Both the position numbers and the translations under genes were made by a program. The notes beneath the pieces were generated by a model. It made no database searches. It saw only the letters and a list, made by a program, of their open reading frames with translations, and had not been told where the DNA came from. 64,000 nt of DNA. Source: Endozoicomonas sp. 4G (lineage in GTDB: Bacteria; Pseudomonadota; Gammaproteobacteria; Pseudomonadales; Endozoicomonadaceae). Where the stretch lies: contig NZ_CP082909.1 in the NCBI RefSeq assembly GCF_023822025.1, positions 3,524,001 to 3,588,000 of the forward strand, read 5' to 3'. Positions 1 to 64,000 of the stretch are shown one piece after another (position 1 is the first letter of the stretch; the number at the start of each line of letters is the position of its first letter).

Positions 1-123
1 CCCGAGAATACCCACCATAAAAATCACCACACTGATCAGCACTTCAATAAGACCAAAGCCGGTTTCTTTACCCTGTGGAACCTTTCCGCAGGTCTTTAAG
101 TGTGCTTTTGACTGTCCTTCCAT
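1..123 (-). CDS. PilV-like minor prepilin, N-terminus only (cut by window edge)
   Basis: Forty-one codons are visible, read leftwards from an ATG at 123. They hold a class III prepilin leader and cleavage site (KETG|FGLIEVLI) with Glu5 of the mature protein, followed by the usual hydrophobic helix, so this is a minor pilin processed by prepilin peptidase. The GLIEVL...VGILG pattern is closest to PilV/PilI. The start overlaps the TGA of the preceding fimT-like gene (TGATG), which indicates translational coupling. It would be the second PilV-like protein of this operon. The rest lies outside the window, so a PilE-type assignment cannot be excluded. Confidence 0.8.
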   Translation of the reverse strand, partial: MEGQSKAHLKTCGKVPQGKETGFGLIEVLISVVIFMVGILG

Positions 124-665
124 CAACAATTCCCTGTCGAAGAAGTTTTACGAATTTGTCCTGTCGTCGTGACCGATACGGTTTTGATTGGAGCACCCAG
201 TGCGCCGGTGGGACAGACTCTCATTGTTCGCACCACCGATGGGCTGCCTCTGGGTGTAAATGTCACGGTATTACCGGCACTCAGATTGATCGTGACCCCT
301 CTGTCGATCTCATCGTAAACCCTGATAACGTCCTCACCCGAATCAACCGAACTGTTATTGTTGGGATTTACAAACACCAGCCAGCCTGATGTCCAGTTGC
401 TGCCTGAGGTATCACAACTTTTGCTGTCTTTGCTTCGACAGAGACTGACATTCACTCCCCTTTTTATCGCCTCACTGCGGGCCAGCACCATACTGCTGAA
501 AACGCGTTGATTGTAAAAATCCATTCGAAAGGATTGCACCAGCGAATCCAGGGACAGCGTCATGGAACCAATGATGCCCACCAGAAGAATGGTGATCATC
601 ATCTCGATCAGGGTCAGCCCTTTCATGGTTTTGGGTCGGGTGATTCCGAAGCTACGCCTGAACAC
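123..665 (-). CDS. FimT/GspH-family minor pilin (second copy)
   Basis: This 180-residue pseudopilin of the type IV pilus tip complex has the prepilin site MKG|LTLIEMM with Glu5, a hydrophobic helix, and the GspH/FimT pattern of ...MVLARSEAIKRGVNVSLCRSKD... followed by a W-x-S-G-W-L-VF segment. It shares this pattern with the gene at 7806-8345, so the operon carries two FimT/FimU-type proteins. I take the GTG start at 665 because GGAAG lies about six bases upstream; a later ATG (residue 14) would leave only a three-residue leader. It lies 144 bp downstream of pilY1 on the same strand and is coupled to the next pilin. Confidence 0.85.
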   Translation of the reverse strand: MFRRSFGITRPKTMKGLTLIEMMITILLVGIIGSMTLSLDSLVQSFRMDFYNQRVFSSMVLARSEAIKRGVNVSLCRSKDSKSCDTSGSNWTSGWLVFVNPNNNSSVDSGEDVIRVYDEIDRGVTINLSAGNTVTFTPRGSPSVVRTMRVCPTGALGAPIKTVSVTTTGQIRKTSSTGNC

Positions 666-809
666 AACCTGCTTCCTTTACTGAATGACAGTTCAACTAT
701 AGGAAGAGCACCAAGACCGAAGACTCAGGGAATGACAGGCGGCTTATCCGGGTGTGAACCGGATTTCTCCTGCCGTAAACACTGCAAATAATTGACACGA
801 ATCGGGGAA

Positions 810-3800
810 TTAATCGCTTCCCTGGGGAATGCCAAAGATCTGTCGCCACGACATTCTGCCGGAGGTCTGGGAACGGTAATTCAGTTCGTGGCTGCTGATA
901 CTGCCTCCGGCACCCTGAATAACGGTTGTTCTACGGCCTCCGACCCCCTGATGGATAACCGGAGATGATGCATAACCCAGCCCCAGATTAAGCCTTTTTA
1001 TGGAAAGGGTATCACTGGTCTGATCGCCTTGATCCTGCTCGCCCAGAATGGGATCGGGTGATGCGGTTCCCGTCTGGTAATGCAATCCCAACAGGGCACT
1101 GGAGCCATCCACCCGGCAACTGTCTGCTGATGGCGTGTATTCAGAGAACAGAACCATTGACAACAAGCGGGAAGCCGGGGTGGTTACCCGTCCGGCAGGA
1201 ATAACACCGCCCCCCCTTAAATCAAGCATCCAGCCACTTCTGGCGGCAATGACTGACTGCAGCGCAGTAAAGCTGCCGACAGTCGAGGAGTCCACTGTAA
1301 AGGCTACATTGCCAGTGCTGGTTTTTTTATTGACGGTACCGTTGGTGTAAACCTGAACATCCGTGGTATTGACCAGATCTGACAAAGACACTCCGTTGTA
1401 AGTTAAGGCACCGTTGCTATCCTGTGGTTCCCTGAAACCATAAAAAGACTGTGTTTGTGTAGTGCGATTGTCATCATACGTCAGAAGCCTTCCACTCCCC
1501 ACATAAAGCCAATGATGGCTTTTGTCTGAGACCACAACAGGCGCAGCTGAAACCGGCTTCCCGGTATCAAGAAGCGTTGCCATGGTTGAGTCGGCCAGGG
1601 TACCTTGCATACGCAATCTCAGAATTTTGCCGCCCAACGTCGCTGTGCTGGTTTCAATCGCCCCCAGATAAACTGCATCGTCCTGATAATCCCGATCCCA
1701 ATCGACGGCGGTCACATTGCCTCCGTACGCCTGAGCAATCCCTGAGTCCACGGGCGCCATCCCCGTCACAAAAGCTTTACTTTTCAGGTCATAAACAAAG
1801 AGTTTCAGATTCTGGTTACTCGATCCATCATCCAGTGCCGCCCGGATTCCCGATTCCCCGCTACCCATGGGTCCTGAAGCAAATACCAGATACCATTCAT
1901 TCGTCGTAGGTGTTTGACTCCAGTCATCTTCACCCTGACTGTCTTTGGCAGCCACACGACGTTTTACCAGTGTCGGACGAGACGTGGTAAAGCCCAGTTC
2001 CGGGTGGGTGATTTCCGCCAGAAGTTCAGGCGGTTTCTCTGGATTAGTAATATCCAGCACTACGTAGGCAGAGCCTAATGCTTTGCTATTCCCGCCCACC
2101 GTCACGTCGTAGTGCCCGCCACCAAGACGCATACCCATAACCAGAACGGTACCCCAGCCTCCGGGATAGTCACTGTCATCACGGTCAAAAATATTAGCAT
2201 CAAAGGTTACCGGCTCTGCATCCATATAATAAACATGGGGATAGTCGGGCTCTCTTAACCATTGCAGATGAGGCAGCAGATTCATGGGCGTATAAGCCCA
2301 AAGTTCCGAGCCCAGTGGATGGCTGACTTCGCCATTATTACCCGTGACGTTATAGCCATAATGACTGCCATCCCGGAAGCCTCCGTTAAAAGCGTGGATC
2401 ATGCCATCATTAGCCCCGACGTAAAGCACGTGCCGACGGTTTTTGTATTGGTTATAAAAGCTGGCATAGGTGGTATCGGAATAGAGGGCGTCGAACCGAC
2501 TTCCGGGAGCAGACACTAGCTGTGGGGTTGAATGAATAATATCACCCAGACGCCAGACATCATCCTTTCCATCTGCGTCGTAATCAATGGTTCTTGGACG
2601 AGTTCCGGAGAGTTCTTCACCGCGAACATAGTTGATGACCTCGCTTACCTTTGAAGCTGAAACTCCCAGGTAACCTTCAACGCCACTGAATGTATCAGGC
2701 GTCAGTGGCAGGGTTTCACCGGTATCGACGACGCCATCACTATTTTCATCCAACCAGGTCAGGATATGTCGGCCACCCGAAGCAAGGGAACTGAATGTGC
2801 GTTGACCAGTGAGGTTGGAAAGACGGGATAATTGATCTCTGGCATCCCAGACCGTATCCAGCCGACTCAGAGACTGTAACGCACCGTCGGGCAATAATGT
2901 CACGCCTGAATCTGAAGTGGAATATCGCTGAAACAGGGTCTGGCTGGAGTTAGGGTCAGAAATCAGCTCTACGACTTTATCGACAGAGTAATCATCAAGC
3001 CTGTCATTACCATTGCTGTCTTCCCGGAGCAGCCCTTTACTGTCGACAAAGAGGGCATGAAGCATTCCTCCCCAGGAAATTGTCTTGCCGTTATACTCCA
3101 TAGCGGGTTGAAACAGCGCCTGATAGAGCACACCGGTACCGGTCTGACTGTTGGAAAACAAAGCTGCATTAGTGGCAGAAGACACCCTGCTGACGATATC
3201 CTGCAAAACTTTTCCCAACTGAGCGTCTAACTGACCGGGATTACGGGCGAAGTAATAGTTGTCAGGTAAACCATCGGGGCCCATCGAACCTGTGGTATTA
3301 TTCCGGCTGTCCCACTCACGGTCATCATCTGAAATCCCGTCGCCATTGTTGTCGTAGCCTGGCGTACCATCACCATCCAGATCGACAAAACCACCGTACT
3401 TGGCTGCAAACCAGAGCGGCTTTTGCAGCAAACCGGCAGCGTTACCATTGGCCGTAAAGTTATTCACTTCAAAATGCGTCTGCCCTTTGTAGACAAACTC
3501 ATTTTGTAATCCATCGTCGTAAGTACCGGTCATTGTGTAACTGAATCTCAGGTTCAAGTCGGCATTAACGCCGTCCACCTGCACAGCCATTCGTACCTGG
3601 TCACTGCCAAAACCCCCCATGTTTAAGGTTGAATCTGAGGTGGCTTGGCACTGGGCTCCCACACAGAACTTGATGCGTGAAGAAGCATCATAATCAAAGT
3701 CACTGCCCCAGAGAGAGTCTTCCCAGGTAAACAGCAAACTGCCTTCTACAACCTCGCCTTCAGAATTCAGTACGGTATGCTCTACCACCACGTCAACCAG

Positions 3801-5579
3801 TGTGCAGTCGCTTCCGCTGCCAGAGAAACTCGTTCCCGAGCCAGAGTTGGAACTGGTATGACAAACCGGTTGGAAAGTGACAGGCTTGCCACCCGCACTC
3901 AGGGTAAAGCTGGGAATACTTTCTGCCAATTGGATGGAATAGGTTGTGACTTTCTGCACACCATCGAGAGTGCGGTTCAAATCCGTCTGGTTGCCATAAA
4001 AGGCCAATCCGGACACCTGATAACTTCCTTCCAACTGGGGCAATTCCGGACATAGTCCCCTGGCTTCTGATAAGCCATTAAGATACTTGGGTGTACATTG
4101 TCGTGTGCTATCCGTCCCTCCCACCAGATAGTTACCAGCGAAGTTGTTGTTATATTCAAGCTGACCCACTTCATCGGTTTTACTGTTCACACTGGCAGTG
4201 CCCGACAGGCCGGGCAAATCGGCACTGCTGGCGAGTTCGTCGGCATCAAAAGAGTTCAACCCGCTGGACAACAGAATAATGGAACAGTTAGCACAGGCGT
4301 TGGCCGAGGTGACAGGAGCAACCCAGGACTCGGTAGCGAGACCCGGCACAAATTGATGATCAGCACGGGTGTCAAAGGCACTGGTGGGCGATGACTGACC
4401 GGCAAAGTATCTCAGGGCCTCCAGATACATTTCAGCCACTGGATTCCCCCAGTTGCTGCAATGTCGATTTGAATAGGTTGAACGCCCGGATTTAAAGGCA
4501 TCGATAGAAATACCATAAGTGCTGCAATCGGTATATTTATTCTGACTGTAACTGTACCTGGCTATTCTGAAACGGTTGATATGCTGGATAATGCCATTGA
4601 CAGAACCGTTAAAAATACCGGTAGAGACGTCTACTTCATCATCAGAAGACGACAGGTTGCCGCCAATTTTAGAGATATTTCTACGCAGCAGGCCGCCAGA
4701 AATATTCTTGTCGTAACTGCCGCTGATCAGGCCAAAGCGAATACTGCCGTCTTCACCATAGCGTTGCAGCAATCCTGCCGGTTTGGCATTGCCATTGGCG
4801 TATTCCCTGCAACGATCCGATGTTGCTGCATCTTTAGCCGTTACACAGGATTCAACCCGAACTGTGTTTTCTGCCAATTGATCACTGCTGGCAGGGCTGT
4901 CGGACGCATCCCACTGACACTGAATCATATCCGTGGATGCCCAGCGTGGCCATTGACCGCTGGCAATACGAACCTTTGGCTCACCATTTTCAGTGGTCGC
5001 CAGGTTACAGAGACTCACGGACCCCGTGTAGGGCGTCAGGCTGGAAAGATCACGACCACTGTACACTTTGACAAAAGCATGAATATCCCTGGGTAAATAG
5101 GCTCTTTCAAGAACGGTCAGTGATGCCGTATCAATAGCGCGTTTACCACCGAACAGCACCTTCCTCAGAACATCCATTCGGCTCATGGTGGCCCAGTTCA
5201 GAAAGTTACCACTCCAGGGTGCACCCGGGGTATCACAGTAATGACCATTGCTACCGGTGGCCTTTGTAACCGGTGAAAATCGACTATCAGCCGAACGGTA
5301 CGAATAACACCAATGGCTGTCGAAATACCCCAGGTACGCAAAGCTGTCTTTATACGTCACATCCAACTGGCCATCACCATCCAGATCCGAGTAATCCGGA
5401 TACGCTTTTTTAAACAGCTCGTGATCAACCGACATGACCAACATAACCAGAGGTTCCGAGCTACGACTTAATAGCGGCGGCACCGAAGAATAGAGATTCG
5501 ATGAAGGTTCAGCAGATGCTAAAGTGGACCAGACTGACAACACGGACAGGCTGTTTATCAGTATTTGTCTTATTTTCAT
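810..5579 (-). CDS. pilY1: PilY1-type pilus tip adhesin/assembly protein
   Basis: This 1,589-residue exported protein starts with a signal peptide ending ASA. The N-terminal PilY1 region has PLVMLVMSVDHELF...DLDGDGQLDV. The C-terminal half carries the conserved VWRLGDIIHSTP block and the following beta-propeller (VLYVGANDGMIHAFNGG). Several Asp-rich calcium-type loops are visible, for example DLDGDGQLDV near residue 65, DLDGDGTPGYDNNGDG, DSNGNDRLDD, DENSDGVVDTGE and DYDADGKDD. In known systems PilY1 sits at the pilus tip, promotes extension in a calcium-dependent way and mediates adhesion and surface sensing. It lies 29 bp downstream of pilX in the minor-pilin operon. The length is within the range for PilY1 proteins, and the family call is secure. 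Confidence 0.95.
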   Translation of the reverse strand: MKIRQILINSLSVLSVWSTLASAEPSSNLYSSVPPLLSRSSEPLVMLVMSVDHELFKKAYPDYSDLDGDGQLDVTYKDSFAYLGYFDSHWCYSYRSADSRFSPVTKATGSNGHYCDTPGAPWSGNFLNWATMSRMDVLRKVLFGGKRAIDTASLTVLERAYLPRDIHAFVKVYSGRDLSSLTPYTGSVSLCNLATTENGEPKVRIASGQWPRWASTDMIQCQWDASDSPASSDQLAENTVRVESCVTAKDAATSDRCREYANGNAKPAGLLQRYGEDGSIRFGLISGSYDKNISGGLLRRNISKIGGNLSSSDDEVDVSTGIFNGSVNGIIQHINRFRIARYSYSQNKYTDCSTYGISIDAFKSGRSTYSNRHCSNWGNPVAEMYLEALRYFAGQSSPTSAFDTRADHQFVPGLATESWVAPVTSANACANCSIILLSSGLNSFDADELASSADLPGLSGTASVNSKTDEVGQLEYNNNFAGNYLVGGTDSTRQCTPKYLNGLSEARGLCPELPQLEGSYQVSGLAFYGNQTDLNRTLDGVQKVTTYSIQLAESIPSFTLSAGGKPVTFQPVCHTSSNSGSGTSFSGSGSDCTLVDVVVEHTVLNSEGEVVEGSLLFTWEDSLWGSDFDYDASSRIKFCVGAQCQATSDSTLNMGGFGSDQVRMAVQVDGVNADLNLRFSYTMTGTYDDGLQNEFVYKGQTHFEVNNFTANGNAAGLLQKPLWFAAKYGGFVDLDGDGTPGYDNNGDGISDDDREWDSRNNTTGSMGPDGLPDNYYFARNPGQLDAQLGKVLQDIVSRVSSATNAALFSNSQTGTGVLYQALFQPAMEYNGKTISWGGMLHALFVDSKGLLREDSNGNDRLDDYSVDKVVELISDPNSSQTLFQRYSTSDSGVTLLPDGALQSLSRLDTVWDARDQLSRLSNLTGQRTFSSLASGGRHILTWLDENSDGVVDTGETLPLTPDTFSGVEGYLGVSASKVSEVINYVRGEELSGTRPRTIDYDADGKDDVWRLGDIIHSTPQLVSAPGSRFDALYSDTTYASFYNQYKNRRHVLYVGANDGMIHAFNGGFRDGSHYGYNVTGNNGEVSHPLGSELWAYTPMNLLPHLQWLREPDYPHVYYMDAEPVTFDANIFDRDDSDYPGGWGTVLVMGMRLGGGHYDVTVGGNSKALGSAYVVLDITNPEKPPELLAEITHPELGFTTSRPTLVKRRVAAKDSQGEDDWSQTPTTNEWYLVFASGPMGSGESGIRAALDDGSSNQNLKLFVYDLKSKAFVTGMAPVDSGIAQAYGGNVTAVDWDRDYQDDAVYLGAIETSTATLGGKILRLRMQGTLADSTMATLLDTGKPVSAAPVVVSDKSHHWLYVGSGRLLTYDDNRTTQTQSFYGFREPQDSNGALTYNGVSLSDLVNTTDVQVYTNGTVNKKTSTGNVAFTVDSSTVGSFTALQSVIAARSGWMLDLRGGGVIPAGRVTTPASRLLSMVLFSEYTPSADSCRVDGSSALLGLHYQTGTASPDPILGEQDQGDQTSDTLSIKRLNLGLGYASSPVIHQGVGGRRTTVIQGAGGSISSHELNYRSQTSGRMSWRQIFGIPQGSD

Positions 5580-5608
5580 GACCGCACTCCCTGAGCTAAA
5601 AAACTCTG

Positions 5609-6169
5609 CTAGTCATTCCTCTTATAAGTGGTTTGCAGCATGACCCGGGCATCCGTGGAGCCACCTGTTGCCAGTACGGTAATTCGGTAAAACCGCGCCC
5701 AGTCAGCAACACTGGCCGGGTCAGGCACAGGACCAGAACTTTCCCTGGGTAGATAACACCGGAACTCAACAATGTATTTGGCCTGTGCAGCAATACCATC
5801 CAGTTGGATGGCCGTGGTCCGATGTTTTGAAGAGCTTGACCAGACGGACTCATCTTCCCAGGGCCTGTCGGTGCCATTTTTACAGGTTCCGACCTCGGTG
5901 CTTTGAGAGCCACTGAAACAAAGCCCATTGCTACAATCCGGGTTAAAACTGGCCAGTGAAAAAACAGTATTGGCAACGTAGCTTTCAGCCTCAAGTACCG
6001 CTACTTCTGCCGAATGAAATGCCAACTGCTCATTTCGGAAGTTACCGGTCATTTTCTCTTCCAGGCTGGTCATTCGAATGGAAGTAATACCGGTTACCGT
6101 GAGAATCAATAGCAGTACCAGACTGACCAGTAAAACGCTTCCCTGCTGAGACTTCATCGGACTCTTCAT
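5609..6169 (-). CDS. pilX: PilX minor pilin
   Basis: This 186-residue minor pilin has a short leader ending QQG, then SVLLVSLVLLLILTVTGITSIRMTSLEEKMTGN. That is the PilX N-terminal pattern, which characteristically lacks Glu5 and is followed by the SLEEKMTGN...AFHSAEVAVLEAE block. In Pseudomonas-type systems PilX belongs to the PilV/W/X/Y1 priming complex in the inner membrane and pilus tip. The start at 6169 is preceded by GAGG eight bases away. The gene begins 10 bp after pilW ends and is followed by pilY1. Confidence 0.92.
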   Translation of the reverse strand: MKSPMKSQQGSVLLVSLVLLLILTVTGITSIRMTSLEEKMTGNFRNEQLAFHSAEVAVLEAESYVANTVFSLASFNPDCSNGLCFSGSQSTEVGTCKNGTDRPWEDESVWSSSSKHRTTAIQLDGIAAQAKYIVEFRCYLPRESSGPVPDPASVADWARFYRITVLATGGSTDARVMLQTTYKRND

Positions 6170-6179
6170 TGAGTGATCC

Positions 6180-7235
6180 TCACTGCACCATTCGATTCCG
6201 CAATTCCATGGTGATCACAAACGATCGGCGTAAAAAATGATCCGTCGGTGTTATACGGCTTCCGGCAAAAAAATAGGACTGAGGTATGTCCGTCACTTCC
6301 TGGAAACTCCTGACCAGTAACTCCATCCGGACACTGGTTACATTTCGCCAATCGAGACTGAATAAGCCTATATCTGAAGCAGTTCGGTACTGATTAGCAA
6401 TGCCATCGGCATCACTGTCATAGCCATAACGCAGGCTTAAACCTTCTACACCTTCAATGAGCGCTTCAGCCGAATTAATAGCTCCGGAGACCGTTTCACC
6501 GGCAAATCTGCGATATAGATTGGGCACACCATTGCTGTTCCTCAGGTAGTAAACGACAGATGACAGAGGAAATAACTGTGAGCCCGCATGACTTTCAACC
6601 CTTGCATTGACGGCGGATGTCGCACAATCATAGGCACCTCCCAACCGGTTGGTGCAGTTGTACAAATTGCCACTGGCAGCTGATTCATGAGAGACCGTTG
6701 AGCCGATGGTATTGGTACCGGCTCTGAAAACGGAAATACCCTGACAGTCAGAGCGAACTGCAGCCAGAAGGTCCCCCGGATCAAAACCATGAAGCGCCGA
6801 CAACGTCATGCTGGCCGTTCCGGTATCATGGCGGGTGACACTCAGGCCTCTTTCCTGATCAACCCTGTGAATGACAATACTCTCTGAAATGGCATTGCGA
6901 TCGACGCTGGAATGATTGGCCAGGGGGATACCCAGAATGCCCTTATCAAAATGAGCCATCCAGGTGCGGTCATCCTTGTTGGGAAACACCGCATTGGCAA
7001 GATCCGCGCCGGGAGGACAACCGGTAGAGCCTGCCATACGGATATCCCGGGCGATTAAATCAATGGCAAAGCGGGCATTTTCCTGAATGCGGGAGAGCTC
7101 ATCCTGAAGCATGTAGGTTCGGTTGGCACTCAAAAAAAGCTGCCCAATACCCGCTATAAGCACCAATCCAAGCAGCGTGGCCACCATCATCTCTACCAGA
7201 GATAACCCTGCTTGCCTCAACGCCTCTCCCCTCAT
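6180..7235 (-). CDS. pilW: PilW minor pilin
   Basis: This 351-residue prepilin has a cleavage site at RQAG|LSLVEMMVATLLGLVLIAG with Glu5. The PilW hallmark RIQENARFAIDLIARDIRMAGSTGC follows at about residues 45-70. PilW is one of the larger minor pilins, and its globular part contains many paired Cys residues, as here (GC..., NCTN..., YDC). It overlaps the end of pilV by four bases (ATGA), and pilX follows after 10 bp, so the three are one translational unit. Confidence 0.93.
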   Translation of the reverse strand: MRGEALRQAGLSLVEMMVATLLGLVLIAGIGQLFLSANRTYMLQDELSRIQENARFAIDLIARDIRMAGSTGCPPGADLANAVFPNKDDRTWMAHFDKGILGIPLANHSSVDRNAISESIVIHRVDQERGLSVTRHDTGTASMTLSALHGFDPGDLLAAVRSDCQGISVFRAGTNTIGSTVSHESAASGNLYNCTNRLGGAYDCATSAVNARVESHAGSQLFPLSSVVYYLRNSNGVPNLYRRFAGETVSGAINSAEALIEGVEGLSLRYGYDSDADGIANQYRTASDIGLFSLDWRNVTSVRMELLVRSFQEVTDIPQSYFFAGSRITPTDHFLRRSFVITMELRNRMVQ

Positions 7236-7777
7236 AATGCGCTCCTCAACACCACTTCACGTGCAGCCCGGGCACTATGGGAATCATTGAATTTCAAAGT
7301 AATGACATAAACACGGCCTGAGGAAGTATTTTCTATCGCAATAGAGCCTGTGGCATCGGGCAGCTGACAAGCCATCTGGAATTTCCATTGCTGCACATCA
7401 TAGATGGCTAACTGGGACTCGTTGCAGGTGGCAGATTCACAACGATCAATAAAATCAGTCGTGGTACAGCCAGCAGCTACATACTCTGCTTCAGTGATAA
7501 CGTAATCATTGCCACTGGCGGCGATTGTTTTATTGGCACGAATACGGTCCATCATATCGTTGACAATAATCACCGCCTGGGAGCGCAGATAGGCAAGCTG
7601 GTTATGCTGAAGGCTTTTGGTTTGCAGGCCCGCCATACCTAATACACCGACGGATATCACCAGCAAAGCCACCATGACTTCAATCAGGCCGACTCCCTTC
7701 TGGCGACGGTCAGCATGGGGGAAGAAACACTGCTTTAGTCGTTCATATCGGCTCAGGTTGCGTGTAATTCCTTGCAT
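7232..7777 (-). CDS. pilV: PilV minor pilin
   Basis: This is a minor pilin of about 181 residues. A rather long basic leader ends QKG|VGLIEVMVALLVISVGVLGMAGLQ, followed by the PilV block NQLAYLRSQAVIIVNDMMDRIRANK. I chose the ATG at 7777 over the GTG at 7783 because the Shine-Dalgarno GAGG overlaps that GTG and sits about five bases before the ATG. It lies between the FimU-like gene (28 bp upstream) and pilW (four-base overlap). It is presumably processed by PilD and built into the tip-priming complex. Confidence 0.92.
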   Translation of the reverse strand: MQGITRNLSRYERLKQCFFPHADRRQKGVGLIEVMVALLVISVGVLGMAGLQTKSLQHNQLAYLRSQAVIIVNDMMDRIRANKTIAASGNDYVITEAEYVAAGCTTTDFIDRCESATCNESQLAIYDVQQWKFQMACQLPDATGSIAIENTSSGRVYVITLKFNDSHSARAAREVVLRSAL

Positions 7778-7805
7778 ACGCACCTCATTAATTATCGCAG
7801 TCTGA

Positions 7806-8345
7806 TCAGTTGCACGTTCCCGATTCTGACACCCTTGCTCTCCCGGTGAGACTCAGAACTATCTGCCTGACAGCAAAGCCACTGGAACTGGCTTCGCACA
7901 AAGTAAAAGTGCCTGCCCTATAGGCCTGTCCATGATAGTTAAAACCCAGTGTGCTGCCATTATTCCACTGCATGGAAGCCAGATTATCGGTTTCCTCAAA
8001 GACCCGGATTAACTGATCCCCCGCATCCACCACACCGTCGGCATTGCCATCGGCAAACACCAGCCATCCCGTGCTCCAGTCAGTCAGTGAATTATCACAC
8101 CCTGAGCCGTTATCGGACTTGCAAATGGAAACAGAACTTCGTCGTTTAATAGCCTCACTTCGGGCCAGCAACATACTGACGAAAAGAGTCTGGGTAGCGG
8201 CTGCGACACGACGATCAGCCAATAAGTCTTTCAAAGAGGGGACGGCAACAGCAATAAGAATGGCAAATACAGACAGTGTGACCAGCATTTCAGGTAGCGT
8301 CATCCCTGCCCTGCTCAGCCACTTTCGACCCGGTCCGAACACCAT
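7806..8345 (-). CDS. fimT: FimU/FimT-type minor pilin (first gene of operon)
   Basis: This 179-residue GspH/FimT-family pilin has the prepilin site RAG|MTLPEMLVTLSVFAILIAVAVPSL with Glu5. The family block MLLARSEAIKRRSSVSICKSD and W-S-T-G-W-L-VF-ADGNADGVVD-GDQLIRVFEE are present. The start at 8345 has AAGGA spaced eight bases upstream. It is the first gene of the minor pilin cluster, with about 145 bp of non-coding DNA before it where the operon promoter is expected. FimU and FimT are hard to tell apart by eye; the position at the head of the cluster fits either. Confidence 0.88.
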   Translation of the reverse strand: MVFGPGRKWLSRAGMTLPEMLVTLSVFAILIAVAVPSLKDLLADRRVAAATQTLFVSMLLARSEAIKRRSSVSICKSDNGSGCDNSLTDWSTGWLVFADGNADGVVDAGDQLIRVFEETDNLASMQWNNGSTLGFNYHGQAYRAGTFTLCEASSSGFAVRQIVLSLTGRARVSESGTCN

Positions 8346-8489
8346 AATCAGTTCCTTGCATCGATGCTTGAAGAAGAAGGTTTCCCAACGCCTTACTGCA
8401 CCTTAGCTGTCCCTGATAGCAAACCGTAGAAGCGCCTTATCAAAGCCGGATAGCAAGATCAGTTCAACCGACCAGTGGTAAAAACCCAA

Positions 8490-9350
8490 TCACTCCACAA
8501 ACATCTCAGCCGTCATAATATGACTCTGACCTGGTTCCAACTCAACAGGAACCTGGGGCAATGTGATGGTTTCTACACAAACCATGGTTTTATAATCATC
8601 GGTAGGCACATCGTGCATTTGTTCTGCTCGAATGGGTCCCGGATTCCAGACAACGGTGCCATTGCTACCGGATTTTTTGATGGTAATTTTTCTTCTTAAA
8701 CCGGGGTCGTGAAGGATGCAGGTTTCGGTGTCATCAATATAGGTTCTGTCCACTTCAGTGCGGATGATCACATCTCCTTCCTGGATACAGGCTTTGCCAT
8801 CGTCGGTCTCATCCAGATAACGCTTTCCATCCAGCCCTTCAACCCGGATCAGATCTGTGTTTGAAACGGTGAAATAGGTATGCAACGCCTGACTAATTTC
8901 AATGTTGTTTGCTCCGGTATTCACCGAGGTCAGACTGATTCTTAGTGTTTTGCCAACAATAACCTCTATGCTCAGGTCTGCCTTCCCATGCCATTGCGGA
9001 ATACTGTCAATGGGTAAAGACAACACCACCCGAGTCTCATCAGTGTCCAGCGTTTCACTCAATTCCAGTGTCCAGAGTACCGTGCGGGCAAAACCATGAT
9101 TGGGGCCTCCCTCCTTGCCAGAACCGAACCACGGCCAGCAAACAGGGACACCACCACGAATCGCTTTACCCTCAGTCATGTCTGCCAATGGACTCATCCA
9201 GAGAACCGGTTCCTGAGCTCTTGGCTGATAACTTAAAACCTGCCCACCCAGCAGGGAAATCGTGGCTTTGGCAAAAGGGTTGTCAATTTCAAGAACAGGC
9301 ACAGCGCCCATTACTCCCGGTTTGGTAGCAGAATTCATTCGAACAGTCAT
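8490..9350 (-). CDS. D-hexose-6-phosphate mutarotase (YeaD-like aldose-1-epimerase family)
   Basis: This 286-residue cytosolic protein interconverts the alpha and beta anomers of hexose 6-phosphates. The family signature is clear: PVLWMSP then AIRGGVPVCWPWFG and NHGFART (first catalytic His region), LHTYF with the second His near residue 178, and a C-terminal VVWNPG with ...YKTMVCVET. Length matches YeaD. It stands alone between ispH (83 bp) and the pilin operon, on the same strand, and probably has no functional link with either. Confidence 0.92.
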   Translation of the reverse strand: MTVRMNSATKPGVMGAVPVLEIDNPFAKATISLLGGQVLSYQPRAQEPVLWMSPLADMTEGKAIRGGVPVCWPWFGSGKEGGPNHGFARTVLWTLELSETLDTDETRVVLSLPIDSIPQWHGKADLSIEVIVGKTLRISLTSVNTGANNIEISQALHTYFTVSNTDLIRVEGLDGKRYLDETDDGKACIQEGDVIIRTEVDRTYIDDTETCILHDPGLRRKITIKKSGSNGTVVWNPGPIRAEQMHDVPTDDYKTMVCVETITLPQVPVELEPGQSHIMTAEMFVE

Positions 9351-9432
9351 AACGAAACTTCGTGAGGGTGATAAGGGAAACGTCCTAAGTAAACTTTATT
9401 AGAAAGCCCGCTATCGTGAGCCTTCGGAAACA

Positions 9433-10377
9433 TCAGGCTTCTACAATCCGAAGCTCTTTTGGCATGGTAAAAACAATATTCTCTTCCTTACCTTCCAGCT
9501 CTTCAGGTGCCTGGGCGCCCAGTTCAATCAATCGATTGATAACACCTTTCACCAATACTTCGGGGGCTGAAGCCCCTGCAGTAATACCCAGGCTTTGTTT
9601 GCCTTCCAACCACCCGGGTTGTATATCATCGGCCCCGTCAACAAGGTAGGCTGAAGCCCCTGTTCTTTCTGCCAATTCCCGAAGGCGATTGGAGTTGGAG
9701 CTGTTCACAGAACCCACCACAAAGACCGCATCGCATTCAGAGGCCAGAGCCCTCACGGCATCCTGACGATTTTGAGTGGCGTAGCAGATATCGTCCTTCC
9801 GCGGTCCTTTAATGTCAGGAAACCGGGTTCTCAGGGCATCAATGACTTTGGCAGTATCATCCATGGACAGCGTCGTCTGAGTGACGTAAGCAAGATGTTC
9901 CGGATCTTTCACTTCCAGTTTCTGAACGTCGTCTTCTGTTTCAACGAGGTACATCTTCCCGCCTCCGGACTCGTCGTACTGACCCATGGTACCCTCCACT
10001 TCGGGATGACCATCGTGACCAATGAGAATACACTCCATACCATCACGGGAGTAACGCACGACTTCCATATGGACTTTTTTGACCAGCGGACAGGAAGCAT
10101 CAAAAACTTTCAGACCTCGACGCCCAGCCTCTGCTTCGACCGCTTTCGAGACACCATGTGCACTGAAAATAACAATAGAATCATCCGGTATCTGATGAAG
10201 CTCCTCGACAAAAATGGCACCACGATTTTTGAGATTTTCTACCACAAACTTGTTGTGAACGACTTCGTGACGCACGTAGATAGGAGGCTCAAAAACATCC
10301 AGAGCCCGGTTTACAATGTCAATAGCCCGGTCAACACCTGCACAGAATCCCCGGGGATTTGCCAGCCTGATTTTCAT
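9433..10377 (-). CDS. ispH: 4-hydroxy-3-methylbut-2-enyl diphosphate reductase
   Basis: This 314-residue iron-sulfur enzyme performs the last step of the MEP isoprenoid pathway, reducing HMBPP to IPP and DMAPP. Cluster ligands are visible: Cys12 in NPRGFCAGV, Cys96 in DASCPLV, and a third Cys near residue 197 in [20 protein letters not shown]. Substrate-binding His residues lie in VRHEVVHN and SAHGV, and the catalytic Glu in [11 protein letters not shown]. It overlaps fkpB by four bases (ATGA). The order ileS-lspA-fkpB-ispH is the conserved gammaproteobacterial one. Confidence 0.97.
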
Positions 10378-10874
10378 GCCTGTGTACCCTTGTCTGATGT
10401 ATGAAGGTCTGATGTATGAAGGTCTGATGTCTGAGCGGCCTGAGTGATATTCAGAACTTTCACTTCAAACAACAGTTCTTTACCTGCCAGTGGGTGATTG
10501 AAGTCCACTTCAACGTGGCTGTCGGTCAGACCAATAATGACGCCAGCCAGCTCGGAATTGGCGGCATCGGCAAAAGAAATGACTAAACCTTCCTGCAACA
10601 CCATATCACCCGAGAAGCTGTCTCTGGCAAACTCCCTGATATTATCAGGGTTGGGCATGCCAAAAGCACCGGCGGGAGGAACTCTGAAACTGCCCTGGTC
10701 ACCCTCAGACAAGCCATAAATAGCCTGTTCAAAGCCCCGGGGCAGGTTACCATCCCCCACGACAAAGGTGGCAGGCTGGCCATCAAAATTACTGTCCACC
10801 ACTTGCCCATCTTCCAGTTTCAGGGCGAAGTGCAGCGTTACCTGCCTTCCAGGTCCTACGACAACATCAGACAT
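10374..10874 (-). CDS. fkpB: SlpA-type FKBP peptidyl-prolyl isomerase
   Basis: This is a cytosolic FKBP-type prolyl isomerase/chaperone of about 166 residues. The FK domain is interrupted by an IF insert: [18 protein letters not shown]...[22 protein letters not shown], then AFG and [20 protein letters not shown] start at the ATG at 10874 (MSDVVVGPG), where homologues begin; an upstream TTG at 10925 adds residues with no family match. The C-terminus ends in a [15 protein letters not shown] tail encoded by a 15-bp tandem repeat, which is not part of the fold. It overlaps ispH by four bases and follows lspA. Confidence 0.92.
10391..10435. repeat. 15-bp tandem repeat x3 in the fkpB tail
   Basis: Three 15-bp units (consensus GGTCTGATGTATGAA on the plus strand) start at 10391, 10406 and 10421. 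They keep the reading frame and encode the repeated TSDLH tail of FkpB. The first and last units are imperfect. Confidence 0.9.
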
Positions 10875-10956
10875 TGTTTTTCTAAACCCGCTTTCGAAAA
10901 GTCCGTTCATTAACAAAGACAACAACCAAACCGTGAAGGATTTCGACCAGATAATT

Positions 10957-11451
10957 TCAGTTCTGGCTGGTCGGTCGCGACCGGAAGATATCCAGAATTA
11001 ACATCGCTGCACCGATGGTGATGGCTACATCCGCCAGATTGAAGGATGGAAAATACCAACCCTCGTAATACACCAGCAGGAAATCCACAACGTAGCCATT
11101 GGTCACCCGGTCATAAAGATTACCCAGTGCGCCTCCCAGTATCAGGGCCATTGCGCACGCCTCCCAACTTTCCCCTTTCTTCATCCGGGAAAGCCAGACA
11201 ACCAGCATCAGACTAACGACAGATGCCACACCCACAAAAAACCACCGTTGCCAACCGCCCTGATCACTTAGAAAACTGAAAGCAGCACCGGTATTATAGG
11301 CCAGAGTCAGGGAGAAAAAGGATGGAATGACAGGCACTTGCTCGTAGAGATATAAGCTGTCTACTATGCGGTGCTTGACCACCTGATCCAGAATCAGAAC
11401 CACTCCGCTAACCCACAACCAGTGGAGCATTCCCCAGGATTTTTTTCTCAT
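10957..11451 (-). CDS. lspA: Lipoprotein signal peptidase (signal peptidase II)
   Basis: This 164-residue inner-membrane aspartyl protease removes the signal peptide from lipidated prolipoproteins. Four hydrophobic segments are visible. Family motifs are present: DQVVKH near residue 23, NTGAAFSFL, and the catalytic aspartates in GNLYDRVTNGYVVDF and FNLADVAI. It lies between ileS (upstream) and fkpB on the same strand, the standard order. Confidence 0.97.
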   Translation of the reverse strand: MRKKSWGMLHWLWVSGVVLILDQVVKHRIVDSLYLYEQVPVIPSFFSLTLAYNTGAAFSFLSDQGGWQRWFFVGVASVVSLMLVVWLSRMKKGESWEACAMALILGGALGNLYDRVTNGYVVDFLLVYYEGWYFPSFNLADVAITIGAAMLILDIFRSRPTSQN

Positions 11452-11560
11452 ACGATTGAGGCCCTTTTAATCTGTTTTAGTCAGTCCCGGTTAAATCTTA
11501 TGCCGAGTCGTATAACTCCCGATATGGTTACAAACCGAGATAGACCATCGACGATACCTG

Positions 11561-11592
11561 CAAAAATGCCCGAACACTGTCGGGCATTTCTG
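11561..11592 (-). terminator. Intrinsic terminator after ileS
   Basis: The hairpin AATGCCCGA(cagtg)TTCGGGCATT on the minus strand ends in a run of T, 16 bp past the ileS stop. Because lspA follows on the same strand, it may act as a partial terminator. Confidence 0.7.
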
Positions 11593-11607
11593 ACTCATGA
11601 TGATGAA

Positions 11608-14457
11608 TCAGGCAAACTTCCTGACTTCACCTTCACCATCAACATTTTCAACACAACGCCCGCAGAGTGTCGTGTGGGCTTCGATAGTGCCAACGTCTTC
11701 ACGACGGTGCCAGCAACGATCGCACTTCTCATGCCCTGACTTGCGAACGGCCACCTTCAGACCTTCAACACCGGTATCAACCGCATTCACAGCTTCCGAC
11801 AAAGGCTTCAGTTCTGCCTTGGAAGTAATCAAAACAAAGCGCAGCTCATCGCCCAGCCTGCCCAGCATTTCCAGTAGTTCGTCATTAGCATGCAAGGTTA
11901 CTTCTGCTTCAAGTCCGCCACCGATCACACTCGCCTTACGAGCATCTTCAAGCGCCTTGTTGACGGCGTGTTTGACGGTCATAACGGAGTTCCAGTAATC
12001 AACACCCAACTCATCACCTTCCAGGCTTTTCAGGCCCTCATACCAGGTTTCCAGCAAAACAGACTGACTGCGCTGGCCGGGGATAAACTGCCAGATCTCA
12101 TCGGCAGTAAAGCTGGTGACAGGAGCAATCCAGCGGACAAAGGCTTCAACAATATGGAACATAGCGGTCTGACAGCTGCGACGAGCCAGGCTATCTGACT
12201 GGGTCGTATATTGACGATCCTTGATGATGTCCAGATAGAAACCGCCCAGATCCAGAGAGCAGAAATTATGGACTTTCTGGTAAACGTTCAGGAAGTTGTA
12301 GCTGTCATAAGCGGCGATGACTTCTTCCTGCAATCTCATGGCACGATCCACTGCCCAGCGATCCAGAGACAGCATATCCTCCCAGGCCACACAGTCGGTG
12401 TCAGGGTTAAAGCCGTTCAAGTTAGACAGCAGGAAACGAGCGGTGTTACGAATACGACGATAGCTGTCTGCCGTGCGCTTGAGGATTTCATCAGACACGG
12501 TCATTTCTGCGGTGTAGTCGGTTGCTGACACCCAGAGACGCAAAATATCCGCCCCCAGAGATTTAAATACTTTCTGAGGAGCAATGACATTACCCAAAGA
12601 TTTAGACATCTTACGACCATTGGCATCTACCGCGAAACCATGGGTCAGGAGCTGCTTGTAAGGAGGCTCACCTTTGGTCGCAATACCGGTCTTCAGGGAA
12701 GACTGGAACCAGCCACGGTGCTGGTCAGAACCTTCGACATAAATATCCGCCGGTGAACGCAGACCTTCGCGACGACCCAGTACCGAGTAGTGGGTGACAC
12801 CGGAGTCAAACCAGACGTCCAGGGTGTCTGTCACCTTCACGTAGTGTTCAGCATCTTCCGCGCTTAACAGGTCAGCTGGCTGTAGATCAAACCAGGCGTC
12901 CATCCCTTCCTGCTCGACTTTCAGAGCCACTTTTTCAATCAGGGCAGAAGTCTCAGGGTGCAGCTCTTCGGTTTCCTTGTGAATAAACAGAGCAATGGGC
13001 ACGCCCCAGGTACGCTGTCGGGAGATACACCAGTCAGGGCTCTGGCCCAGCATGGACTCCATACGACTTCGCCCCCAGTCCGGAGTAAACCTGACATTAT
13101 CCAGCGACTTCATAGCGGTGTTCAGCAGGCCTTCTTTTTCCATGCTGATAAACCACTGCGGGGTTGCCCGGAAAATCAGGGGGGTTTTGGTTCTCCAGCA
13201 GTGTGGGTAACTGTGCACCATTTTGGCCTGAGCTAATAGACGACCTTTCTCCTCTACCGCTGCGACCACTTTTGGATCGACCTTGTAAACGTGCTCACCG
13301 GCAAACCGTTCAACATGGCTGCGATAAATCCCGGCATCATCCAGATAATTCAGTGTGCCAATGCCGTACTCTTTGCCGACATTAAAGTCATCCACACCAT
13401 GGTCCGGTGCAGTATGGACACAGCCGGTACCGGCGTCGGTGGTGACATGATTACCCAGGATCAGCGGGATTTCACGCTGGTAGAATGGATGGGCGACTTT
13501 CTTGCCTTCCAGCCGGGTGCCCAGACTGCGGGCAATGATGGTGTAATCTTCAATGCCATAACGTTGCATGGCCGACTCAACCAACTGTTCACCCAGAATC
13601 AGTCGTGCAGGCTGATCGTTAACCTGGCACTGAACCAGCGCGTAACCCAGTTCTGCCCCCAGTGTCACCGCCTGAGAGGATGGCAGAGTCCATGGCGTTG
13701 TGGTCCAGATAACAATGGCGACTTCACCTTCACCCTGCTCTTTACCTTCACTGTGCTCTTCACCTTCACTGTAAAAGTCAAAAGCTGACAGCAGATCCGC
13801 TTCGTCCAGGGCAGCATAGCGCACATCAATCTGGATAGACGTTTTTTCCTGGTATTCTACTTCCGCCTCGGCCAGTGCAGAGCCCCCGACCACACTCCAG
13901 TAAACAGGCTTATAACCTTTCACCAGATGACCATTGTCCGCTATTTTACCCAGCGCGCGGATAATGTCGGCTTCGGTCTGGTAATCCATGGTCAGGTAAG
14001 GCTGATCCCAGGTACCCAGAATACCCATGCGTTTGAAGTCTTCACGCTGACCATCCACTTGCTTGGCAGCGTATTCACGGCACTTGGCACGGAAGGTTTT
14101 AAAATCAACCTTGTCACCCGCCTTGCCCAACATGCCTTCTACTTTGTGCTCAATCGGCAGGCCGTGGCAGTCCCAGCCCGGCACATAGGGAGCGTCAAAA
14201 CCACTCAGGGTTTTGGACTTGATGATCATGTCCTTGATGATTTTATTGACCGAATGACCGATATGAATATCACCATTGGCATAAGGAGGGCCATCGTGCA
14301 GAATGAACTTGTCACGACCTTCAGATACTTTGCGAATCTCTTCGTAGAGCGCTTCGTCATACCAGCGCTTGAGCATTTCAGGCTCACGCTTTGCCAGATT
14401 TCCACGCATTGGGAAATCAGTCTCCGGCAAGTTCAATGTAGGCTTATAGTCGGTCAT
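11608..14457 (-). CDS. ileS: Isoleucyl-tRNA synthetase
   Basis: This 949-residue class I synthetase has [12 protein letters not shown] (HIGH) near residue 65, the editing CP1 domain, WFDSGVTH, and [10 protein letters not shown] (KMSKS) near 610. A C-terminal zinc finger has two CxxC pairs (CDRCWHR...CGRCVENV). The length and zinc tail match the E. coli type. An acidic six-residue repeat, (YSEGE)(EHSEGK)(EQGEGE), sits at about residues 228-245 and is encoded by three 18-bp units. It appears to be an insertion near the start of the editing domain. It lies between ribF and lspA. Confidence 0.97.
13723..13776. repeat. 18-bp tandem repeat x3 inside ileS
   Basis: Three units start at 13723, 13741 and 13759 (plus-strand consensus TTCACCTTCACTGTGCTC). 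They are in frame and give an acidic Glu/Gly-rich insert in IleS. Confidence 0.85.
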
Positions 14458-14483
14458 AATTGGATCTCATCATCACGCGTCTT

Positions 14484-14513
14484 GCGGGCCAGACATATGC
14501 GGGCCAGACATAC
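14484..14513. repeat. 15-bp direct repeat x2 upstream of ileS
   Basis: GCGGGCCAGACATAT at 14484 is followed directly by GCGGGCCAGACATAC at 14499, in the spacer between ribF and ileS. No function is apparent. Confidence 0.85.
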
Positions 14514-14660
14514 AAGTACTCGGCCATACGGAATCGCCCACAAAAACCATCCCAAATGTTTTAAGAAAACCGTCCGCAAGCCTGGAACGATATTTCCCAT
14601 CAATGTTTTTCGCGACCTGTTCCATCCGGGTCTTCAGGTGTAACAGGTGGTCAATCCTGC

Positions 14661-15584
14661 TTATTGATGAAAGAAGCTTCTTGCTGCCTCTACATCCTCA
14701 GCAATCGCAGCCTTGAGGGCACCCAGCGATTCAAATTTTTTTTCACTGCGGAGCTTTTTCAGAAACTCAACCCGCAGAGTATGGCCATACAGGTCACCCT
14801 GATAGTCCAGAAGGTGCACCTCCAGCATGGCACGGGCAGCACTCACGGTGGGCCTGACACCCAGGTTAGCGACCGCCTCATGACTTCGACCATCAAGCCA
14901 CACTCTGACTGCAAACACGCCCTGTATGGGCAACGTCCGTCGACAGGTACGTATATTGGCCGTTGGAAAGCCCAACTGCCGGCCCAGTTGCTGGCCCTTA
15001 ATAACACGCCCTAACATGGTGAAAGGCCGTCCTGATAGTTTCTCTGCTGCTTCCAGGCCCACATTCGCCAACTGCTCTCGAATCCGGGTACTGCTGATAC
15101 GATCCATATCCATGGATACGGTTCGGGTATCGCACACCTCGAACCCGAACTGATCGCCCATCTTTCTCAGGTGCGCAAAATTTCCCTGCCGGTTCAGTCC
15201 GTAACGGAAATCATCTCCCACTATCAGATAGCGTATATCCAGCCCATCTACCAACACCTTCATAACAAAATCATCCGGTGTCAGGTTTTGCAGTTTCCGA
15301 TTAAAGGGCAGGCACAACACCTGATCAACGCCTGCTTCCTGCAAAAGAATCAACTTTTCTCTCAGACTGGAAAGCCTCGGTGGCGCCTGATCGCCCTGAA
15401 AATATTCCCGGGGCTGGGGTTCAAAAGTGATCACACAGACCCTGACACCCAACTCAAAGGCTTGTTGTCGCAGTGTTTCCAGGATAGTGCGGTGACCAAG
15501 ATGAACGCCATCAAAGTTACCTATAGTCGCAACACAAGCGCGATGCTCCGGTCTGATATTGTGCATTCCGCGAATCAGCTGCAT
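14661..15584 (-). CDS. ribF: Bifunctional riboflavin kinase / FAD synthetase
   Basis: This cytosolic enzyme of about 307 residues phosphorylates riboflavin to FMN and adenylylates FMN to FAD. The N-terminal nucleotidyltransferase domain shows TIGNFDGVHLGHR, LPFNRKLQNLTPDDF and VGDDFRYG. A ISSTRIR motif and the C-terminal flavokinase domain (GRPFTMLGRVIKGQQLGRQLGFPTANI) follow. I use the ATG at 15584 (MQLIRGMHNIRPEHRACVATIGNFDG), which matches where homologues begin; a TTG 30 bp upstream is the alternative. It lies upstream of ileS, as in most gammaproteobacteria. Confidence 0.96.
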   Translation of the reverse strand: MQLIRGMHNIRPEHRACVATIGNFDGVHLGHRTILETLRQQAFELGVRVCVITFEPQPREYFQGDQAPPRLSSLREKLILLQEAGVDQVLCLPFNRKLQNLTPDDFVMKVLVDGLDIRYLIVGDDFRYGLNRQGNFAHLRKMGDQFGFEVCDTRTVSMDMDRISSTRIREQLANVGLEAAEKLSGRPFTMLGRVIKGQQLGRQLGFPTANIRTCRRTLPIQGVFAVRVWLDGRSHEAVANLGVRPTVSAARAMLEVHLLDYQGDLYGHTLRVEFLKKLRSEKKFESLGALKAAIAEDVEAARSFFHQ

Positions 15585-15660
15585 TAGGCGGTTTATTCTC
15601 TGTAGGGCTGGCAAAGGCAGGGATTATATCTCAGGTGCGTTTTGGACTTAAGAGCCATAT

Positions 15661-15710
15661 TCATCAAATCACTGCTCTTTTTTCCCGAATTGGCTATTTT
15701 CCTCACAAAA
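15661..15710. repeat. Diverged partial copy of the palindromic element at 21837
   Basis: GCTATTTTCCTCACAAAA at 15693-15710 matches the centre of the palindromic element at 21920-21937 in 17 of 18 bases. A preceding TTCATCAAAT also matches its TTCGTCAAAT. The ends are not recognisable, so this may be a decayed copy. Confidence 0.4.
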
Positions 15711-15760
15711 GCATTAAAAAAGAGAAATCTGGCAGACGATAAAAAGCTGCCCGCCAGACC

Positions 15761-15800
15761 TTGAGCATTCTTGAGCATTCTTGAGCATTCTTGAGCATTA
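15761..15800. repeat. 10-bp tandem repeat x4 at the 3' end of murJ
   Basis: Four adjacent copies of TTGAGCATTC (the last ends in A) run from 15761 to 15800. The final unit supplies the murJ stop codon. A 10-bp period shifts frame, so copy number changes could alter the end of MurJ only if the last unit changed. Confidence 0.95.
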
Positions 15801-17381
15801 ATGCCTGAAGTGGGCAGGACGCACCCCGCCGATCAAGAGTGCCACGCTATAAACAGCAAGCCCGGCACTGACCACTTTCGTCATTTCAAAAACTCTCTGC
15901 CAGAGCGTTGCATCCAGCCACCAGAGAGCATCATCCGCCATCCAGAGCAATAACAGCGCCATCGCAAGATTGGCAAAGATTAAACGCACGCAAAACAGCC
16001 ACCAACCTGACTGAGGTACAAATACTCCAGAACGCTTCAAGCCCCAGAATAATAACCCGGCATTTAAAAAGGCTGACAGGGTAGTGGCCAGAGCCAGACC
16101 CGCATGTTTAAGCCAAAAAACCAGCATCAGGTTAAACCCCATGTTGGCCACCATCGCGATAATGGCGATCTTGACCGGAGTCTTAGTGTCCTGACGGGCA
16201 AAGTAGCCAGGCGCCAGCACTTTAATCAGCATAAAGGCGATCAGACCCAGAGAATAAGCCCTCAGACTCATACCTGCCATGATCACATCCCGGTTCTGCA
16301 TCTCTCCATAATCAAATAGCGTTGCCAGCAGAGGCTCTGACAGAATAAACAGCGCAATGCCCGCTGGAACACCAATCAACAACACCAAACGAATCGCCCA
16401 GTCCAGGGTTCTGGAAAACTGGTCTCCGGCGTCTTCGGCATGTTTACGAGAGAGGCTGGGAAGAATCACTGTGGCAATGGCGATGCCAAAAACACCCAGC
16501 GGCAGCTCTGACAAACGGTCAGAGTAATACAACCAGGAAACACTTCCGGTTTCCAGAAAAGATGCCAGCACGGTATCCAGCAGCAAATTGATCTGACTCA
16601 CAGAAACCCCGAACAACGCCGGAACCATCAGTTTCATGATTCGTCTCACACCTTCATGCTGATGCCCCCATCGAGGCACAGGCAACAGACGAATTTGCAA
16701 TAAGAAAGGAATTTGCAGTAACAACTGCGAAACACCGGCAATCACCACTCCCCAAGCCAGAGCCATGACCGGCTCAGCAAACCATTGTGACAGGAATACA
16801 GTGGAACCTATCAGACTGAGATTCAGCAGAACCGGGGTAAAGGCGGGCACCGCAAACCGGTTGTAACTATTCAGAATGGAGCCTGCCAGCGCCGTCAGCG
16901 ATATCAGCAACAGGTAGGGAAAGGTAATCCTCAACATCTCTCCTGCCAGCAACAGTTTTTCAGGATAGTCCGTGAAACCCGGAGCAAACAGGCGAATTAA
17001 CAGGGGAGAAGCCAACATACAGATCAGCGTCACCAGCAGCAACAAACCCGCCAGGGTACCACTGACCCGACTGAGCAAATAGCGCACTTCATCAAAGCTG
17101 CGCTTGCTTCGATACTCTGACAACACGGGTACAAACGCCTGGGAAAAAGCCCCCTCAGCAAACAGCCGACGAAGAAAATTTGGAATCTTGAAGGCGACAA
17201 AGAACGCATCCGCCGAAGCTGTGGAACCAAAGTACCCAGCAATAACCACATCCCGGGCCAACCCCAGAACCCGCGAAAGCATGGTCATAATACCCACAAC
17301 CAGGCTTGATCTCAGCAAACTGGGCGACTGACTCTCTGGCGCACTCTTCTGGGTGCTCTGTGATGGGTTCTCTGTGGACAT
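15798..17381 (-). CDS. murJ: Lipid II flippase MurJ
   Basis: This 527-residue polytopic inner-membrane protein of the MOP superfamily flips lipid II to the periplasm for peptidoglycan synthesis. After a short polar N-terminus the family block SLVVGIMTMLSRVLGLARDVVIAGYFG...ADAFFVAFKIPNFLRRLFAEGAFSQAFVPV is almost canonical. Fourteen hydrophobic segments are plausible by eye. It is divergent from rpsT, as in Pseudomonas. It is followed by ribF after about 210 bp that contain a 10-bp tandem repeat. Confidence 0.97.
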   Translation of the reverse strand: MSTENPSQSTQKSAPESQSPSLLRSSLVVGIMTMLSRVLGLARDVVIAGYFGSTASADAFFVAFKIPNFLRRLFAEGAFSQAFVPVLSEYRSKRSFDEVRYLLSRVSGTLAGLLLLVTLICMLASPLLIRLFAPGFTDYPEKLLLAGEMLRITFPYLLLISLTALAGSILNSYNRFAVPAFTPVLLNLSLIGSTVFLSQWFAEPVMALAWGVVIAGVSQLLLQIPFLLQIRLLPVPRWGHQHEGVRRIMKLMVPALFGVSVSQINLLLDTVLASFLETGSVSWLYYSDRLSELPLGVFGIAIATVILPSLSRKHAEDAGDQFSRTLDWAIRLVLLIGVPAGIALFILSEPLLATLFDYGEMQNRDVIMAGMSLRAYSLGLIAFMLIKVLAPGYFARQDTKTPVKIAIIAMVANMGFNLMLVFWLKHAGLALATTLSAFLNAGLLFWGLKRSGVFVPQSGWWLFCVRLIFANLAMALLLLWMADDALWWLDATLWQRVFEMTKVVSAGLAVYSVALLIGGVRPAHFRH

Positions 17382-17456
17382 TCAGGTCGCTCAAACGATC
17401 AAAAACTGATAATGGTACTGAGTTGTTAAAACCATTAACAGCATGAAGAAGCCTTA

Positions 17457-17485
17457 TTGACAAGTCCTGTCCAAATAGGCATGAT
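17457..17485 (+). promoter_or_regulatory. Sigma-70 promoter candidate for rpsT
   Basis: A TTGACA -35 at 17457-17462 and CATGAT -10 at 17480-17485 are separated by 17 bp, about 155 bp upstream of rpsT. The -35 is perfect and the -10 matches four of six. Confidence 0.5.
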
Positions 17486-17640
17486 TCCGCGACTCGACTG
17501 TATGGGTATGGCACTGTTGAGACCCTTGCCCGGGGGATTCATCCGTGACGCGGCAAACACCATACTCCCAACAGGGTGCCCGAAGCAGCCCTGTTTAAAA
17601 ACAGTGCAAACGGTTATCAAGATTCTTAGGAGCACCACAA

Positions 17641-17907
17641 ATGGCTAACTCTCCATCCGCCAAGAAGCGCGCACGTCAGGCTGAAAAGCGTCGTAGTCAC
17701 AATGCTTCCCTGCGTTCCATGGTTCGTACTTCCATCAAGAAAGTTGTTCGCGCCATCGAAGCTAAAGACGCTGACCTGGCTAAAACGGAATACACTGCGG
17801 CTGTGCCCGTGATCGACCGCATGGCCGACAAAGGCATCATCCACAAAAACAAGGCTGCTCGTCACAAGAGCCGTCTGAATGCACAGATCAAAGCTCTGAG
17901 CGCATAA
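17641..17907 (+). CDS. rpsT: 30S ribosomal protein S20
   Basis: This 88-residue basic protein begins [35 protein letters not shown] and ends [15 protein letters not shown], both typical of S20, which binds 16S rRNA early in 30S assembly. TTAGGAGCACCACA places a Shine-Dalgarno before the ATG. It is monocistronic, divergent from murJ, and followed by a strong terminator. Confidence 0.98.
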
Positions 17908-17940
17908 TTACCAACCCTTCCATAGCAGGGTATTTCAAAA

Positions 17941-17968
17941 AAGCCGGTTTTTTTTACCGGCTTTTTTT
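17941..17968 (+). terminator. Intrinsic terminator of rpsT
   Basis: The stem AAGCCGGT/ACCGGCTT has a T-rich loop and a seven-T tail, 33 bp past the rpsT stop. Confidence 0.9.
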
Positions 17969-18052
17969 ATGCCTATACAATTTGAAACTTAGAATTCACA
18001 ACTATACTTCCGCATTGTTTCTTCCTCACCCCTCTCAACGAGGACCTTAATC

Positions 18053-19258
18053 ATGCGGCATGTTTATTCGTTACTCTTACTCGCTTTCACTTGTCTGACA
18101 GCAACATTCTCTTATGCAATACCTACTCAACAGGAATTCACCTTGGTGTTTTGCGCCCCAAAAGGCTCATCGGCTGAAAAGGTCGCCGAAATGGGAATAG
18201 CCAAATTCGACTACAAACTGAACCCCGTCGAGGCTGCCGCAATCGTACAGGAGAAAATATCTGACTACCCTTTGCTTCCTAACGTCGTCTGCACTGGCGA
18301 ACCATCAAAGATCATAGACAAAGCCAACATTGGCAAAACCCTGAGCACCAACGATAACGACCTTGAAACCGTCCAGAAGATCAAAGATGCCTTTGCGAAG
18401 ACGGAAACAAAGTCCAACAGATTCCGCAGAGGGATCTATGAGTTTACTTACCACACCATCCCCCCGGAGATGACAAAGGAAATCTTCGGCTCATCAGCGG
18501 AGGCGAAGGAGCAAACCGGTTCCGGCTTGTCCAGCGGTGGCATCAGCGACTGTTTGAGCAAAAATACCGGCACACTCCTGCTGCTCCCCCCCATGGCATT
18601 CGCTGCAATTGGTGCCTCTGAATACACCATTTACTACGTTATGGTACTCGCCCTGGGTGTTTCATTTCATCAAACAGGCATCTGGAATTCACTCACCATC
18701 CTGACACTGAATACCGCTGGTATCATTGCTCAGGCAGGCCTTCTCTATCAACAAAACAAGGGAGCTGAGTTTGAGGATACCTGGGACACCGGAGGATACA
18801 ATCTGGACGCAGTGAAAGAAGAGTACCACAAGCTTCGAACTGCCAAAGCAGACCATGAAACCTTACCAACAACCTCATGGGCAGTCCTGAACCAGCAAGT
18901 CGCCATCACTGCTCTTACGTTCAACTCCATCAAAGTGGCCGCGGCCAAATATATAGGCCTGAGCACAAGCAATGCCCTGGGCGTTTCATTTGGCCAAGCC
19001 GCTTTCAACATTCTCTTTGAAGGCTTGACAGGCTCCCCCCTGGAAGACCACATCCCCATTTTCAAATACAATAAAAAATACGGCGCAGCCAATGTCAGAA
19101 ACTGGCCCTATTACGGCAAAAGGTTTGTCGTCAGCAACTTTTTGATCATTTCCTGGGCAGTCAAACAAACAGGGTTGATTGCCAGCCAAACGGCCTGGGC
19201 GGGCAAACACTTAACAAAAGCGGTATCTTTTTTCTGGAGAAAAAACAAGAAGGATTAA
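18053..19258 (+). CDS. Unrecognised secreted or membrane protein
   Basis: I do not recognise this 401-residue protein. It has a clear N-terminal signal peptide (MRHVYSLLLLAFTCLTATFSYA), a soluble part of about 140 residues containing Cys34 and Cys80, then two to three hydrophobic stretches around residues 165-230 (TLLLLPPMAFAAIG, YYVMVLALGVSF, LTILTLNTAGIIAQAGLLY). The C-terminal half is more polar and ends in a basic tail. Its start has GAGG nine bases upstream. It sits between rpsT and proB, which are close neighbours in related genomes, so it looks like an insertion into conserved synteny. A convergent hairpin separates it from proB. Confidence 0.75.
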   Translation: MRHVYSLLLLAFTCLTATFSYAIPTQQEFTLVFCAPKGSSAEKVAEMGIAKFDYKLNPVEAAAIVQEKISDYPLLPNVVCTGEPSKIIDKANIGKTLSTNDNDLETVQKIKDAFAKTETKSNRFRRGIYEFTYHTIPPEMTKEIFGSSAEAKEQTGSGLSSGGISDCLSKNTGTLLLLPPMAFAAIGASEYTIYYVMVLALGVSFHQTGIWNSLTILTLNTAGIIAQAGLLYQQNKGAEFEDTWDTGGYNLDAVKEEYHKLRTAKADHETLPTTSWAVLNQQVAITALTFNSIKVAAAKYIGLSTSNALGVSFGQAAFNILFEGLTGSPLEDHIPIFKYNKKYGAANVRNWPYYGKRFVVSNFLIISWAVKQTGLIASQTAWAGKHLTKAVSFFWRKNKKD

Positions 19259-19271
19259 CAGTATAAAAACC

Positions 19272-19298
19272 GGGATCAGATCTTCACGATCTGATCCC
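19272..19298. terminator. Convergent terminator between the 18053 gene and proB
   Basis: GGGATCAGATC(ttcac)GATCTGATCCC is a perfect 11-bp stem. It lies between two convergent stops and probably serves both, although the T tract is weak on either side. Confidence 0.6.
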
Positions 19299-19307
19299 AC
19301 GCTCAAC

Positions 19308-20438
19308 TCAATGACCGGCAAGCACCATATTGTCTCGATGCAAAAGCTCAGGCTCACCGGAATAACCCAACAGCTCACCAATCTTGTGACTGGGTTTGCC
19401 GATGATCTTGCGGGCATCATCAGATCCATAGTTAATCAAACCACGAGCCACTTCGTGACCAGACTCATCGACACAGGCCACCATTTCTCCCCGCAGAAAG
19501 CTCCCCTCTACAGCCTTGACCCCAACAGCAAGAAGACTTTTGCCCTGATTTTTGAGCACATTCACCGCCCCTGAATCCAACACCAGCCTGCCTGACGTCT
19601 GCATATGCCCCTGTAGCCACTGCTTGCGTGCCGCCAATCGCCCATGATCCGGCGTGAGCAACGTTCCTAAAGCCTCCTGCTCAACAAGGCGACGGATAAC
19701 ATTCTCAATCTTGCCACCCACGATCACCGTAGCCGCACCGGAAGCCGCAGCCTGGCGAGCTGCCCGAAGCTTGGTTTGCATGCCACCACGCCCCAGGCGA
19801 CCACTGCCGCCACCCGCCATAGCATCCAGGACCGAATCCAGCGCCCTGGCCTCAGTCATCAATCTCGCAGCAGGGTCTTTACGAGGGTCTGCGGTATACA
19901 AGCCATTCTGATCCGTCAGAATCACTAAAACATCGGCCTCCACCAGATTAGCCACGAGCGCACCGAGGGTATCGTTATCACCAAATCGAATTTCATCGGT
20001 CACAACCGTATCGTTCTCGTTGACGACGGGCACCACCCCCATGTCGAGCAAGGTTCTCAAGGCACTGCGGGCATTCAGGTAGCGTTGGCGATTACTGTGG
20101 TCGGGATGGGTCAGCAACACCTGGGCAGGTTGAATACCATGCCTCTGAAAGCTTCTCTCCCAGGTTTGAACCAGTCGCGTCTGCCCTACGGCAGCTGCCG
20201 CCTGAAGCTCATTCAAAGCGGTGGGTCGCTGCTTTTTCCCAAGCTTTTCCATACCCGCCGCTACCGCTCCGGACGACACCAAAACCAGCTCAATACCCTG
20301 CCTGCGCAGTTCGCACAACTGATCAACCCAGCCATCAATCTGATCAACCGCCAGACCACGCCCTTCATCCGTTAACAGCGCGCTACCTATTTTGACCACC
20401 CAGCGCCGGGCTGTTTTCAGCCTGTTGCGCTCACTCAT
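19308..20438 (-). CDS. proB: Glutamate 5-kinase
   Basis: This 376-residue cytosolic kinase catalyses the first step of proline synthesis, L-glutamate to gamma-glutamyl phosphate. The amino-acid kinase fold shows [69 protein letters not shown] and [10 protein letters not shown]. The C-terminal PUA domain begins near residue 280 ([10 protein letters not shown]). In known enzymes it is feedback-inhibited by proline. It lies 15 bp downstream of obgE on the same strand, the same pair order as in Pseudomonas. Confidence 0.97.
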
Positions 20439-20453
20439 ACCAATCTCCCGAAC

Positions 20454-21662
<1,209 letters not shown>

Positions 21663-21809
21663 TCAAAACCTCCCGCAGCAATGACTTCAAACGGTCAATG
21701 CCTGCAGATAAATACTTACCCAGATGCCTGCAGCAAAAGAAAAGCATTGATCTCCAGACACTCAACCTCAGGAGTCTACACCACTCAATTGACTTTACGC
21801 ACATACAAG

Positions 21810-21836
21810 AAAGCCCCGCCAAAAAGCGGGGCTTTT
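21810..21836. terminator. Intrinsic terminator between rpmA and obgE
   Basis: AAAGCCCCGC/GCGGGGCTTT is a 10-bp stem with an A-rich loop. Read from rpmA (minus strand) it is followed by CTTG with only a short T run. It would partly uncouple obgE from rplU-rpmA. Confidence 0.7.
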
Positions 21837-22002
21837 CTAGGAGCCTGACCGAGAATAGCTGCCCTACTGCGGCGGCAGCAAACTGGTCTGAAAATCCGCT
21901 TTTGTTCGTCAAATAGCTAGCTATTCTCCTCACAAAACCGAATTTTCATCCTCAATTTTCTGCCGTCCTCGCTACGGGCGCTATTCTCGGTCAGGCTCCT
22001 AG
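21837..22002. mobile_element. 166-bp palindromic (MITE/REP-like) element
   Basis: The two ends are a perfect 23-bp inverted repeat: the left copy at 21837-21859 starts CTAGGAGCCTGACCGAG and the right copy is at 21980-22002. The inside is also an imperfect palindrome. GCCCTACTGCGGCGGCAG pairs with CTGCCGTCCTCGCTACGGGC, TGAAAATCCGCTTTTG pairs with CAAAACCGAATTTTCA, and the centre is AATAGCTAGCTATT near 21911-21924. It has no coding capacity. Both ends are CTAG, which could be a target duplication or part of the repeat. It would fold into one long hairpin in the rpmA 3' UTR. Confidence 0.8.
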
Positions 22003-22040
22003 GCGTTCCCCTCAACCAGGGGTAAACACCAAAAGTACTG

Positions 22041-22298
22041 TTACGCAGCTTCGATGCGAACGTACTTACGCTTCTGAGGACCTTTAACCTCAAAAACAAC
22101 CTTGCCATCAGCCTTGGCGAACAGAGTGTGATCTTTGCCAATACCGACGTTTTCACCCGCATGGAATCGGGTACCACGTTGACGAACCAGGATATTACCT
22201 GCAGTCACTACCTGACCACCGAAACGCTTAACGCCAAGGCGTTTACTTTCTGAATCGCGACCGTTACGAGTAGAACCACCAGCTTTTTTGTGAGCCAT
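22041..22298 (-). CDS. rpmA: 50S ribosomal protein L27
   Basis: This 85-residue protein, [31 protein letters not shown]..., is canonical L27, located near the peptidyl transferase centre. There is no firmicute-type N-terminal extension. AGGAGAGCAGC precedes the ATG. It follows rplU after 116 bp on the same strand. Confidence 0.98.
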
Positions 22299-22414
22299 GC
22301 TGCTCTCCTTTTAGCTCGGTCCAACAGCCGGCTACCACACCAGATGCAGACCTTAGAAGTGTTTAATGAACTGTTTCCAGCCCATCAGCTACGCCTTTTA
22401 AAAAAGGCCTGGTA

Positions 22415-22726
22415 TTAGCCAGCAATGCTGGTAATTTTCAGCTCAGTGAACCACTGACGGTGGCCCATCTGCTTGCGGTGGTGCTTACGACGCTTGAACT
22501 TGATGATCTTGATCTTTGGACCACGACCGTGAGCTACAACTTCAGCAGTAACCTTGGCACCTTCAACAACAGGAGCGCCGATTTTGACTTCTTCACCGTC
22601 AGCGATCAGCAGAACGTCGCTGATGTCCAGGTTCTCACCTGCCGCTACGTCCAGTTTTTCAACCTTCAGGGTTTCGCCTTCAGCAACACGGTACTGCTTG
22701 CCGCCAGTTTTGATAACTGCGTACAT
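22415..22726 (-). CDS. rplU: 50S ribosomal protein L21
   Basis: This 103-residue protein begins [26 protein letters not shown] and carries [26 protein letters not shown], the conserved rRNA-binding end. L21 binds 23S rRNA domain I with L20. GGAGATAAAT precedes the ATG. It is the first gene of the rplU-rpmA transcript and is divergent from ispB. Confidence 0.98.
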
Positions 22727-23067
22727 ATTTATCTCCGAAAATCCTAAATAGCCTCTTTGTCAAAGGCATCCGGCGAGATCAGGACTGACCTTCAAAAGAA
22801 TCAAGCCGAGGTACTCAGACCGGAATTTTTAATACTATCTACGTCTATCTGATCATCACTTCCAGATGGGCTGCGCCGCATAAGCCTCCGGTCAACTCTG
22901 AAAACAGAGCCCAAAGACATGACAAAATGGACCACGGCCCGGATTCTCAGCCAGATTGTAAGACAGGGGCGCAAATTCTAAGGAATTGCAACCCGGCTGG
23001 CAACCCCGTTTTGTTCATTATGATCCGAGGATTAAAACGCGAAATAAGCCCCAGGGTCATACAGCTA
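22727..23067. other. Divergent rplU/ispB intergenic region
   Basis: About 340 bp of non-coding DNA precede the ispB promoter. The rplU promoter and leader must lie here, but I see no convincing -35/-10 pair for rplU and no riboswitch-like structure. Confidence 0.5.
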
Positions 23068-23096
23068 TTGACAGTCAGGCGGCCACTACCTAGGAT
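23068..23096 (+). promoter_or_regulatory. Sigma-70 promoter candidate for ispB
   Basis: TTGACA (23068-23073) and TAGGAT (23091-23096) are separated by exactly 17 bp, 30 bp upstream of the ispB ATG. Confidence 0.65.
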
Positions 23097-23126
23097 GCTC
23101 GATTTCCCTACCTCTTCAGCGACCTT

Positions 23127-24104
23127 ATGCCTCAACGCAACAAGCACTCCTTCCAAACCGTTGTCAGCGAAGATTTTACCCTGGTTAACCAGTGCATCGC
23201 CGAGCAACTGCACTCGGATGTTGCCATGGTTAGCAAGATTGGCCAGTACATCATCCAGTCTGGCGGTAAACGGCTCCGGCCTCTTTTGGTTCTGTTGACA
23301 GCACGGGCCACAGGCTTTCGGGGAAACGATCATATCCCTCTGGCGGCTGTGATTGAGTTTCTCCATACCGCTACCCTGCTGCACGACGATGTCGTGGATC
23401 AGTCCGACCTCCGTCGGGGCCGTGACACAGCCAATGCCCTCTGGGGTAATGCTCCCAGCGTTCTGGTAGGTGACTTCCTGTATTCCCGAGCCTTTCAGAT
23501 GATGGTCAGTCTGGACAACATGAAACTGCTCAAAATTCTTTCTGACGCCACTAACGTCATCGCTGAAGGTGAAGTCATGCAGCTGATGAACATCAACGAT
23601 GCCAGCGTGACAGAAGAACAGTATATGGATGTTATCCGATGCAAGACTGCCATGCTGTTTGAAGCCTCCACTCATACGGCAGCCATTCTGTCCAATGTGG
23701 ACAGCAGGGTTGAACAATCCCTGAGAGATTACGGCAATCACCTGGGCATGGCATTCCAGCTGGTGGATGACCTGCTGGACTATGAAGGCGACAGCGAAGA
23801 CATGGGAAAAAACCTTGGTGATGATCTGGCCGAAGGTAAACCCACCCTGCCTCTGATATTCACCCTCTCCGAAGGTACTCCGGAACAAAAAGTACTGATC
23901 AGGGAAGCTATTGAACAGGGTGGTCTGGATAAAATTGATCAGATCATTGAGGCAGTTCGCGCCTGCGGAGCACTGAATTATACCTCCCAAAAAGCCAGGG
24001 AGCAGTCTGAAAAGGCTATTGCCTGTCTGCAAGCCCTGCCTGACAGCCAGTACCGAGACGCCATGGAAGACCTGGCACGTTTTGCTATAGCCAGAACGTT
24101 CTGA
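23127..24104 (+). CDS. ispB: Octaprenyl diphosphate synthase
   Basis: This 325-residue trans-prenyltransferase makes the long isoprenoid side chain of ubiquinone from FPP and IPP. The first Asp-rich motif is LHDDVVDQSDLRRG near residue 88, the second is QLVDDLLDYEGD near 213, and GGKRLRPLL binds IPP. Similarity to E. coli IspB is evident throughout, for example IEFLHTATLLHDDVVD and SVLVGDFLYSRAFQMM. The chain length cannot be read from sequence alone. It is divergent from rplU, as in many gammaproteobacteria. The products of the IspH pathway feed this enzyme. Confidence 0.96.
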   Translation: MPQRNKHSFQTVVSEDFTLVNQCIAEQLHSDVAMVSKIGQYIIQSGGKRLRPLLVLLTARATGFRGNDHIPLAAVIEFLHTATLLHDDVVDQSDLRRGRDTANALWGNAPSVLVGDFLYSRAFQMMVSLDNMKLLKILSDATNVIAEGEVMQLMNINDASVTEEQYMDVIRCKTAMLFEASTHTAAILSNVDSRVEQSLRDYGNHLGMAFQLVDDLLDYEGDSEDMGKNLGDDLAEGKPTLPLIFTLSEGTPEQKVLIREAIEQGGLDKIDQIIEAVRACGALNYTSQKAREQSEKAIACLQALPDSQYRDAMEDLARFAIARTF

Positions 24105-24131
24105 CCAGTACAGCCGAAAGATATTGGACGG

Positions 24132-26696
24132 CTATTTCAGATTAAACCGGGCGTTATGGGCACGCTTATGAGCAAACTCACCCAAACGTTTTTTATTTAA
24201 CTGGGTCTTGAAACCGGGCACGTTGATGTTCATTTGCTGCCACTCAAGATTACCTGTGCCAAACTGGAAAGCCTGACTGAGGTTGCGGTCTTCCCGGCTA
24301 ACAGGCTTACGAGGGTCAGGCACATAGCCCCTGGCCTCCACTTCTGCCGCAAAGCGCTTGATCGAAGCGTCCGCCTCACCCGTTCGATCCTTACCACTTT
24401 TACAATTGATATGGCCCACCGCGCCAATCTTGAATGCCAGCAGCTGGATGCGCTCAACCATCTTGTAGGCATCTTCGCCTTCTGTTTTATAGTCGCCCGA
24501 AACGTGTAAATCCCTGATCTGCTCAACCAGCATACGGGCAATCTGCTTTGATGGCTCCGGGGCTGAGCCTGCCAGATATTCGCCCACCCAACCCCCGATG
24601 GGATCAAACTGATCCACAGAACCCATCAGTTCCATAAGCCCTTCATTATTGACCCGATTGGCCTCCCCCCAGGGACGGAGGACAGTTTTCAAACCAGTCA
24701 ATGAAAGTGGATTAACACCATAGTTGGTATTGGCCAGTTTCATATCGACCTTGAGCAGATGCTTGTTTCCACGCCCATCAAAAAAAACCAACGGCTGGCC
24801 ATGATTGAGCTCTTTCTGTATTTCTTTAAGTGCGGCCACCTGTTCTCTCTGCATGACCAATTCATCATCATGAATATGCAGATAGTGCCTCAGTTTGTCG
24901 GCACTGAGCATAGAAGTAGAAAGCATTTTCAGAGGAACAGGCCGCCCCGAGGTCAGATAGTCGGGATTATCATCCAGAAACTGTTTTACCCCCGCTGTCA
25001 CCAACTCCCTGGCCCGGTTTTTAGCTGCGGCAAGCCGGGGTTCTTTTTCTTTTATCCCATAGGCAGACAGAGTTCCGGAACGCAATCCTTTAAACAAGAC
25101 TTTCTTTTGTCCATTTTCTGTAGTCGACAGCTCAGACTGCCCCATATTGATGGCATGAATCGACTCTCTGGTTTCAGTCGACGGTCTGCCCATACCCTTA
25201 TAAGAATGCTCAAAGACATCAGTTTCACCTTTTCCCAGTTTCATTTGGGAAGCAGGCGTCAACTGACTTTCATAATGCCGGGCCTGCCCTTCAATCCTCA
25301 CATCCAGATGGGTAGTAATGGTTTCCCATTGAACGGTAGAAAGCACCTGACTGCGTGATTTTTTTAGTTTCTTCCCGGCGTTGTCCAGACCCACCTCAGC
25401 AAGCTGCTTCAGAATGCTGGCAGTATAAGTTTTTGCATCACTCAGGGGTGAAGCATTGGTGCGGGAAGCTCTTCCTGTCAGCTGGGCTCTGGGTGGTGGC
25501 AAGTTATTGTCTGTTCCCTGCTGAACACGACTAAAATGACCACTCCACACTTGGTGCAGGGCCTCCAGCTCTGCCAGTTTTCTGGTTTTCTTCCTGGTGA
25601 ACAGCCCTTCCTTGCCTGAACCATTGATGATTGCGGCTTCATGGTCAATTTCATTCTTGAGAACATTGATCGCAGAGAGCACCTCCAGGCATTTAAACTT
25701 CTTCCACTGGCGCTCTCCCAGTGGGTTCTCCTGATCACTGACCTCCAAATGATCGATAAAGTCCAGCACACCATCCAGCTGCGCCACCATATCCCGGATA
25801 AGGGCCTGCTGTAAGCCAGCAGGGATATTTTGTGGATGACGCTCAAGTGCATCCAGCGTCTTGATAAGCTGTCTGGCAAGCCCTCTGGCTTCTTCAGCCT
25901 GCTGAGCATAACTGGTGTACTCCAGACGCTCCAATGAGGAACCTGAGAGAAGGTCAGAAACACAGTTGCTGTAATACTCGGCATTACCTATCAGCTTCAT
26001 CTCGTATTCACTGATATAGAGGTCATCTCCATCATCCTCTATCGGCATTCCCGGAACTCTACCTCTGTCAAAATGCTCTTCAGCCCAGAGGCTGAGCTGA
26101 CCGGGAAAAAGAGTATGTCCCTCTTCAGCGCCTCCGGTGAGAAAGCGAACTGTTTCGGGAATCTGAGCTGAGAATATGGACTCATGCTGACTGACTGCTT
26201 TTACCGTAAGCTCAAGCGCCTTTGATTCACTCAGGAAATCGGTTTGGACAGAGAGCTGAAACTGAACCACTTCCTTGAGGTGCTCCTGCTCATGAGGAGG
26301 AAGGGATCGCCACTTGAAAGATGTTGCACGCTCAAACGCTTTTTCCACCATGCCAGAATCCAGCCAGAGCTCTATGCTGGTGCAGTTCAGTTTTCTGACA
26401 TCCCGTAACAGGTCCGTAGCCCGTGCTTCCAGCTTTTTAACAGTTCTTTGGTTCAGCGGCTTGCTTTTGAGATCGTGGTGAAGCTGATTTTCCACAAAAC
26501 TGCCGTACTTGCTGGCAAATGCCGAAGTACCTTCCCTGACACTGAGCACTTCACTCTCTGCCAGCCTGACAGGAAGCGGCAGCAGTTCAGCCTCCCGGCC
26601 GCGCCACTTGCCTTTGACAGGGCTCTCCCGGGATTCATCCTGCTCCCCGCTCAGCAGAGGTTGCAGGCATTGCAAAGTCCGTTGCGTTGGATCCAA
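24132..26696 (-). CDS. SopB/IpgD-like phosphoinositide phosphatase effector candidate (copy 1)
   Basis: This 854-residue protein has a C-terminal catalytic motif INCKSGKDRTGEADASIKRFA near residue 763. It is a Cys-X5-Arg site of the Salmonella SopB/Shigella IpgD type, whose members dephosphorylate phosphoinositides in host cells after type III secretion. The N-terminal half (to about 450) is helical and charged with no recognised domain, and the protein is longer than SopB (561 residues). No signal peptide is present, as expected for a secreted effector. I use the TTG start at 26696 because AAGGAA lies about eight bases upstream. It is convergent with ispB. Secretion and host targeting are inferred from family. 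Confidence 0.75.
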   Translation of the reverse strand: MDPTQRTLQCLQPLLSGEQDESRESPVKGKWRGREAELLPLPVRLAESEVLSVREGTSAFASKYGSFVENQLHHDLKSKPLNQRTVKKLEARATDLLRDVRKLNCTSIELWLDSGMVEKAFERATSFKWRSLPPHEQEHLKEVVQFQLSVQTDFLSESKALELTVKAVSQHESIFSAQIPETVRFLTGGAEEGHTLFPGQLSLWAEEHFDRGRVPGMPIEDDGDDLYISEYEMKLIGNAEYYSNCVSDLLSGSSLERLEYTSYAQQAEEARGLARQLIKTLDALERHPQNIPAGLQQALIRDMVAQLDGVLDFIDHLEVSDQENPLGERQWKKFKCLEVLSAINVLKNEIDHEAAIINGSGKEGLFTRKKTRKLAELEALHQVWSGHFSRVQQGTDNNLPPPRAQLTGRASRTNASPLSDAKTYTASILKQLAEVGLDNAGKKLKKSRSQVLSTVQWETITTHLDVRIEGQARHYESQLTPASQMKLGKGETDVFEHSYKGMGRPSTETRESIHAINMGQSELSTTENGQKKVLFKGLRSGTLSAYGIKEKEPRLAAAKNRARELVTAGVKQFLDDNPDYLTSGRPVPLKMLSTSMLSADKLRHYLHIHDDELVMQREQVAALKEIQKELNHGQPLVFFDGRGNKHLLKVDMKLANTNYGVNPLSLTGLKTVLRPWGEANRVNNEGLMELMGSVDQFDPIGGWVGEYLAGSAPEPSKQIARMLVEQIRDLHVSGDYKTEGEDAYKMVERIQLLAFKIGAVGHINCKSGKDRTGEADASIKRFAAEVEARGYVPDPRKPVSREDRNLSQAFQFGTGNLEWQQMNINVPGFKTQLNKKRLGEFAHKRAHNARFNLK

Positions 26697-26954
26697 AGTG
26701 CCGCTTCCTTATCACCAATATCCTTGCAATGTTATCGGCCAGATTTGCTAAAAGCCCTGAAGCATCAGGCACACAAACTCATTTCATTGTTTGACCGCTG
26801 TCGCCCCTGGGTAAAGACAAGACTGAAAGCATGGTTAAACGGTTTATGAGCATGATTCCTTCCTTTTTCACGCTCTGCCCTCATGGCGTCTTTAGGCTGT
26901 GCTATCTTTAACTGGCAAACTTTAATTAATGTACATACAAAAACCCTATGAAGC

Positions 26955-27053
26955 ATGAATATGGTGTACACAAAAAGCGGCAAGATACGTCGCATTATTT
27001 CCTTGCGAAAAACCAATAACCGGGAGAAAACTGTTTATGCGAATCAAGACTAA
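26955..27053 (+). pseudogene. 3' remnant of a brnT toxin gene
   Basis: Codons after an in-frame TGA at 26949 read MNMVYTKSGKIRRIISLRK then TNNREKTVYANQD and a stop. The VYT-x-x-G-x-(I)R-x-IIS-x-RK-x-x-x-RE pattern is the C-terminal end of BrnT ribonuclease toxins. The frame overlaps the start of the brnA-like antitoxin by 17 bp, the usual brnT-brnA arrangement. The first 50-60 codons, including the N-terminal catalytic part, are absent, and the DNA upstream does not encode them in any frame. It is presumably an inactivated toxin. Confidence 0.65.
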
Positions 27054-27321
27054 ATCCGGTCGGTGGCTTAAGATGAACACCGACGAAGAAGAGGCTGCTA
27101 TCAATGCGGGCATTGCAGCAGATCCTGACACCTATGAACTTACAGACGAGGAGATCAAACAACTCCGGCCAGTGGGGCGACCTAAGGCTGAAGAGACCAA
27201 GGAGCGCATTACTATCCGGCTTTCGCCCGAGGTAGTGGAATTTTTTCGCTCGACCGGCAAAGGTTGGCAGACCCGTATAAACGAGGCATTAAAGGAGTAT
27301 GTGTCTTCTCAACACGCTTGA
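27037..27321 (+). CDS. brnA: BrnA-type antitoxin (toxin partner truncated)
   Basis: This 94-residue protein ends with a ribbon-helix-helix DNA-binding domain: GRPKAEETKERITIRLSPEVVEFFRSTGKGWQTRINEALKEYV, the BrnA/DUF4415 pattern. BrnA normally neutralises BrnT and represses the operon. The upstream part (MNTDEEEAAINAGIAADPDTYELTDEEIKQL) is the acidic toxin-binding segment. GGGAGAAAAC precedes the start. The partner toxin upstream survives only as a C-terminal remnant, so this is an orphan antitoxin that could still act as a repressor or counter related toxins elsewhere. Confidence 0.85.
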   Translation: MRIKTKSGRWLKMNTDEEEAAINAGIAADPDTYELTDEEIKQLRPVGRPKAEETKERITIRLSPEVVEFFRSTGKGWQTRINEALKEYVSSQHA

Positions 27322-27337
27322 TCTGTATACTGGCGCA

Positions 27338-27361
27338 AACCCGCTTCTTTAGGGGCGGGTT
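27338..27361 (+). terminator. Hairpin after brnA
   Basis: AACCCGC/GCGGGTT stem 17 bp past the brnA stop, without a strong T run; probable terminator. Confidence 0.55.
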
Positions 27362-27508
27362 CCAGGTTATTCATAATCTCTCCATTGTTCTGCATGACTG
27401 TTGCTGTCTATAGGGTGGTTCATTAAGATAGTCCCCAATTCTCACCCTGCAGCTTTGCTACATAGTTTTTCGTGTACATAGCTGTGCACCCATTAAGATC
27501 AAAATATT

Positions 27509-29095
27509 ATGCCGAACCCCCAAGTAGCCACAGAAGTAGGCAAAAGGCGCACTTTTGCGATCATCAGCCACCCGGACGCCGGTAAAACCACCATCACAGA
27601 AAAGCTCCTGCTGCTGGGTGGCGCCATCCAGATGGCTGGTACTGTCAAGGGTCGTAAAACCGGTCGCATGGCTACTTCAGACTGGATGAAAATGGAGCAG
27701 GAGCGGGGTATCTCGATCACCACCTCGGTCATGCAGTTCCCTTACCAAGGTTGCACCGTCAACCTGCTGGATACCCCCGGACACGAAGACTTCTCGGAAG
27801 ACACCTACCGCACCCTGACGGCTGTGGATAGCTGCCTGATGGTGATTGACGGCGCCAAGGGTGTCGAGGATCGGACCATTAAACTGATGGAAGTCTGCCG
27901 CCTGAGAGACACCCCTATCTTTACTTTCGTCAACAAGATGGACCGTGAAGTCCGGGATCAGATTGAAGTGCTGGACGAAGTGGAAAGCATCCTGAAAATC
28001 CAGTGCGCTCCCATCACCTGGCCAATCAGCATGGGTAAAAACTTCAAGGGGGTTTATAACCTCTACACTGACACGATCCACGTCTTCACTCCCGGCCAGG
28101 GACACACGATACCCGACGATATTCGTATCAAAGGTATTGAATCCGATGAGGCCAAAGAACTGCTGGGTGATATCCATGAAGACTTTGTCGATGAGGTGGA
28201 ACTGGTACGAGGCGGCAGCCACGAGTTTGATCTGGAAGCCTATCGTGCCGGTAAGATGACACCGGTTTTCTTCGGTACCGCCCTGGCTAACTTTGGTGTC
28301 CGGGAAATGCTGAACGACTTTGCCCAGTGGGCTCCGGCGCCTCTGGCACGCGAAACCGATCAGCGAGCTGTAGCACCGGACGAAGCCAAATTCTCCGGCT
28401 TTGTGTTCAAGATTCAAGCCAACATGGATCCTAAACACCGTGACCGTATTGCCTTCCTGCGTATCTGTTCAGGTAAATACACCCGCAACATGAAAATGAA
28501 GCATGTGCGGATCGGCAAAGATGTAAAAATTGCCGACGCCGTCACCTTCCTGGCGGGGGATCGCTCTCATGTGGAAGAGGCTATCTCTGGAGATATTATC
28601 GGTCTGCACAACCACGGAACCATCCAGATTGGTGACACCTTCAGCCAGGGTGAAGAGATTCGCTTTACCGGAATTCCACATTTTGCCCCTGAACTTTTCA
28701 AACGCGTGCGCTTGAGAGACCCCCTGAAACTCAAACAGCTCCAGAAAGGTCTGCAACAACTTTCAGAAGAGGGCGCAACCCAGTTGTTTATGCCCCTGAA
28801 CAATAACGACCTGATCCTCGGGGCAGTGGGTGTACTTCAGTTTGATGTTGTTATGCGTCGCCTTAAGGACGAGTACAAGGTGGAAGCCATGTACGAACCG
28901 GTCAATGTTAATACCGCTCGCTGGGTGGATTGTAAAGACGAACGCAAACTGGAGGAGTTCAAGCGCAAATGCGCTGATAATCTGGCGATTGATGGCGGTG
29001 GCCACCTGACTTACCTGGCACCCACCCGTGTCAACCTATCACTGGCAGAAGAACGCTACCCGGATATTACCTTCCGAACCACTCGCGAGCACTGA
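27509..29095 (+). CDS. prfC: Peptide chain release factor 3
   Basis: This 528-residue translational GTPase recycles RF1/RF2 after termination. GTPase motifs: [16 protein letters not shown] (G1), the switch I region [27 protein letters not shown] (G3) and NKMDRE (G4). RF3-specific length and C-terminal segments ([30 protein letters not shown]) are intact. It appears monocistronic, with about 185 bp upstream and a strong hairpin downstream. Confidence 0.98.
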
Positions 29096-29105
29096 CCTTC
29101 CTGAA

Positions 29106-29139
29106 CCCTGCCACTTCGCTTTAAAGTGGAGTGGCAGGG
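29106..29139 (+). terminator. Hairpin after prfC
   Basis: CCCTGCCACT/AGTGGCAGGG is a 10-bp stem 11 bp after the prfC stop, between convergent genes. A T tract is lacking. Confidence 0.6.
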
Positions 29140-29161
29140 GATTGCCACGATGACATCGGAC

Positions 29162-29695
29162 TCAATGATCCATTTTACTGTGATCCATTGAACCATGATC
29201 AATTGAACCATGATCCATTGAACCATGGTCCATCCCACCATGGTGGGTCGTATCCTCGGTCTGCTGCCGGAGATCCTTCACCGGCACTTTTACATCCACA
29301 GCATCTCCGTCAGAGAAATGCAGAGTGATATCCACCTCATCACCGGCCTTCATTGGCCTCTTCAACCCCATGAGCATGATATGATTGCCGCCGCTTCCCA
29401 GGGATTCTGTTTTGCCTGCCGGAATATCAATATCTTCCAGCTTGAACATTTTCATCATATTCCCTTCATGCTTGTGACCGTGCAACTCGACACGAGCCGC
29501 ACAGGGACTGTCGGCAGAGATCAGTTTGATATCTTGCTTGCCCTTGTTGGTAATAGTCAGGAAGGCCGCAGAGTTTGTGGAAACAGCCGGTACCGCTCTT
29601 GCGTACTGACCCTTTATCTCAACATCTGCCGCCTGAAGGGCCGTGACTGCCATACCTGCGAAAATAGCCAGCGCTCTCATTGCCAAAGGCTTCAT
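29162..29695 (-). CDS. Periplasmic copper chaperone PCu(A)C with His/Met-rich tail
   Basis: This 177-residue exported protein has a signal peptide ending LQAAD, the PCu(A)C domain with VELHGHKHEGNMMKMF and GGNHIMLMGL (the H...M...HxM copper site), and a C-terminal tail of MDHGS repeats (five MDH/IDH units). PCu(A)C delivers Cu(I) to cytochrome c oxidase in the periplasm. His/Met tails in this family can bind extra Cu(II). The tail is encoded by 15-bp DNA repeats centred on 29175-29225, so its length could vary. It lies three bases downstream of a membrane-anchored protein with which it is almost certainly co-translated. Confidence 0.88.
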   Translation of the reverse strand: MKPLAMRALAIFAGMAVTALQAADVEIKGQYARAVPAVSTNSAAFLTITNKGKQDIKLISADSPCAARVELHGHKHEGNMMKMFKLEDIDIPAGKTESLGSGGNHIMLMGLKRPMKAGDEVDITLHFSDGDAVDVKVPVKDLRQQTEDTTHHGGMDHGSMDHGSIDHGSMDHSKMDH

Positions 29696-29698
29696 GCT

Positions 29699-30202
29699 TC
29701 AACTCTCCAGTTCAAAAATAACGGTTGTTACAGCGGAACCTGATTCAATCACCAGTCTGGCCAACCAGGTCATGTCCTTATCAACCGTACAAAAAGTCAG
29801 GTTGCCCACACCACGGTAAACCGAAGGGCCCAGAAAAGAGGACTGCCTGTAAAGCGGAAAAGGTGCCAGCCCCATTGGCATATCCCGACCGAGAAATTCC
29901 ATGGTAACCCTGTCTGCTGACAGACCTTGCAAACGAACCTCTATATCCAACGGTTCCAGCTTTGGCAGACTGGATGGCTTGATACTCAGCTCAATCTGGC
30001 GGCCTTCTGTCGTCAGTCGACAACCGTCAGCCACCTGGCATTTTTTTTGATAGCTCTTTTGATAGCTCTTCTGATAGCTCTCTTGATAGCCCGACCGGGT
30101 CAGCCCTGTTTCAGGTTCCGAGTTAAAATAGCGGGGTAAAAAAACCAGTGCCGCCATCAGCACCAGCGAAACGCCCAGCCCTGTATACTGCTTTATTTTC
30201 AT
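29699..30202 (-). CDS. Membrane-anchored protein, probable copper-related partner of PCu(A)C
   Basis: This protein of about 167 residues has one N-terminal membrane anchor (LGVSLVLMAALVFLPRYF), a short repeated linker (SYQKSYQKSYQKK), a CQVADGC pair, and a beta-rich periplasmic part with VTMEFLGRDMPMG and a further Cys. Similar small anchored proteins are often seen next to PCu(A)C or Sco genes, but I cannot name the family with confidence. I start at the ATG at 30202; an open frame extends 98 codons upstream but runs antisense through tatD. It is divergent from tatD by 48 bp and three bases from the chaperone gene. A role in copper delivery is inferred. Confidence 0.65.
   Translation of the reverse strand: MKIKQYTGLGVSLVLMAALVFLPRYFNSEPETGLTRSGYQESYQKSYQKSYQKKCQVADGCRLTTEGRQIELSIKPSSLPKLEPLDIEVRLQGLSADRVTMEFLGRDMPMGLAPFPLYRQSSFLGPSVYRGVGNLTFCTVDKDMTWLARLVIESGSAVTTVIFELES
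30049..30090. repeat. 12-bp tandem repeat in the linker of the 29699 gene
   Basis: Units GATAGCTCTTTT, GATAGCTCTTCT and GATAGCTCTCTT, plus a partial fourth unit, start at 30049, 30061, 30073 and 30085. They encode the SYQK linker and are in frame. Confidence 0.85.
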
Positions 30203-30250
30203 CGAGGTAACATAGCAGACTGATGCTCCATAACCAACTGCGTAAACATT

Positions 30251-31042
30251 ATGACCCCCATGCCAGAATTGTTTGACAGCCACTGCCACCTGGATTTTCC
30301 TGAATTCGATCAAGACCGTGATAAAACCCTTGAACAGTGCTGGCTTGCGGGTGTGCACTCTATCTGCATCCCGGCAACGGAGGCTCGTCACTGGCCCAGA
30401 GTGCTGAAGCAAGCCTGTTCGATACCCGGTTCTGTGCAACGTTATGTTGCACTTGGACTGCACCCTTATTTTCTGAAAAACCACAAACCCCATCACCTCG
30501 ACGAACTAAAGACACTTCTAGAACATCATTCCAAGACCATTTGTGCGGTGGGTGAGATAGGTCTGGACTACTCGTTGACTGACTCAAACCGTGAACAACA
30601 GCACTACTATTTTGCCCAACAGCTGGAACTCGCCAGTCAATTCAAGCTGCCTGTTATTCTGCACTGCCGAAAAGCCCACGATGAAATCCTCAAAAAAATC
30701 AGGCAGGTCAAACCGACCAGGGGCGGCATCGTACATGCTTTTTCTGGCAGCGAACAGCAGGCCCAACAGTATATTGAGCTGGGCTTCAAACTGGGCTTTG
30801 GTGGCACAATCACCTACGAAAGGGCCAGAAAAACACGACAGCTTGCCGCTTCCCTGCCCCTCAGTAGCATTGTTTTGGAAACGGATGCCCCGGATATGCC
30901 GATGTCAGGCTATCAGGGTCAGAGAAATACTCCCATCCGATTGCCTGTCATCCTTGAGCATCTCGCAGAATTACGTTCCAGCTCTGCTAAAGAGATCGCG
31001 CAGGCCACTACTGAGAATGCATTATCAATCCTGGCAAAATAA
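30251..31042 (+). CDS. TatD-family metal-dependent hydrolase
   Basis: This 263-residue TIM-barrel hydrolase has metal ligands DSHCHLDF (HxH), VGEIGLDY (Glu), VILHCRKA (His), IVHAFSG (His) and ETDAPDMP (Asp). TatD proteins are 3'-5' DNA exonucleases or DNases linked to repair; the YjjV subgroup is less studied and this may belong there. Its last 35 bp overlap the end of the convergent gene at 31008. It is divergent from the copper-related gene. Confidence 0.92.
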   Translation: MTPMPELFDSHCHLDFPEFDQDRDKTLEQCWLAGVHSICIPATEARHWPRVLKQACSIPGSVQRYVALGLHPYFLKNHKPHHLDELKTLLEHHSKTICAVGEIGLDYSLTDSNREQQHYYFAQQLELASQFKLPVILHCRKAHDEILKKIRQVKPTRGGIVHAFSGSEQQAQQYIELGFKLGFGGTITYERARKTRQLAASLPLSSIVLETDAPDMPMSGYQGQRNTPIRLPVILEHLAELRSSSAKEIAQATTENALSILAK

Positions 31043-32771
31043 GGTGAGACTGCGACTCAGAATCAGGCTCAGTGACATTAGGCCCGAACACCAAATCATC
31101 AACCTCACGGATAGTGTTAGCAGGTAAGCTCAAAGGCGATGACAACGGAGAAGATGAACTGGAACTGGAATATAAGCTTGAATCATCGTCACCATCATCA
31201 CTGCCTCCACCAGCGTTGGAGAGCACCATTGGCGGCACCCTGACCCTGGCCATATTATTCATTCCATCCTGCTCGGGCGTTGCAAACATCCAACGATTGA
31301 CACCATCGTAGATCAGTACTGGCTCACCGGCAGGAAGACTGTCTAATTCGCTGATGGAACCATCGAGGTTAAGGCACCAGATCTGCACAGCTTCACCCAA
31401 CCGAATCATAAGGTACAGAGGCTTGTCAGGTGGATGACTGGATCCCAGCAGGGCTGCCCATGTCATCAATATGGTGGGCAGCCCTCCCAGGTTCCCTTGT
31501 GACAGAAAGTCGGCTTCCGCTTCAATATCTCCGGCAATCCAGCTTAACAGCTTTCTCTGGGCATCCGTCAGTCTATTCTGCTTCCAGGCTTCCTCTAATT
31601 GTCTCAACAGGACAATGACTCTTCCCCGATTCAGATGATAGGGTCGCAGGATAGAATTCAGTGAAACAAATAAACACTCATTACCGTGATGGACTTCATG
31701 AAGACCGAGCCCCAATGGTTCTAACAACATCTTAACCACTGAAAGAAACCTTTGATGCGCCATCGCCACCGGGTTTCGATCAGGCATCACAGGTTGAAAA
31801 CGATCACGCATACGACTGCTTAATACTTGCGAACCCAACGAGTTTTGCTGAAAAAGACGAGTCAGGGCAAACCCCGAATTAAAATGATGAAGTTGCAACT
31901 GCCGAATCAGTTCTGGCGGCCCTGAATCAATGGTTTCTTCTGTCAGATCCGGAACGTCGTTAATTGCACTCCAATAAAAATGAACGTCCGAAAGATCAGC
32001 GTTTCTTGCCCTCCAGGTTTTAAACTGTTCAAACAAGACCTTTAATATTGCAAACAATTCATCCTGGGTTCGATTGCCGAGAAAACAATTTCGTTTCCAC
32101 ATATTCCAGGCAATTAAAAGATCGTCGCCGTTAAGAAACAGAGCATGATCGATAGAAGCCCGAGCTCCCGGATCATTCACATGGGTGCCTTCGATAATAA
32201 GGATATCGCTGTTGATCTGCCGGGTTTCTTCCGGCCCCAGCCGGCCTTCCAGATGGCGACAATAAGGGGTATAGCGAAAAGCATCACCCCTTGCTATGGC
32301 TGCCAGACAGCTGTCTCTAAGGTCTGCCCGATACTCTTCACCATTGTTGTTTCCAGATGCGCCATCACCCAGATGCCTGAACATCTTATGCCTGTCTGCC
32401 CGGGAATGTAGAAAGGTATCAATCCCCAGCGTTTCCAAACTGCAAACCCTGCCTGCCTGCCCTGACTGTGATTGACAATAACTCGCCGCAGAAGTTCGAA
32501 GCTGTTCAGTAAATTCTTCAAGAAAGGTTGACTTACCGGCTCCGGAAGGTCCATCCAGGCCAATTATAAAAGGTCTGGCAGAGGCACTTTCTCCTTCCAG
32601 ATTACCCTGCTCCAGATTATAGAGATAATCAAGAAAAGCATTAATGGCAAGAGCCTGAATAATCAGGCTGTTTGATTCTTCAGCAGCAGCCCAGGGAATT
32701 GAAACAATAAACGCTATAAATAATGAACGACGTCCCGATCGAAGAAATCCCTCTATTTTTTTAATAAGCAA
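31008..32771 (-). CDS. P-loop kinase-like protein with OTU-like C-terminal region
   Basis: This 587-residue protein has an N-terminal hydrophobic segment (residues 16-30, SLFIAFIVSIPWAAA, possibly a signal peptide). A uridine-kinase-like P-loop, GLDGPSGAGKSTF, is at 71-83, followed by an ILIIEGTHVNDP strand near 190. A second region near residue 364, HHGNECLFVSL, resembles the catalytic DGNCLF of OTU cysteine proteases, with GGLPTILMTWAALLG and PVLIYDGVNRWMF in OTU-like order. The usual final HY is replaced by NRW. The C-terminus is a low-complexity Ser/Asp stretch. The kinase part is convincing and the OTU reading is tentative. A secreted host-acting protein is possible. Confidence 0.65.
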   Translation of the reverse strand: MLIKKIEGFLRSGRRSLFIAFIVSIPWAAAEESNSLIIQALAINAFLDYLYNLEQGNLEGESASARPFIIGLDGPSGAGKSTFLEEFTEQLRTSAASYCQSQSGQAGRVCSLETLGIDTFLHSRADRHKMFRHLGDGASGNNNGEEYRADLRDSCLAAIARGDAFRYTPYCRHLEGRLGPEETRQINSDILIIEGTHVNDPGARASIDHALFLNGDDLLIAWNMWKRNCFLGNRTQDELFAILKVLFEQFKTWRARNADLSDVHFYWSAINDVPDLTEETIDSGPPELIRQLQLHHFNSGFALTRLFQQNSLGSQVLSSRMRDRFQPVMPDRNPVAMAHQRFLSVVKMLLEPLGLGLHEVHHGNECLFVSLNSILRPYHLNRGRVIVLLRQLEEAWKQNRLTDAQRKLLSWIAGDIEAEADFLSQGNLGGLPTILMTWAALLGSSHPPDKPLYLMIRLGEAVQIWCLNLDGSISELDSLPAGEPVLIYDGVNRWMFATPEQDGMNNMARVRVPPMVLSNAGGGSDDGDDDSSLYSSSSSSSPLSSPLSLPANTIREVDDLVFGPNVTEPDSESQSHLILPGLIMHSQ

Positions 32772-32845
32772 AACAGCAACCTCAATCCAACAAATACATC
32801 CTCATCTAAAGTAGACCATATCGGTTGATATTGCTGTCAGAAGAA

Positions 32846-33361
32846 TTATTGACCACCTCTTTCATGGCGCTTTAGCGTCTTGCGTGCTCTTTGACGCACC
32901 ATTTTTTGTTTCAAAGCCGAGAGTTTATCAATGAACAAGACACCATCCAGATGGTCAATCTCATGCTGAAACGCTTCTGCCAGGATACCCTCACCTGCCA
33001 TCTCGAAAGTGTCTCCATGACGATCCTGAGCCCTGACTTTAACCCAGCCAGCCCGCTTAACCGCCGCCCAGCAGCCCGGCAGTGACAGACACCCCATCTC
33101 CATTTTCTGTTCACCCGACTTTTCAATAATCTCCGGGTTGACAATGACCAGTGGCTGACTTTTATCAGAGGTGACGTCAATCACTGCTACTCTCATTCCC
33201 AGACCCACCTGGGTAGCAGCCAGTCCGGCACCTTTGACGGCGTACATAGTTTCGTACAGGTCATCCACGATTTTCTGAAAATCCGGACCAAAGTCAGTAA
33301 CAGGAGTGGTAGGAGTTCTTAATGCAGGATCGGATTCCGGAACCAGTTCTAAAATCGCCAT
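32846..33361 (-). CDS. def: Peptide deformylase, variant motif 2
   Basis: This 171-residue metallohydrolase removes the N-formyl group from nascent proteins. Motif 1 is GAGLAATQVG near residue 44, motif 3 QHEIDHLDG near 131 carries the two metal His and the catalytic Glu, and motif 2 reads MGCLSLPG instead of EGCLS. The metal Cys is kept. The start at 33361 is MAILELVPESDPALRTPT, typical of the family. It stands apart from fmt, so it is probably a secondary deformylase, and the Glu-to-Met change may affect activity. It is downstream of the tRNA-Pro cluster on the same strand. Confidence 0.9.
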   Translation of the reverse strand: MAILELVPESDPALRTPTTPVTDFGPDFQKIVDDLYETMYAVKGAGLAATQVGLGMRVAVIDVTSDKSQPLVIVNPEIIEKSGEQKMEMGCLSLPGCWAAVKRAGWVKVRAQDRHGDTFEMAGEGILAEAFQHEIDHLDGVLFIDKLSALKQKMVRQRARKTLKRHERGGQ

Positions 33362-33432
33362 AGAGTTTCTTCTGTATGTGTTTTGTCGGTTATTACACCA
33401 TCACTATAGACAGAAAAAAAAGGAGGAAAAAG

Positions 33433-33509
33433 TGGTCGGGGTAGAGAGATTCGAACTCCCGACATCCTGCTCCCAAAGCAGGCGCGCTACCAGACTGCGC
33501 TATACCCCG
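33433..33509 (-). tRNA. tRNA-Pro (UGG), copy 3 of 3
   Basis: 77 nt including encoded CCA. The acceptor CGGGGTA pairs with TACCCCG. The anticodon stem CCTGC/GCAGG has loop TTTGGGA, giving anticodon TGG for CCA codons. TTCGAAT is in the T arm. Confidence 0.97.
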
Positions 33510-33562
33510 ATTATTCACCCGGAAGCCGCAATGCTTCTGCAGGATGCGTCTCAACAAGAAAG

Positions 33563-33639
33563 TGGTCGGGGTAGAGAGATTCGAACTCCCGACATCCTGC
33601 TCCCAAAGCAGGCGCGCTACCAGACTGCGCTATACCCCG
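33563..33639 (-). tRNA. tRNA-Pro (UGG), copy 2 of 3
   Basis: Identical in sequence to the copy at 33433-33509, 130 bp away, with nearly identical spacer DNA. Confidence 0.97.
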
Positions 33640-33692
33640 ATTATTCACTCAGAAGCCGCGATGCTTCTGTAAGATGCGTCTCAACAAGAAAG

Positions 33693-33769
33693 TGGTCGGG
33701 GTAGAGAGATTCGAACTCCCGACATCCTGCTCCCAAAGCAGGCGCGCTACCAGACTGCGCTATACCCCG
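33693..33769 (-). tRNA. tRNA-Pro (UGG), copy 1 of 3 (promoter-proximal)
   Basis: Identical 77-nt tRNA, again exactly 130 bp from the next copy. Closest to the promoter at 33818-33846. Confidence 0.97.
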
Positions 33770-33817
33770 TCTTTCTTTCACGACGAGCTTCGTATGCCTC
33801 GTCACTGAACGGCGGCT

Positions 33818-33846
33818 AATCTACCAAAATGATTCGTCTTTGACAA
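33818..33846 (-). promoter_or_regulatory. Sigma-70 promoter candidate for the tRNA-Pro cluster
   Basis: On the minus strand TTGTCA (33846-33841) and TAGATT (33823-33818) are 17 bp apart, about 49 bp upstream of the first tRNA. Confidence 0.6.
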
Positions 33847-33962
33847 AAGTATTTGTCACAAAACTTTAAGCGGTTAAAAAACGAACACTTCATACCGCTA
33901 AGCGCGATAAGATACCTCTCTTTATTCCGGTTCTGGTCTAACCTTTTAGAGTTTCGGCTTTA

Positions 33963-33986
33963 ACGCCCTCACGCCCTCACGCCCTG
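33963..33986. repeat. 8-bp tandem repeat x3
   Basis: ACGCCCTC, ACGCCCTC, ACGCCCTG in a row, 15 bp before the start of the porin gene, overlapping its 5' untranslated region. Confidence 0.85.
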
Positions 33987-34001
33987 CCCAGGATCCTGAC
34001 C

Positions 34002-34817
34002 ATGACTACGAAGCACCTTCAGACTCTAACCCTGACTTCTTTCCTTACCGTTACTGCCATACCTGTGTTGGCTACAGAGTACGCGGACAACATCCACAAA
34101 AATGATTACAAATGGCTGCAATTCAACCTGATGTACGCTTATGAGGAACTGCCAAGACCCGAGAATGCCAAGACCGGTCATGACTATCTTGAAATAGAAT
34201 TCGGAGGTCGATCCGGATTTCTCGATCTCTACGGCTATGTGGATATTTTTAACCTGACCAACAGTGACGACAGCGACAAAAAAGGCTCTTCAAAAACCTT
34301 CGTTAAACTTCAGCCTCGTTTCTCGCTGGACGCCATCACTGGCAGGGATCTCTCTTTCGGCCCGGTTCAGGAACTGTACTTTTCAACCCTTTTTAACTGG
34401 GGGGGAGGAACTACGGATGTGAATAATTCCTTCTGGGGTCTGGGTGCTGATGTCATGGTGCCCTGGTTTGGCAAAGTTGGCGTCAACCTGTATGGCCTTT
34501 ATGAACTGAACAAGAAAGCCTGGAATGGCTATCAGGTTTCCACAAACTGGTTCAAACCCTTTATCCATTTTGAAAATGAGAGCTTTATTGCTTACCAGGG
34601 GTATATTGACTATCAGTTTGGTGCCGAGGACGAGTTTAAGGGAAACAAACAAACCAGTAGCGGTGGTGCCATGTTCAACGGCTTCTACTGGCATTCAGAG
34701 CACTGGGCGGCAGGGTACGGCCTCAAGCTGTATAAAGATATTTACCTGATCGAGGATTCTAAACAGCTCAAGTCTACCGGTATCAGTCATTACTTTGCAG
34801 TGACTTACAAGCTCTGA
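34002..34817 (+). CDS. Tsx/OmpK-like outer membrane channel
   Basis: This 271-residue protein has a signal peptide (ending VLATE) and alternating aromatic beta strands (LDLYGYVDIF, VNLYGLYELN, AYQGYIDYQFG), and ends HYFAVTYKL with a terminal aromatic/hydrophobic pattern typical of outer-membrane barrels. The start YADNIHKNDYKWLQFNLMYAYEELP is the Tsx/OmpK family pattern, whose members are nucleoside-specific channels or phage receptors. No Shine-Dalgarno is strong; an AGGATCCTGACC precedes the ATG. It is convergent with the DAHP synthase gene. Confidence 0.85.
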   Translation: MTTKHLQTLTLTSFLTVTAIPVLATEYADNIHKNDYKWLQFNLMYAYEELPRPENAKTGHDYLEIEFGGRSGFLDLYGYVDIFNLTNSDDSDKKGSSKTFVKLQPRFSLDAITGRDLSFGPVQELYFSTLFNWGGGTTDVNNSFWGLGADVMVPWFGKVGVNLYGLYELNKKAWNGYQVSTNWFKPFIHFENESFIAYQGYIDYQFGAEDEFKGNKQTSSGGAMFNGFYWHSEHWAAGYGLKLYKDIYLIEDSKQLKSTGISHYFAVTYKL

Positions 34818-34922
34818 CCTGCCTCGCCCGCCGCCTGGTTTTGGCCGAAGGTTCTTGAATCTCTTCAGGAACCTTCCTGCTTCATCACCCAGATCCTTAT
34901 CCGGGCAAACTTTTTCAGGCAA

Positions 34923-36284
34923 TCAGCTTTCACGCAGTTTGCGACAATCTTTCAACGTCTCAGCAATCATAAAAGCCAACTCCAATGCCTGATCGGCATT
35001 CAGTCTTGGATCACAGTGAGTATGGTAACGATTACCCAGGGCGTCTTCGGTCACCGCACGAGAACCACCAATGCACTCCGTAACGTTCTGCCCGGTCATT
35101 TCAAAATGAACTCCGCCGGCATAGGTTCCCTCTGCCTGGTGAACTGCAAAGAACTGCTTCACTTCACACAGAATCCGGCTTACCTCACGTGTCTTGTAAC
35201 CACTGGAAGCCTTAAATGTATTACCGTGCATAGGATCGCAACTCCACAACACCTGACGCCCTTCCCGCTGGACAGCACGAATCAGTTCTGGCAGATGTTT
35301 TTCAACATTATCAGCGCCCATACGCACAATCACATTCAGGCGTCCGGCTTCGTTCTGTGGGTTAATCAGGTCAATCAGGCGAATCAGGTCTTCCGGAGGC
35401 ATGGTTGGACCGGCTTTTAAGCCAATCGGGTTGCTGATACCCCGAACAAATTCAACATGACCGCCTTCAACCTGACGAGTTCTGTCGCCTACCCAGAGCA
35501 TATGTGCTGAACAGTCATACCAGTTACCGGAAAGGCTGTCCTGGCGGGTCATAGCCTGTTCATAAGGCAGCAGCAGAGCTTCATGGGAGGTATAGAAGTC
35601 AGTCTCGTTAATCACTCTGGAATGCTCGGAGGAGATACCACAAGCCTTCATGAAATCCAGCGCTTCATCAATGCGATCGGCCAGATGACAGTACTGCTCT
35701 GAATGTGGGCTGCTGGCGACAAAGTCCAGATTCCAGGCATGAACCTGTTCCAGAGACGCGAGCCCCCCCTGGGCAAAAGCCCTGAGCAGGTTCAGGGTCG
35801 ATGACGCCTGATGATAAGCCTTAAGCATTCTCTCTGGGTCAGGCCTCCTCGATTCAACAGTAGCTTCCATAGCATTGATGATGTCGCCGCGATAAATCGG
35901 CAGCTCAATACCATCAATAATTTCGGTACCCGACGAACGAGGCTTGGCAAACTGACCCGCCATTCGGCCCACCTTGATGACTGGACAACTGCCTCCAAAC
36001 GTCAGCACAACGGCCATCTGCATCAAGACCTTGAAGGTATCCCGAATATTATCTGCCGAGAACTCCAGAAAGCTCTCGGCACAGTCACCACCCTGCAGTA
36101 GAAACGCCTCACCCCGAGTGGCAGCTGCCAGCTTCTGGCGCAAAGCCCTTACCTCACCGGCAAAAACCAGTGGTGGCATGACGTTTAACCGCTGTTCTAC
36201 CTGTTGGAGGTGATCTTGGTCGGGGTATTCTGGCAGCTGGATGACGGGCATTTTTCTCCAGCTATCAACTTGCCATTGTTTCAT
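34923..36284 (-). CDS. Class II 3-deoxy-7-phosphoheptulonate synthase
   Basis: This 453-residue enzyme condenses phosphoenolpyruvate and erythrose 4-phosphate in the first step of the shikimate pathway. It is the plant/Mycobacterium-type (class II) DAHP synthase. Metal ligands are visible: Cys in [11 protein letters not shown], His in CDPMHGN, Glu in [15 protein letters not shown] and Asp in [24 protein letters not shown] and [13 protein letters not shown] are also canonical. The start is preceded by TTGAGG eight bases away. The end hairpin of the IscB element begins only about 20 bp upstream of the start codon, so the native promoter is displaced by 1.7 kb and expression may depend on the element. 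Confidence 0.96.
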
Positions 36285-36344
36285 CGTTTTACCTCAACTG
36301 GATACCCCGTACTTCTAGTACGGGGAGGAATGTTGACTTGCTCG

Positions 36345-37685
36345 TTAGAGCAAGCTGTAACCATAACCATCCACAGACTGAATTTTCTGACAGTTTCTCC
36401 ATGAAATTCCTTGGATGGTGTCACTTTCAGTCTTGATGTTGAATGAGCCTGTCGTTCTCACTGCAACCCGTCCTGTATACGTTCCTTGCCGTTTACCAGC
36501 TGGAACGATAGCCTTGACGATATCTCCAGTCTGGAAACCTTTTACTTGTTTGGAGCCTTTAGCCTTTGTACGGGGAAATCCGTATTTGTCCACTCTACAC
36601 ATTTGTCGTGAGCCTCTACCCATAGCCTTAATGATTAAGGGTTTTGTGCTTTCTGGTATGTATACACTGGCTCCAGACTCTCCTACACAGGCGGCATCTA
36701 TCCAGTGCTCTTTCTTGTATCCTTGCTGAGTGCGGTTGAACTTCGTTCTACCGCCAGTAGCAAAGGTGGTAGGAAGACCTATGGCCTGAACACGTCTAGC
36801 GGTTTCGTTTCTTGTGGCATTGACGGCAGCAGCATCTTTCAGACAATTGACCTTCTTTCCTTTCAAGATGTTGGTTACATTTCTGACTCTTGCTGTATCC
36901 AGCTTGTTCTTGTTCTTTTTCTTTGAAATAGATTCAAGCCACTGCTTAGGGTGGATAGCTCCTTTCTCTTCATTGCATGTACGACATGCAATGTACAAAT
37001 TCCCGATCCGGTTTGAGCCTCCCAGGGCTCTGGATATGAAATGTTCGATGTTGAGGATTGGGTCATTACTCACTCCCTTACAGTAAGAACATTTGTGTCC
37101 ATCTCGATACAAAAGATACTGTCTCAACTCAGTACCAAACAACGTACCTCGTTGGTATTCAACCCCCGAGATATCGGGGTTCTCCATCAACTGCATATCG
37201 AACTTAACACGCTCAACAGCCACATCACTGATGGGTGCTTTCAGGCAGAGCCTTTTAGTCCAAGTCTCAGTATTGAAGACTCGACTCATAAGGCTGGGCG
37301 GTAGCCAGCCTTCAGGTCTTGTTCGATTCATGAAACGGGCTTTTCTATAGCGGGTTTTCCGGTTTCTTCTGGCTCGACGGTTTGCACGTCGAGACTCAAG
37401 AGAATCCTTAACCCTCTGTCCTCTATGCTGGAGTTCAGCAGCAAAGACGACTTTCTTTCCACGATCACAGTCAGCAACAACGGCTATGCCTGTTGTTTTG
37501 CTTCCAACGTCGAATTTGAGTTCCAGCGGTTGTACAACACCACCTTCTCTCTCTTTCAGGATGATCGTGAAAGGATGGCGTCTGAAGACAGCCGCTTTAC
37601 CCTTGTCTAACAGCTTTCTTGCCCTTGCCGGATGGCAAGGCATAAGAGGCTTTTTGTTTTTGTCAAATACGAACACTCGGTTCAT
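36345..37685 (-). CDS. iscB: IscB RNA-guided nuclease (RRXRR/HNH)
   Basis: This 446-residue OMEGA nuclease is an ancestor-type relative of Cas9. The PLMP domain is at residues 1-50 (KKPLMPCHPARARKLL, GKAAVFRRHPF). RuvC-I Asp59 lies in KFDVGSKTTG. The Arg-rich bridge helix is about 89-120, RuvC-II Glu158 in VAVERVKFD. The HNH domain is at 192-242, with zinc Cys199/202 and 234/237 and catalytic His215, Asn229 and Asn238. RuvC-III has KEHWIDAACVG (His327, Asp330). All expected catalytic residues are present. Known IscB proteins use the RNA encoded just upstream to cut double-stranded DNA. The gene reads towards the DAHP synthase gene on the same strand. Confidence 0.95.
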   Translation of the reverse strand: MNRVFVFDKNKKPLMPCHPARARKLLDKGKAAVFRRHPFTIILKEREGGVVQPLELKFDVGSKTTGIAVVADCDRGKKVVFAAELQHRGQRVKDSLESRRANRRARRNRKTRYRKARFMNRTRPEGWLPPSLMSRVFNTETWTKRLCLKAPISDVAVERVKFDMQLMENPDISGVEYQRGTLFGTELRQYLLYRDGHKCSYCKGVSNDPILNIEHFISRALGGSNRIGNLYIACRTCNEEKGAIHPKQWLESISKKKNKNKLDTARVRNVTNILKGKKVNCLKDAAAVNATRNETARRVQAIGLPTTFATGGRTKFNRTQQGYKKEHWIDAACVGESGASVYIPESTKPLIIKAMGRGSRQMCRVDKYGFPRTKAKGSKQVKGFQTGDIVKAIVPAGKRQGTYTGRVAVRTTGSFNIKTESDTIQGISWRNCQKIQSVDGYGYSLL

Positions 37686-37689
37686 ACAT

Positions 37690-37962
37690 CGTTGTCCTTA
37701 GATTTGGTGCTTACGCACCGTTCTAGCCTTGCGGCAGTAAAGTTCACCTCGACAATGTTAATGGACGGTTTCTTGATAGCAGCACTGTGATTAACCCTCA
37801 ATACACTGTTTAACCACTATCCTTAGAGCGTGGGACTGGTGAAGCATCCCACGGTAACTATACATTCGTCCTTAACGTAGCAACCTTGCGGTTGCTGAGT
37901 CTGGTCACTTCTAACCCCAAATTGGGAGCTTTCTCAAGCCCCGTCCTTCAGGGCGGGGTTCA
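37690..37962 (-). ncRNA. Omega-RNA of IscB (scaffold region)
   Basis: About 270 nt lie between the element's left end and the iscB start, rich in hairpins: the end hairpin at 37936-37960, GCAACC(gcaa)GGTTGC near 37880-37900, a GTGGGA/TCCCAC pair near 37830-37855, and GGTGC(gtaa)GCACC at 37706-37719 just before iscB. The order and length match known IscB guide-RNA scaffolds. The guide itself would be the 16-20 nt of flanking DNA from about 37963 to 37985. Confidence 0.7.
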
Positions 37963-38162
37963 GTGACTCAATACTCTCGGCGCGTCGTATGACTTCATGA
38001 ACATGATAGGTCATTTTACATGAAACCGATGAACAACGCCCAACCCGAGCCAAGTGCACAGCGTGCTTTTAAACTACTGATAAAAGACCTTTACAGGCAA
38101 TTAAACAATTTGATATACAGTGCACTGGTAATTTAACCAAGTGCATTAACCGAATGAATCCT

Positions 38163-38231
38163 ATGCTATCCACTACCAAAACCATGATGAAGCGCGACAT
38201 GATTATGTGTTGCGGGGTCTGTCGTGGATAG
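38163..38231 (+). CDS. Candidate leader peptide (Met/Cys-rich)
   Basis: A 22-codon frame reads MLSTTKTMMKRDMIMCCGVCRG and stops 18 bp before a terminator stem. Five Met codons after the start region and three Cys codons near the end are unusual for a random frame. The segment TGCGGGG (38211-38217), inside the Cys-Gly codons, can pair with CCCCGCA (38253-38259), part of the terminator's 5' arm, so translation of the frame could control termination. There is no strong Shine-Dalgarno. A shorter start at the internal Met-Met is possible. The amino acid sensed cannot be decided from sequence. Confidence 0.45.
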   Translation: MLSTTKTMMKRDMIMCCGVCRG

Positions 38232-38249
38232 CTGAAAAGCAGAAAACGC

Positions 38250-38286
38250 AGCCCCCGCACCAAAAGAGGTCCGGGGGCTTTTTTTT
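38250..38286 (+). terminator. Attenuator-like intrinsic terminator before the ACT-domain gene
   Basis: AGCCCCCG(38250-38257)/CGGGGGCT(38272-38279) is followed by eight T, 42 bp upstream of the ACT-domain gene start. It is a strong terminator placed before, not after, a gene, with a competing 7-bp pairing partner in the upstream leader. Confidence 0.75.
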
Positions 38287-38327
38287 GCCTCTGCGAAATA
38301 GCGTCACGGGAAAACAAGGAGAAGACA

Positions 38328-38564
38328 GTGAGCGAGCTCAAACTCAGACTGGTCACTACAGGCAGCCTCGACAGCCTTGAGAAGGTACTGCATTCCAGTG
38401 CAAAAGACGGTCTGAAGATCAGCAATTTTTCTGCTGAACTGGTTCCAGAGAGAGGCCATTACGAGGTGAAAATATCTATCTCGGGCTTTACCAACCAGAA
38501 TCAGGTTGTCAGTAGACTGGCGATGGAAAAAGATATTCGCGAGCTGACCCCACTGCGCCGGTGA
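38328..38564 (+). CDS. ACT-domain small protein (IlvM-like)
   Basis: This 78-residue protein is essentially one ACT domain: LKLRLVTTGSLDSLEKVLHSSAKDGLKISNFSAEL...YEVKISISG...VVSRLAMEKDIRELTPL. The pattern resembles IlvM, the regulatory subunit of acetolactate synthase II, but no catalytic ilvG neighbour is present, so the partner is unknown. The GTG start at 38328 has AAGGAG six bases upstream. It lies behind a leader frame and attenuator-like terminator, which fits amino-acid-controlled expression. Followed by a small hairpin (CCTGCAG/CTGCAGG near 38587-38610), it appears monocistronic. Confidence 0.7.
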   Translation: MSELKLRLVTTGSLDSLEKVLHSSAKDGLKISNFSAELVPERGHYEVKISISGFTNQNQVVSRLAMEKDIRELTPLRR

Positions 38565-38626
38565 CCCCTGTCTACAGCACTTGTCTCCTGCAGCCTTTGC
38601 GTGCTGCAGGAAGTGCCGGCTGACAT

Positions 38627-38662
38627 GGGTCAGAGTTGGGGGCAGAGTTGGGATCAGAGTTG
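38627..38662. repeat. 12-bp tandem repeat x3 at the end of the M14-like gene
   Basis: GGGTCAGAGTTG, GGGGCAGAGTTG and GGATCAGAGTTG start at 38627, 38639 and 38651. The last unit contains the stop codon of the metallohydrolase gene. Confidence 0.85.
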
Positions 38663-39574
38663 CCCTATCACATACTTCAGACCACCAACAATGGCCGCCA
38701 CTTGGGCGTCATTACATTCTTCGCCCGTTACTTTTGGGCTATCCGGGTAAACTTCCGTTGTCGTACCAAACTTGCAGTCTGTTACCCCACCACACAGACC
38801 CAGCTTGCGCATTGGGTAGTGAATCACACCTTCCTGAATCACCGGGGAACCAATAATTTCACCCTGATCGTCTGCTGGTGCAATGTGCGTTACCTCCCTG
38901 ACAGAATCAATCACAGCCTTCTGAAATTCGGGAGCAGGGTTTTCAGTATCAGCCACCGTGTAGAAACCATCAGGTATTATCCCTTCTACATAATCCACAC
39001 CGTCCCGTGCTGCCAGAGCAGGGCGAAACTCGGTCTCATCGGTATCCGTGGTTTCATGTAGATCGAAGTGAATTAATACCTCCTGCCCCAAACCGCTTAC
39101 CAGCTTCATCAAGCTGGCTGATTCTTCTGCAGGGCTCTCTTTGTAAAAGGAACGGTTAGGATCAATGGCATTGGGGTTCCAGCGATTTATGGTTTCATAA
39201 CCCCAAGGGCTGATGCAGGGTGCCACCAGGATATTAAAATGGTCTATAAAATTTAAAGCCCCGGTTTCCAGAAATTTCAACGCACCGTGGACGCCACTGG
39301 TTTCATACCCATGAACGCCACCGGTCACCAGAACAACGGGCTTGTTGGCACTCCAGTTTCGACTCTTAATGGCATAGAGAGGAAAACGTTCAACGTCGTA
39401 AGAAAGGGCACCATACTGCTCTACATCGTAGTGCTCTTTTAAAGCCATGATTTTGGGTACAACTTCTTTCTGGTATTCACGATGAATCAGGGTTTGTTGA
39501 TACCAGGCTTGACGCTCTTCCTTGCCCCACTTTTGACCCGGAGTGCCTATGGGGAATCTATAACTGCTGCTCAT
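38654..39574 (-). CDS. M14-like zinc metallohydrolase (AstE/AspA-type)
   Basis: This 306-residue cytosolic enzyme has a carboxypeptidase/aspartoacylase-type zinc site: VTGGVHGYETSG (His, Glu), the NPNAIDPNRSFYK substrate-carboxylate Arg block, and LIHFDLHETTDTDE (second His). The C-terminal TTTEVYPDS contains the likely catalytic Glu. Members hydrolyse peptides or N-acyl amino acids; the substrate here is unknown. No signal peptide is present. It overlaps the upstream sulfurtransferase gene by four bases, so the two are co-translated. Confidence 0.85.
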   Translation of the reverse strand: MSSSYRFPIGTPGQKWGKEERQAWYQQTLIHREYQKEVVPKIMALKEHYDVEQYGALSYDVERFPLYAIKSRNWSANKPVVLVTGGVHGYETSGVHGALKFLETGALNFIDHFNILVAPCISPWGYETINRWNPNAIDPNRSFYKESPAEESASLMKLVSGLGQEVLIHFDLHETTDTDETEFRPALAARDGVDYVEGIIPDGFYTVADTENPAPEFQKAVIDSVREVTHIAPADDQGEIIGSPVIQEGVIHYPMRKLGLCGGVTDCKFGTTTEVYPDSPKVTGEECNDAQVAAIVGGLKYVIGQL

Positions 39575-40431
39575 TTATCAGCCCCCAGCGCATTCAAACC
39601 GGTTGCGATCGGCCTGATTTTATCGGTAATCCATTCACTCCATGAACCCGGATAGAGTTTGCCACCCGACAGGCCAGCGTACTCCATCGCCAGAAGGTTA
39701 TGACAGGCAGTCACACCCGAGCCACAGTAAAACACCGGTGCAAGCCCATCCACCATCAGATCACCCAACTGTTTTTGCAACTGTTCTACGGAAAGAAAAG
39801 AGCCTGAGTCGTCCATATTGGAGGTGAATGGATAACAGACAGCGCCGGGGATATGACCTGCTTTATGATCAAGAGGCTCCACTTCTCCGGCAAAACGCTC
39901 TGGAGCGCGGGCATCAATCAAACGAAAAATCGGATTTTGCAATTGTTCCATAACGTCATTGGCAGAAACGGTCATGCTGTGATCAACATCAGCCATAAAG
40001 TCAGAAGAGGTAATGACAGGCGTTTCAGTTGTCACGGGATAACGGCCAGCAGACCAGCTTTTGAAACCACCATGCAAAACCTGAACACGTTGCACGCCCA
40101 CCCAACGCAATTGCCACCATGCACGGGCCGCCATAGCGTGACCACCGTCATCATAAACAACCACATGAGTGGTTTTGCTGATACCCAGCTCTCTCAACCG
40201 CTCAGCAAATACCTCGGGGGTCGGCAGCGGGTGCCTGCTGGTTTTTCCGGGAACCACCTGAGCAGAAAGGTCTTTTTCCAGATCAATGTATCTGGAATCA
40301 GGAATATGCCCCTGACGGTAAAGTGTCTGTCCCAGTTTGGGATCAGCAAGACTGAAGCGGGCATCAAGTACAACAACGCCGGGGGTATTGAGCAGGGTTG
40401 CAAGGACTTCGGGGGCTATGAAGGGTGACAT
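39571..40431 (-). CDS. sseA: 3-mercaptopyruvate sulfurtransferase (tandem rhodanese)
   Basis: This protein of about 286 residues has two rhodanese domains. The first has VLDARFSL, GHIPDSRYIDL and VVYDDGGHAMAARAWW. The second has FRLIDARAPERF, GHIPGAVCYPF and the active-site loop FYCGSGVTACH. The CGSGVT loop points to mercaptopyruvate rather than thiosulfate as sulfur donor. I use the ATG at 40431; a GTG at 40461 is the alternative. It is co-translated with the M14-like hydrolase (four-base overlap). Confidence 0.92.
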   Translation of the reverse strand: MSPFIAPEVLATLLNTPGVVVLDARFSLADPKLGQTLYRQGHIPDSRYIDLEKDLSAQVVPGKTSRHPLPTPEVFAERLRELGISKTTHVVVYDDGGHAMAARAWWQLRWVGVQRVQVLHGGFKSWSAGRYPVTTETPVITSSDFMADVDHSMTVSANDVMEQLQNPIFRLIDARAPERFAGEVEPLDHKAGHIPGAVCYPFTSNMDDSGSFLSVEQLQKQLGDLMVDGLAPVFYCGSGVTACHNLLAMEYAGLSGGKLYPGSWSEWITDKIRPIATGLNALGADK

Positions 40432-40722
40432 CGGATTAATCCATTTAAACGTATCGAACACGACAGCTAAGTTACCAGACTATTACCGGTCACTACAAAG
40501 GCAAGGGCAAGAATAAAGGCAGGGTAAGGTGGGTTCCCTGAGGGTAATTCAGGGATCTACCCGAAGATCCATGGAGGGTTCACATCCGTGTGAATTGGCT
40601 ATCCATGCACCTTCAATGTATCAACCTAAAAGAAGGCAGAATGCAGGAAGAAATCATCAAGTTTTGTAAGAGATTGCCCACAACTTTGTAGTCAATCCAA
40701 CAGCCTCAGGATCGGTTGTACC

Positions 40723-41034
40723 TCACTCGCCCGGCTTATCCAGCTTACTCTGATCCACCACTTCATCATCGATCAAAACCTTGTCAGACAGAATGTGACT
40801 GATATCCTCAGCCTCATCATCAATAATAATCCGTGTCACATCACCACCCTGCAAAGGAACATCCTCCTCTTCAGGTGCCCTGAGGTCTGCCTCGGGCTCG
40901 GCGGATGTTTCAACGACCGGACTGTCAGCAGGTTCCTGCGGAGATTCATCAACAGGCTCCATCAGGTAAAGCCCCGCGGCAATAGCCAGAATTCCAAAAC
41001 CAAATGCCAGGGCGGCCAGATGCCCCTTTCTCAT
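40723..41034 (-). CDS. Small membrane-anchored acidic protein, function unknown
   Basis: This 103-residue protein has one N-terminal anchor (HLAALAFGFGILAIAAGLYLM) and an acidic, Pro/Glu-rich remainder with no recognised domain (EPEADLRAPEEEDVPL, IIIDDEAEDISHILSDKVLIDDEVVDQ). The ATG at 41034 is chosen for its very good Shine-Dalgarno (AAGGAGTGGTT). About 260 bp of DNA to sseA hold a hairpin (TCCCTGA/TCAGGGA near 40533-40553) and nothing else that I can see. It is divergent from the glycosyltransferase operon. Confidence 0.65.
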   Translation of the reverse strand: MRKGHLAALAFGFGILAIAAGLYLMEPVDESPQEPADSPVVETSAEPEADLRAPEEEDVPLQGGDVTRIIIDDEAEDISHILSDKVLIDDEVVDQSKLDKPGE

Positions 41035-41311
41035 AACCACTCCTTCACAGGGTCTACTTGTGAGTTGATACCGTACCAGACGACAGGACATTGATCACTC
41101 TTCTATTCCTGTGTCTGTCCTGAAAGCGTCTGTCAAACTCTGGCAGCAACTTGCTTTTTCAGCCATACCATACCACTATGGACGTAGAACTTTGTTCGAC
41201 TAATAGCAACACATTGCAATAGTGGGAATGAGCTGAAATTTACCAAAAAAAAGCTTTTTTCTTTTTCTACAACTTCATAAATCGGGCTTCACTGTAAACA
41301 GTGTCAAGCCG

Positions 41312-42322
41312 ATGAACAATAACAATCAAAAGCAGCTACGAGCTAGAAACAAAATGCCAGTTAACGACTCATTCTTACTCAGTTGTGTGGTTCCGGTTTT
41401 CAATGAAAGCCCGGTCATTGGCCAGTTTATGGAGGCACTGAAAGAACAGCTGGAAGCTATCACCGCGCGTTTTGAAATCATTGTGGTGGATGATGGCAGC
41501 ACCGACAGAACCGTTGAGCTGGTGGAACCTTTCTGTGATGACAAAAGAATCAAGCTGATTGAGCTATCAAGAAACTTCGGTAAGGAAACGGCACTGACTG
41601 CCGGTATTGACGCCACTTCCGGTGACTCAGTGGTTCTGATTGATGCCGACTTTCAACACCCGCTGGATATGATCCCGGTCTTTGTTGATTACTGGCGACA
41701 AGGTTATCAGATGGTTTATGGCGTTCGTCAGGATCGGAAAAATGAATCTTTCCTGAAAAAGAAAGGTGCACAATTTTTCTATCAGATCATGCACTCCAGC
41801 ACAGGCATTGATGTACCGGCCCATGCAGGGGACTTCCGGCTGATGGACAGGGTGGTTGTCGATGCCCTGAAAGCCATGCCCGAACGCAGTCGCTTTATGA
41901 AAGGCATCTATGCCTGGGTAGGTTACAAGAGTATTGGCCTTCCCTTTGAAGTCAGAGACCGACTGGCGGGAGAATCCGGCTGGGGTTACGCCAAACTGAC
42001 CCGACTGGCTCTTTCGGGCATTACGGCATTCACCACCTTGCCCCTGCGAATTGTCGGTGGACTCGGACTGATTATTTCCTTCATCTCGGTTTTTTACGCA
42101 TTCTTTATCATCTTCCGAACCCTGGTTCTTGGTGCGCCCCTGCCAGGCTGGCCCACGGTGGCTGTTGCCATCACTTTTATCGGCGGCGTACAGCTTCTGT
42201 CTCTCTGGATACTGGGTGAGTACGTTGCCGGTATTTTCTGCGAAGTGAAAAAGCGCCCCAGATACCTGATACAAAGACAGCTGGGATTCAACAATCAGAA
42301 GGACAACAATGCAGCCGATTAA
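41312..42322 (+). CDS. GT2 polyprenyl-phosphate glycosyltransferase (DPM1/GtrB/ArnC-like)
   Basis: This 336-residue enzyme has an N-terminal GT-A domain (CVVPVFNESPVIGQFMEAL, IIVVDDGSTDRTVELV, SRNFGKETALTAGIDA, VVLIDADFQHPLDMIP) and two C-terminal membrane segments. This family transfers a sugar to undecaprenyl phosphate on the cytoplasmic face. The order with GtrA, a YdjC deacetylase and a GT39 resembles the amino-sugar/lipid A systems FlmF2-NaxD-FlmK (Francisella) and LgmA-C-B (Bordetella). It overlaps gtrA by 14 bp. The start at 41312 has a weak ribosome site; the ATG at 41354 is possible. Confidence 0.9.
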   Translation: MNNNNQKQLRARNKMPVNDSFLLSCVVPVFNESPVIGQFMEALKEQLEAITARFEIIVVDDGSTDRTVELVEPFCDDKRIKLIELSRNFGKETALTAGIDATSGDSVVLIDADFQHPLDMIPVFVDYWRQGYQMVYGVRQDRKNESFLKKKGAQFFYQIMHSSTGIDVPAHAGDFRLMDRVVVDALKAMPERSRFMKGIYAWVGYKSIGLPFEVRDRLAGESGWGYAKLTRLALSGITAFTTLPLRIVGGLGLIISFISVFYAFFIIFRTLVLGAPLPGWPTVAVAITFIGGVQLLSLWILGEYVAGIFCEVKKRPRYLIQRQLGFNNQKDNNAAD

Positions 42323-42677
42323 GTTTATTATTACTGGCAGTGCTGCTGCTGTTGTCCACCTTTCCACCCTCTGGCTGCTGGTAGATGTGGCTCAAGCAGC
42401 CCCTCTGCTGGCCAATCCCGCCGCGTTTATCCTGGCTTTTATCGTCAGCTACCTGGGCCATGCATTCTGGACGTTTAATCACAAACACCATGCGCTGCGC
42501 AGCACTTTAGTGAAATTTCTGCTGGTTCAGCTGCTCTGCAGCTTTCTACTCAACCAGGGGCTTTATACCCTGCTGTTAACCTGCACCGGTTTAAATTATC
42601 TGATAGCCAGCTTTATCGTACTGGCAACCATTCCTCTGGTCACTTATTCCCTGAGCAAATACTGGGCCTTTAAATGA
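42309..42677 (+). CDS. GtrA-family small membrane protein
   Basis: This 122-residue protein with four hydrophobic segments has the GtrA pattern (IKFIITGSAAAVVHLSTLWLLV, NPAAFILAFIVSYLGHAFWTFNH, KFLLVQLL, YSLSKYWAFK). Members are thought to help flip undecaprenyl-linked sugars across the inner membrane. It overlaps the GT2 gene by 14 bp and the deacetylase gene by four bases, so all are co-translated. Confidence 0.9.
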   Translation: MQPIKFIITGSAAAVVHLSTLWLLVDVAQAAPLLANPAAFILAFIVSYLGHAFWTFNHKHHALRSTLVKFLLVQLLCSFLLNQGLYTLLLTCTGLNYLIASFIVLATIPLVTYSLSKYWAFK

Positions 42678-43480
42678 AAAGAATAACATTGTGCGCAGAT
42701 GATTATGGGATGCACCCCGGTGTATCGGAAGCTATCCTGGAGCTGGCCAGTCAAGGCAGCATTCACGCCACCAGCTGCCTGGTCACTGGCAGGAACTGGG
42801 CGACGCAGGCAAAAAGCCTGACGACCATTCAGGAAAAGGTTGATATTGGCCTGCATCTGAATTTAACCGAAGGCAAAGGCCTTAGTTCCAGCTATATGGA
42901 TAGCTTGCCCAGTCTTAGGCAGATATTAATTAAGAGCCATTTTCACTTACTGAACAAGACGGCTGTTCTGGAAGAAGTCACGGCACAATATCAGAATTTT
43001 ATAGACACGACCGGCAGAGCCCCGGACTTTGTTGATGGACATCAGCACGTACACCACCTGCCCGTGGTACGTGAAGCCCTGTTGTCGGTAATACGCAGTT
43101 ATAAGCCCGGGCCTTCTTTCTGGGTAAGAAGCGTTACCCCGGTCATTCGCCACGGTGGTGGACTGAAAAGCTATATCATTGAGGGTTCCGGCAGTCGGAG
43201 CCTCCACGATCAGCTGAGCAATCGGGGGATCAGTAGCAATGCTTCCTTTGCGGGTATCTATTCGCTGAAACCGGAAGAAAACTATTCCGCCCTGATGAAA
43301 TCATGGCTCTCTGATTCATACGACAGAGGCCTGATTATGTGCCACCCCGGCAAAACCGCGGAACACAATAACCTCGACCACTCTCAGGCCAGACAGTCAG
43401 AGTTTGATTATTTATCAGGCCAGCAATTTGTAGACGACTGTCAACAAGCAGGAGTTAATCTGTGCAGAATGAGACAATAA
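42674..43480 (+). CDS. ChbG/HpnK (YdjC, NaxD-like) sugar deacetylase
   Basis: This 268-residue YdjC-family protein has ITLCADDYGMHPGVSEAIL at the N-terminus (metal and catalytic Asp pair), DIGLHLNLTEGKGL (His), DFVDGHQHVHHLPVV (His-rich) and LIMCHPGKTAE (His). The family removes N-acetyl groups from sugars. In Francisella and Bordetella the NaxD/LgmC members deacetylate undecaprenyl-phosphate-bound GalNAc or GlcNAc before lipid A transfer. The neighbours here support the same role. It overlaps its neighbours by 4 bp and 19 bp. Confidence 0.88.
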   Translation: MKRITLCADDYGMHPGVSEAILELASQGSIHATSCLVTGRNWATQAKSLTTIQEKVDIGLHLNLTEGKGLSSSYMDSLPSLRQILIKSHFHLLNKTAVLEEVTAQYQNFIDTTGRAPDFVDGHQHVHHLPVVREALLSVIRSYKPGPSFWVRSVTPVIRHGGGLKSYIIEGSGSRSLHDQLSNRGISSNASFAGIYSLKPEENYSALMKSWLSDSYDRGLIMCHPGKTAEHNNLDHSQARQSEFDYLSGQQFVDDCQQAGVNLCRMRQ

Positions 43481-45024
43481 TTGCTGACTCTTCAGCAGTG
43501 ATTAAGCACCCTCTTCGCTGGCTCAGCCTGATCTGTCTTTTCCAGCTATGTTTCTGGACTCTCGGTCCCTGGATGGTCAGAAACACACTTCACTCTGACA
43601 CACTTGAAGGTATTGCCTGGGGTCATCTCTGGCAGTGGGGGTATGATAAGCACCCACCGCTGGCAGCCTGGGCTGCCGCGCTTTCTTCACACTTCAGTGA
43701 CACCAGTGACTGGCCAGTCTACCTGTTTGCCCAGATCTGTGTGGTCATTGCTTTTGTTGCTGTCTGGCGACTGGCCAGAGAATATTTAACCCAAGCAGGT
43801 GCCCTGCTGACGGTCTTTCTACTGCAGGGAATTCTTTTTTACAGCAACCGTGTGGAAAGAGTGACACCGGATACGCTTCAGCATCCGATCTGGGCCCTGC
43901 TGGCTCTAACGTTCTATTTTGCAGTAGCCCGCCAATCCCTGGGTTACTGGCTGCTGACCGGTGTCATTTCAGGGCTGGCCATTCTGACTAAATATCAGGT
44001 CGCCGTACTGTTTGCGCCCTTATTTATTGTGCTTTTAATCACCCGGGAAGGCAGACTTGCCCTTTCCTCCGCGGGTCCCTGGCTGGGCGGGGTTCTGGCG
44101 CTGGCTATCGCCTCCCCTCATCTTTACTGGCTATGGAACAATGACTTTACTGCGGTCAATTATCTGGGAGAAAACTACGTTGAAACTGATCGTTATGGCA
44201 CCGGTACTAACTGGGATCACCTGATATTTCCCCTGACATTTATTAAGAATAATCTGGGCAATGTTCTGGTATTTTTTCTTTTAATGATCCCACTGTTCAG
44301 GGCCCCGAAACTCCCTATCGTTTACGATCATTTCAAAAAAGTTTTTCTCATTGCCATAGCCACAGGCCCATTCGCTTTTACACTCTTGTTTGGACTGATA
44401 ACCGGCGAAAAACTGGTACCTCGCTGGGCTACCCCTTACTTTGCCTGGCTGCCCCTGCTGCTTCTGTTCTGGACTCGTCCATTGATTGATTATCCACTTT
44501 TCAAGAGGGTGGTGTTCTGGTGTTTATTCACCGGACTATTGTTTGTCTCATTAAGATGCAGCTATTTGCTGTTCAAGCCGGTCTTTGATGAGCATTACTG
44601 GAATACAGTAGAATTCACGCCTTTACGTGAACAGATGCTAAAAGCTGAGGAATTGTGGGCACTCCACCAGCAAGGCCTGCCTGAAAACGGCAGCCACATA
44701 CCTTACCTGGGGGGGCTTCATTACCACGTTGCCGAACTGATCGCGTACAGCCGCAACCGAAAAACCATTCCATTTTTCGGCCTGAATCCGGCAGAAAGCC
44801 TCTGGATGGAAGAAGAAGATTTCCGCAACAAAGGCGGAATCATTGTCATAATAGAGGGTAAACGATACTCAAACCTGGTCAGGCAGAGGCTTGAAAAGAA
44901 CTACCCCCAGGCTGAGTTTCTCGGGCGATTTGCGTTCGAACCAGTGACACGGATTAAGGTGGACAACAAACCCAAACTGTTTGTGGATTATTACCTTTTA
45001 AGACCCCGGGAAACGCACAAATAA
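43462..45024 (+). CDS. GT39 (ArnT/FlmK-like) lipid A amino-sugar transferase candidate
   Basis: This 520-residue polytopic membrane protein of the PMT/ArnT family has an N-terminal periplasmic loop with acidic residues and the YDKHPPLAAW block near residue 68 that marks bacterial GT39 enzymes. About 10-12 hydrophobic segments follow, then a C-terminal periplasmic domain from about residue 375. These enzymes transfer a sugar from undecaprenyl phosphate to lipid A or other acceptors. It is the last gene of the operon and ends before a convergent hairpin. The donor and acceptor are inferred from the deacetylase partner. Confidence 0.88.
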   Translation: MQNETIIADSSAVIKHPLRWLSLICLFQLCFWTLGPWMVRNTLHSDTLEGIAWGHLWQWGYDKHPPLAAWAAALSSHFSDTSDWPVYLFAQICVVIAFVAVWRLAREYLTQAGALLTVFLLQGILFYSNRVERVTPDTLQHPIWALLALTFYFAVARQSLGYWLLTGVISGLAILTKYQVAVLFAPLFIVLLITREGRLALSSAGPWLGGVLALAIASPHLYWLWNNDFTAVNYLGENYVETDRYGTGTNWDHLIFPLTFIKNNLGNVLVFFLLMIPLFRAPKLPIVYDHFKKVFLIAIATGPFAFTLLFGLITGEKLVPRWATPYFAWLPLLLLFWTRPLIDYPLFKRVVFWCLFTGLLFVSLRCSYLLFKPVFDEHYWNTVEFTPLREQMLKAEELWALHQQGLPENGSHIPYLGGLHYHVAELIAYSRNRKTIPFFGLNPAESLWMEEEDFRNKGGIIVIIEGKRYSNLVRQRLEKNYPQAEFLGRFAFEPVTRIKVDNKPKLFVDYYLLRPRETHK

Positions 45025-45033
45025 TCTACTGGA

Positions 45034-45054
45034 GGGCTTTCATTCATAAAGCCC
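45034..45054. terminator. Convergent hairpin after the GT39 gene
   Basis: GGGCTTT/AAAGCCC stem between the GT39 gene and the convergent lipoprotein gene; short T/A tails on both sides. Confidence 0.55.
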
Positions 45055-45065
45055 ACTCTGTTATT

Positions 45066-45536
45066 TTACTGAACCTTAACAACCCGACTGGCAGTGCCTT
45101 GGGTAAGAATTTTCACCTTATCGCCGGCAGCGAAGTTAACGGCCGGGTCGGCCTGTTGAACCACAGAAACATAAGAGCCATCATCCAGCCTTACTGTCAG
45201 CTCAACCCCCTGCTTAGAAGTGATTTTCTTCTCGGCCATACTGCCCAAAACACCACCGGCAACGGCTCCAGCCACTGCGGCAATGGCGCTTTCACGCTGA
45301 CCACCAATACTGGAACCTGCAATACCGCCTGCTGCGGCCCCTGCAAGGGTACCCACCTGCCCCTGAGTACCTTCCAGTTTGACCGGTCTGGATTCAGCGA
45401 CAGTACCAAAACGAACTGTCTGCATGTGACGGGCTTCAGAAGCTGAGTACGTCGTTCCTGTCTGATCGGTCGTACAGCCAGCCAAAGAAAATGAAAGCAA
45501 CAAGACGATCCCTGTCTGCTTGATCCTGTTATTCAT
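45066..45536 (-). CDS. Glycine-zipper outer-membrane lipoprotein (SlyB-like)
   Basis: This lipoprotein of about 156 residues has signal and lipobox (LLLSFSLAGC), a glycine-zipper 2TM segment (GTLAGAAAGGIAGSSIGG...AVAGAVAGGVLGSMAEKK) and a C-terminal beta-rich domain (VELTVRLDDGSYVSVVQQ). It is of the SlyB/Pcp type, associated with outer-membrane integrity. I use the ATG at 45536, preceded by GGGAG; an upstream frame adds 17 unlikely residues before the signal. It is convergent with the glycosyltransferase operon. Confidence 0.88.
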   Translation of the reverse strand: MNNRIKQTGIVLLLSFSLAGCTTDQTGTTYSASEARHMQTVRFGTVAESRPVKLEGTQGQVGTLAGAAAGGIAGSSIGGQRESAIAAVAGAVAGGVLGSMAEKKITSKQGVELTVRLDDGSYVSVVQQADPAVNFAAGDKVKILTQGTASRVVKVQ

Positions 45537-45601
45537 AGATTTATCTCCCACTACGTTTAATTTCCGAGTGAACTTAGACCTCACCATACAGACAAAATTC
45601 C

Positions 45602-47932
45602 TCAGGAGCGCACTGTTCTGGAAAGTCCCCTGACTTCTTCACGAACGGCAGGATCACCGACTCTCTCTGTGATCGATTTAACCCACTCTGTTTTATATCC
45701 CCGGACACCCACGTTCTGCTCCTGAACCTCCAGATTACCACTCTGCTGGAGAATCGTCTGGAACAAGGTTCTGTCAGCAGGATCCACAATACGGCCAGGC
45801 TCAGGCACTTCACCGGTTCCGGGATTGATTCGGGCCGCCAGGAACTTGATCTCAGCATCCAGCATTCCTGTTCTGTCTTTACCGCTTTTACAATTGGACA
45901 GTGGCACAGCCCCCACCTTATGAGTCAACAGAGCGACCCTGGCCGCCAGTTTATAAGCGTCATGATGATGATGGTAATGCCGACCTTTTTTATAGATCGT
46001 CTTAATTTGGTCTGCAAGGTTCTCTACTGACCGACCATCTCTTTTTAACTGATCCAATTGAGCATTGAGTTCGGAGACTTTTTCCCTGTTGCCCGCCGCT
46101 TCGGCATCCCTGACCTGCACCCTGATGGCCTCACCTTTCGTTGAGATGTCACTGAGAAATTCACCGGCCATCCCGCCATAAATACCTGCTTTACCGGACT
46201 TGCCCACCAGCATTTCCATAGCAGGATCATTCATTTTTTTCTGGAAAGACCTTCCCCCGGTTATCAGAGAGGCACCACCTACCCCACCCCAGTTTACCGG
46301 AATGTTAAAGCGTGCCTGTTTGAAATTAAGCTTGATTGTCCGGGGCTGCCCGTCCGCCCCCGGAAGTTCCAAAGTAACGGGTTGTTTTGCAGGGTCGGTA
46401 AAGTGCTTGAAAGCTTCATTCTGAGCCTTCTGCATTTTTTTCTCATGCCCAGAACCCAGACCGGTGGTCACCAGAGAGGTGGAAGTTGTCGTCAGAGTGG
46501 GGACAGGGCCTCCCTCTGCCGCCACCAGAGCCTGCTCAAAAATATCAGGCCGGGTTGCCAGGGCCGAAAGCAGAATTTCTTTGACTCTTGTTTTTCCTCC
46601 TTCTGCCTTGAGATCCGGATCCCCTTCGACGCCATAGGGATCAGCAATCCCATGCCGTATGCCGGTGTAGACATTATTATTGTTAATCGAGAAATCACTG
46701 CGATTCAGGTTTGAGGCATGATCCGTATTGGCCGTATCAAGACAGCAAACTCCACGACCTTCATAGTCGATATCATAGAGGCGAGAGACTTCACCCCTTG
46801 CTGACTCAGGCACTTTGATTTCAGCCGCGGGCTGTTGTCTGGAGGTAAACTCAACGCCATCCTGAGAAAACGAATTTTCTGTTGTTTTCCAGGGACGATT
46901 ATTTAACTGATCAGCATAAGCCGCCTTGAAATCGCTGGCCACGGTGTGTTTATCGACGCCTGCTGACACCAGGGCATCTTGCAGAATTTTCGGATAATGC
47001 TCATTAGCCTTGCGTATCTCCTCCTTGCTGACAGGTTCATCACCTTTTAGCTGAACCGTTTGCTGAAGTCGTCTTAACTCATTCAGTAGTTGTCGATCAA
47101 GCTTGGTCAGACGTGCCACGTCCTCTGTACGCCCCTCGCTCTGGGCCAACTGAAGTTTATTATTCAGAACCCCTCTGGCAGCATCAAACTGTAGCTTCTG
47201 TAGCTTGAAAAACTCTTTATGGTCATGAGTACTTCCGGGAACGGCCACTTCAACATCGGACACGGTTATCTGATAGCGATTTAAAAGGGTCTGGGTGTCT
47301 CCACTTTCCCGCAGATGCATTCTGAATATTTCACTGGCAACCAGCTTGTCTACATTGGCTGAAGATAATTCATCGAGGAGTTTATAAGGAAGGTTCCTTA
47401 GATTTTCCACCATCTCTTCCGTCACGGGCTCATAGTTCTGATGAATCTTTTGCTCATGTCGCTGGATAAAGTCTTTCATTGCCAGAATAAGCTCACCACC
47501 ATCAGTCTGTAGCCGGGCTTCATTGAGTACTTCTTTGGCCACAGAGACGGCAGCACTCTCATACTGATTTCTGGCCTGCTGATAAGCCCTCTGTACTTCA
47601 GGCTTGTCACCCTGCCCCATTTTCACCTCGGCAAAGACATACCCCTGTTGTTTGAAAACGTTGTCAGCCTGAGCCTGAGGACGGACATTGCCAGAGACCT
47701 CTATTGGTTTGGGCCGACTGACTGAAGCGACTTGCCTCTGTTGTATGGGAATATCACGAGGAGTCCGGTTACCCAGCCCTGACAACTTTTTCAGAACACT
47801 CCTGATCGCTTTGACCAGCCGGTTCTGGCGGCTGCTACGCCCGACCTTTTCCAGTTCTCCGACATCGGGTGCTGCTGCGTGAGGGTTCATTGATGTGGGC
47901 TGTGGGCCCGTTGGGAGCTTGCCGCCTTCCAT
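45602..47932 (-). CDS. SopB/IpgD-like phosphoinositide phosphatase effector candidate (copy 2)
   Basis: This 776-residue protein has a C-terminal catalytic motif NCKSGKDRTGMLDAEIKFLA near residue 680. It is very close to the SopB/IpgD consensus (Cys-Lys-Ser-Gly-Lys-Asp-Arg-Thr-Gly), so phosphatase activity is likely. The N-terminal 300 residues are helical and charged without a known domain. An internal GLGSGHEKKMQ segment (about 495) and IPVNWGGVGGASLITGGRSF precede the catalytic part. The start has AAGGAG at a suitable distance. No chaperone gene flanks it. It shares domain type with the gene at 24132, but the N-terminal halves look unrelated. Confidence 0.82.
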   Translation of the reverse strand: MEGGKLPTGPQPTSMNPHAAAPDVGELEKVGRSSRQNRLVKAIRSVLKKLSGLGNRTPRDIPIQQRQVASVSRPKPIEVSGNVRPQAQADNVFKQQGYVFAEVKMGQGDKPEVQRAYQQARNQYESAAVSVAKEVLNEARLQTDGGELILAMKDFIQRHEQKIHQNYEPVTEEMVENLRNLPYKLLDELSSANVDKLVASEIFRMHLRESGDTQTLLNRYQITVSDVEVAVPGSTHDHKEFFKLQKLQFDAARGVLNNKLQLAQSEGRTEDVARLTKLDRQLLNELRRLQQTVQLKGDEPVSKEEIRKANEHYPKILQDALVSAGVDKHTVASDFKAAYADQLNNRPWKTTENSFSQDGVEFTSRQQPAAEIKVPESARGEVSRLYDIDYEGRGVCCLDTANTDHASNLNRSDFSINNNNVYTGIRHGIADPYGVEGDPDLKAEGGKTRVKEILLSALATRPDIFEQALVAAEGGPVPTLTTTSTSLVTTGLGSGHEKKMQKAQNEAFKHFTDPAKQPVTLELPGADGQPRTIKLNFKQARFNIPVNWGGVGGASLITGGRSFQKKMNDPAMEMLVGKSGKAGIYGGMAGEFLSDISTKGEAIRVQVRDAEAAGNREKVSELNAQLDQLKRDGRSVENLADQIKTIYKKGRHYHHHHDAYKLAARVALLTHKVGAVPLSNCKSGKDRTGMLDAEIKFLAARINPGTGEVPEPGRIVDPADRTLFQTILQQSGNLEVQEQNVGVRGYKTEWVKSITERVGDPAVREEVRGLSRTVRS

Positions 47933-48236
47933 TGCTCTGACTCCTTAGTCGGGGATAAATTTTCAAGATTGAAGGGCAAATCTGGAATATGTTTCAGTAA
48001 CATTATCAATAATGCCCTTGACACCTTATTAGAAGAATAGCTAAAGGCGAAGCTCACAACCCGTTAACAATAGCTACAACGCTCTGAATGATGACATTTG
48101 TAATAGTTTGATAAGTAGAATTTCATATTGCCGGAAGCTCTAAGCAGGAACAGACTAACCCTGATATTTTGAGGTGGTGATTCACCAGACTCTCCACCTC
48201 TTGTTGCCGATATTCCTTATTAATGGTGATACATCA
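47933..48236. other. Upstream region of aspA and of the SopB-like gene
   Basis: About 300 bp without a gene. A GAGGTGG/CCACCTC pair (48171-48200) could form a hairpin in the aspA leader, and an AAGGGCA/TGCCCTT pair lies near 47979-48019. No clear -35/-10 was found. Confidence 0.45.
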
Positions 48237-49673
48237 ATGGCACTGGACAATACTGATCTGAACGAATACCGCATCGAACATGATCTGCTGGGTGAAGCCC
48301 CTGTACCTCAGGAAGCTTACTATGGCATCCAGACTCAGCGAGCCCTGGAAAACTTCAACATCTCCGGTGTCACACTGAACCACTTCTCAAACATCCCGAA
48401 AGCCCTGGCCATGGTTAAGAAAGCCTGTGCCCTGGCTAACCGTGACCTGGGAATGCTGGATGCAGCCAAAGCCGACGCCATCGCCGACGCCTGTGACGAA
48501 ATCATTGCCGGTAAACTGCATGACCAGTTTACCGTTGACATGATTCAGGGGGGAGCCGGAACCTCCACCAACATGAATGCCAATGAAGTGATTGCCAACC
48601 GCGCACTGGAACTGATGGGCTACCGTCGTGGTCAGTACGAGCACCTGCACCCTAACACCCACGTCAACATGGCTCAGTCTACCAACGACGTTTATCCAAC
48701 GGCTATGCGTCTGTCCATGGTACTGAAGCACAACGAGCTGGTGGTGGCCGCCAAGAGCCTGAAGAATGCCTGCGACATTAAGGCAGAAGAGTTCAAGGAC
48801 GTGCTGAAAATGGGTCGTACCCAGCTGCAGGACGCTGTACCTATGACCCTGGGGCAGGAATTCCGTGCTTTCTCAACCACCATTGGTGAAGACATTGACC
48901 GTATCAAGGATATGGCCAAGCTGCTGTGCGAAATTAACCTGGGCGGTACCGCCATCGGTACCGGTATCACCGCCGACAACCGTTACGCACCTCTGGCGGT
49001 TAAATACCTGTCGGAAATTTCCGGTCAGAATATGATTCTGGCGGGTGACCTGGTAGAAGCCACCTCTGACATGGGTGCTTTTGTCATCTTCTCCAGCTCT
49101 CTGAAGCGTATGGCCGTTAAGCTGTCCAAGATGAGTAATGACCTGCGCCTGCTCTCTTCCGGTCCTCTGTGTGGCTTTAATGACATCAACCTGCCTGAAA
49201 TGCAGCCAGGTTCTTCCATCATGCCCGGCAAGGTTAACCCGGTTATTCCTGAGGCCATGAGCCAGATCGCTTTCCACGTTATTGGCAATGACCTGGTCGT
49301 GACCATGGCATCGGAGGCTGCCCAGCTACAGCTGAACTACGCTGAGCCGGTACTGGTTTACAAAATTCTGGAATCCATCCAGCAGCTCACCAATGGTATG
49401 TTTATGCTGTCCGACCGCTGCGTGAAAGGTATCACTGCCAACAAAGACATCTGCATGGATTATGTCTACAACTCTGTTGGTCTGGTCACTGCTCTGAACC
49501 CTTATCTGGGTTACGAGAACTCCAGTCGCATTGCCAAAACGGCTATGAAGACCGGTCGTCGTGTAGTGGACCTGGTAAAAGAAGAAGGCTTGCTGACGGA
49601 TGAGCAACTGGCCGAAATCCTGAAGCCAGAGAACATGATTGCACCACTGGACCTGAGCAGCAAGGTCCACTGA
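48237..49673 (+). CDS. aspA: Aspartate ammonia-lyase
   Basis: This 478-residue enzyme interconverts L-aspartate with fumarate and ammonia. The N-terminus MALDNTDLNEYRIEHDLLGEAPVP and signature GSSIMPGKVNP near residue 320 (flexible SS loop with catalytic Ser) are diagnostic, as are TSTNMNANEVIANRA and VYPTAMR. I choose the ATG at 48237, giving exactly the length of E. coli AspA; a GTG 63 bp upstream has no support. A strong terminator follows. Aspartate is a likely carbon or nitrogen source in a host-associated lifestyle, which is inference. Confidence 0.96.
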   Translation: MALDNTDLNEYRIEHDLLGEAPVPQEAYYGIQTQRALENFNISGVTLNHFSNIPKALAMVKKACALANRDLGMLDAAKADAIADACDEIIAGKLHDQFTVDMIQGGAGTSTNMNANEVIANRALELMGYRRGQYEHLHPNTHVNMAQSTNDVYPTAMRLSMVLKHNELVVAAKSLKNACDIKAEEFKDVLKMGRTQLQDAVPMTLGQEFRAFSTTIGEDIDRIKDMAKLLCEINLGGTAIGTGITADNRYAPLAVKYLSEISGQNMILAGDLVEATSDMGAFVIFSSSLKRMAVKLSKMSNDLRLLSSGPLCGFNDINLPEMQPGSSIMPGKVNPVIPEAMSQIAFHVIGNDLVVTMASEAAQLQLNYAEPVLVYKILESIQQLTNGMFMLSDRCVKGITANKDICMDYVYNSVGLVTALNPYLGYENSSRIAKTAMKTGRRVVDLVKEEGLLTDEQLAEILKPENMIAPLDLSSKVH

Positions 49674-49722
49674 TCTTAAACATCAGTCGTCTATACCGGC
49701 GCTAACCCAGCGCTCAACCCAC

Positions 49723-49756
49723 AAAAAACCGCACTGTTACAGGTGCGGTTTTTTTA
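49723..49756 (+). terminator. Intrinsic terminator of aspA
   Basis: AAAAAACCGCAC/GTGCGGTTTTTTT stem-loop, 50 bp past the aspA stop, with a T run. Confidence 0.9.
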
Positions 49757-50162
49757 TTATTCAGCTTACTTGCCCATGCCTGATAAACATTTACAGTAGT
49801 TTTACCACTTGGAATGTATAATTTTTCCTTTAATATTGCGCATTCCGTGAGGCAATCAGTAGAAAGCGAAACAACCAGAACCATTCAAACGTAATTACGA
49901 CTTGGAAACATCGGACATCGAAAAACCCGGCTCAGAATACTGAGCCCTGGCGTAGAAGTAACTGTCCAGCGCAATCCAGGCAGAGCAGCCCGCTCAGTGT
50001 ATGTTGTTAAAAACCTCTGCTACACTGAGATCGAATTCCACAGCCGTTAAGCGTGTAATCGAACGATAGTGTGGCTCTACCTTCGCAAATTTTCTCCTGC
50101 CTGACGGCGTTTTATTACTAACCCGTTTACGGCAACTTTTATACAGTTACAGTGGAGTCGTT
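49757..50162. other. Upstream region of the FixJ-type regulator
   Basis: About 400 bp without a gene. It contains a GGCTCAG/CTGAGCC hairpin near 49929-49946 and an AT-rich stretch near 49810-49835. The regulator gene has a GTGGAG ribosome site. No further feature was recognised. Confidence 0.45.
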
Positions 50163-50816
50163 ATGCAGCAACAGGATATGAAGCAGGAACCCACCGTTTT
50201 CATCATCGACGATGACGAGGCTGTGCGTGATTCGCTGAAAATGCTGATGCAGTCTGTTGGACAGACAGTAGAAGCTTTTTTTTCCCCCGCCGAGTTCCTG
50301 GAAGTCTACGATGAAAATCGTCCGGGATGCATTGTTCTGGACATTCGTATGCCGGGAATGAGCGGGCTGGAGCTTCAGAGCAAGCTCAATGAAATGCACT
50401 GCATCCTGCCTATCATTTTTATTACCGGACATGGCGATGTGCCGATGGCCGTTCAGGCCATCAAGGATGGTGCAATGAACTTTATCCAGAAACCATTCCG
50501 TGACCAGGAACTTCTGGATCTGATTAACGACGCCTTGAAGCTGGATGCGCAACAGCGTCGTGAACTGCTTGAGCACAAAGAAATTCTTCGTCGTCTTTCC
50601 ACGCTAACTGACCGTGAGCGTGAGGTACTTCATCACGTGGTTGAAGGCAAGGCAAACAAGGTCATTGCTGCCGACATCAACCTGAGCCAGAGAACCGTAG
50701 AGATCCACCGCTCCCGTGTGATGGAAAAAATGGGTACCAAGTCTCTGGCCCACCTGGTTCGTCAGGTCATGCAGGTTAAAGAGCATCTGGAAGGTGAGTT
50801 TTACTTCAAAGCCTGA
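50163..50816 (+). CDS. FixJ/NarL-type response regulator
   Basis: This 217-residue transcription factor has an N-terminal receiver (acidic pocket IIDDDEA, phosphoacceptor Asp60 in CIVLDIRMPGMSGLE, Thr88, Lys110) and a C-terminal LuxR/NarL-type helix-turn-helix (LTDREREVLHHVVEGKANKVIAADINLSQRTVEIHRSRVMEKM). It belongs to the FixJ/TtrR/TodT subfamily. No histidine kinase gene is adjacent, so the sensor is elsewhere. A second, degenerate receiver gene follows. The regulated genes cannot be named. Confidence 0.92.
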   Translation: MQQQDMKQEPTVFIIDDDEAVRDSLKMLMQSVGQTVEAFFSPAEFLEVYDENRPGCIVLDIRMPGMSGLELQSKLNEMHCILPIIFITGHGDVPMAVQAIKDGAMNFIQKPFRDQELLDLINDALKLDAQQRRELLEHKEILRRLSTLTDREREVLHHVVEGKANKVIAADINLSQRTVEIHRSRVMEKMGTKSLAHLVRQVMQVKEHLEGEFYFKA

Positions 50817-50821
50817 CCTTT

Positions 50822-50854
50822 ATCCGGGGCACCTTTTTGGATAACGCCCCGGAT
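50822..50854 (+). terminator. Hairpin after the FixJ-type regulator
   Basis: ATCCGGGGC/GCCCCGGAT 9-bp stem starting six bases after the stop. No T tract follows, so termination strength is uncertain. Confidence 0.6.
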
Positions 50855-51369
50855 CACTACCACTCCTGCTAGTGGTCGTCACACACCCTTATCAGTCTAT
50901 TGCACGCCCGTTCTACCCCCTATCAATTATCTCTCCCCCCCCTGCGAAGCCTTGTAATACCTTTTAGGTAGTCCCCGTACAACGTCTAGTACATCCCTCC
51001 ATTCAGCAACTTTGAGTCTAATCCTAAACTGCTAGTGCGCTATGAAAGAGCTGGAGACAGAAGTTAAGTTTTTCTGAAATGGGCGGAGCTATTTTTGGTT
51101 ACCACGGGGTGACTGAATACTTTATCAATAAAAAAGCGATCATTTCAGAATAATCATCTACCTTATTGCAACTGACTGTTTTCTTTCGTTGCCCGATAAA
51201 ACGCTCTGCCTGGCATATAAGACCTGTGTCAAAAAAAGCACAGATCTGTCCTTCAGAGCATAAGTACTACAGAGAGTCCAACTTCTGGCAAGGGTTCTAC
51301 TCGACAGAAGCAGGCATCTCGGCAAACGACTTACGTATTGTTATTGAATTGACCATCAAGGCTGCCCCT
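50855..51369. other. Non-coding region with several dyads between two regulators
   Basis: About 515 bp without a supported gene. Visible dyads: CCACT/AGTGG near 50861-50876, the palindrome ACCTTTTAGGT at 50959-50969, GTAC(aacgtcta)GTAC near 50977-50992, and a perfect 10-bp inverted pair TTCTGAAATG (51072) / CATTTCAGAA (51141). One or more could be binding sites for the upstream regulator. Confidence 0.45.
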
Positions 51370-51747
51370 ATGAGTTTGGCAACAAAAGCAACCGTGTATC
51401 TACTGGAACAGGATACGAATGTTACCGACACCATCCGCGGCCTGTGTGATGAGAAGTCTATGCGACTGGAATGCTTCAACAGCAGCAGTGAACTTTTGAT
51501 GGCCATGCAGGGCGTACACCCTGACTGCATCATTGCCGCAAATGAGAAAGAAAGTGAGGAGGCCGTGCAACTTCTGGAAGCCTTGAACGAGGGTGAATAT
51601 GATATCCCCGTTATCATTCTGGGCCAGCACAATGATATGCACACTGCCGTGGCTGCCATCAAGGCAGGTGCTATCGACTACATTGAGAAGCCCGTTATTT
51701 ATGGTCGACTGGCTGAACACTTTAATCAGATAAGTCCAGCCCCCTGA
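51370..51747 (+). CDS. Pseudo-receiver protein without phosphoacceptor Asp
   Basis: This single-domain protein of about 125 residues aligns with the receiver of its neighbour but has lost key residues. The acidic pocket is EQD, the phosphoacceptor position in PDCIIAANE is Ala, and the conserved Thr is Gly (VIILGQH), while Lys107 (IDYIEKPV) is kept. It has no DNA-binding domain. The start at 51370 is chosen because AAGG lies eight bases upstream and the domain begins here. Its last 26 bp overlap the convergent sbcB. It may bind a partner independently of phosphorylation. Function is unknown. Confidence 0.75.
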   Translation: MSLATKATVYLLEQDTNVTDTIRGLCDEKSMRLECFNSSSELLMAMQGVHPDCIIAANEKESEEAVQLLEALNEGEYDIPVIILGQHNDMHTAVAAIKAGAIDYIEKPVIYGRLAEHFNQISPAP

Positions 51748-53155
51748 CGTAATCAGCCAGCTCATCGAGCAGAATCTGCTGTGCGACGGAAGCCGTCCCT
51801 CGGGCTTCATCCATAGCCTGCCAGAACGAGCCAACGCCCAGAATCCGATGGTCACTGTCAGACAGTCGCAGCCTGCGATAGTGTTCCCAGGTTTCCATCT
51901 CCTCAGCATCCAGCGCCTCTGGATAATGTCGTGCCCGGTAACGAAATAACATTTCATCCAATCGCGCATCATCGAAAGAAAAACCCAGCCCTGCCAGACG
52001 GGAAGGCTCTGTGGACCTGATCACCTGCATCCGCTCTTTATCTTCTGTAGAGAAAAAACCACCCGAATAGATCATCTGATCCGGATCGCTGGTAACCTGC
52101 TCCGGTGCAGAAGCAAATACCTGCTGAACCTTTTGCATCACGGGTGGATGTTGCAGCAACCTCTCTCTGTGAGTTAGACAGGTATTCAGATCTATTTCCA
52201 GTCGCTGCTGGTCTTCGGGCCTGATTACATTCAAGGGAGCCACCACCGGGCACTTATTGATATGCACTACCTTCAGCGGAATCCTCTCCTGCCCTTCTTT
52301 AGCTGAAGAAACAGCCGGAGAAAACAAGCGTGCCTGTATCTCTTCCACCGACAAGTCCATCAGAACTTCGGGGTCGACCGACAAATCGTAGACCACTACT
52401 CCATTGCGATTAACGGGATGCATGGCAAGAGGCATGACCACGGCAAGGCAATGCCTGTGAGCACCAAACATCCCGGAAACATGAACAACTGCCTCTTTTT
52501 TCGTCAGATTCAGTTGCTGGGAAACACTTTTCTTATCACGGAGGTTCAGGATAAAGTTGAAGACCTTGGGCTGCCGGTCACGTATCAGACGCGCCATCGC
52601 TATGGTCGCTCTCACATCCGACAAAGCATCGTGTGCATCGCCATGATCAATCCCGTTTGCCTCAGTCAGATCTTCCAGCCTGTAACTGTTCAAACCGTCT
52701 TCCCGTTTGGGCCAGATAATACCTTCCGGTCTTAGTGCGCCTGTCAGTCTCACCAGATCAATGAGATCCCAGCGGCTGTTTCCGTTCTGCCACTCTCTGG
52801 CATAGGGATCATAAAAGTTTCGATAAAGGCTGTTACGAGTCACTTCATCATCAAAGCGAATCGAATTGTAGCCTGCGGTGCAGGTTCCGGGCTGCATCAG
52901 CTCGGCATGAATCCGACCAATAAACTCCGGCTCAGCCAGCCCCCTTTCGTTGACAACCTGAGGGGTCAGACCGGTGACCAAACAGGCCATGGGATGAGCC
53001 AGATGATCCGGGGGCAGTTTGCAGAAGATATTGAGAGGCTCCCCGATCTCATTCAACTCGGCATCGGTTCTGATACCGGCGAACTGGCAGGGCCAATCCG
53101 TCGCCGGATCGGTTCCGAAGGTTTCGTAGTCGTGCCAGTAGAAACTTCTCAGCAT
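51722..53155 (-). CDS. sbcB: Exodeoxyribonuclease I
   Basis: This DnaQ-fold 3'-5' single-strand exonuclease of about 477 residues acts in recombination and mismatch repair. Motifs are FYWHDYETFGTDPATD (DxE) near residue 9, AGYNSIRFDDEVTRNSLYRNFYDPY, and HDALSDVRATIAMA (motif III). I use the ATG at 53155, with a perfect AGGAGTGAAC before it; a longer open frame upstream has no family match. It is convergent with the pseudo-receiver gene (26-bp overlap). Confidence 0.95.
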   Translation of the reverse strand: MLRSFYWHDYETFGTDPATDWPCQFAGIRTDAELNEIGEPLNIFCKLPPDHLAHPMACLVTGLTPQVVNERGLAEPEFIGRIHAELMQPGTCTAGYNSIRFDDEVTRNSLYRNFYDPYAREWQNGNSRWDLIDLVRLTGALRPEGIIWPKREDGLNSYRLEDLTEANGIDHGDAHDALSDVRATIAMARLIRDRQPKVFNFILNLRDKKSVSQQLNLTKKEAVVHVSGMFGAHRHCLAVVMPLAMHPVNRNGVVVYDLSVDPEVLMDLSVEEIQARLFSPAVSSAKEGQERIPLKVVHINKCPVVAPLNVIRPEDQQRLEIDLNTCLTHRERLLQHPPVMQKVQQVFASAPEQVTSDPDQMIYSGGFFSTEDKERMQVIRSTEPSRLAGLGFSFDDARLDEMLFRYRARHYPEALDAEEMETWEHYRRLRLSDSDHRILGVGSFWQAMDEARGTASVAQQILLDELADYVRGLDLSD

Positions 53156-53257
53156 GTTCACTCCTGCCAATTTAATGAAATCTTCCCCTTCAGGGGTTCT
53201 GTAGTAGCGTACCACGACGGCCGCGACTTCTCCGATCTGACGATGCTGCAAAACATT

Positions 53258-53301
53258 TAGCATAGGCTTGCCAGCCGTTTTAGCATAGGCTTGCCAGCCG
53301 T
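53258..53301. repeat. 21-bp direct repeat x2 upstream of sbcB
   Basis: TAGCATAGGCTTGCCAGCCG (followed by T) occurs at 53258 and again at 53281, a 23-bp period, about 100 bp before sbcB. A separate 13-bp repeat (AGGCAATGATGGG x2) is at about 53372-53397. Confidence 0.85.
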
Positions 53302-53521
53302 GCCACCGGGCTCACCGTCATCAGCAAATCCCAGAACGGTATTCCCCTCGGGAGGACCGGCAATATAAGCCAGGCAATGATGGGAGGCAATGATGGGAGG
53401 CATCCGGAAACTGATGTCTCAGAGATTGCTGAAAGGAGAGAGCTTCCGCCCTTGAGGTCACTCTCTACAGGAAGGTAATAAAACGGCTTCGCTTGACAGT
53501 GATCGTTGACCGTAGTTTCTG

Positions 53522-53887
53522 CTAACACTCAGTGAAAGAAAAGTACTCCTTGAGTACTTCGACCAGATCAATAATATCATGCCCTGCATTGACAATACTG
53601 TAGCCAGAATCAAAAAATTCCGGGCCCACGTCCGGCTTGCACCAATGGCAGCGGGCATCAAAGTCAATATGGTTTTCCTCTTCATCCGGGCCAGGCAGCT
53701 TGATTCTCATACTGTAAACCGCACCAATAAGCACCGGCACGGTACTGATCAGCATCAAACCATTGCTGCTGATATTGCCAATACTTCCCATTTCCTTCAG
53801 CGTGTTCCTGTTGTACACAGTCAGATAATCATTCAACTGGTGTCGTTTGATGCGGCGGCGCTCCTTGCCGCGTGGAACCGTAGACAT
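53522..53887 (-). CDS. PilZ-domain protein
   Basis: This 121-residue protein begins MSTVPRGKERRRIKRHQLNDYLTVYNRN and continues MGSIGNISSNGLMLIS, the PilZ signature (R-x-x-x-R then D/N-x-S-x-x-G) that binds cyclic di-GMP. The NIS form differs slightly from the D-x-S consensus. The start has AAGGAG eight bases upstream. It lies 36 bp downstream of the giant coiled-coil gene on the same strand and may share its transcript. Confidence 0.85.
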   Translation of the reverse strand: MSTVPRGKERRRIKRHQLNDYLTVYNRNTLKEMGSIGNISSNGLMLISTVPVLIGAVYSMRIKLPGPDEEENHIDFDARCHWCKPDVGPEFFDSGYSIVNAGHDIIDLVEVLKEYFSFTEC

Positions 53888-53923
53888 AATCTGTACTCCT
53901 TTACTGCCCTACCTGTAAAAAAT

Positions 53924-56900
53924 TTAAACCAGAGCCTTGTACAACCTGCTCTGCCTTAACTCACCTTGTTTCAGCATTAACTCCTGCTCACGCTCGGTGA
54001 TCTTTTTCTGTTCCCTGGCAAAGGCATCAAACTGCTGCATTAATGCCCGCTCGACTTCACTCACACACCCCTTGAACTCTTCTTTGACCGGCTGCTGGCA
54101 CAACATGACAGCACGATCCAGCTCAGCCTGCCGGTGACTGAGGGAAGCAGCCTGGGTCTGCAAGCTGGTCAACTGAGCTTTGTTGGATATATAACCGTCT
54201 TTAATCTTGAAACGACCTTCAGCCCTATCGCAATCCATAATGTTCTGATCGCTATTCCCAATCAAGATCCACTGCCCCCGCTTTCCCTTCTTCCGCCACC
54301 TGAACTTTTCAGGGTTAGCAGCGAGCTCTTTAGGTGGCCTGATACCCATCGCTTTCATTTTTGCGGGAGCAATGGAATTCTTCTGCAGAGACAGCCACAG
54401 AGTCTCATCAAGATCAACACATTGAGTGATCACGGCCATCATCTGCGTTTCTAATGCTTCAACCTCAGATGATGTCATTCGATAAACAATGACTTTCATA
54501 ACAGCATCCATCATATCGCTGTATGCTCTGCGTATGGTGGCTTCCGTTTGCATCGCTTCCCGCACTCCCCCTTCAGCACGGAGCTTTTGCCTGCTGTCCT
54601 GAAGGGAATTCATAATGTTTGCGAAACCCTGAGCGCCTAAAGCTTTGTCATTTAATTTCTTCACAGCATTGTGGAGCTCGGTAATTCTCATAAGAGCTTC
54701 TTCTAAAGCGGCATCGCTCTCGTTGATCAGTTTTTCATTGACCTCACTCACCATGTCTTTGCCATCAAGCCGGATGCCTTCGCTTTTTAACTGCCTGAAG
54801 TAACCGCTAAGGCGCTCACGCATGGGTTTGGCATCCGCTGTTGCAACCAGATCCTCCTGATAGGTGCCTGGCAAAACAAATCGCCTCTCAATCGATTTGA
54901 GAAAGCCTGTAACTTCTGACTTGAGATTACGGCTCACGACAGGCACCGCTTCCGCAGGAATACCCGCTGCTTTCAAGTCCAGACCATCCACCAGGCTGAT
55001 GCCTTCATCATTCAGCCAGTGGTGCTCTCTGGCAAAAACCTTATCCAGATGGCTATTGGTTCTGGCCTGCATCAACTCCTTCTCGCAATTCAGGGTATGA
55101 TGACTTTTCTCACGACTGGCAATATCCACAGCCACCAGTTCAAGCCATGCATTCTTACAGACCCACTGACGGACTTTCAGTTCAATCAGCTCCTGCAATG
55201 CGGCTTGAGAGAGACCCAGCTCTGCCCACTCTGTTTTAGCCATCTCAGCCAGTTGGGCCCTTATGTGTGGCAGGCTCTGTAAATATCCCTTTTCGCCTTC
55301 CTCTGTTTTCTGAACAGGAAAGGTAACCGTTTGCTCAACCACTCTTTTCAAAGCGGGAGAGGCATTGTCAATGCCCTCAGGAAACAGGTTTTCTGAAGTC
55401 TGCATGGACTCATCCAACGCTGCCAGAGCCTGAGTAAATGACTCTTTCTGCTGGTCGGCACCTGTGATGTTCTCAACCGCATCCAGATCAACGGCCATGA
55501 ACACTCTCTGAGCCTTATGCAAGTCCTTACTGTCGCGGGTAAGACGACCAAGCTGCTGAACCAGATAGTTCTCATTGGCTTCACCACCGGCCTGACCCAC
55601 CAGGCCATGAAAAATACCGACACTGGCACTCCCCTGGGGCATATCAGTGCCCACGGACTGCGCTTTACTCAAGTAACCATCGGTACTCTGACCACCTGTA
55701 CGCCTGAGCTGGGTCATGGTTTCCGGAGAAGCTGAAGCGCCCTGCCCATAGACCGGATCGTCCTGATACTGCATCTGCAGATTCTTGTCATGGTCATAGT
55801 AAATAACGGACTTCTGAACGCCCCCCATGGCCAGTCGTTGCTGGTTCAAAGTCCGACTCATTTGCTGGGCTTTTGTCGTACAGGCTGCTCCCGACTCAGC
55901 GCCATCAAAGAAAATAATCTGGGGCTCCGGACCTACCCTGTGCAGAACATCGGTCAACAGCTTGTTCCTGCCCTCAGGATCGGAGGACCTGAAAAACACC
56001 GGCTCCGCCAGAGAAATAAAATGCCAGAAACGCTGGTTAGTGGTTACCGGATCTGTTCTTGCCTTGTGCCGCACTTCTTCAGCACTGCCTGAAGCGCTGG
56101 CCAAAGCGGCACAGTACAGGGTACCCAGTGTCGCTGAAAGTAAATGCCGGGCTTTGCACCCAAACAGAAATTCTGAATGTTTCAGATTGATGCTTCGGGG
56201 CTCTACTTCGATGGCATAGCCAAGCCCGTTGATCACTGTTTGCACGGTCTGAGCCACTGATATCGACTCAGCCTCAGAATGAGACACCATTTCACTGTCA
56301 AACTCGTCGGCAAACACCATGGAGTTTTTCAGCAAGTCGAGACAGGCATCCAATTTTGCCAGTATCGCCTGCTTGTCCTGAATAAAACCTTCAGCGTCCA
56401 GCAAAGCCTGTTTGAGATGCATCAGAATCTGGACATCCGTGATGGCGGCTCCCACGGGAACTCGCCCCCGGGCCAACAGAGATTCTCTGTCATTCAGCGG
56501 TGTATCGGCAGGTAAACCCAGCAGGGTATTCTCAACCTCTACCAGTCTGGCGACGGATAACTCACAGGGGGACGCAAAGCGGGTCTCAAGATTCAATCGA
56601 CGATAGTCCTGCCCCTTGCGGGCGTAATACTCACGCAGGCCTTTATCCAGTTCGGCCTGGTTGGTCTTTGGTGCCATGACAATAACCGAGCGGTGCGTAT
56701 CCGCACCTAACTGGGCAGTAGCGTGATCCGTCAGCGCCAGCAGCAGTGTACTTTTACCGTAGCCGGTGCCCTTATGAGACATCATGGCGACTTCATGGCC
56801 ATTGGCCCATTGGCTGACGCCGTCCAGTGTCACAGCCAGTTCCTCAGCCTGATCGGGTGACAGAACAATGTGATGCCTTCTTTCAAAGGACAAAAGGGCC

Positions 56901-59900
56901 AGGTTTTTAGTATCCAGCAAGATGTTGTCGTAACTGCTGATTCGGTGATTCAGATTGTTCTGCCTGGAGGCCAGCAGCGCCATATTCAGGTTCCATTCCT
57001 GACAACGCCGGATGTATTCATGGGGTTCACTCACCTGCTCAAAGGCAGCAAAGTCCAGATCCACCAGCTCGTGCTGAAGAGCCTCAAGACGCTGACCGAT
57101 GATACTGCTCTGCTCAAGGTCAATATCCACCAGCATCAACTGCGACATGCGCTTGATAAAGCCATCAACATCATTACCACCGGGTGCCAGCCCCCTCTCA
57201 AAGTTACGAATGGCATGATCGAGCAGCTCACCGTCTGAAAAGCCCTGCAAATCATTTTCAGAAGCATTGCGAATGTAGCTGACCAGACCTTTTTCCAGGG
57301 CTTTTTTCAACTGCAATGTACGAACGCAGTGCTTTCTGTTGTTGACGATGACCTTTTCAAAATGGCTCAGCACCGATTGCCTGTTGGTTTTTAGCGTTTT
57401 CGGGTCAGGCATCCCACGGGGCCCATAGGTTTGCAACTCGCAACCGGAGTAAACCGACAGGTTTTTAAATACCTGCTCCTGAAACGCTTTTTGCTCGCCT
57501 TCAAGGGTTTTAATGACGCTGTCAGTAGTGCTTTCAGCACTATGAGCACTATCCTCCAACAGCTCCCTCTTGGCTTTCAGAAACGCTTCACTGACATGAC
57601 CAAAACTGGCATTGACGGTAAAGGGCGAAAACTGTTCTGGATGGAAGGTTTCCTGATGAGCGCCGCTTTCTGGCTTCCTTGATTTTTCCTGAGCCACTTT
57701 TCTCACCACCGGAAGCTCAACAGGCAGACTTCTGACACGTCCTTCACAGGGTGTGCAGGTAAAAGGCGGCTTCAGTAATTGATGTTCTACTTCCTGAACA
57801 ACTATCTTGTAACATTCATTGATTTGCTCGAGGGAGGCATTAGGCAGCCAGCTATTTTTCAGCGATTCAAGCTCAAGGACTTCAGGTGGATACTCTTTGC
57901 GTGCTCTTGATGGTGAAGTACCGCCCGGCTTCAGCAAGCAGGCCTTGCTCAGTAAGTTCGCTTTAATCAGCTCGGCTTCGGGATTTTCTCCCCGGATAGG
58001 AACCGGGATCAGTTGCTGATTGGAACCCAGCTCGTACATAAAGCACTGCTGATCTGAAGGTGTTTTCTGAGCCACCAGCAGGACGGTTTGTCCCGAAGCA
58101 CTTTTCAGGGGAATCCAGTCCCGCTTCTTTTCTCTTCCTTCAGTGCTGACCTGGAAAGGGATTTTGTAATTAGGATGCCCATGAAGAAAAGCAGGATCCA
58201 AAGACCAGGTTCGTCCATCCAGCTGCAGCTGCCAGTGCTTACCCTCTTTGGAATGAAACACCAGTGAAGGCCGACATTGAGCCCCCTCGGACAATTCAAT
58301 ATATTGGTCGCCGGTAACAAGGCTGGTTTTATGAACAGCGGGCTTATTAAAACCATTCATGAAACTGTTGATAAGACAGTCAGGATTCTGGGTGAGGGCA
58401 CTGAGCCTGAAGCCAGCCTGAGTTTGAACATGATCTGACGCTTCTACCAGAGGTATTGATGAATCTGGCTGAAAACAGGCAATTTCAGCTTGATGAGGAT
58501 GGGCAACCGCCTGGGTAAAGTCATCATCATGGGTAAGACCTCTAAACTTCTGCTTCGTATTGAGTCTCGTTTCCTGAGCCAGCAACTCGGTACACTGTCT
58601 TTCCAGCTTGCGCCTGCGCGTCTCCTTCTCTTTTCGGGTGTCGTAATTCTCTTTGTGCTGCCTGACGGCCATGGTCAGAATCAGTGATCCGGGCCTTTTC
58701 AGCTCCTTTTGAATGGTTTTGAGCACCTTTATCATGGTCGGTGTCGCGGGTAATCCAAATTCATCCCTGATCTGACTGAGCCCTACCAGCGAGGCGTCGG
58801 CATAGTTGAAATCAACCCATTGCCTTGCCCCCGCTGCCAGCTTTACGGATTCGGGCTGTTTGACAATCCCCTCATGCTGCTCCTGTAAACTGGACAACAG
58901 AGTCAACAGTCGGTCACAGATCTGAGGATCCCTGACCATGCGCTCTTCCAGAGCATGGCCCGCCAGTGCCTTATGACCGCCACCCAACTGTTGATCCAAA
59001 CGAGCTTCAAACTCCGCCTTGTGATGTTCAACCAGCTTCGATAAAAATACCCGGCCATGTTCGGGTACACTTTGTCTCAATCTGGGTGGCAGATGTTCTG
59101 AGGCCAATCGTGCAAGCGAGTATTGATAGTCTTTTAAAAGCCTGTGTCCCTCGTCCGACTCCTGAACCCTTGCAATTTTTTGCTGCCAGGATTCATTCAG
59201 ACGCTCTGAAGCCGACTTGGCGATGGCACACAGGGCATAGATATAGAACTCACTGTCCAGATCCCCCGGATTCTTCGCCAACACGGTACTCATACTGGTC
59301 AAGCCTGAATCGACGATGGCCTCAGGGTCTTCCGGGCCAGCCTGAGCATCGGGCTTTAAGGCTTCAAGTGAGGCTTCAAATTGGTTCACCTGAGCCTGAA
59401 AGTCATCCTGCGTCTTAGCCAGTAGTTGTATATTGCCCCGGGCCAGGGCTTTAGTCCGGTCAATCTGACGGGTAAAGTCATCCGAAAAATCACGATCCAA
59501 GGTCGCACCCTGGGCTTTTTGATAGGCCTGACCGATAGACTCCAGATCCACCAGGAATTGCTCATGGAGTGACAGCACTTCGTTTCGAACAATACTCTTG
59601 CCCGGCAGATGATCCGGGCTGGTGAAATGATACGCTTCCTGTTCTTTTTCGAGCAGCTCCTGACTGGCAACCAGCTCAGACCAGGCTGAACGCATTTTTT
59701 GAATCAGACCCGGAATAATAAAGGATCCGGGCCCCAGAGAAGCAAACTCCTCGCTTTTGATCTCTGAAACCACTGACCCCAAATCAGTCCACCTGGGCAA
59801 AGGAGCAACAGATTCAGAAAACGGATCAGAAAAATCCGTTGACCCCACCGACTCATCCTCGGAAAACCCATCCGTGGCAACAGAATCTGAATCAAAACCA

Positions 59901-62900
59901 GAGTCACTCTGATGATTGCTATCCATTTTACTTTTCAAATGCTGGAGTGTTTCCAACTGTTCTTTAAGACCAAGGACGACCTCTTCGTGTGAGCGGGTAA
60001 GGCGCTGCCTTTCTTCTTCCCAACCCGAAGCTTCTTCTTTATGTCTGCTTTCCTGAAGAACCCAATCTTTTTCAAGCTGGCTGTTTCGACTTTGAGCCTC
60101 TTGCAATTCTCTTTCCTGTCGAACACTCAGATCATCCATTTTGCTCTGTAAACTATCAGCCTCTTGTTGGCTATTCCTCAACAAGGCTTCCAGCTCGGTG
60201 ACCCTTTTATCCAGTAATTTTCTTTGTTTTTCTGCTGTCTCAGAAAGCGATTGAAAGTGATCCCTGTTGTCTTCAGCCAAACGAATCTGTCTTTTAAGAT
60301 CAGTCAACTCTACTGACTTCTTACTTTGCTCATCGTCAAGCTGCTTTTCCAGAGACTTCAGCCTGATATCTGCCTTTTCAAGACTGCTCCGCAAAAGAGA
60401 CAGCTCCTCATTCTGCTTTAGAGAAGCGGTATGAGCCTGTTCCCTCTCTTGCGTCAACCGTTTTACTTCCAGCTCCAACCTTCCATATTGTGTACCCAGT
60501 TCTGTCGCCTCACCCTCCAGGCTTGACGCTCTGGCCTGGCTTTCCTCGAGACTGTTTTTCAAGGCAACCAACTGGTTATTGATCAATTCAATGCTTTGTT
60601 CTTTTTGTTCGAGAGTGGCGTCTTTACGGGATAGCTCGAGTTTTGTCTTCCTGACCTCTTCATTAGAGTCAATAAGTTGTTGATCCAGTCGTTGTTTTGT
60701 TTCAACCAGCTGGTCATGCTGGCTTTTCAAATCAGCAAAGAGTTTATCCCTGGCCTGCTCAATGCTGACTTTTTCTTTATCCCAATCCGCCGAAGTCACT
60801 TCTGCCTTTTGCTCCAGTGCCTCGACCTGTAGCTTGAACTCATCTCTTTCTCGAGTAAGCCTCTCCATCTCAAGGGTATGCTGACTTTTCAGACTTTCAG
60901 CACTGAGCTGAAGCTCTTGAAGTTGCTTCTTTAACTCACCGCTGTCGTGAGTAAGAGCCTCTGATTCTGATTTAAAGTGGTCTCTTTTCTTTTCCGTCTC
61001 TTTAAGACGACTTTCCAGACTAGCAACCCTGGATCTTGAATCCCGGAGCTGGCTTTCCCACTGGGTTTTCTCAAATCCAGCAGCATCACTATCGCTTTGT
61101 AAACGACGCTCAGCGTCCAGAAGCTTTTGTTTTGCTTCATCTCGCTGTTGTTCAATGAACTGAACACTTGCTTCCAACTCAATGACTTTACTGTCACTCA
61201 GTTCTTTCTCGGGTATCAGCTGTTGAACTCTATGGGTCAGCTTTTCAATAGTACGAACTTGATCGTCTACATTCTGTCTAAGCCCGGCTACTGTCTGTTG
61301 CTTTTCCTGAGTTCTTTGATTGGCTTTTTCGATCTCGTGCCTGAACTCATGCTCAGCCTCTTCAAGCTCTCGAATCCTGTCATCCTTGGCTGAGATCGAA
61401 GATGACAGCGAGTTTTCCCTGATTTTAGCTTCTGCAAGTTCATCTTCTTTTCCGGTCAGCAGGTCTTTTAGTCGATTCACTTCCTGCTGGCTTAACTGAA
61501 GCTCTCTATGATAACGCTCTGAGGTCTTCTGTAATTTAGGGATAGACTCGTCTGCTACTGCAAGGCGCTCTTTCGCCTCTCTTTCCTTGCTTTTTGCTTC
61601 TTCAAATTTGCTTTGCAACTTCTCTGCGTTTTTTTCAGCGACTTGTAGCTGTCTTATATGCTCTGTGACGTCTTCTTTCGACGATCGGGTAGCCCTTTGA
61701 GCCGAGTCAAGTTCTTCGCGAAGTGCTACCAGCGATGATTCGAGTTGATCTTTTTCCTCCTCAAGCCCATCGCTTTTCGTCGTCAGCTCCTGAACCTTTC
61801 TCCTCTCAATCACTAACGCCTGATCTCTTTCTGACAGATCCTCCTCTTTTGAGCGAAGACCTTTCTCAAGGCTGACTATTTTTTCCCTGAGTTCACGCTC
61901 AGTGCTCTCCAGTCTTGACTGCAACTCACTCAGCTCTCTTTCTTTGTCTGTAAGCTGAGCCTGAGCCTGCTGCTCGGAGGTGTTGGCGCTTGCCACTGCT
62001 GTTGCTAAATCAGCTTTTTCTTTTTGATGCTTTTGCACAGCAACGCTTAATTGCTCTGTGATCTGAGCTATCTCAGCCTGGTAAGATTGACTCTCCTGCA
62101 AACCGTTGCTCTGAGCGAGCTGGAGGCTCTGTAATTGCTCTTTCAGAGCAGTGATCTCAGCTCTGGCTGCAACCAACTGTACATTCAGTTCTTGCAGGCT
62201 TTTGAAGTCCTCTTCATATTTCAGTTGCAGCGCTTCCAGTTCAGACCGTTTAGTCAGCAGTAACGCTTCAAGCTGTGCTTTCTCTTCCAATGCTTCATTC
62301 TTTAAAAACGCCTCACCGCGTATTTTATCCTTGTGCTCAATAAGGGTTTGTTGCAAAGCACTGATTTCGTCGTCGTATTTCTTTCGTTCCAGATGAATCT
62401 CTTTTAATGACCGGGCTTTTACCTCAAACTCAGACTGCTGTTTGTCGAGTTCTTCGACCTTTTCCTGGAGCTCTCTTTTGGTATCTTTGAGAGACTGAAT
62501 ATCAAGGTTTAGTGCGCCATTTTGACTGGACAGATCAGCCACACGCTCTTCAGCACTCTGAAAGTTCTGCTGAAGTTCTGCCAACCTGACCCTTTCCTGC
62601 TCCAACTCATTTTCAAGTGTCTTGTAGCTATCCAGATACTCCTGCTGCAAATGCTCTACTAACTGATCCTTTTGTTCCAGATCTGAATCAGCCTGTTGGC
62701 TCAATTGCTGATAGTCCGAGTGTGCAGCCTGAAGTTGAGTTTGCAGGCTGTCTATTTGTTGACCAGAAGTATCCATCTGAGTTTGAAGCTGTGAAATCGT
62801 AACGTCATTTTCAGCCAGCATTCGGGTTTGCTCGTCCATCTGAGCCTGAAGCTGACGGTTCACTGCTTCCAGCTCATCCAGCCGGTGGTCAGAATCAAGC

Positions 62901-64000
62901 GGTTCCTCATTCGATATGTCACTGGGTTCAACAGCAGAGTCCTGGATGTTAACGATCCGATGCTGCTCCTGACGTAACTGATGATCCCTCGCTTTGAGTT
63001 CGTCTTTTAGTTCAGCGTGTTCTTTCTCAAGCTCACTGAGTCTTTCAGAAAAGTGCTCAGGTACTGCCTGCTCTTTCTGCTTGAGTGCGTCTACCTGCTC
63101 CATGAGTTCAAGCAACTGCTCACGGGTCTGCTGTAGCTCGGAGCCTAAGGCTTCTTTCTCTTGTCTGAGATGGCTTAGTTCCTGCTGAGCCCTGGATAAC
63201 TCGAAACTCTGGGGTGAAAGAACGGGTCCATCTGGCGCTCTGGGCGTTGCCAGTGTCGGCACCAGCGGCGGCATGCTCAGCTTGCTCCTTAAAAAGAGGT
63301 CTTCAAGGTCCTGAAACGGATCATTGTCTGGAGGGGTAGAAATCTCTTCAGAATGGGTAAACCCGGAATAATGCTGACAATAGAACTCAGCCAGAGCCAA
63401 CACTTCCCGATGCATTTTTTCCAGCTTATGTCTTTCCAGCAACCCTTTTTGCCAGGCTTCCTTCGACTGACCACTGGCGGTGATGGCATCGGCAATACCC
63501 GCCTCTTTGACCTCAATCTGGTGAATCATGGATCGAGCCATGGCCAGAGTCATCAAGTGCCCGTTGTTGCCATTGAGGTTACTTTCCAGCTGTTGAATCT
63601 TGTCAGGCATTTTAAAACGCCAGCCCAACTCACTGTGTAGCCTGCCCACGCGCTCAGCCATCTGGTGCTTGGTTTTCCTGCTGGCAGTGGCGACGGTCTC
63701 GGGCGTAATGCTTTCTCTGAGTCTGAAAAGGGTGTGTTCAGGAATCGGGCTGACTGGATGGGCAAACGCTCTGCAGACTAAGCTGTAGGGTTTTGGAATG
63801 ATGGGTACGCCAACTTCGATATGGGAAATATCCCTGTCGCTGATGGCCGTTGTGATCGGACGATCACCTTGTAAAAGCCTGTTTGGCAACTGAATCGAAC
63901 CCACGCCATTGCTCGTCTGCTCCTCAGCAGTCTGAGAGCCGGGCACTGATGTACTGTTCAGGAAATGGTCATGGGAAATGCCAATGCCACTGTTTCTGCG
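53924..64000 (-). CDS. Giant coiled-coil protein with SF2 helicase-like ATPase core (N-terminus probably outside window)
   Basis: The open frame runs to the right edge without a stop, and the only start within reach (GTG at 63946) lacks a ribosome site, so the true start may lie beyond the window. Numbered from that GTG: a helical N-terminal 240 residues, a very long coiled coil (about 250-1340), an acidic Ser/Asp linker (about 1340-1370), a helical middle, then an SF2-type motor. The motor shows KGTGYGKSTLL (Walker A, about 2392), VIVMAPKTNQ (Ia), VFADEFDSE (II, about 2547), LLSATLGT (III), VGTDMPQG (V) and QQLGRLTRD (VI, about 2799). A basic helical C-terminus follows. No signal peptide is visible. 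The function is unknown; secretion into a host is a guess. Confidence 0.75.
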   Translation of the reverse strand, partial: RRNSGIGISHDHFLNSTSVPGSQTAEEQTSNGVGSIQLPNRLLQGDRPITTAISDRDISHIEVGVPIIPKPYSLVCRAFAHPVSPIPEHTLFRLRESITPETVATASRKTKHQMAERVGRLHSELGWRFKMPDKIQQLESNLNGNNGHLMTLAMARSMIHQIEVKEAGIADAITASGQSKEAWQKGLLERHKLEKMHREVLALAEFYCQHYSGFTHSEEISTPPDNDPFQDLEDLFLRSKLSMPPLVPTLATPRAPDGPVLSPQSFELSRAQQELSHLRQEKEALGSELQQTREQLLELMEQVDALKQKEQAVPEHFSERLSELEKEHAELKDELKARDHQLRQEQHRIVNIQDSAVEPSDISNEEPLDSDHRLDELEAVNRQLQAQMDEQTRMLAENDVTISQLQTQMDTSGQQIDSLQTQLQAAHSDYQQLSQQADSDLEQKDQLVEHLQQEYLDSYKTLENELEQERVRLAELQQNFQSAEERVADLSSQNGALNLDIQSLKDTKRELQEKVEELDKQQSEFEVKARSLKEIHLERKKYDDEISALQQTLIEHKDKIRGEAFLKNEALEEKAQLEALLLTKRSELEALQLKYEEDFKSLQELNVQLVAARAEITALKEQLQSLQLAQSNGLQESQSYQAEIAQITEQLSVAVQKHQKEKADLATAVASANTSEQQAQAQLTDKERELSELQSRLESTERELREKIVSLEKGLRSKEEDLSERDQALVIERRKVQELTTKSDGLEEEKDQLESSLVALREELDSAQRATRSSKEDVTEHIRQLQVAEKNAEKLQSKFEEAKSKEREAKERLAVADESIPKLQKTSERYHRELQLSQQEVNRLKDLLTGKEDELAEAKIRENSLSSSISAKDDRIRELEEAEHEFRHEIEKANQRTQEKQQTVAGLRQNVDDQVRTIEKLTHRVQQLIPEKELSDSKVIELEASVQFIEQQRDEAKQKLLDAERRLQSDSDAAGFEKTQWESQLRDSRSRVASLESRLKETEKKRDHFKSESEALTHDSGELKKQLQELQLSAESLKSQHTLEMERLTRERDEFKLQVEALEQKAEVTSADWDKEKVSIEQARDKLFADLKSQHDQLVETKQRLDQQLIDSNEEVRKTKLELSRKDATLEQKEQSIELINNQLVALKNSLEESQARASSLEGEATELGTQYGRLELEVKRLTQEREQAHTASLKQNEELSLLRSSLEKADIRLKSLEKQLDDEQSKKSVELTDLKRQIRLAEDNRDHFQSLSETAEKQRKLLDKRVTELEALLRNSQQEADSLQSKMDDLSVRQERELQEAQSRNSQLEKDWVLQESRHKEEASGWEEERQRLTRSHEEVVLGLKEQLETLQHLKSKMDSNHQSDSGFDSDSVATDGFSEDESVGSTDFSDPFSESVAPLPRWTDLGSVVSEIKSEEFASLGPGSFIIPGLIQKMRSAWSELVASQELLEKEQEAYHFTSPDHLPGKSIVRNEVLSLHEQFLVDLESIGQAYQKAQGATLDRDFSDDFTRQIDRTKALARGNIQLLAKTQDDFQAQVNQFEASLEALKPDAQAGPEDPEAIVDSGLTSMSTVLAKNPGDLDSEFYIYALCAIAKSASERLNESWQQKIARVQESDEGHRLLKDYQYSLARLASEHLPPRLRQSVPEHGRVFLSKLVEHHKAEFEARLDQQLGGGHKALAGHALEERMVRDPQICDRLLTLLSSLQEQHEGIVKQPESVKLAAGARQWVDFNYADASLVGLSQIRDEFGLPATPTMIKVLKTIQKELKRPGSLILTMAVRQHKENYDTRKEKETRRRKLERQCTELLAQETRLNTKQKFRGLTHDDDFTQAVAHPHQAEIACFQPDSSIPLVEASDHVQTQAGFRLSALTQNPDCLINSFMNGFNKPAVHKTSLVTGDQYIELSEGAQCRPSLVFHSKEGKHWQLQLDGRTWSLDPAFLHGHPNYKIPFQVSTEGREKKRDWIPLKSASGQTVLLVAQKTPSDQQCFMYELGSNQQLIPVPIRGENPEAELIKANLLSKACLLKPGGTSPSRARKEYPPEVLELESLKNSWLPNASLEQINECYKIVVQEVEHQLLKPPFTCTPCEGRVRSLPVELPVVRKVAQEKSRKPESGAHQETFHPEQFSPFTVNASFGHVSEAFLKAKRELLEDSAHSAESTTDSVIKTLEGEQKAFQEQVFKNLSVYSGCELQTYGPRGMPDPKTLKTNRQSVLSHFEKVIVNNRKHCVRTLQLKKALEKGLVSYIRNASENDLQGFSDGELLDHAIRNFERGLAPGGNDVDGFIKRMSQLMLVDIDLEQSSIIGQRLEALQHELVDLDFAAFEQVSEPHEYIRRCQEWNLNMALLASRQNNLNHRISSYDNILLDTKNLALLSFERRHHIVLSPDQAEELAVTLDGVSQWANGHEVAMMSHKGTGYGKSTLLLALTDHATAQLGADTHRSVIVMAPKTNQAELDKGLREYYARKGQDYRRLNLETRFASPCELSVARLVEVENTLLGLPADTPLNDRESLLARGRVPVGAAITDVQILMHLKQALLDAEGFIQDKQAILAKLDACLDLLKNSMVFADEFDSEMVSHSEAESISVAQTVQTVINGLGYAIEVEPRSINLKHSEFLFGCKARHLLSATLGTLYCAALASASGSAEEVRHKARTDPVTTNQRFWHFISLAEPVFFRSSDPEGRNKLLTDVLHRVGPEPQIIFFDGAESGAACTTKAQQMSRTLNQQRLAMGGVQKSVIYYDHDKNLQMQYQDDPVYGQGASASPETMTQLRRTGGQSTDGYLSKAQSVGTDMPQGSASVGIFHGLVGQAGGEANENYLVQQLGRLTRDSKDLHKAQRVFMAVDLDAVENITGADQQKESFTQALAALDESMQTSENLFPEGIDNASPALKRVVEQTVTFPVQKTEEGEKGYLQSLPHIRAQLAEMAKTEWAELGLSQAALQELIELKVRQWVCKNAWLELVAVDIASREKSHHTLNCEKELMQARTNSHLDKVFAREHHWLNDEGISLVDGLDLKAAGIPAEAVPVVSRNLKSEVTGFLKSIERRFVLPGTYQEDLVATADAKPMRERLSGYFRQLKSEGIRLDGKDMVSEVNEKLINESDAALEEALMRITELHNAVKKLNDKALGAQGFANIMNSLQDSRQKLRAEGGVREAMQTEATIRRAYSDMMDAVMKVIVYRMTSSEVEALETQMMAVITQCVDLDETLWLSLQKNSIAPAKMKAMGIRPPKELAANPEKFRWRKKGKRGQWILIGNSDQNIMDCDRAEGRFKIKDGYISNKAQLTSLQTQAASLSHRQAELDRAVMLCQQPVKEEFKGCVSEVERALMQQFDAFAREQKKITEREQELMLKQGELRQSRLYKALV

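Follow-up and report, generated by a model that had tools for sequence, protein, structure and literature searches.

The genome of Endozoicomonas sp. 4G carries an IscB transposon directly upstream of the gene for class II DAHP synthase and in the same orientation, which raises the question of what such an insertion does to the start of the gene it has invaded. The window, i.e. the whole stretch of DNA analysed, included 64,000 nucleotides of contig NZ_CP082909.1 (positions 3,524,001 to 3,588,000), and all coordinates given without a locus name are those of the window. The position and orientation of the element relative to the gene, claimed earlier in a preliminary description made from the sequence, were confirmed together with the identity of the gene (PF01474, TIGR01358). 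The following features were recognized:

34923..36284, minus strand: class II DAHP synthase, the invaded gene, 453 aa (PF01474 over residues 4-441; TIGR01358)
36281..36284, minus strand: target sequence ATGA, of which ATG is the DAHP synthase start codon
36285..37967, minus strand: whole IscB element, 1683 bp, without target-site duplication (ends placed by aligning copies within the same genome, 12 at the left end and 9 at the right, and by the empty site in nine relatives)
36285..36304, minus strand: right-end tip TATCCAGTTGAGGTAAAACG, conserved between copies
36292..36295, minus strand: putative element-supplied Shine-Dalgarno sequence GAGG, 7 nt before ATG (duplex energy of the tip -6.9)
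36305..36325, minus strand: right-end hairpin CCCCGTACT-AGA-AGTACGGGG, without a T tract
36345..37685, minus strand: iscB, RNA-guided endonuclease, 446 aa (open reading frame, Pfam, NCBIfam, structure alignment)
37737..37967, minus strand: omega-RNA scaffold HEARO, RF02033 (Rfam match; begins with GTCAC, the left end of the element)
37968..37978, minus strand: remnant of the native Shine-Dalgarno region (GAGAGTATTGA), now separated from its gene by 1.68 kb (duplex energy -3.4)
37968..37987, minus strand: host flank adjoining the left end, the old DAHP synthase 5' leader, expected to encode the 5' guide of about 16-20 nt

The Pfam search of the 446-aa open reading frame found an RRXRR domain (240.5 bits) and an HNH domain, NCBIfam matched it to guided_IscB with 396 bits against a cut-off of 175, and solved IscB structures aligned with the protein. 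The protein thus has the RRXRR/PLMP N-terminus, the split RuvC, the HNH domain and the guided_IscB match above cut-off that define the IscB class, and its predicted function is RNA-guided DNA cleavage, as known for IscB. The acidic and histidine positions of RuvC and HNH and two CxxC pairs were recognized by eye, not by a residue-by-residue structure comparison. Directly upstream of iscB, the HEARO model was matched over positions 1-211 of 211 with 146.6 bits against a cut-off of 83, and the left-end hairpin is a part of this match. The earlier claim of an intact stand-alone IscB with omega-RNA, catalytic residues, zinc cysteines and two visible end hairpins (the right one at 36305-36325) was therefore borne out, including the comparison with omega-RNA covariance models that had been proposed as its check. 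Altogether four Rfam matches were present in the window, HEARO and three tRNAs, and the group I intron RNA of an IStron was absent. The tRNAs are three tandem tRNA-Pro (TGG) genes with a spacing of 130 nt at 33433-33769 on the minus strand.

The ends of the element were set by aligning 12 left and 9 right ends of copies of the same family in the same genome. In these alignments the similarity begins on the left at GTCAC and stops on the right at ...TATCCAGTTGAGGNAAAACG before ATGA; one copy (L004) reads AAAAATGAGTA at its right end, a poorer fit to the target. The defined ends, the subterminal hairpin and the lack of target-site duplication are those of an IS200/IS605-type element, and so is the fixed tetranucleotide target ATGA/GTGA, seen in the copies in the genome and in most of the distant relatives described below. 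In nine of nine relatives of the same genus the site is empty, and the DAHP synthase leader is joined directly to the same ATGA. The left flank aligned with three of these relatives (G002, G003, G005) up to 6 nt from the element boundary, at which point the ATG of the relative is 6 nt (G003, G005) or 5 nt (G002) away; the insertion therefore added or removed few bases of the host sequence, if any. A second copy lies at zapE, where nine relatives have the leader directly joined to the aligned zapE start, with ATGA in eight and ATAA in one (L236); by eye, the leaders of L228-L230 are most like the left flank of this copy.

The empty sites also settle the boundaries given previously. The preliminary description had proposed comparison with unoccupied sites as a check of its ends, and the relatives agreed in 9/9 cases with an insertion at this place, while exposing an error of 20 bp at the right end: the distance to the DAHP synthase start codon is not about 20 bp, as had been stated, but 0 bp according to both the aligned ends and the empty sites. 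The guide, placed at about 37963-37985, was correctly sought in the upstream flank, but GTCAC at 37963-37967 belongs to the element, and the guide starts at 37968. A length of about 16-20 nt is given for IscB guides in PMC9640706.

As a result of the insertion the last 20 bases of the element now precede the DAHP synthase ATG, in the order GAGG, 7 nt, ATG, and the Shine-Dalgarno sequence in the tip reads TTGAGG. Judged from the sequence, the start region of the gene is thus a part of the transposon, and we infer that ribosomes use the site that the element supplies. The duplex energies given here come from simple pairing with a generic 16S tail rather than with the tail of the organism itself. 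With this measure the native leaders of the nine relatives ranged from -7.9 to -8.1 in four (G001, G003, G005, G008), and five of nine had a weak native site, with -2.9 in G004, G006, G007 and G009 and -3.9 in G002. Since the close relative G002 has -3.9 against -3.4 in the window, the left-behind site may have weakened either before or after the insertion. The most direct effect of the insertion is predicted to be on translation, through a replacement Shine-Dalgarno sequence, because the element abuts the start codon itself.

The explanation that we find reasonably probable is that an IscB element which targets ATGA comes to lie on start codons and brings a ribosome-binding site of its own in place of the lost one. 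It builds on observations: the ends, the empty sites, the start-codon position at DAHP synthase and zapE, the order GAGG-N7-ATG, and an enrichment of tips at the starts of open reading frames. According to this explanation, an IS200/IS605-type IscB element would insert directly 5' of ATGA, sometimes GTGA, and insertions at start codons would always have one orientation, because ATGA overlaps many start codons and is not palindromic. The resulting order would be host leader, guide, omega-RNA, iscB and host coding sequence. The insertion would cut the invaded gene from its own ribosome-binding site, but the gene would keep a start site at the right spacing, since the Shine-Dalgarno sequence of the tip sits 7 nt before the boundary, and the tip would in this way restore translation. 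A host promoter upstream would transcribe guide, omega-RNA and iscB and then read into the gene, a step taken from logic because the scan described below found no promoter-like site upstream and placed four terminator-like sites there. With this guide IscB would cleave the empty allele, an activity known for IscB, and a Y1 TnpA encoded elsewhere would move the element.

The family proved to be a numerous one. In the genome, which is one contig of 6.0 Mb, there were 17 IscB protein matches, six of them full length with 96-100% identity and several others fragments, and 14 HEARO RNAs. The previous suggestion that this IscB might be kept for some other reason did not hold, given six full-length copies, 14 HEARO RNAs and 37 tips. 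Two protein matches at 39-41% identity to the window IscB and two of the HEARO RNAs belong to a second subfamily; its loci (L013, L014, L030, L031) have proteins of 406 aa with about 40% identity, HEARO RNAs of their own and different right ends.

The right-end tip had 37 matches in the genome with up to three mismatches, and its reversed pattern none. With equal pattern length and tolerance, only 16 left-end matches were found; the excess of right ends agrees with the tip being retained by selection, although ten or more of the matches to the right end are leaders of DUF29 type. Thirty of the 37 matches were returned as loci, and after ten DUF29-like loci lacking the element hairpin were set aside, 20 remained. 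Twelve of these 20 tips precede an open reading frame of 60 or more codons, compared with 15.1% of 604 control RTGA sites in the flanks (binomial p = 5e-6), and eight are not at long open reading frames. The genes behind the tips encode DAHP synthase, ZapE, UmuC, TatD, a YoeB-like protein, a DUF2237 protein, an HTH protein and an aspartyl protease. The Pfam domains of six of them are whole and begin near residue 1 (ZapE/AFG1 1-361, TatD 6-262, UmuC IMS 8-151, YoeB 11-90, DUF2237 9-122, DAHP synthase 4-441). Pfam matched none of three long proteins behind tips (L087, L090, L101), and for a 64-aa protein (L091) all matches were below cut-off. At three loci (L075, L099, L101) the tip persists in front of a gene although the remainder of the element has been lost or disrupted.

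Several smaller forms and odd neighbours of the family were seen in the same search. Minimal elements of 49 bp (L076, L090) consist of left-end bases, one hairpin and the Shine-Dalgarno tip and are followed by open reading frames, that of L076 encoding the DUF2237 protein; G000:C1:5065127-5065179 is also among the minimal elements. Elements of about 347 bp with omega-RNA and both ends, without iscB, are present at L083, L091 and L095. At L078:335-1504 (minus strand) the family tip precedes the gene of a pepsin-like aspartyl protease (PF00026, 268 bits), a family that Pfam names eukaryotic. The DUF29-like genes share the 20-nt tip of the element, with few changes, as their leader and without the hairpin. 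They were found at L077, L081, L086, L092-L094, L096, L097, L102 and L103 in the genome and at L107, L109 and L112 in relatives; most of their proteins start with MNSLYETD or similar, and PF01724 was confirmed for two (L081, L097).

The same arrangement was looked for in distant relatives, using 80 IscB loci with 48-56% identity, the best 80 of 327 relatives, and further copies from seven of those genomes. As hand-set boundaries can favour an idea, the right ends were also placed by a fixed rule, pairwise alignment and the leftmost RTG[AG] near the alignment end. This gave 141 segments (including 24 of 30 further-copy loci), of which 133 were distinct; 10 were without an estimate and 13 were dropped as orthologous or unresolved, leaving 110. 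Some boundaries are visibly misplaced by the rule (e.g. L163, L192, L155, L199), and all of them were retained. Ninety-two of the 110 right ends were at RTG[AG], compared with a control mean of 44 and maximum of 57, and 77 were at RTGA, compared with 24 expected and a maximum of 35 in 200 shifted controls. The right end of these distant IscB elements thus generally abuts a start-codon-like tetranucleotide.

When a duplex energy of -5 or lower was counted as a Shine-Dalgarno sequence, 35 of the 92 ends had one, 7 had a weak one and 50 had none. Open reading frames of 60 or more codons followed 18 of the 35, 5 of the 7 and 17 of the 50, respectively, against 25.2% of 7163 controls. The ends with a Shine-Dalgarno sequence differed from the controls (p = 0.001) and those without did not (p = 0.19), but the two classes were not significantly different from each other (p = 0.12), copies within one genome not being independent. 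The ends without the sequence could be split into Desulfobacter (10/20 at such open reading frames, counted from printed rows) and others (7/30). The hand-set tally, with boundaries for 63 of the 80 loci, tags partly typed by hand and L159, L166 and L175 representing one site, gave 18/24 for energies of -5 or lower, 7/19 for the others and 10/20 for Desulfobacter; the effect of the Shine-Dalgarno sequence is thus smaller with the fixed-rule boundaries. Acidaminobacter elements with a very strong Shine-Dalgarno sequence precede short open reading frames of 25 (L153), 11 (L156) and 6 (L157) codons.

The Desulfobacter latus family includes twenty copies ending TTGCCGCATTTT before ATGA (L136-L143, L145-L152, L154, L158, L160, L170), ten of them at open reading frames of 60 or more codons. 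No Shine-Dalgarno sequence was present in its scanned window; an AAGGAGG precedes the end hairpin, and this hairpin might place it close to the ATG. Three of the invaded genes were identified by Pfam, those of a class I (Trp/Tyr-type) tRNA synthetase, an aspartate-semialdehyde-dehydrogenase-type enzyme and LptE. Twelve annotated plasmid IscB loci were chosen by hand from 60 listed matches, and in six of them (L217, L219, L222, L224, L225, L226) the ATGA that follows the apparent right end holds the start codon of the next annotated gene; a Shine-Dalgarno sequence was present in L217, L222 and L226 and absent from the other three. One of the six, from Deinococcus, has the order ParA, iscB, ParB, with ParB 93 bp after the iscB stop. 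On a Cupriavidus plasmid (L225, about position 2898) the annotated end of iscB overlaps the next start codon (TGATGA), possibly another way to couple translation.

Two wider expectations were not supported. Against generality to all HEARO elements stand the subfamily of L013 and L014, which has other ends and no Shine-Dalgarno sequence, and several of the twelve plasmid ends, which lack one. As to distant relatives, a remaining native Shine-Dalgarno sequence was clear by eye in few of the 15 left flanks viewed (e.g. L188), an unquantified impression that gives no support; a HEARO match was found in 15 of the 16 loci included in this check.

Some of these results bear on a plainer explanation, which we regard as unlikely although it deserves serious weighing: that this is an ordinary IscB element, the start-codon position being a by-product of ATGA targeting together with selection against intragenic insertions, and GAGG a by-product of the hairpin. 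The half of the Desulfobacter copies that are at open reading frame starts without a Shine-Dalgarno sequence in the scanned window agree with it, as does the non-significant contrast between ends with and without the sequence. It is further favoured by the Moorena and Fischerella families, whose predicted end hairpins pair GGAGG with CCUCC; their Shine-Dalgarno sequence may be a hairpin side effect, masked, or opened by ribosomes finishing iscB just upstream. A pure hairpin, on the other hand, predicts no preference between a Shine-Dalgarno sequence and its complement, whereas the terminal stretch of 43 end clusters was Shine-Dalgarno-like only in 14, anti-Shine-Dalgarno only in 4, both in 1 and neither in 24 (14 against 4, p = 0.03; each cluster was represented by its first member alone, and nine tips were hand-typed, not all in exact register). 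This bias would favour a role in translation, but shared ancestry could explain it. The broken copies in the Endozoicomonas genome that retain the tip before genes also argue against a by-product. In the window family, GUUGA is paired with UCAAC in an 83-nt fold, where the last GG and the spacer stay unpaired, and in a 56-nt fold a low-frequency structure (0.12) pairs the ATG region.

That the element would act on transcription instead, supplying or blocking the DAHP synthase promoter as the preliminary description had suggested, we think improbable. The element does sit between the old leader and the gene, but a consensus scan of 36200-38700, weak evidence either way, found no sigma-70-like site on the minus strand, within the element or upstream, and no terminator-like site at the right end, leaving the suggestion unsupported. 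The single promoter-like site was on the plus strand (2.7 expected by chance); that none was present upstream on the minus strand either leaves room for a weak internal promoter. The five terminator-like sites (2.4 expected) were all on the minus strand, one inside iscB (37115-37136) and four upstream of the element. On the plus strand at 38154-38564, a 25-codon leader-peptide-like open reading frame, a GC-rich hairpin with a T run and a 78-aa open reading frame were seen by eye. They look like an attenuator-like arrangement; the 78-aa frame had no Pfam match, and the hairpin and T run were unlisted by the plus-strand terminator scan.

A domesticated IscB that regulates DAHP synthase, for example by guide-directed binding to the leader, is suggested by the intact nuclease and RNA beside a biosynthetic gene, but was rejected as highly improbable at this locus, because the element is absent there in 9/9 relatives of the same genus, five other full-length copies are present at other sites, and the nuclease motifs are intact by eye.

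As for the mobility of the element, the absence of TnpA from the window, noted earlier, was upheld by a genome-wide Y1 search: none of the matches lies in the element or the window, and 13 were found elsewhere, seven of them above 110 bits. These seven belong to two families of elements with ends of a different appearance. No TnpA partner sharing the ends of the IscB element was found among them: none of the seven loci has a right-end match, and the two partial left-end matches, of 14 bases (L033, L035), fall beyond the transposase elements as aligned.

A broader form of the start-site explanation is put forward tentatively, as we hold it to be somewhat short of probable: some IscB elements would be start-codon parasites, with the guide under the promoter of the gene and the tip as a new ribosome-binding site, all in one operon, and decayed elements, including those of 49 bp, would leave portable ribosome-binding sites behind. 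Under the start-site explanation, insertion at start codons in one orientation only would provide for the transcription of the guide. It would also explain why insertion between leader and gene is tolerated, even at the tRNA synthetase, semialdehyde-dehydrogenase-type and LptE genes of Desulfobacter, and the low cost of IscB elements would become directly testable. More generally, transposons could replace the translation start regions of bacterial genes.

With the known IscB/OMEGA elements of the IS200/IS605 group the window element has in common IscB, HEARO with the guide position in the 5' flank, the lack of target-site duplication, the right-end hairpin and the insertion before ATGA/GTGA, the last of which was reportedly included in the HEARO description of 2009. 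Unlike them, the window family ends in a Shine-Dalgarno sequence at start-codon spacing, and its tips precede long open reading frames in the proportion given above. IscB, HEARO RNA and ATGA/GTGA insertion are thus known, while start-site replacement may be undescribed: in a limited search of titles and abstracts, no link of IscB/HEARO insertion to start codons or ribosome-binding sites was found. The TnpB elements of IS200/IS605 and IS607 likewise have an RNA-guided nuclease on a small transposon. The RNA of TnpB carries its guide at the 3' end and can be transcribed from an internal promoter, whereas IscB needs transcription from outside the element, because its guide is the 5' end of the RNA and is drawn from the flanking DNA. 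IStrons, a group I intron combined with an IS (PMC4227781), resemble the window element as transposons with an additional function that protects the host gene from the effects of insertion; they are spliced out of the RNA, whereas the transcript of the window element would stay whole and be translated from the site that the element supplies.
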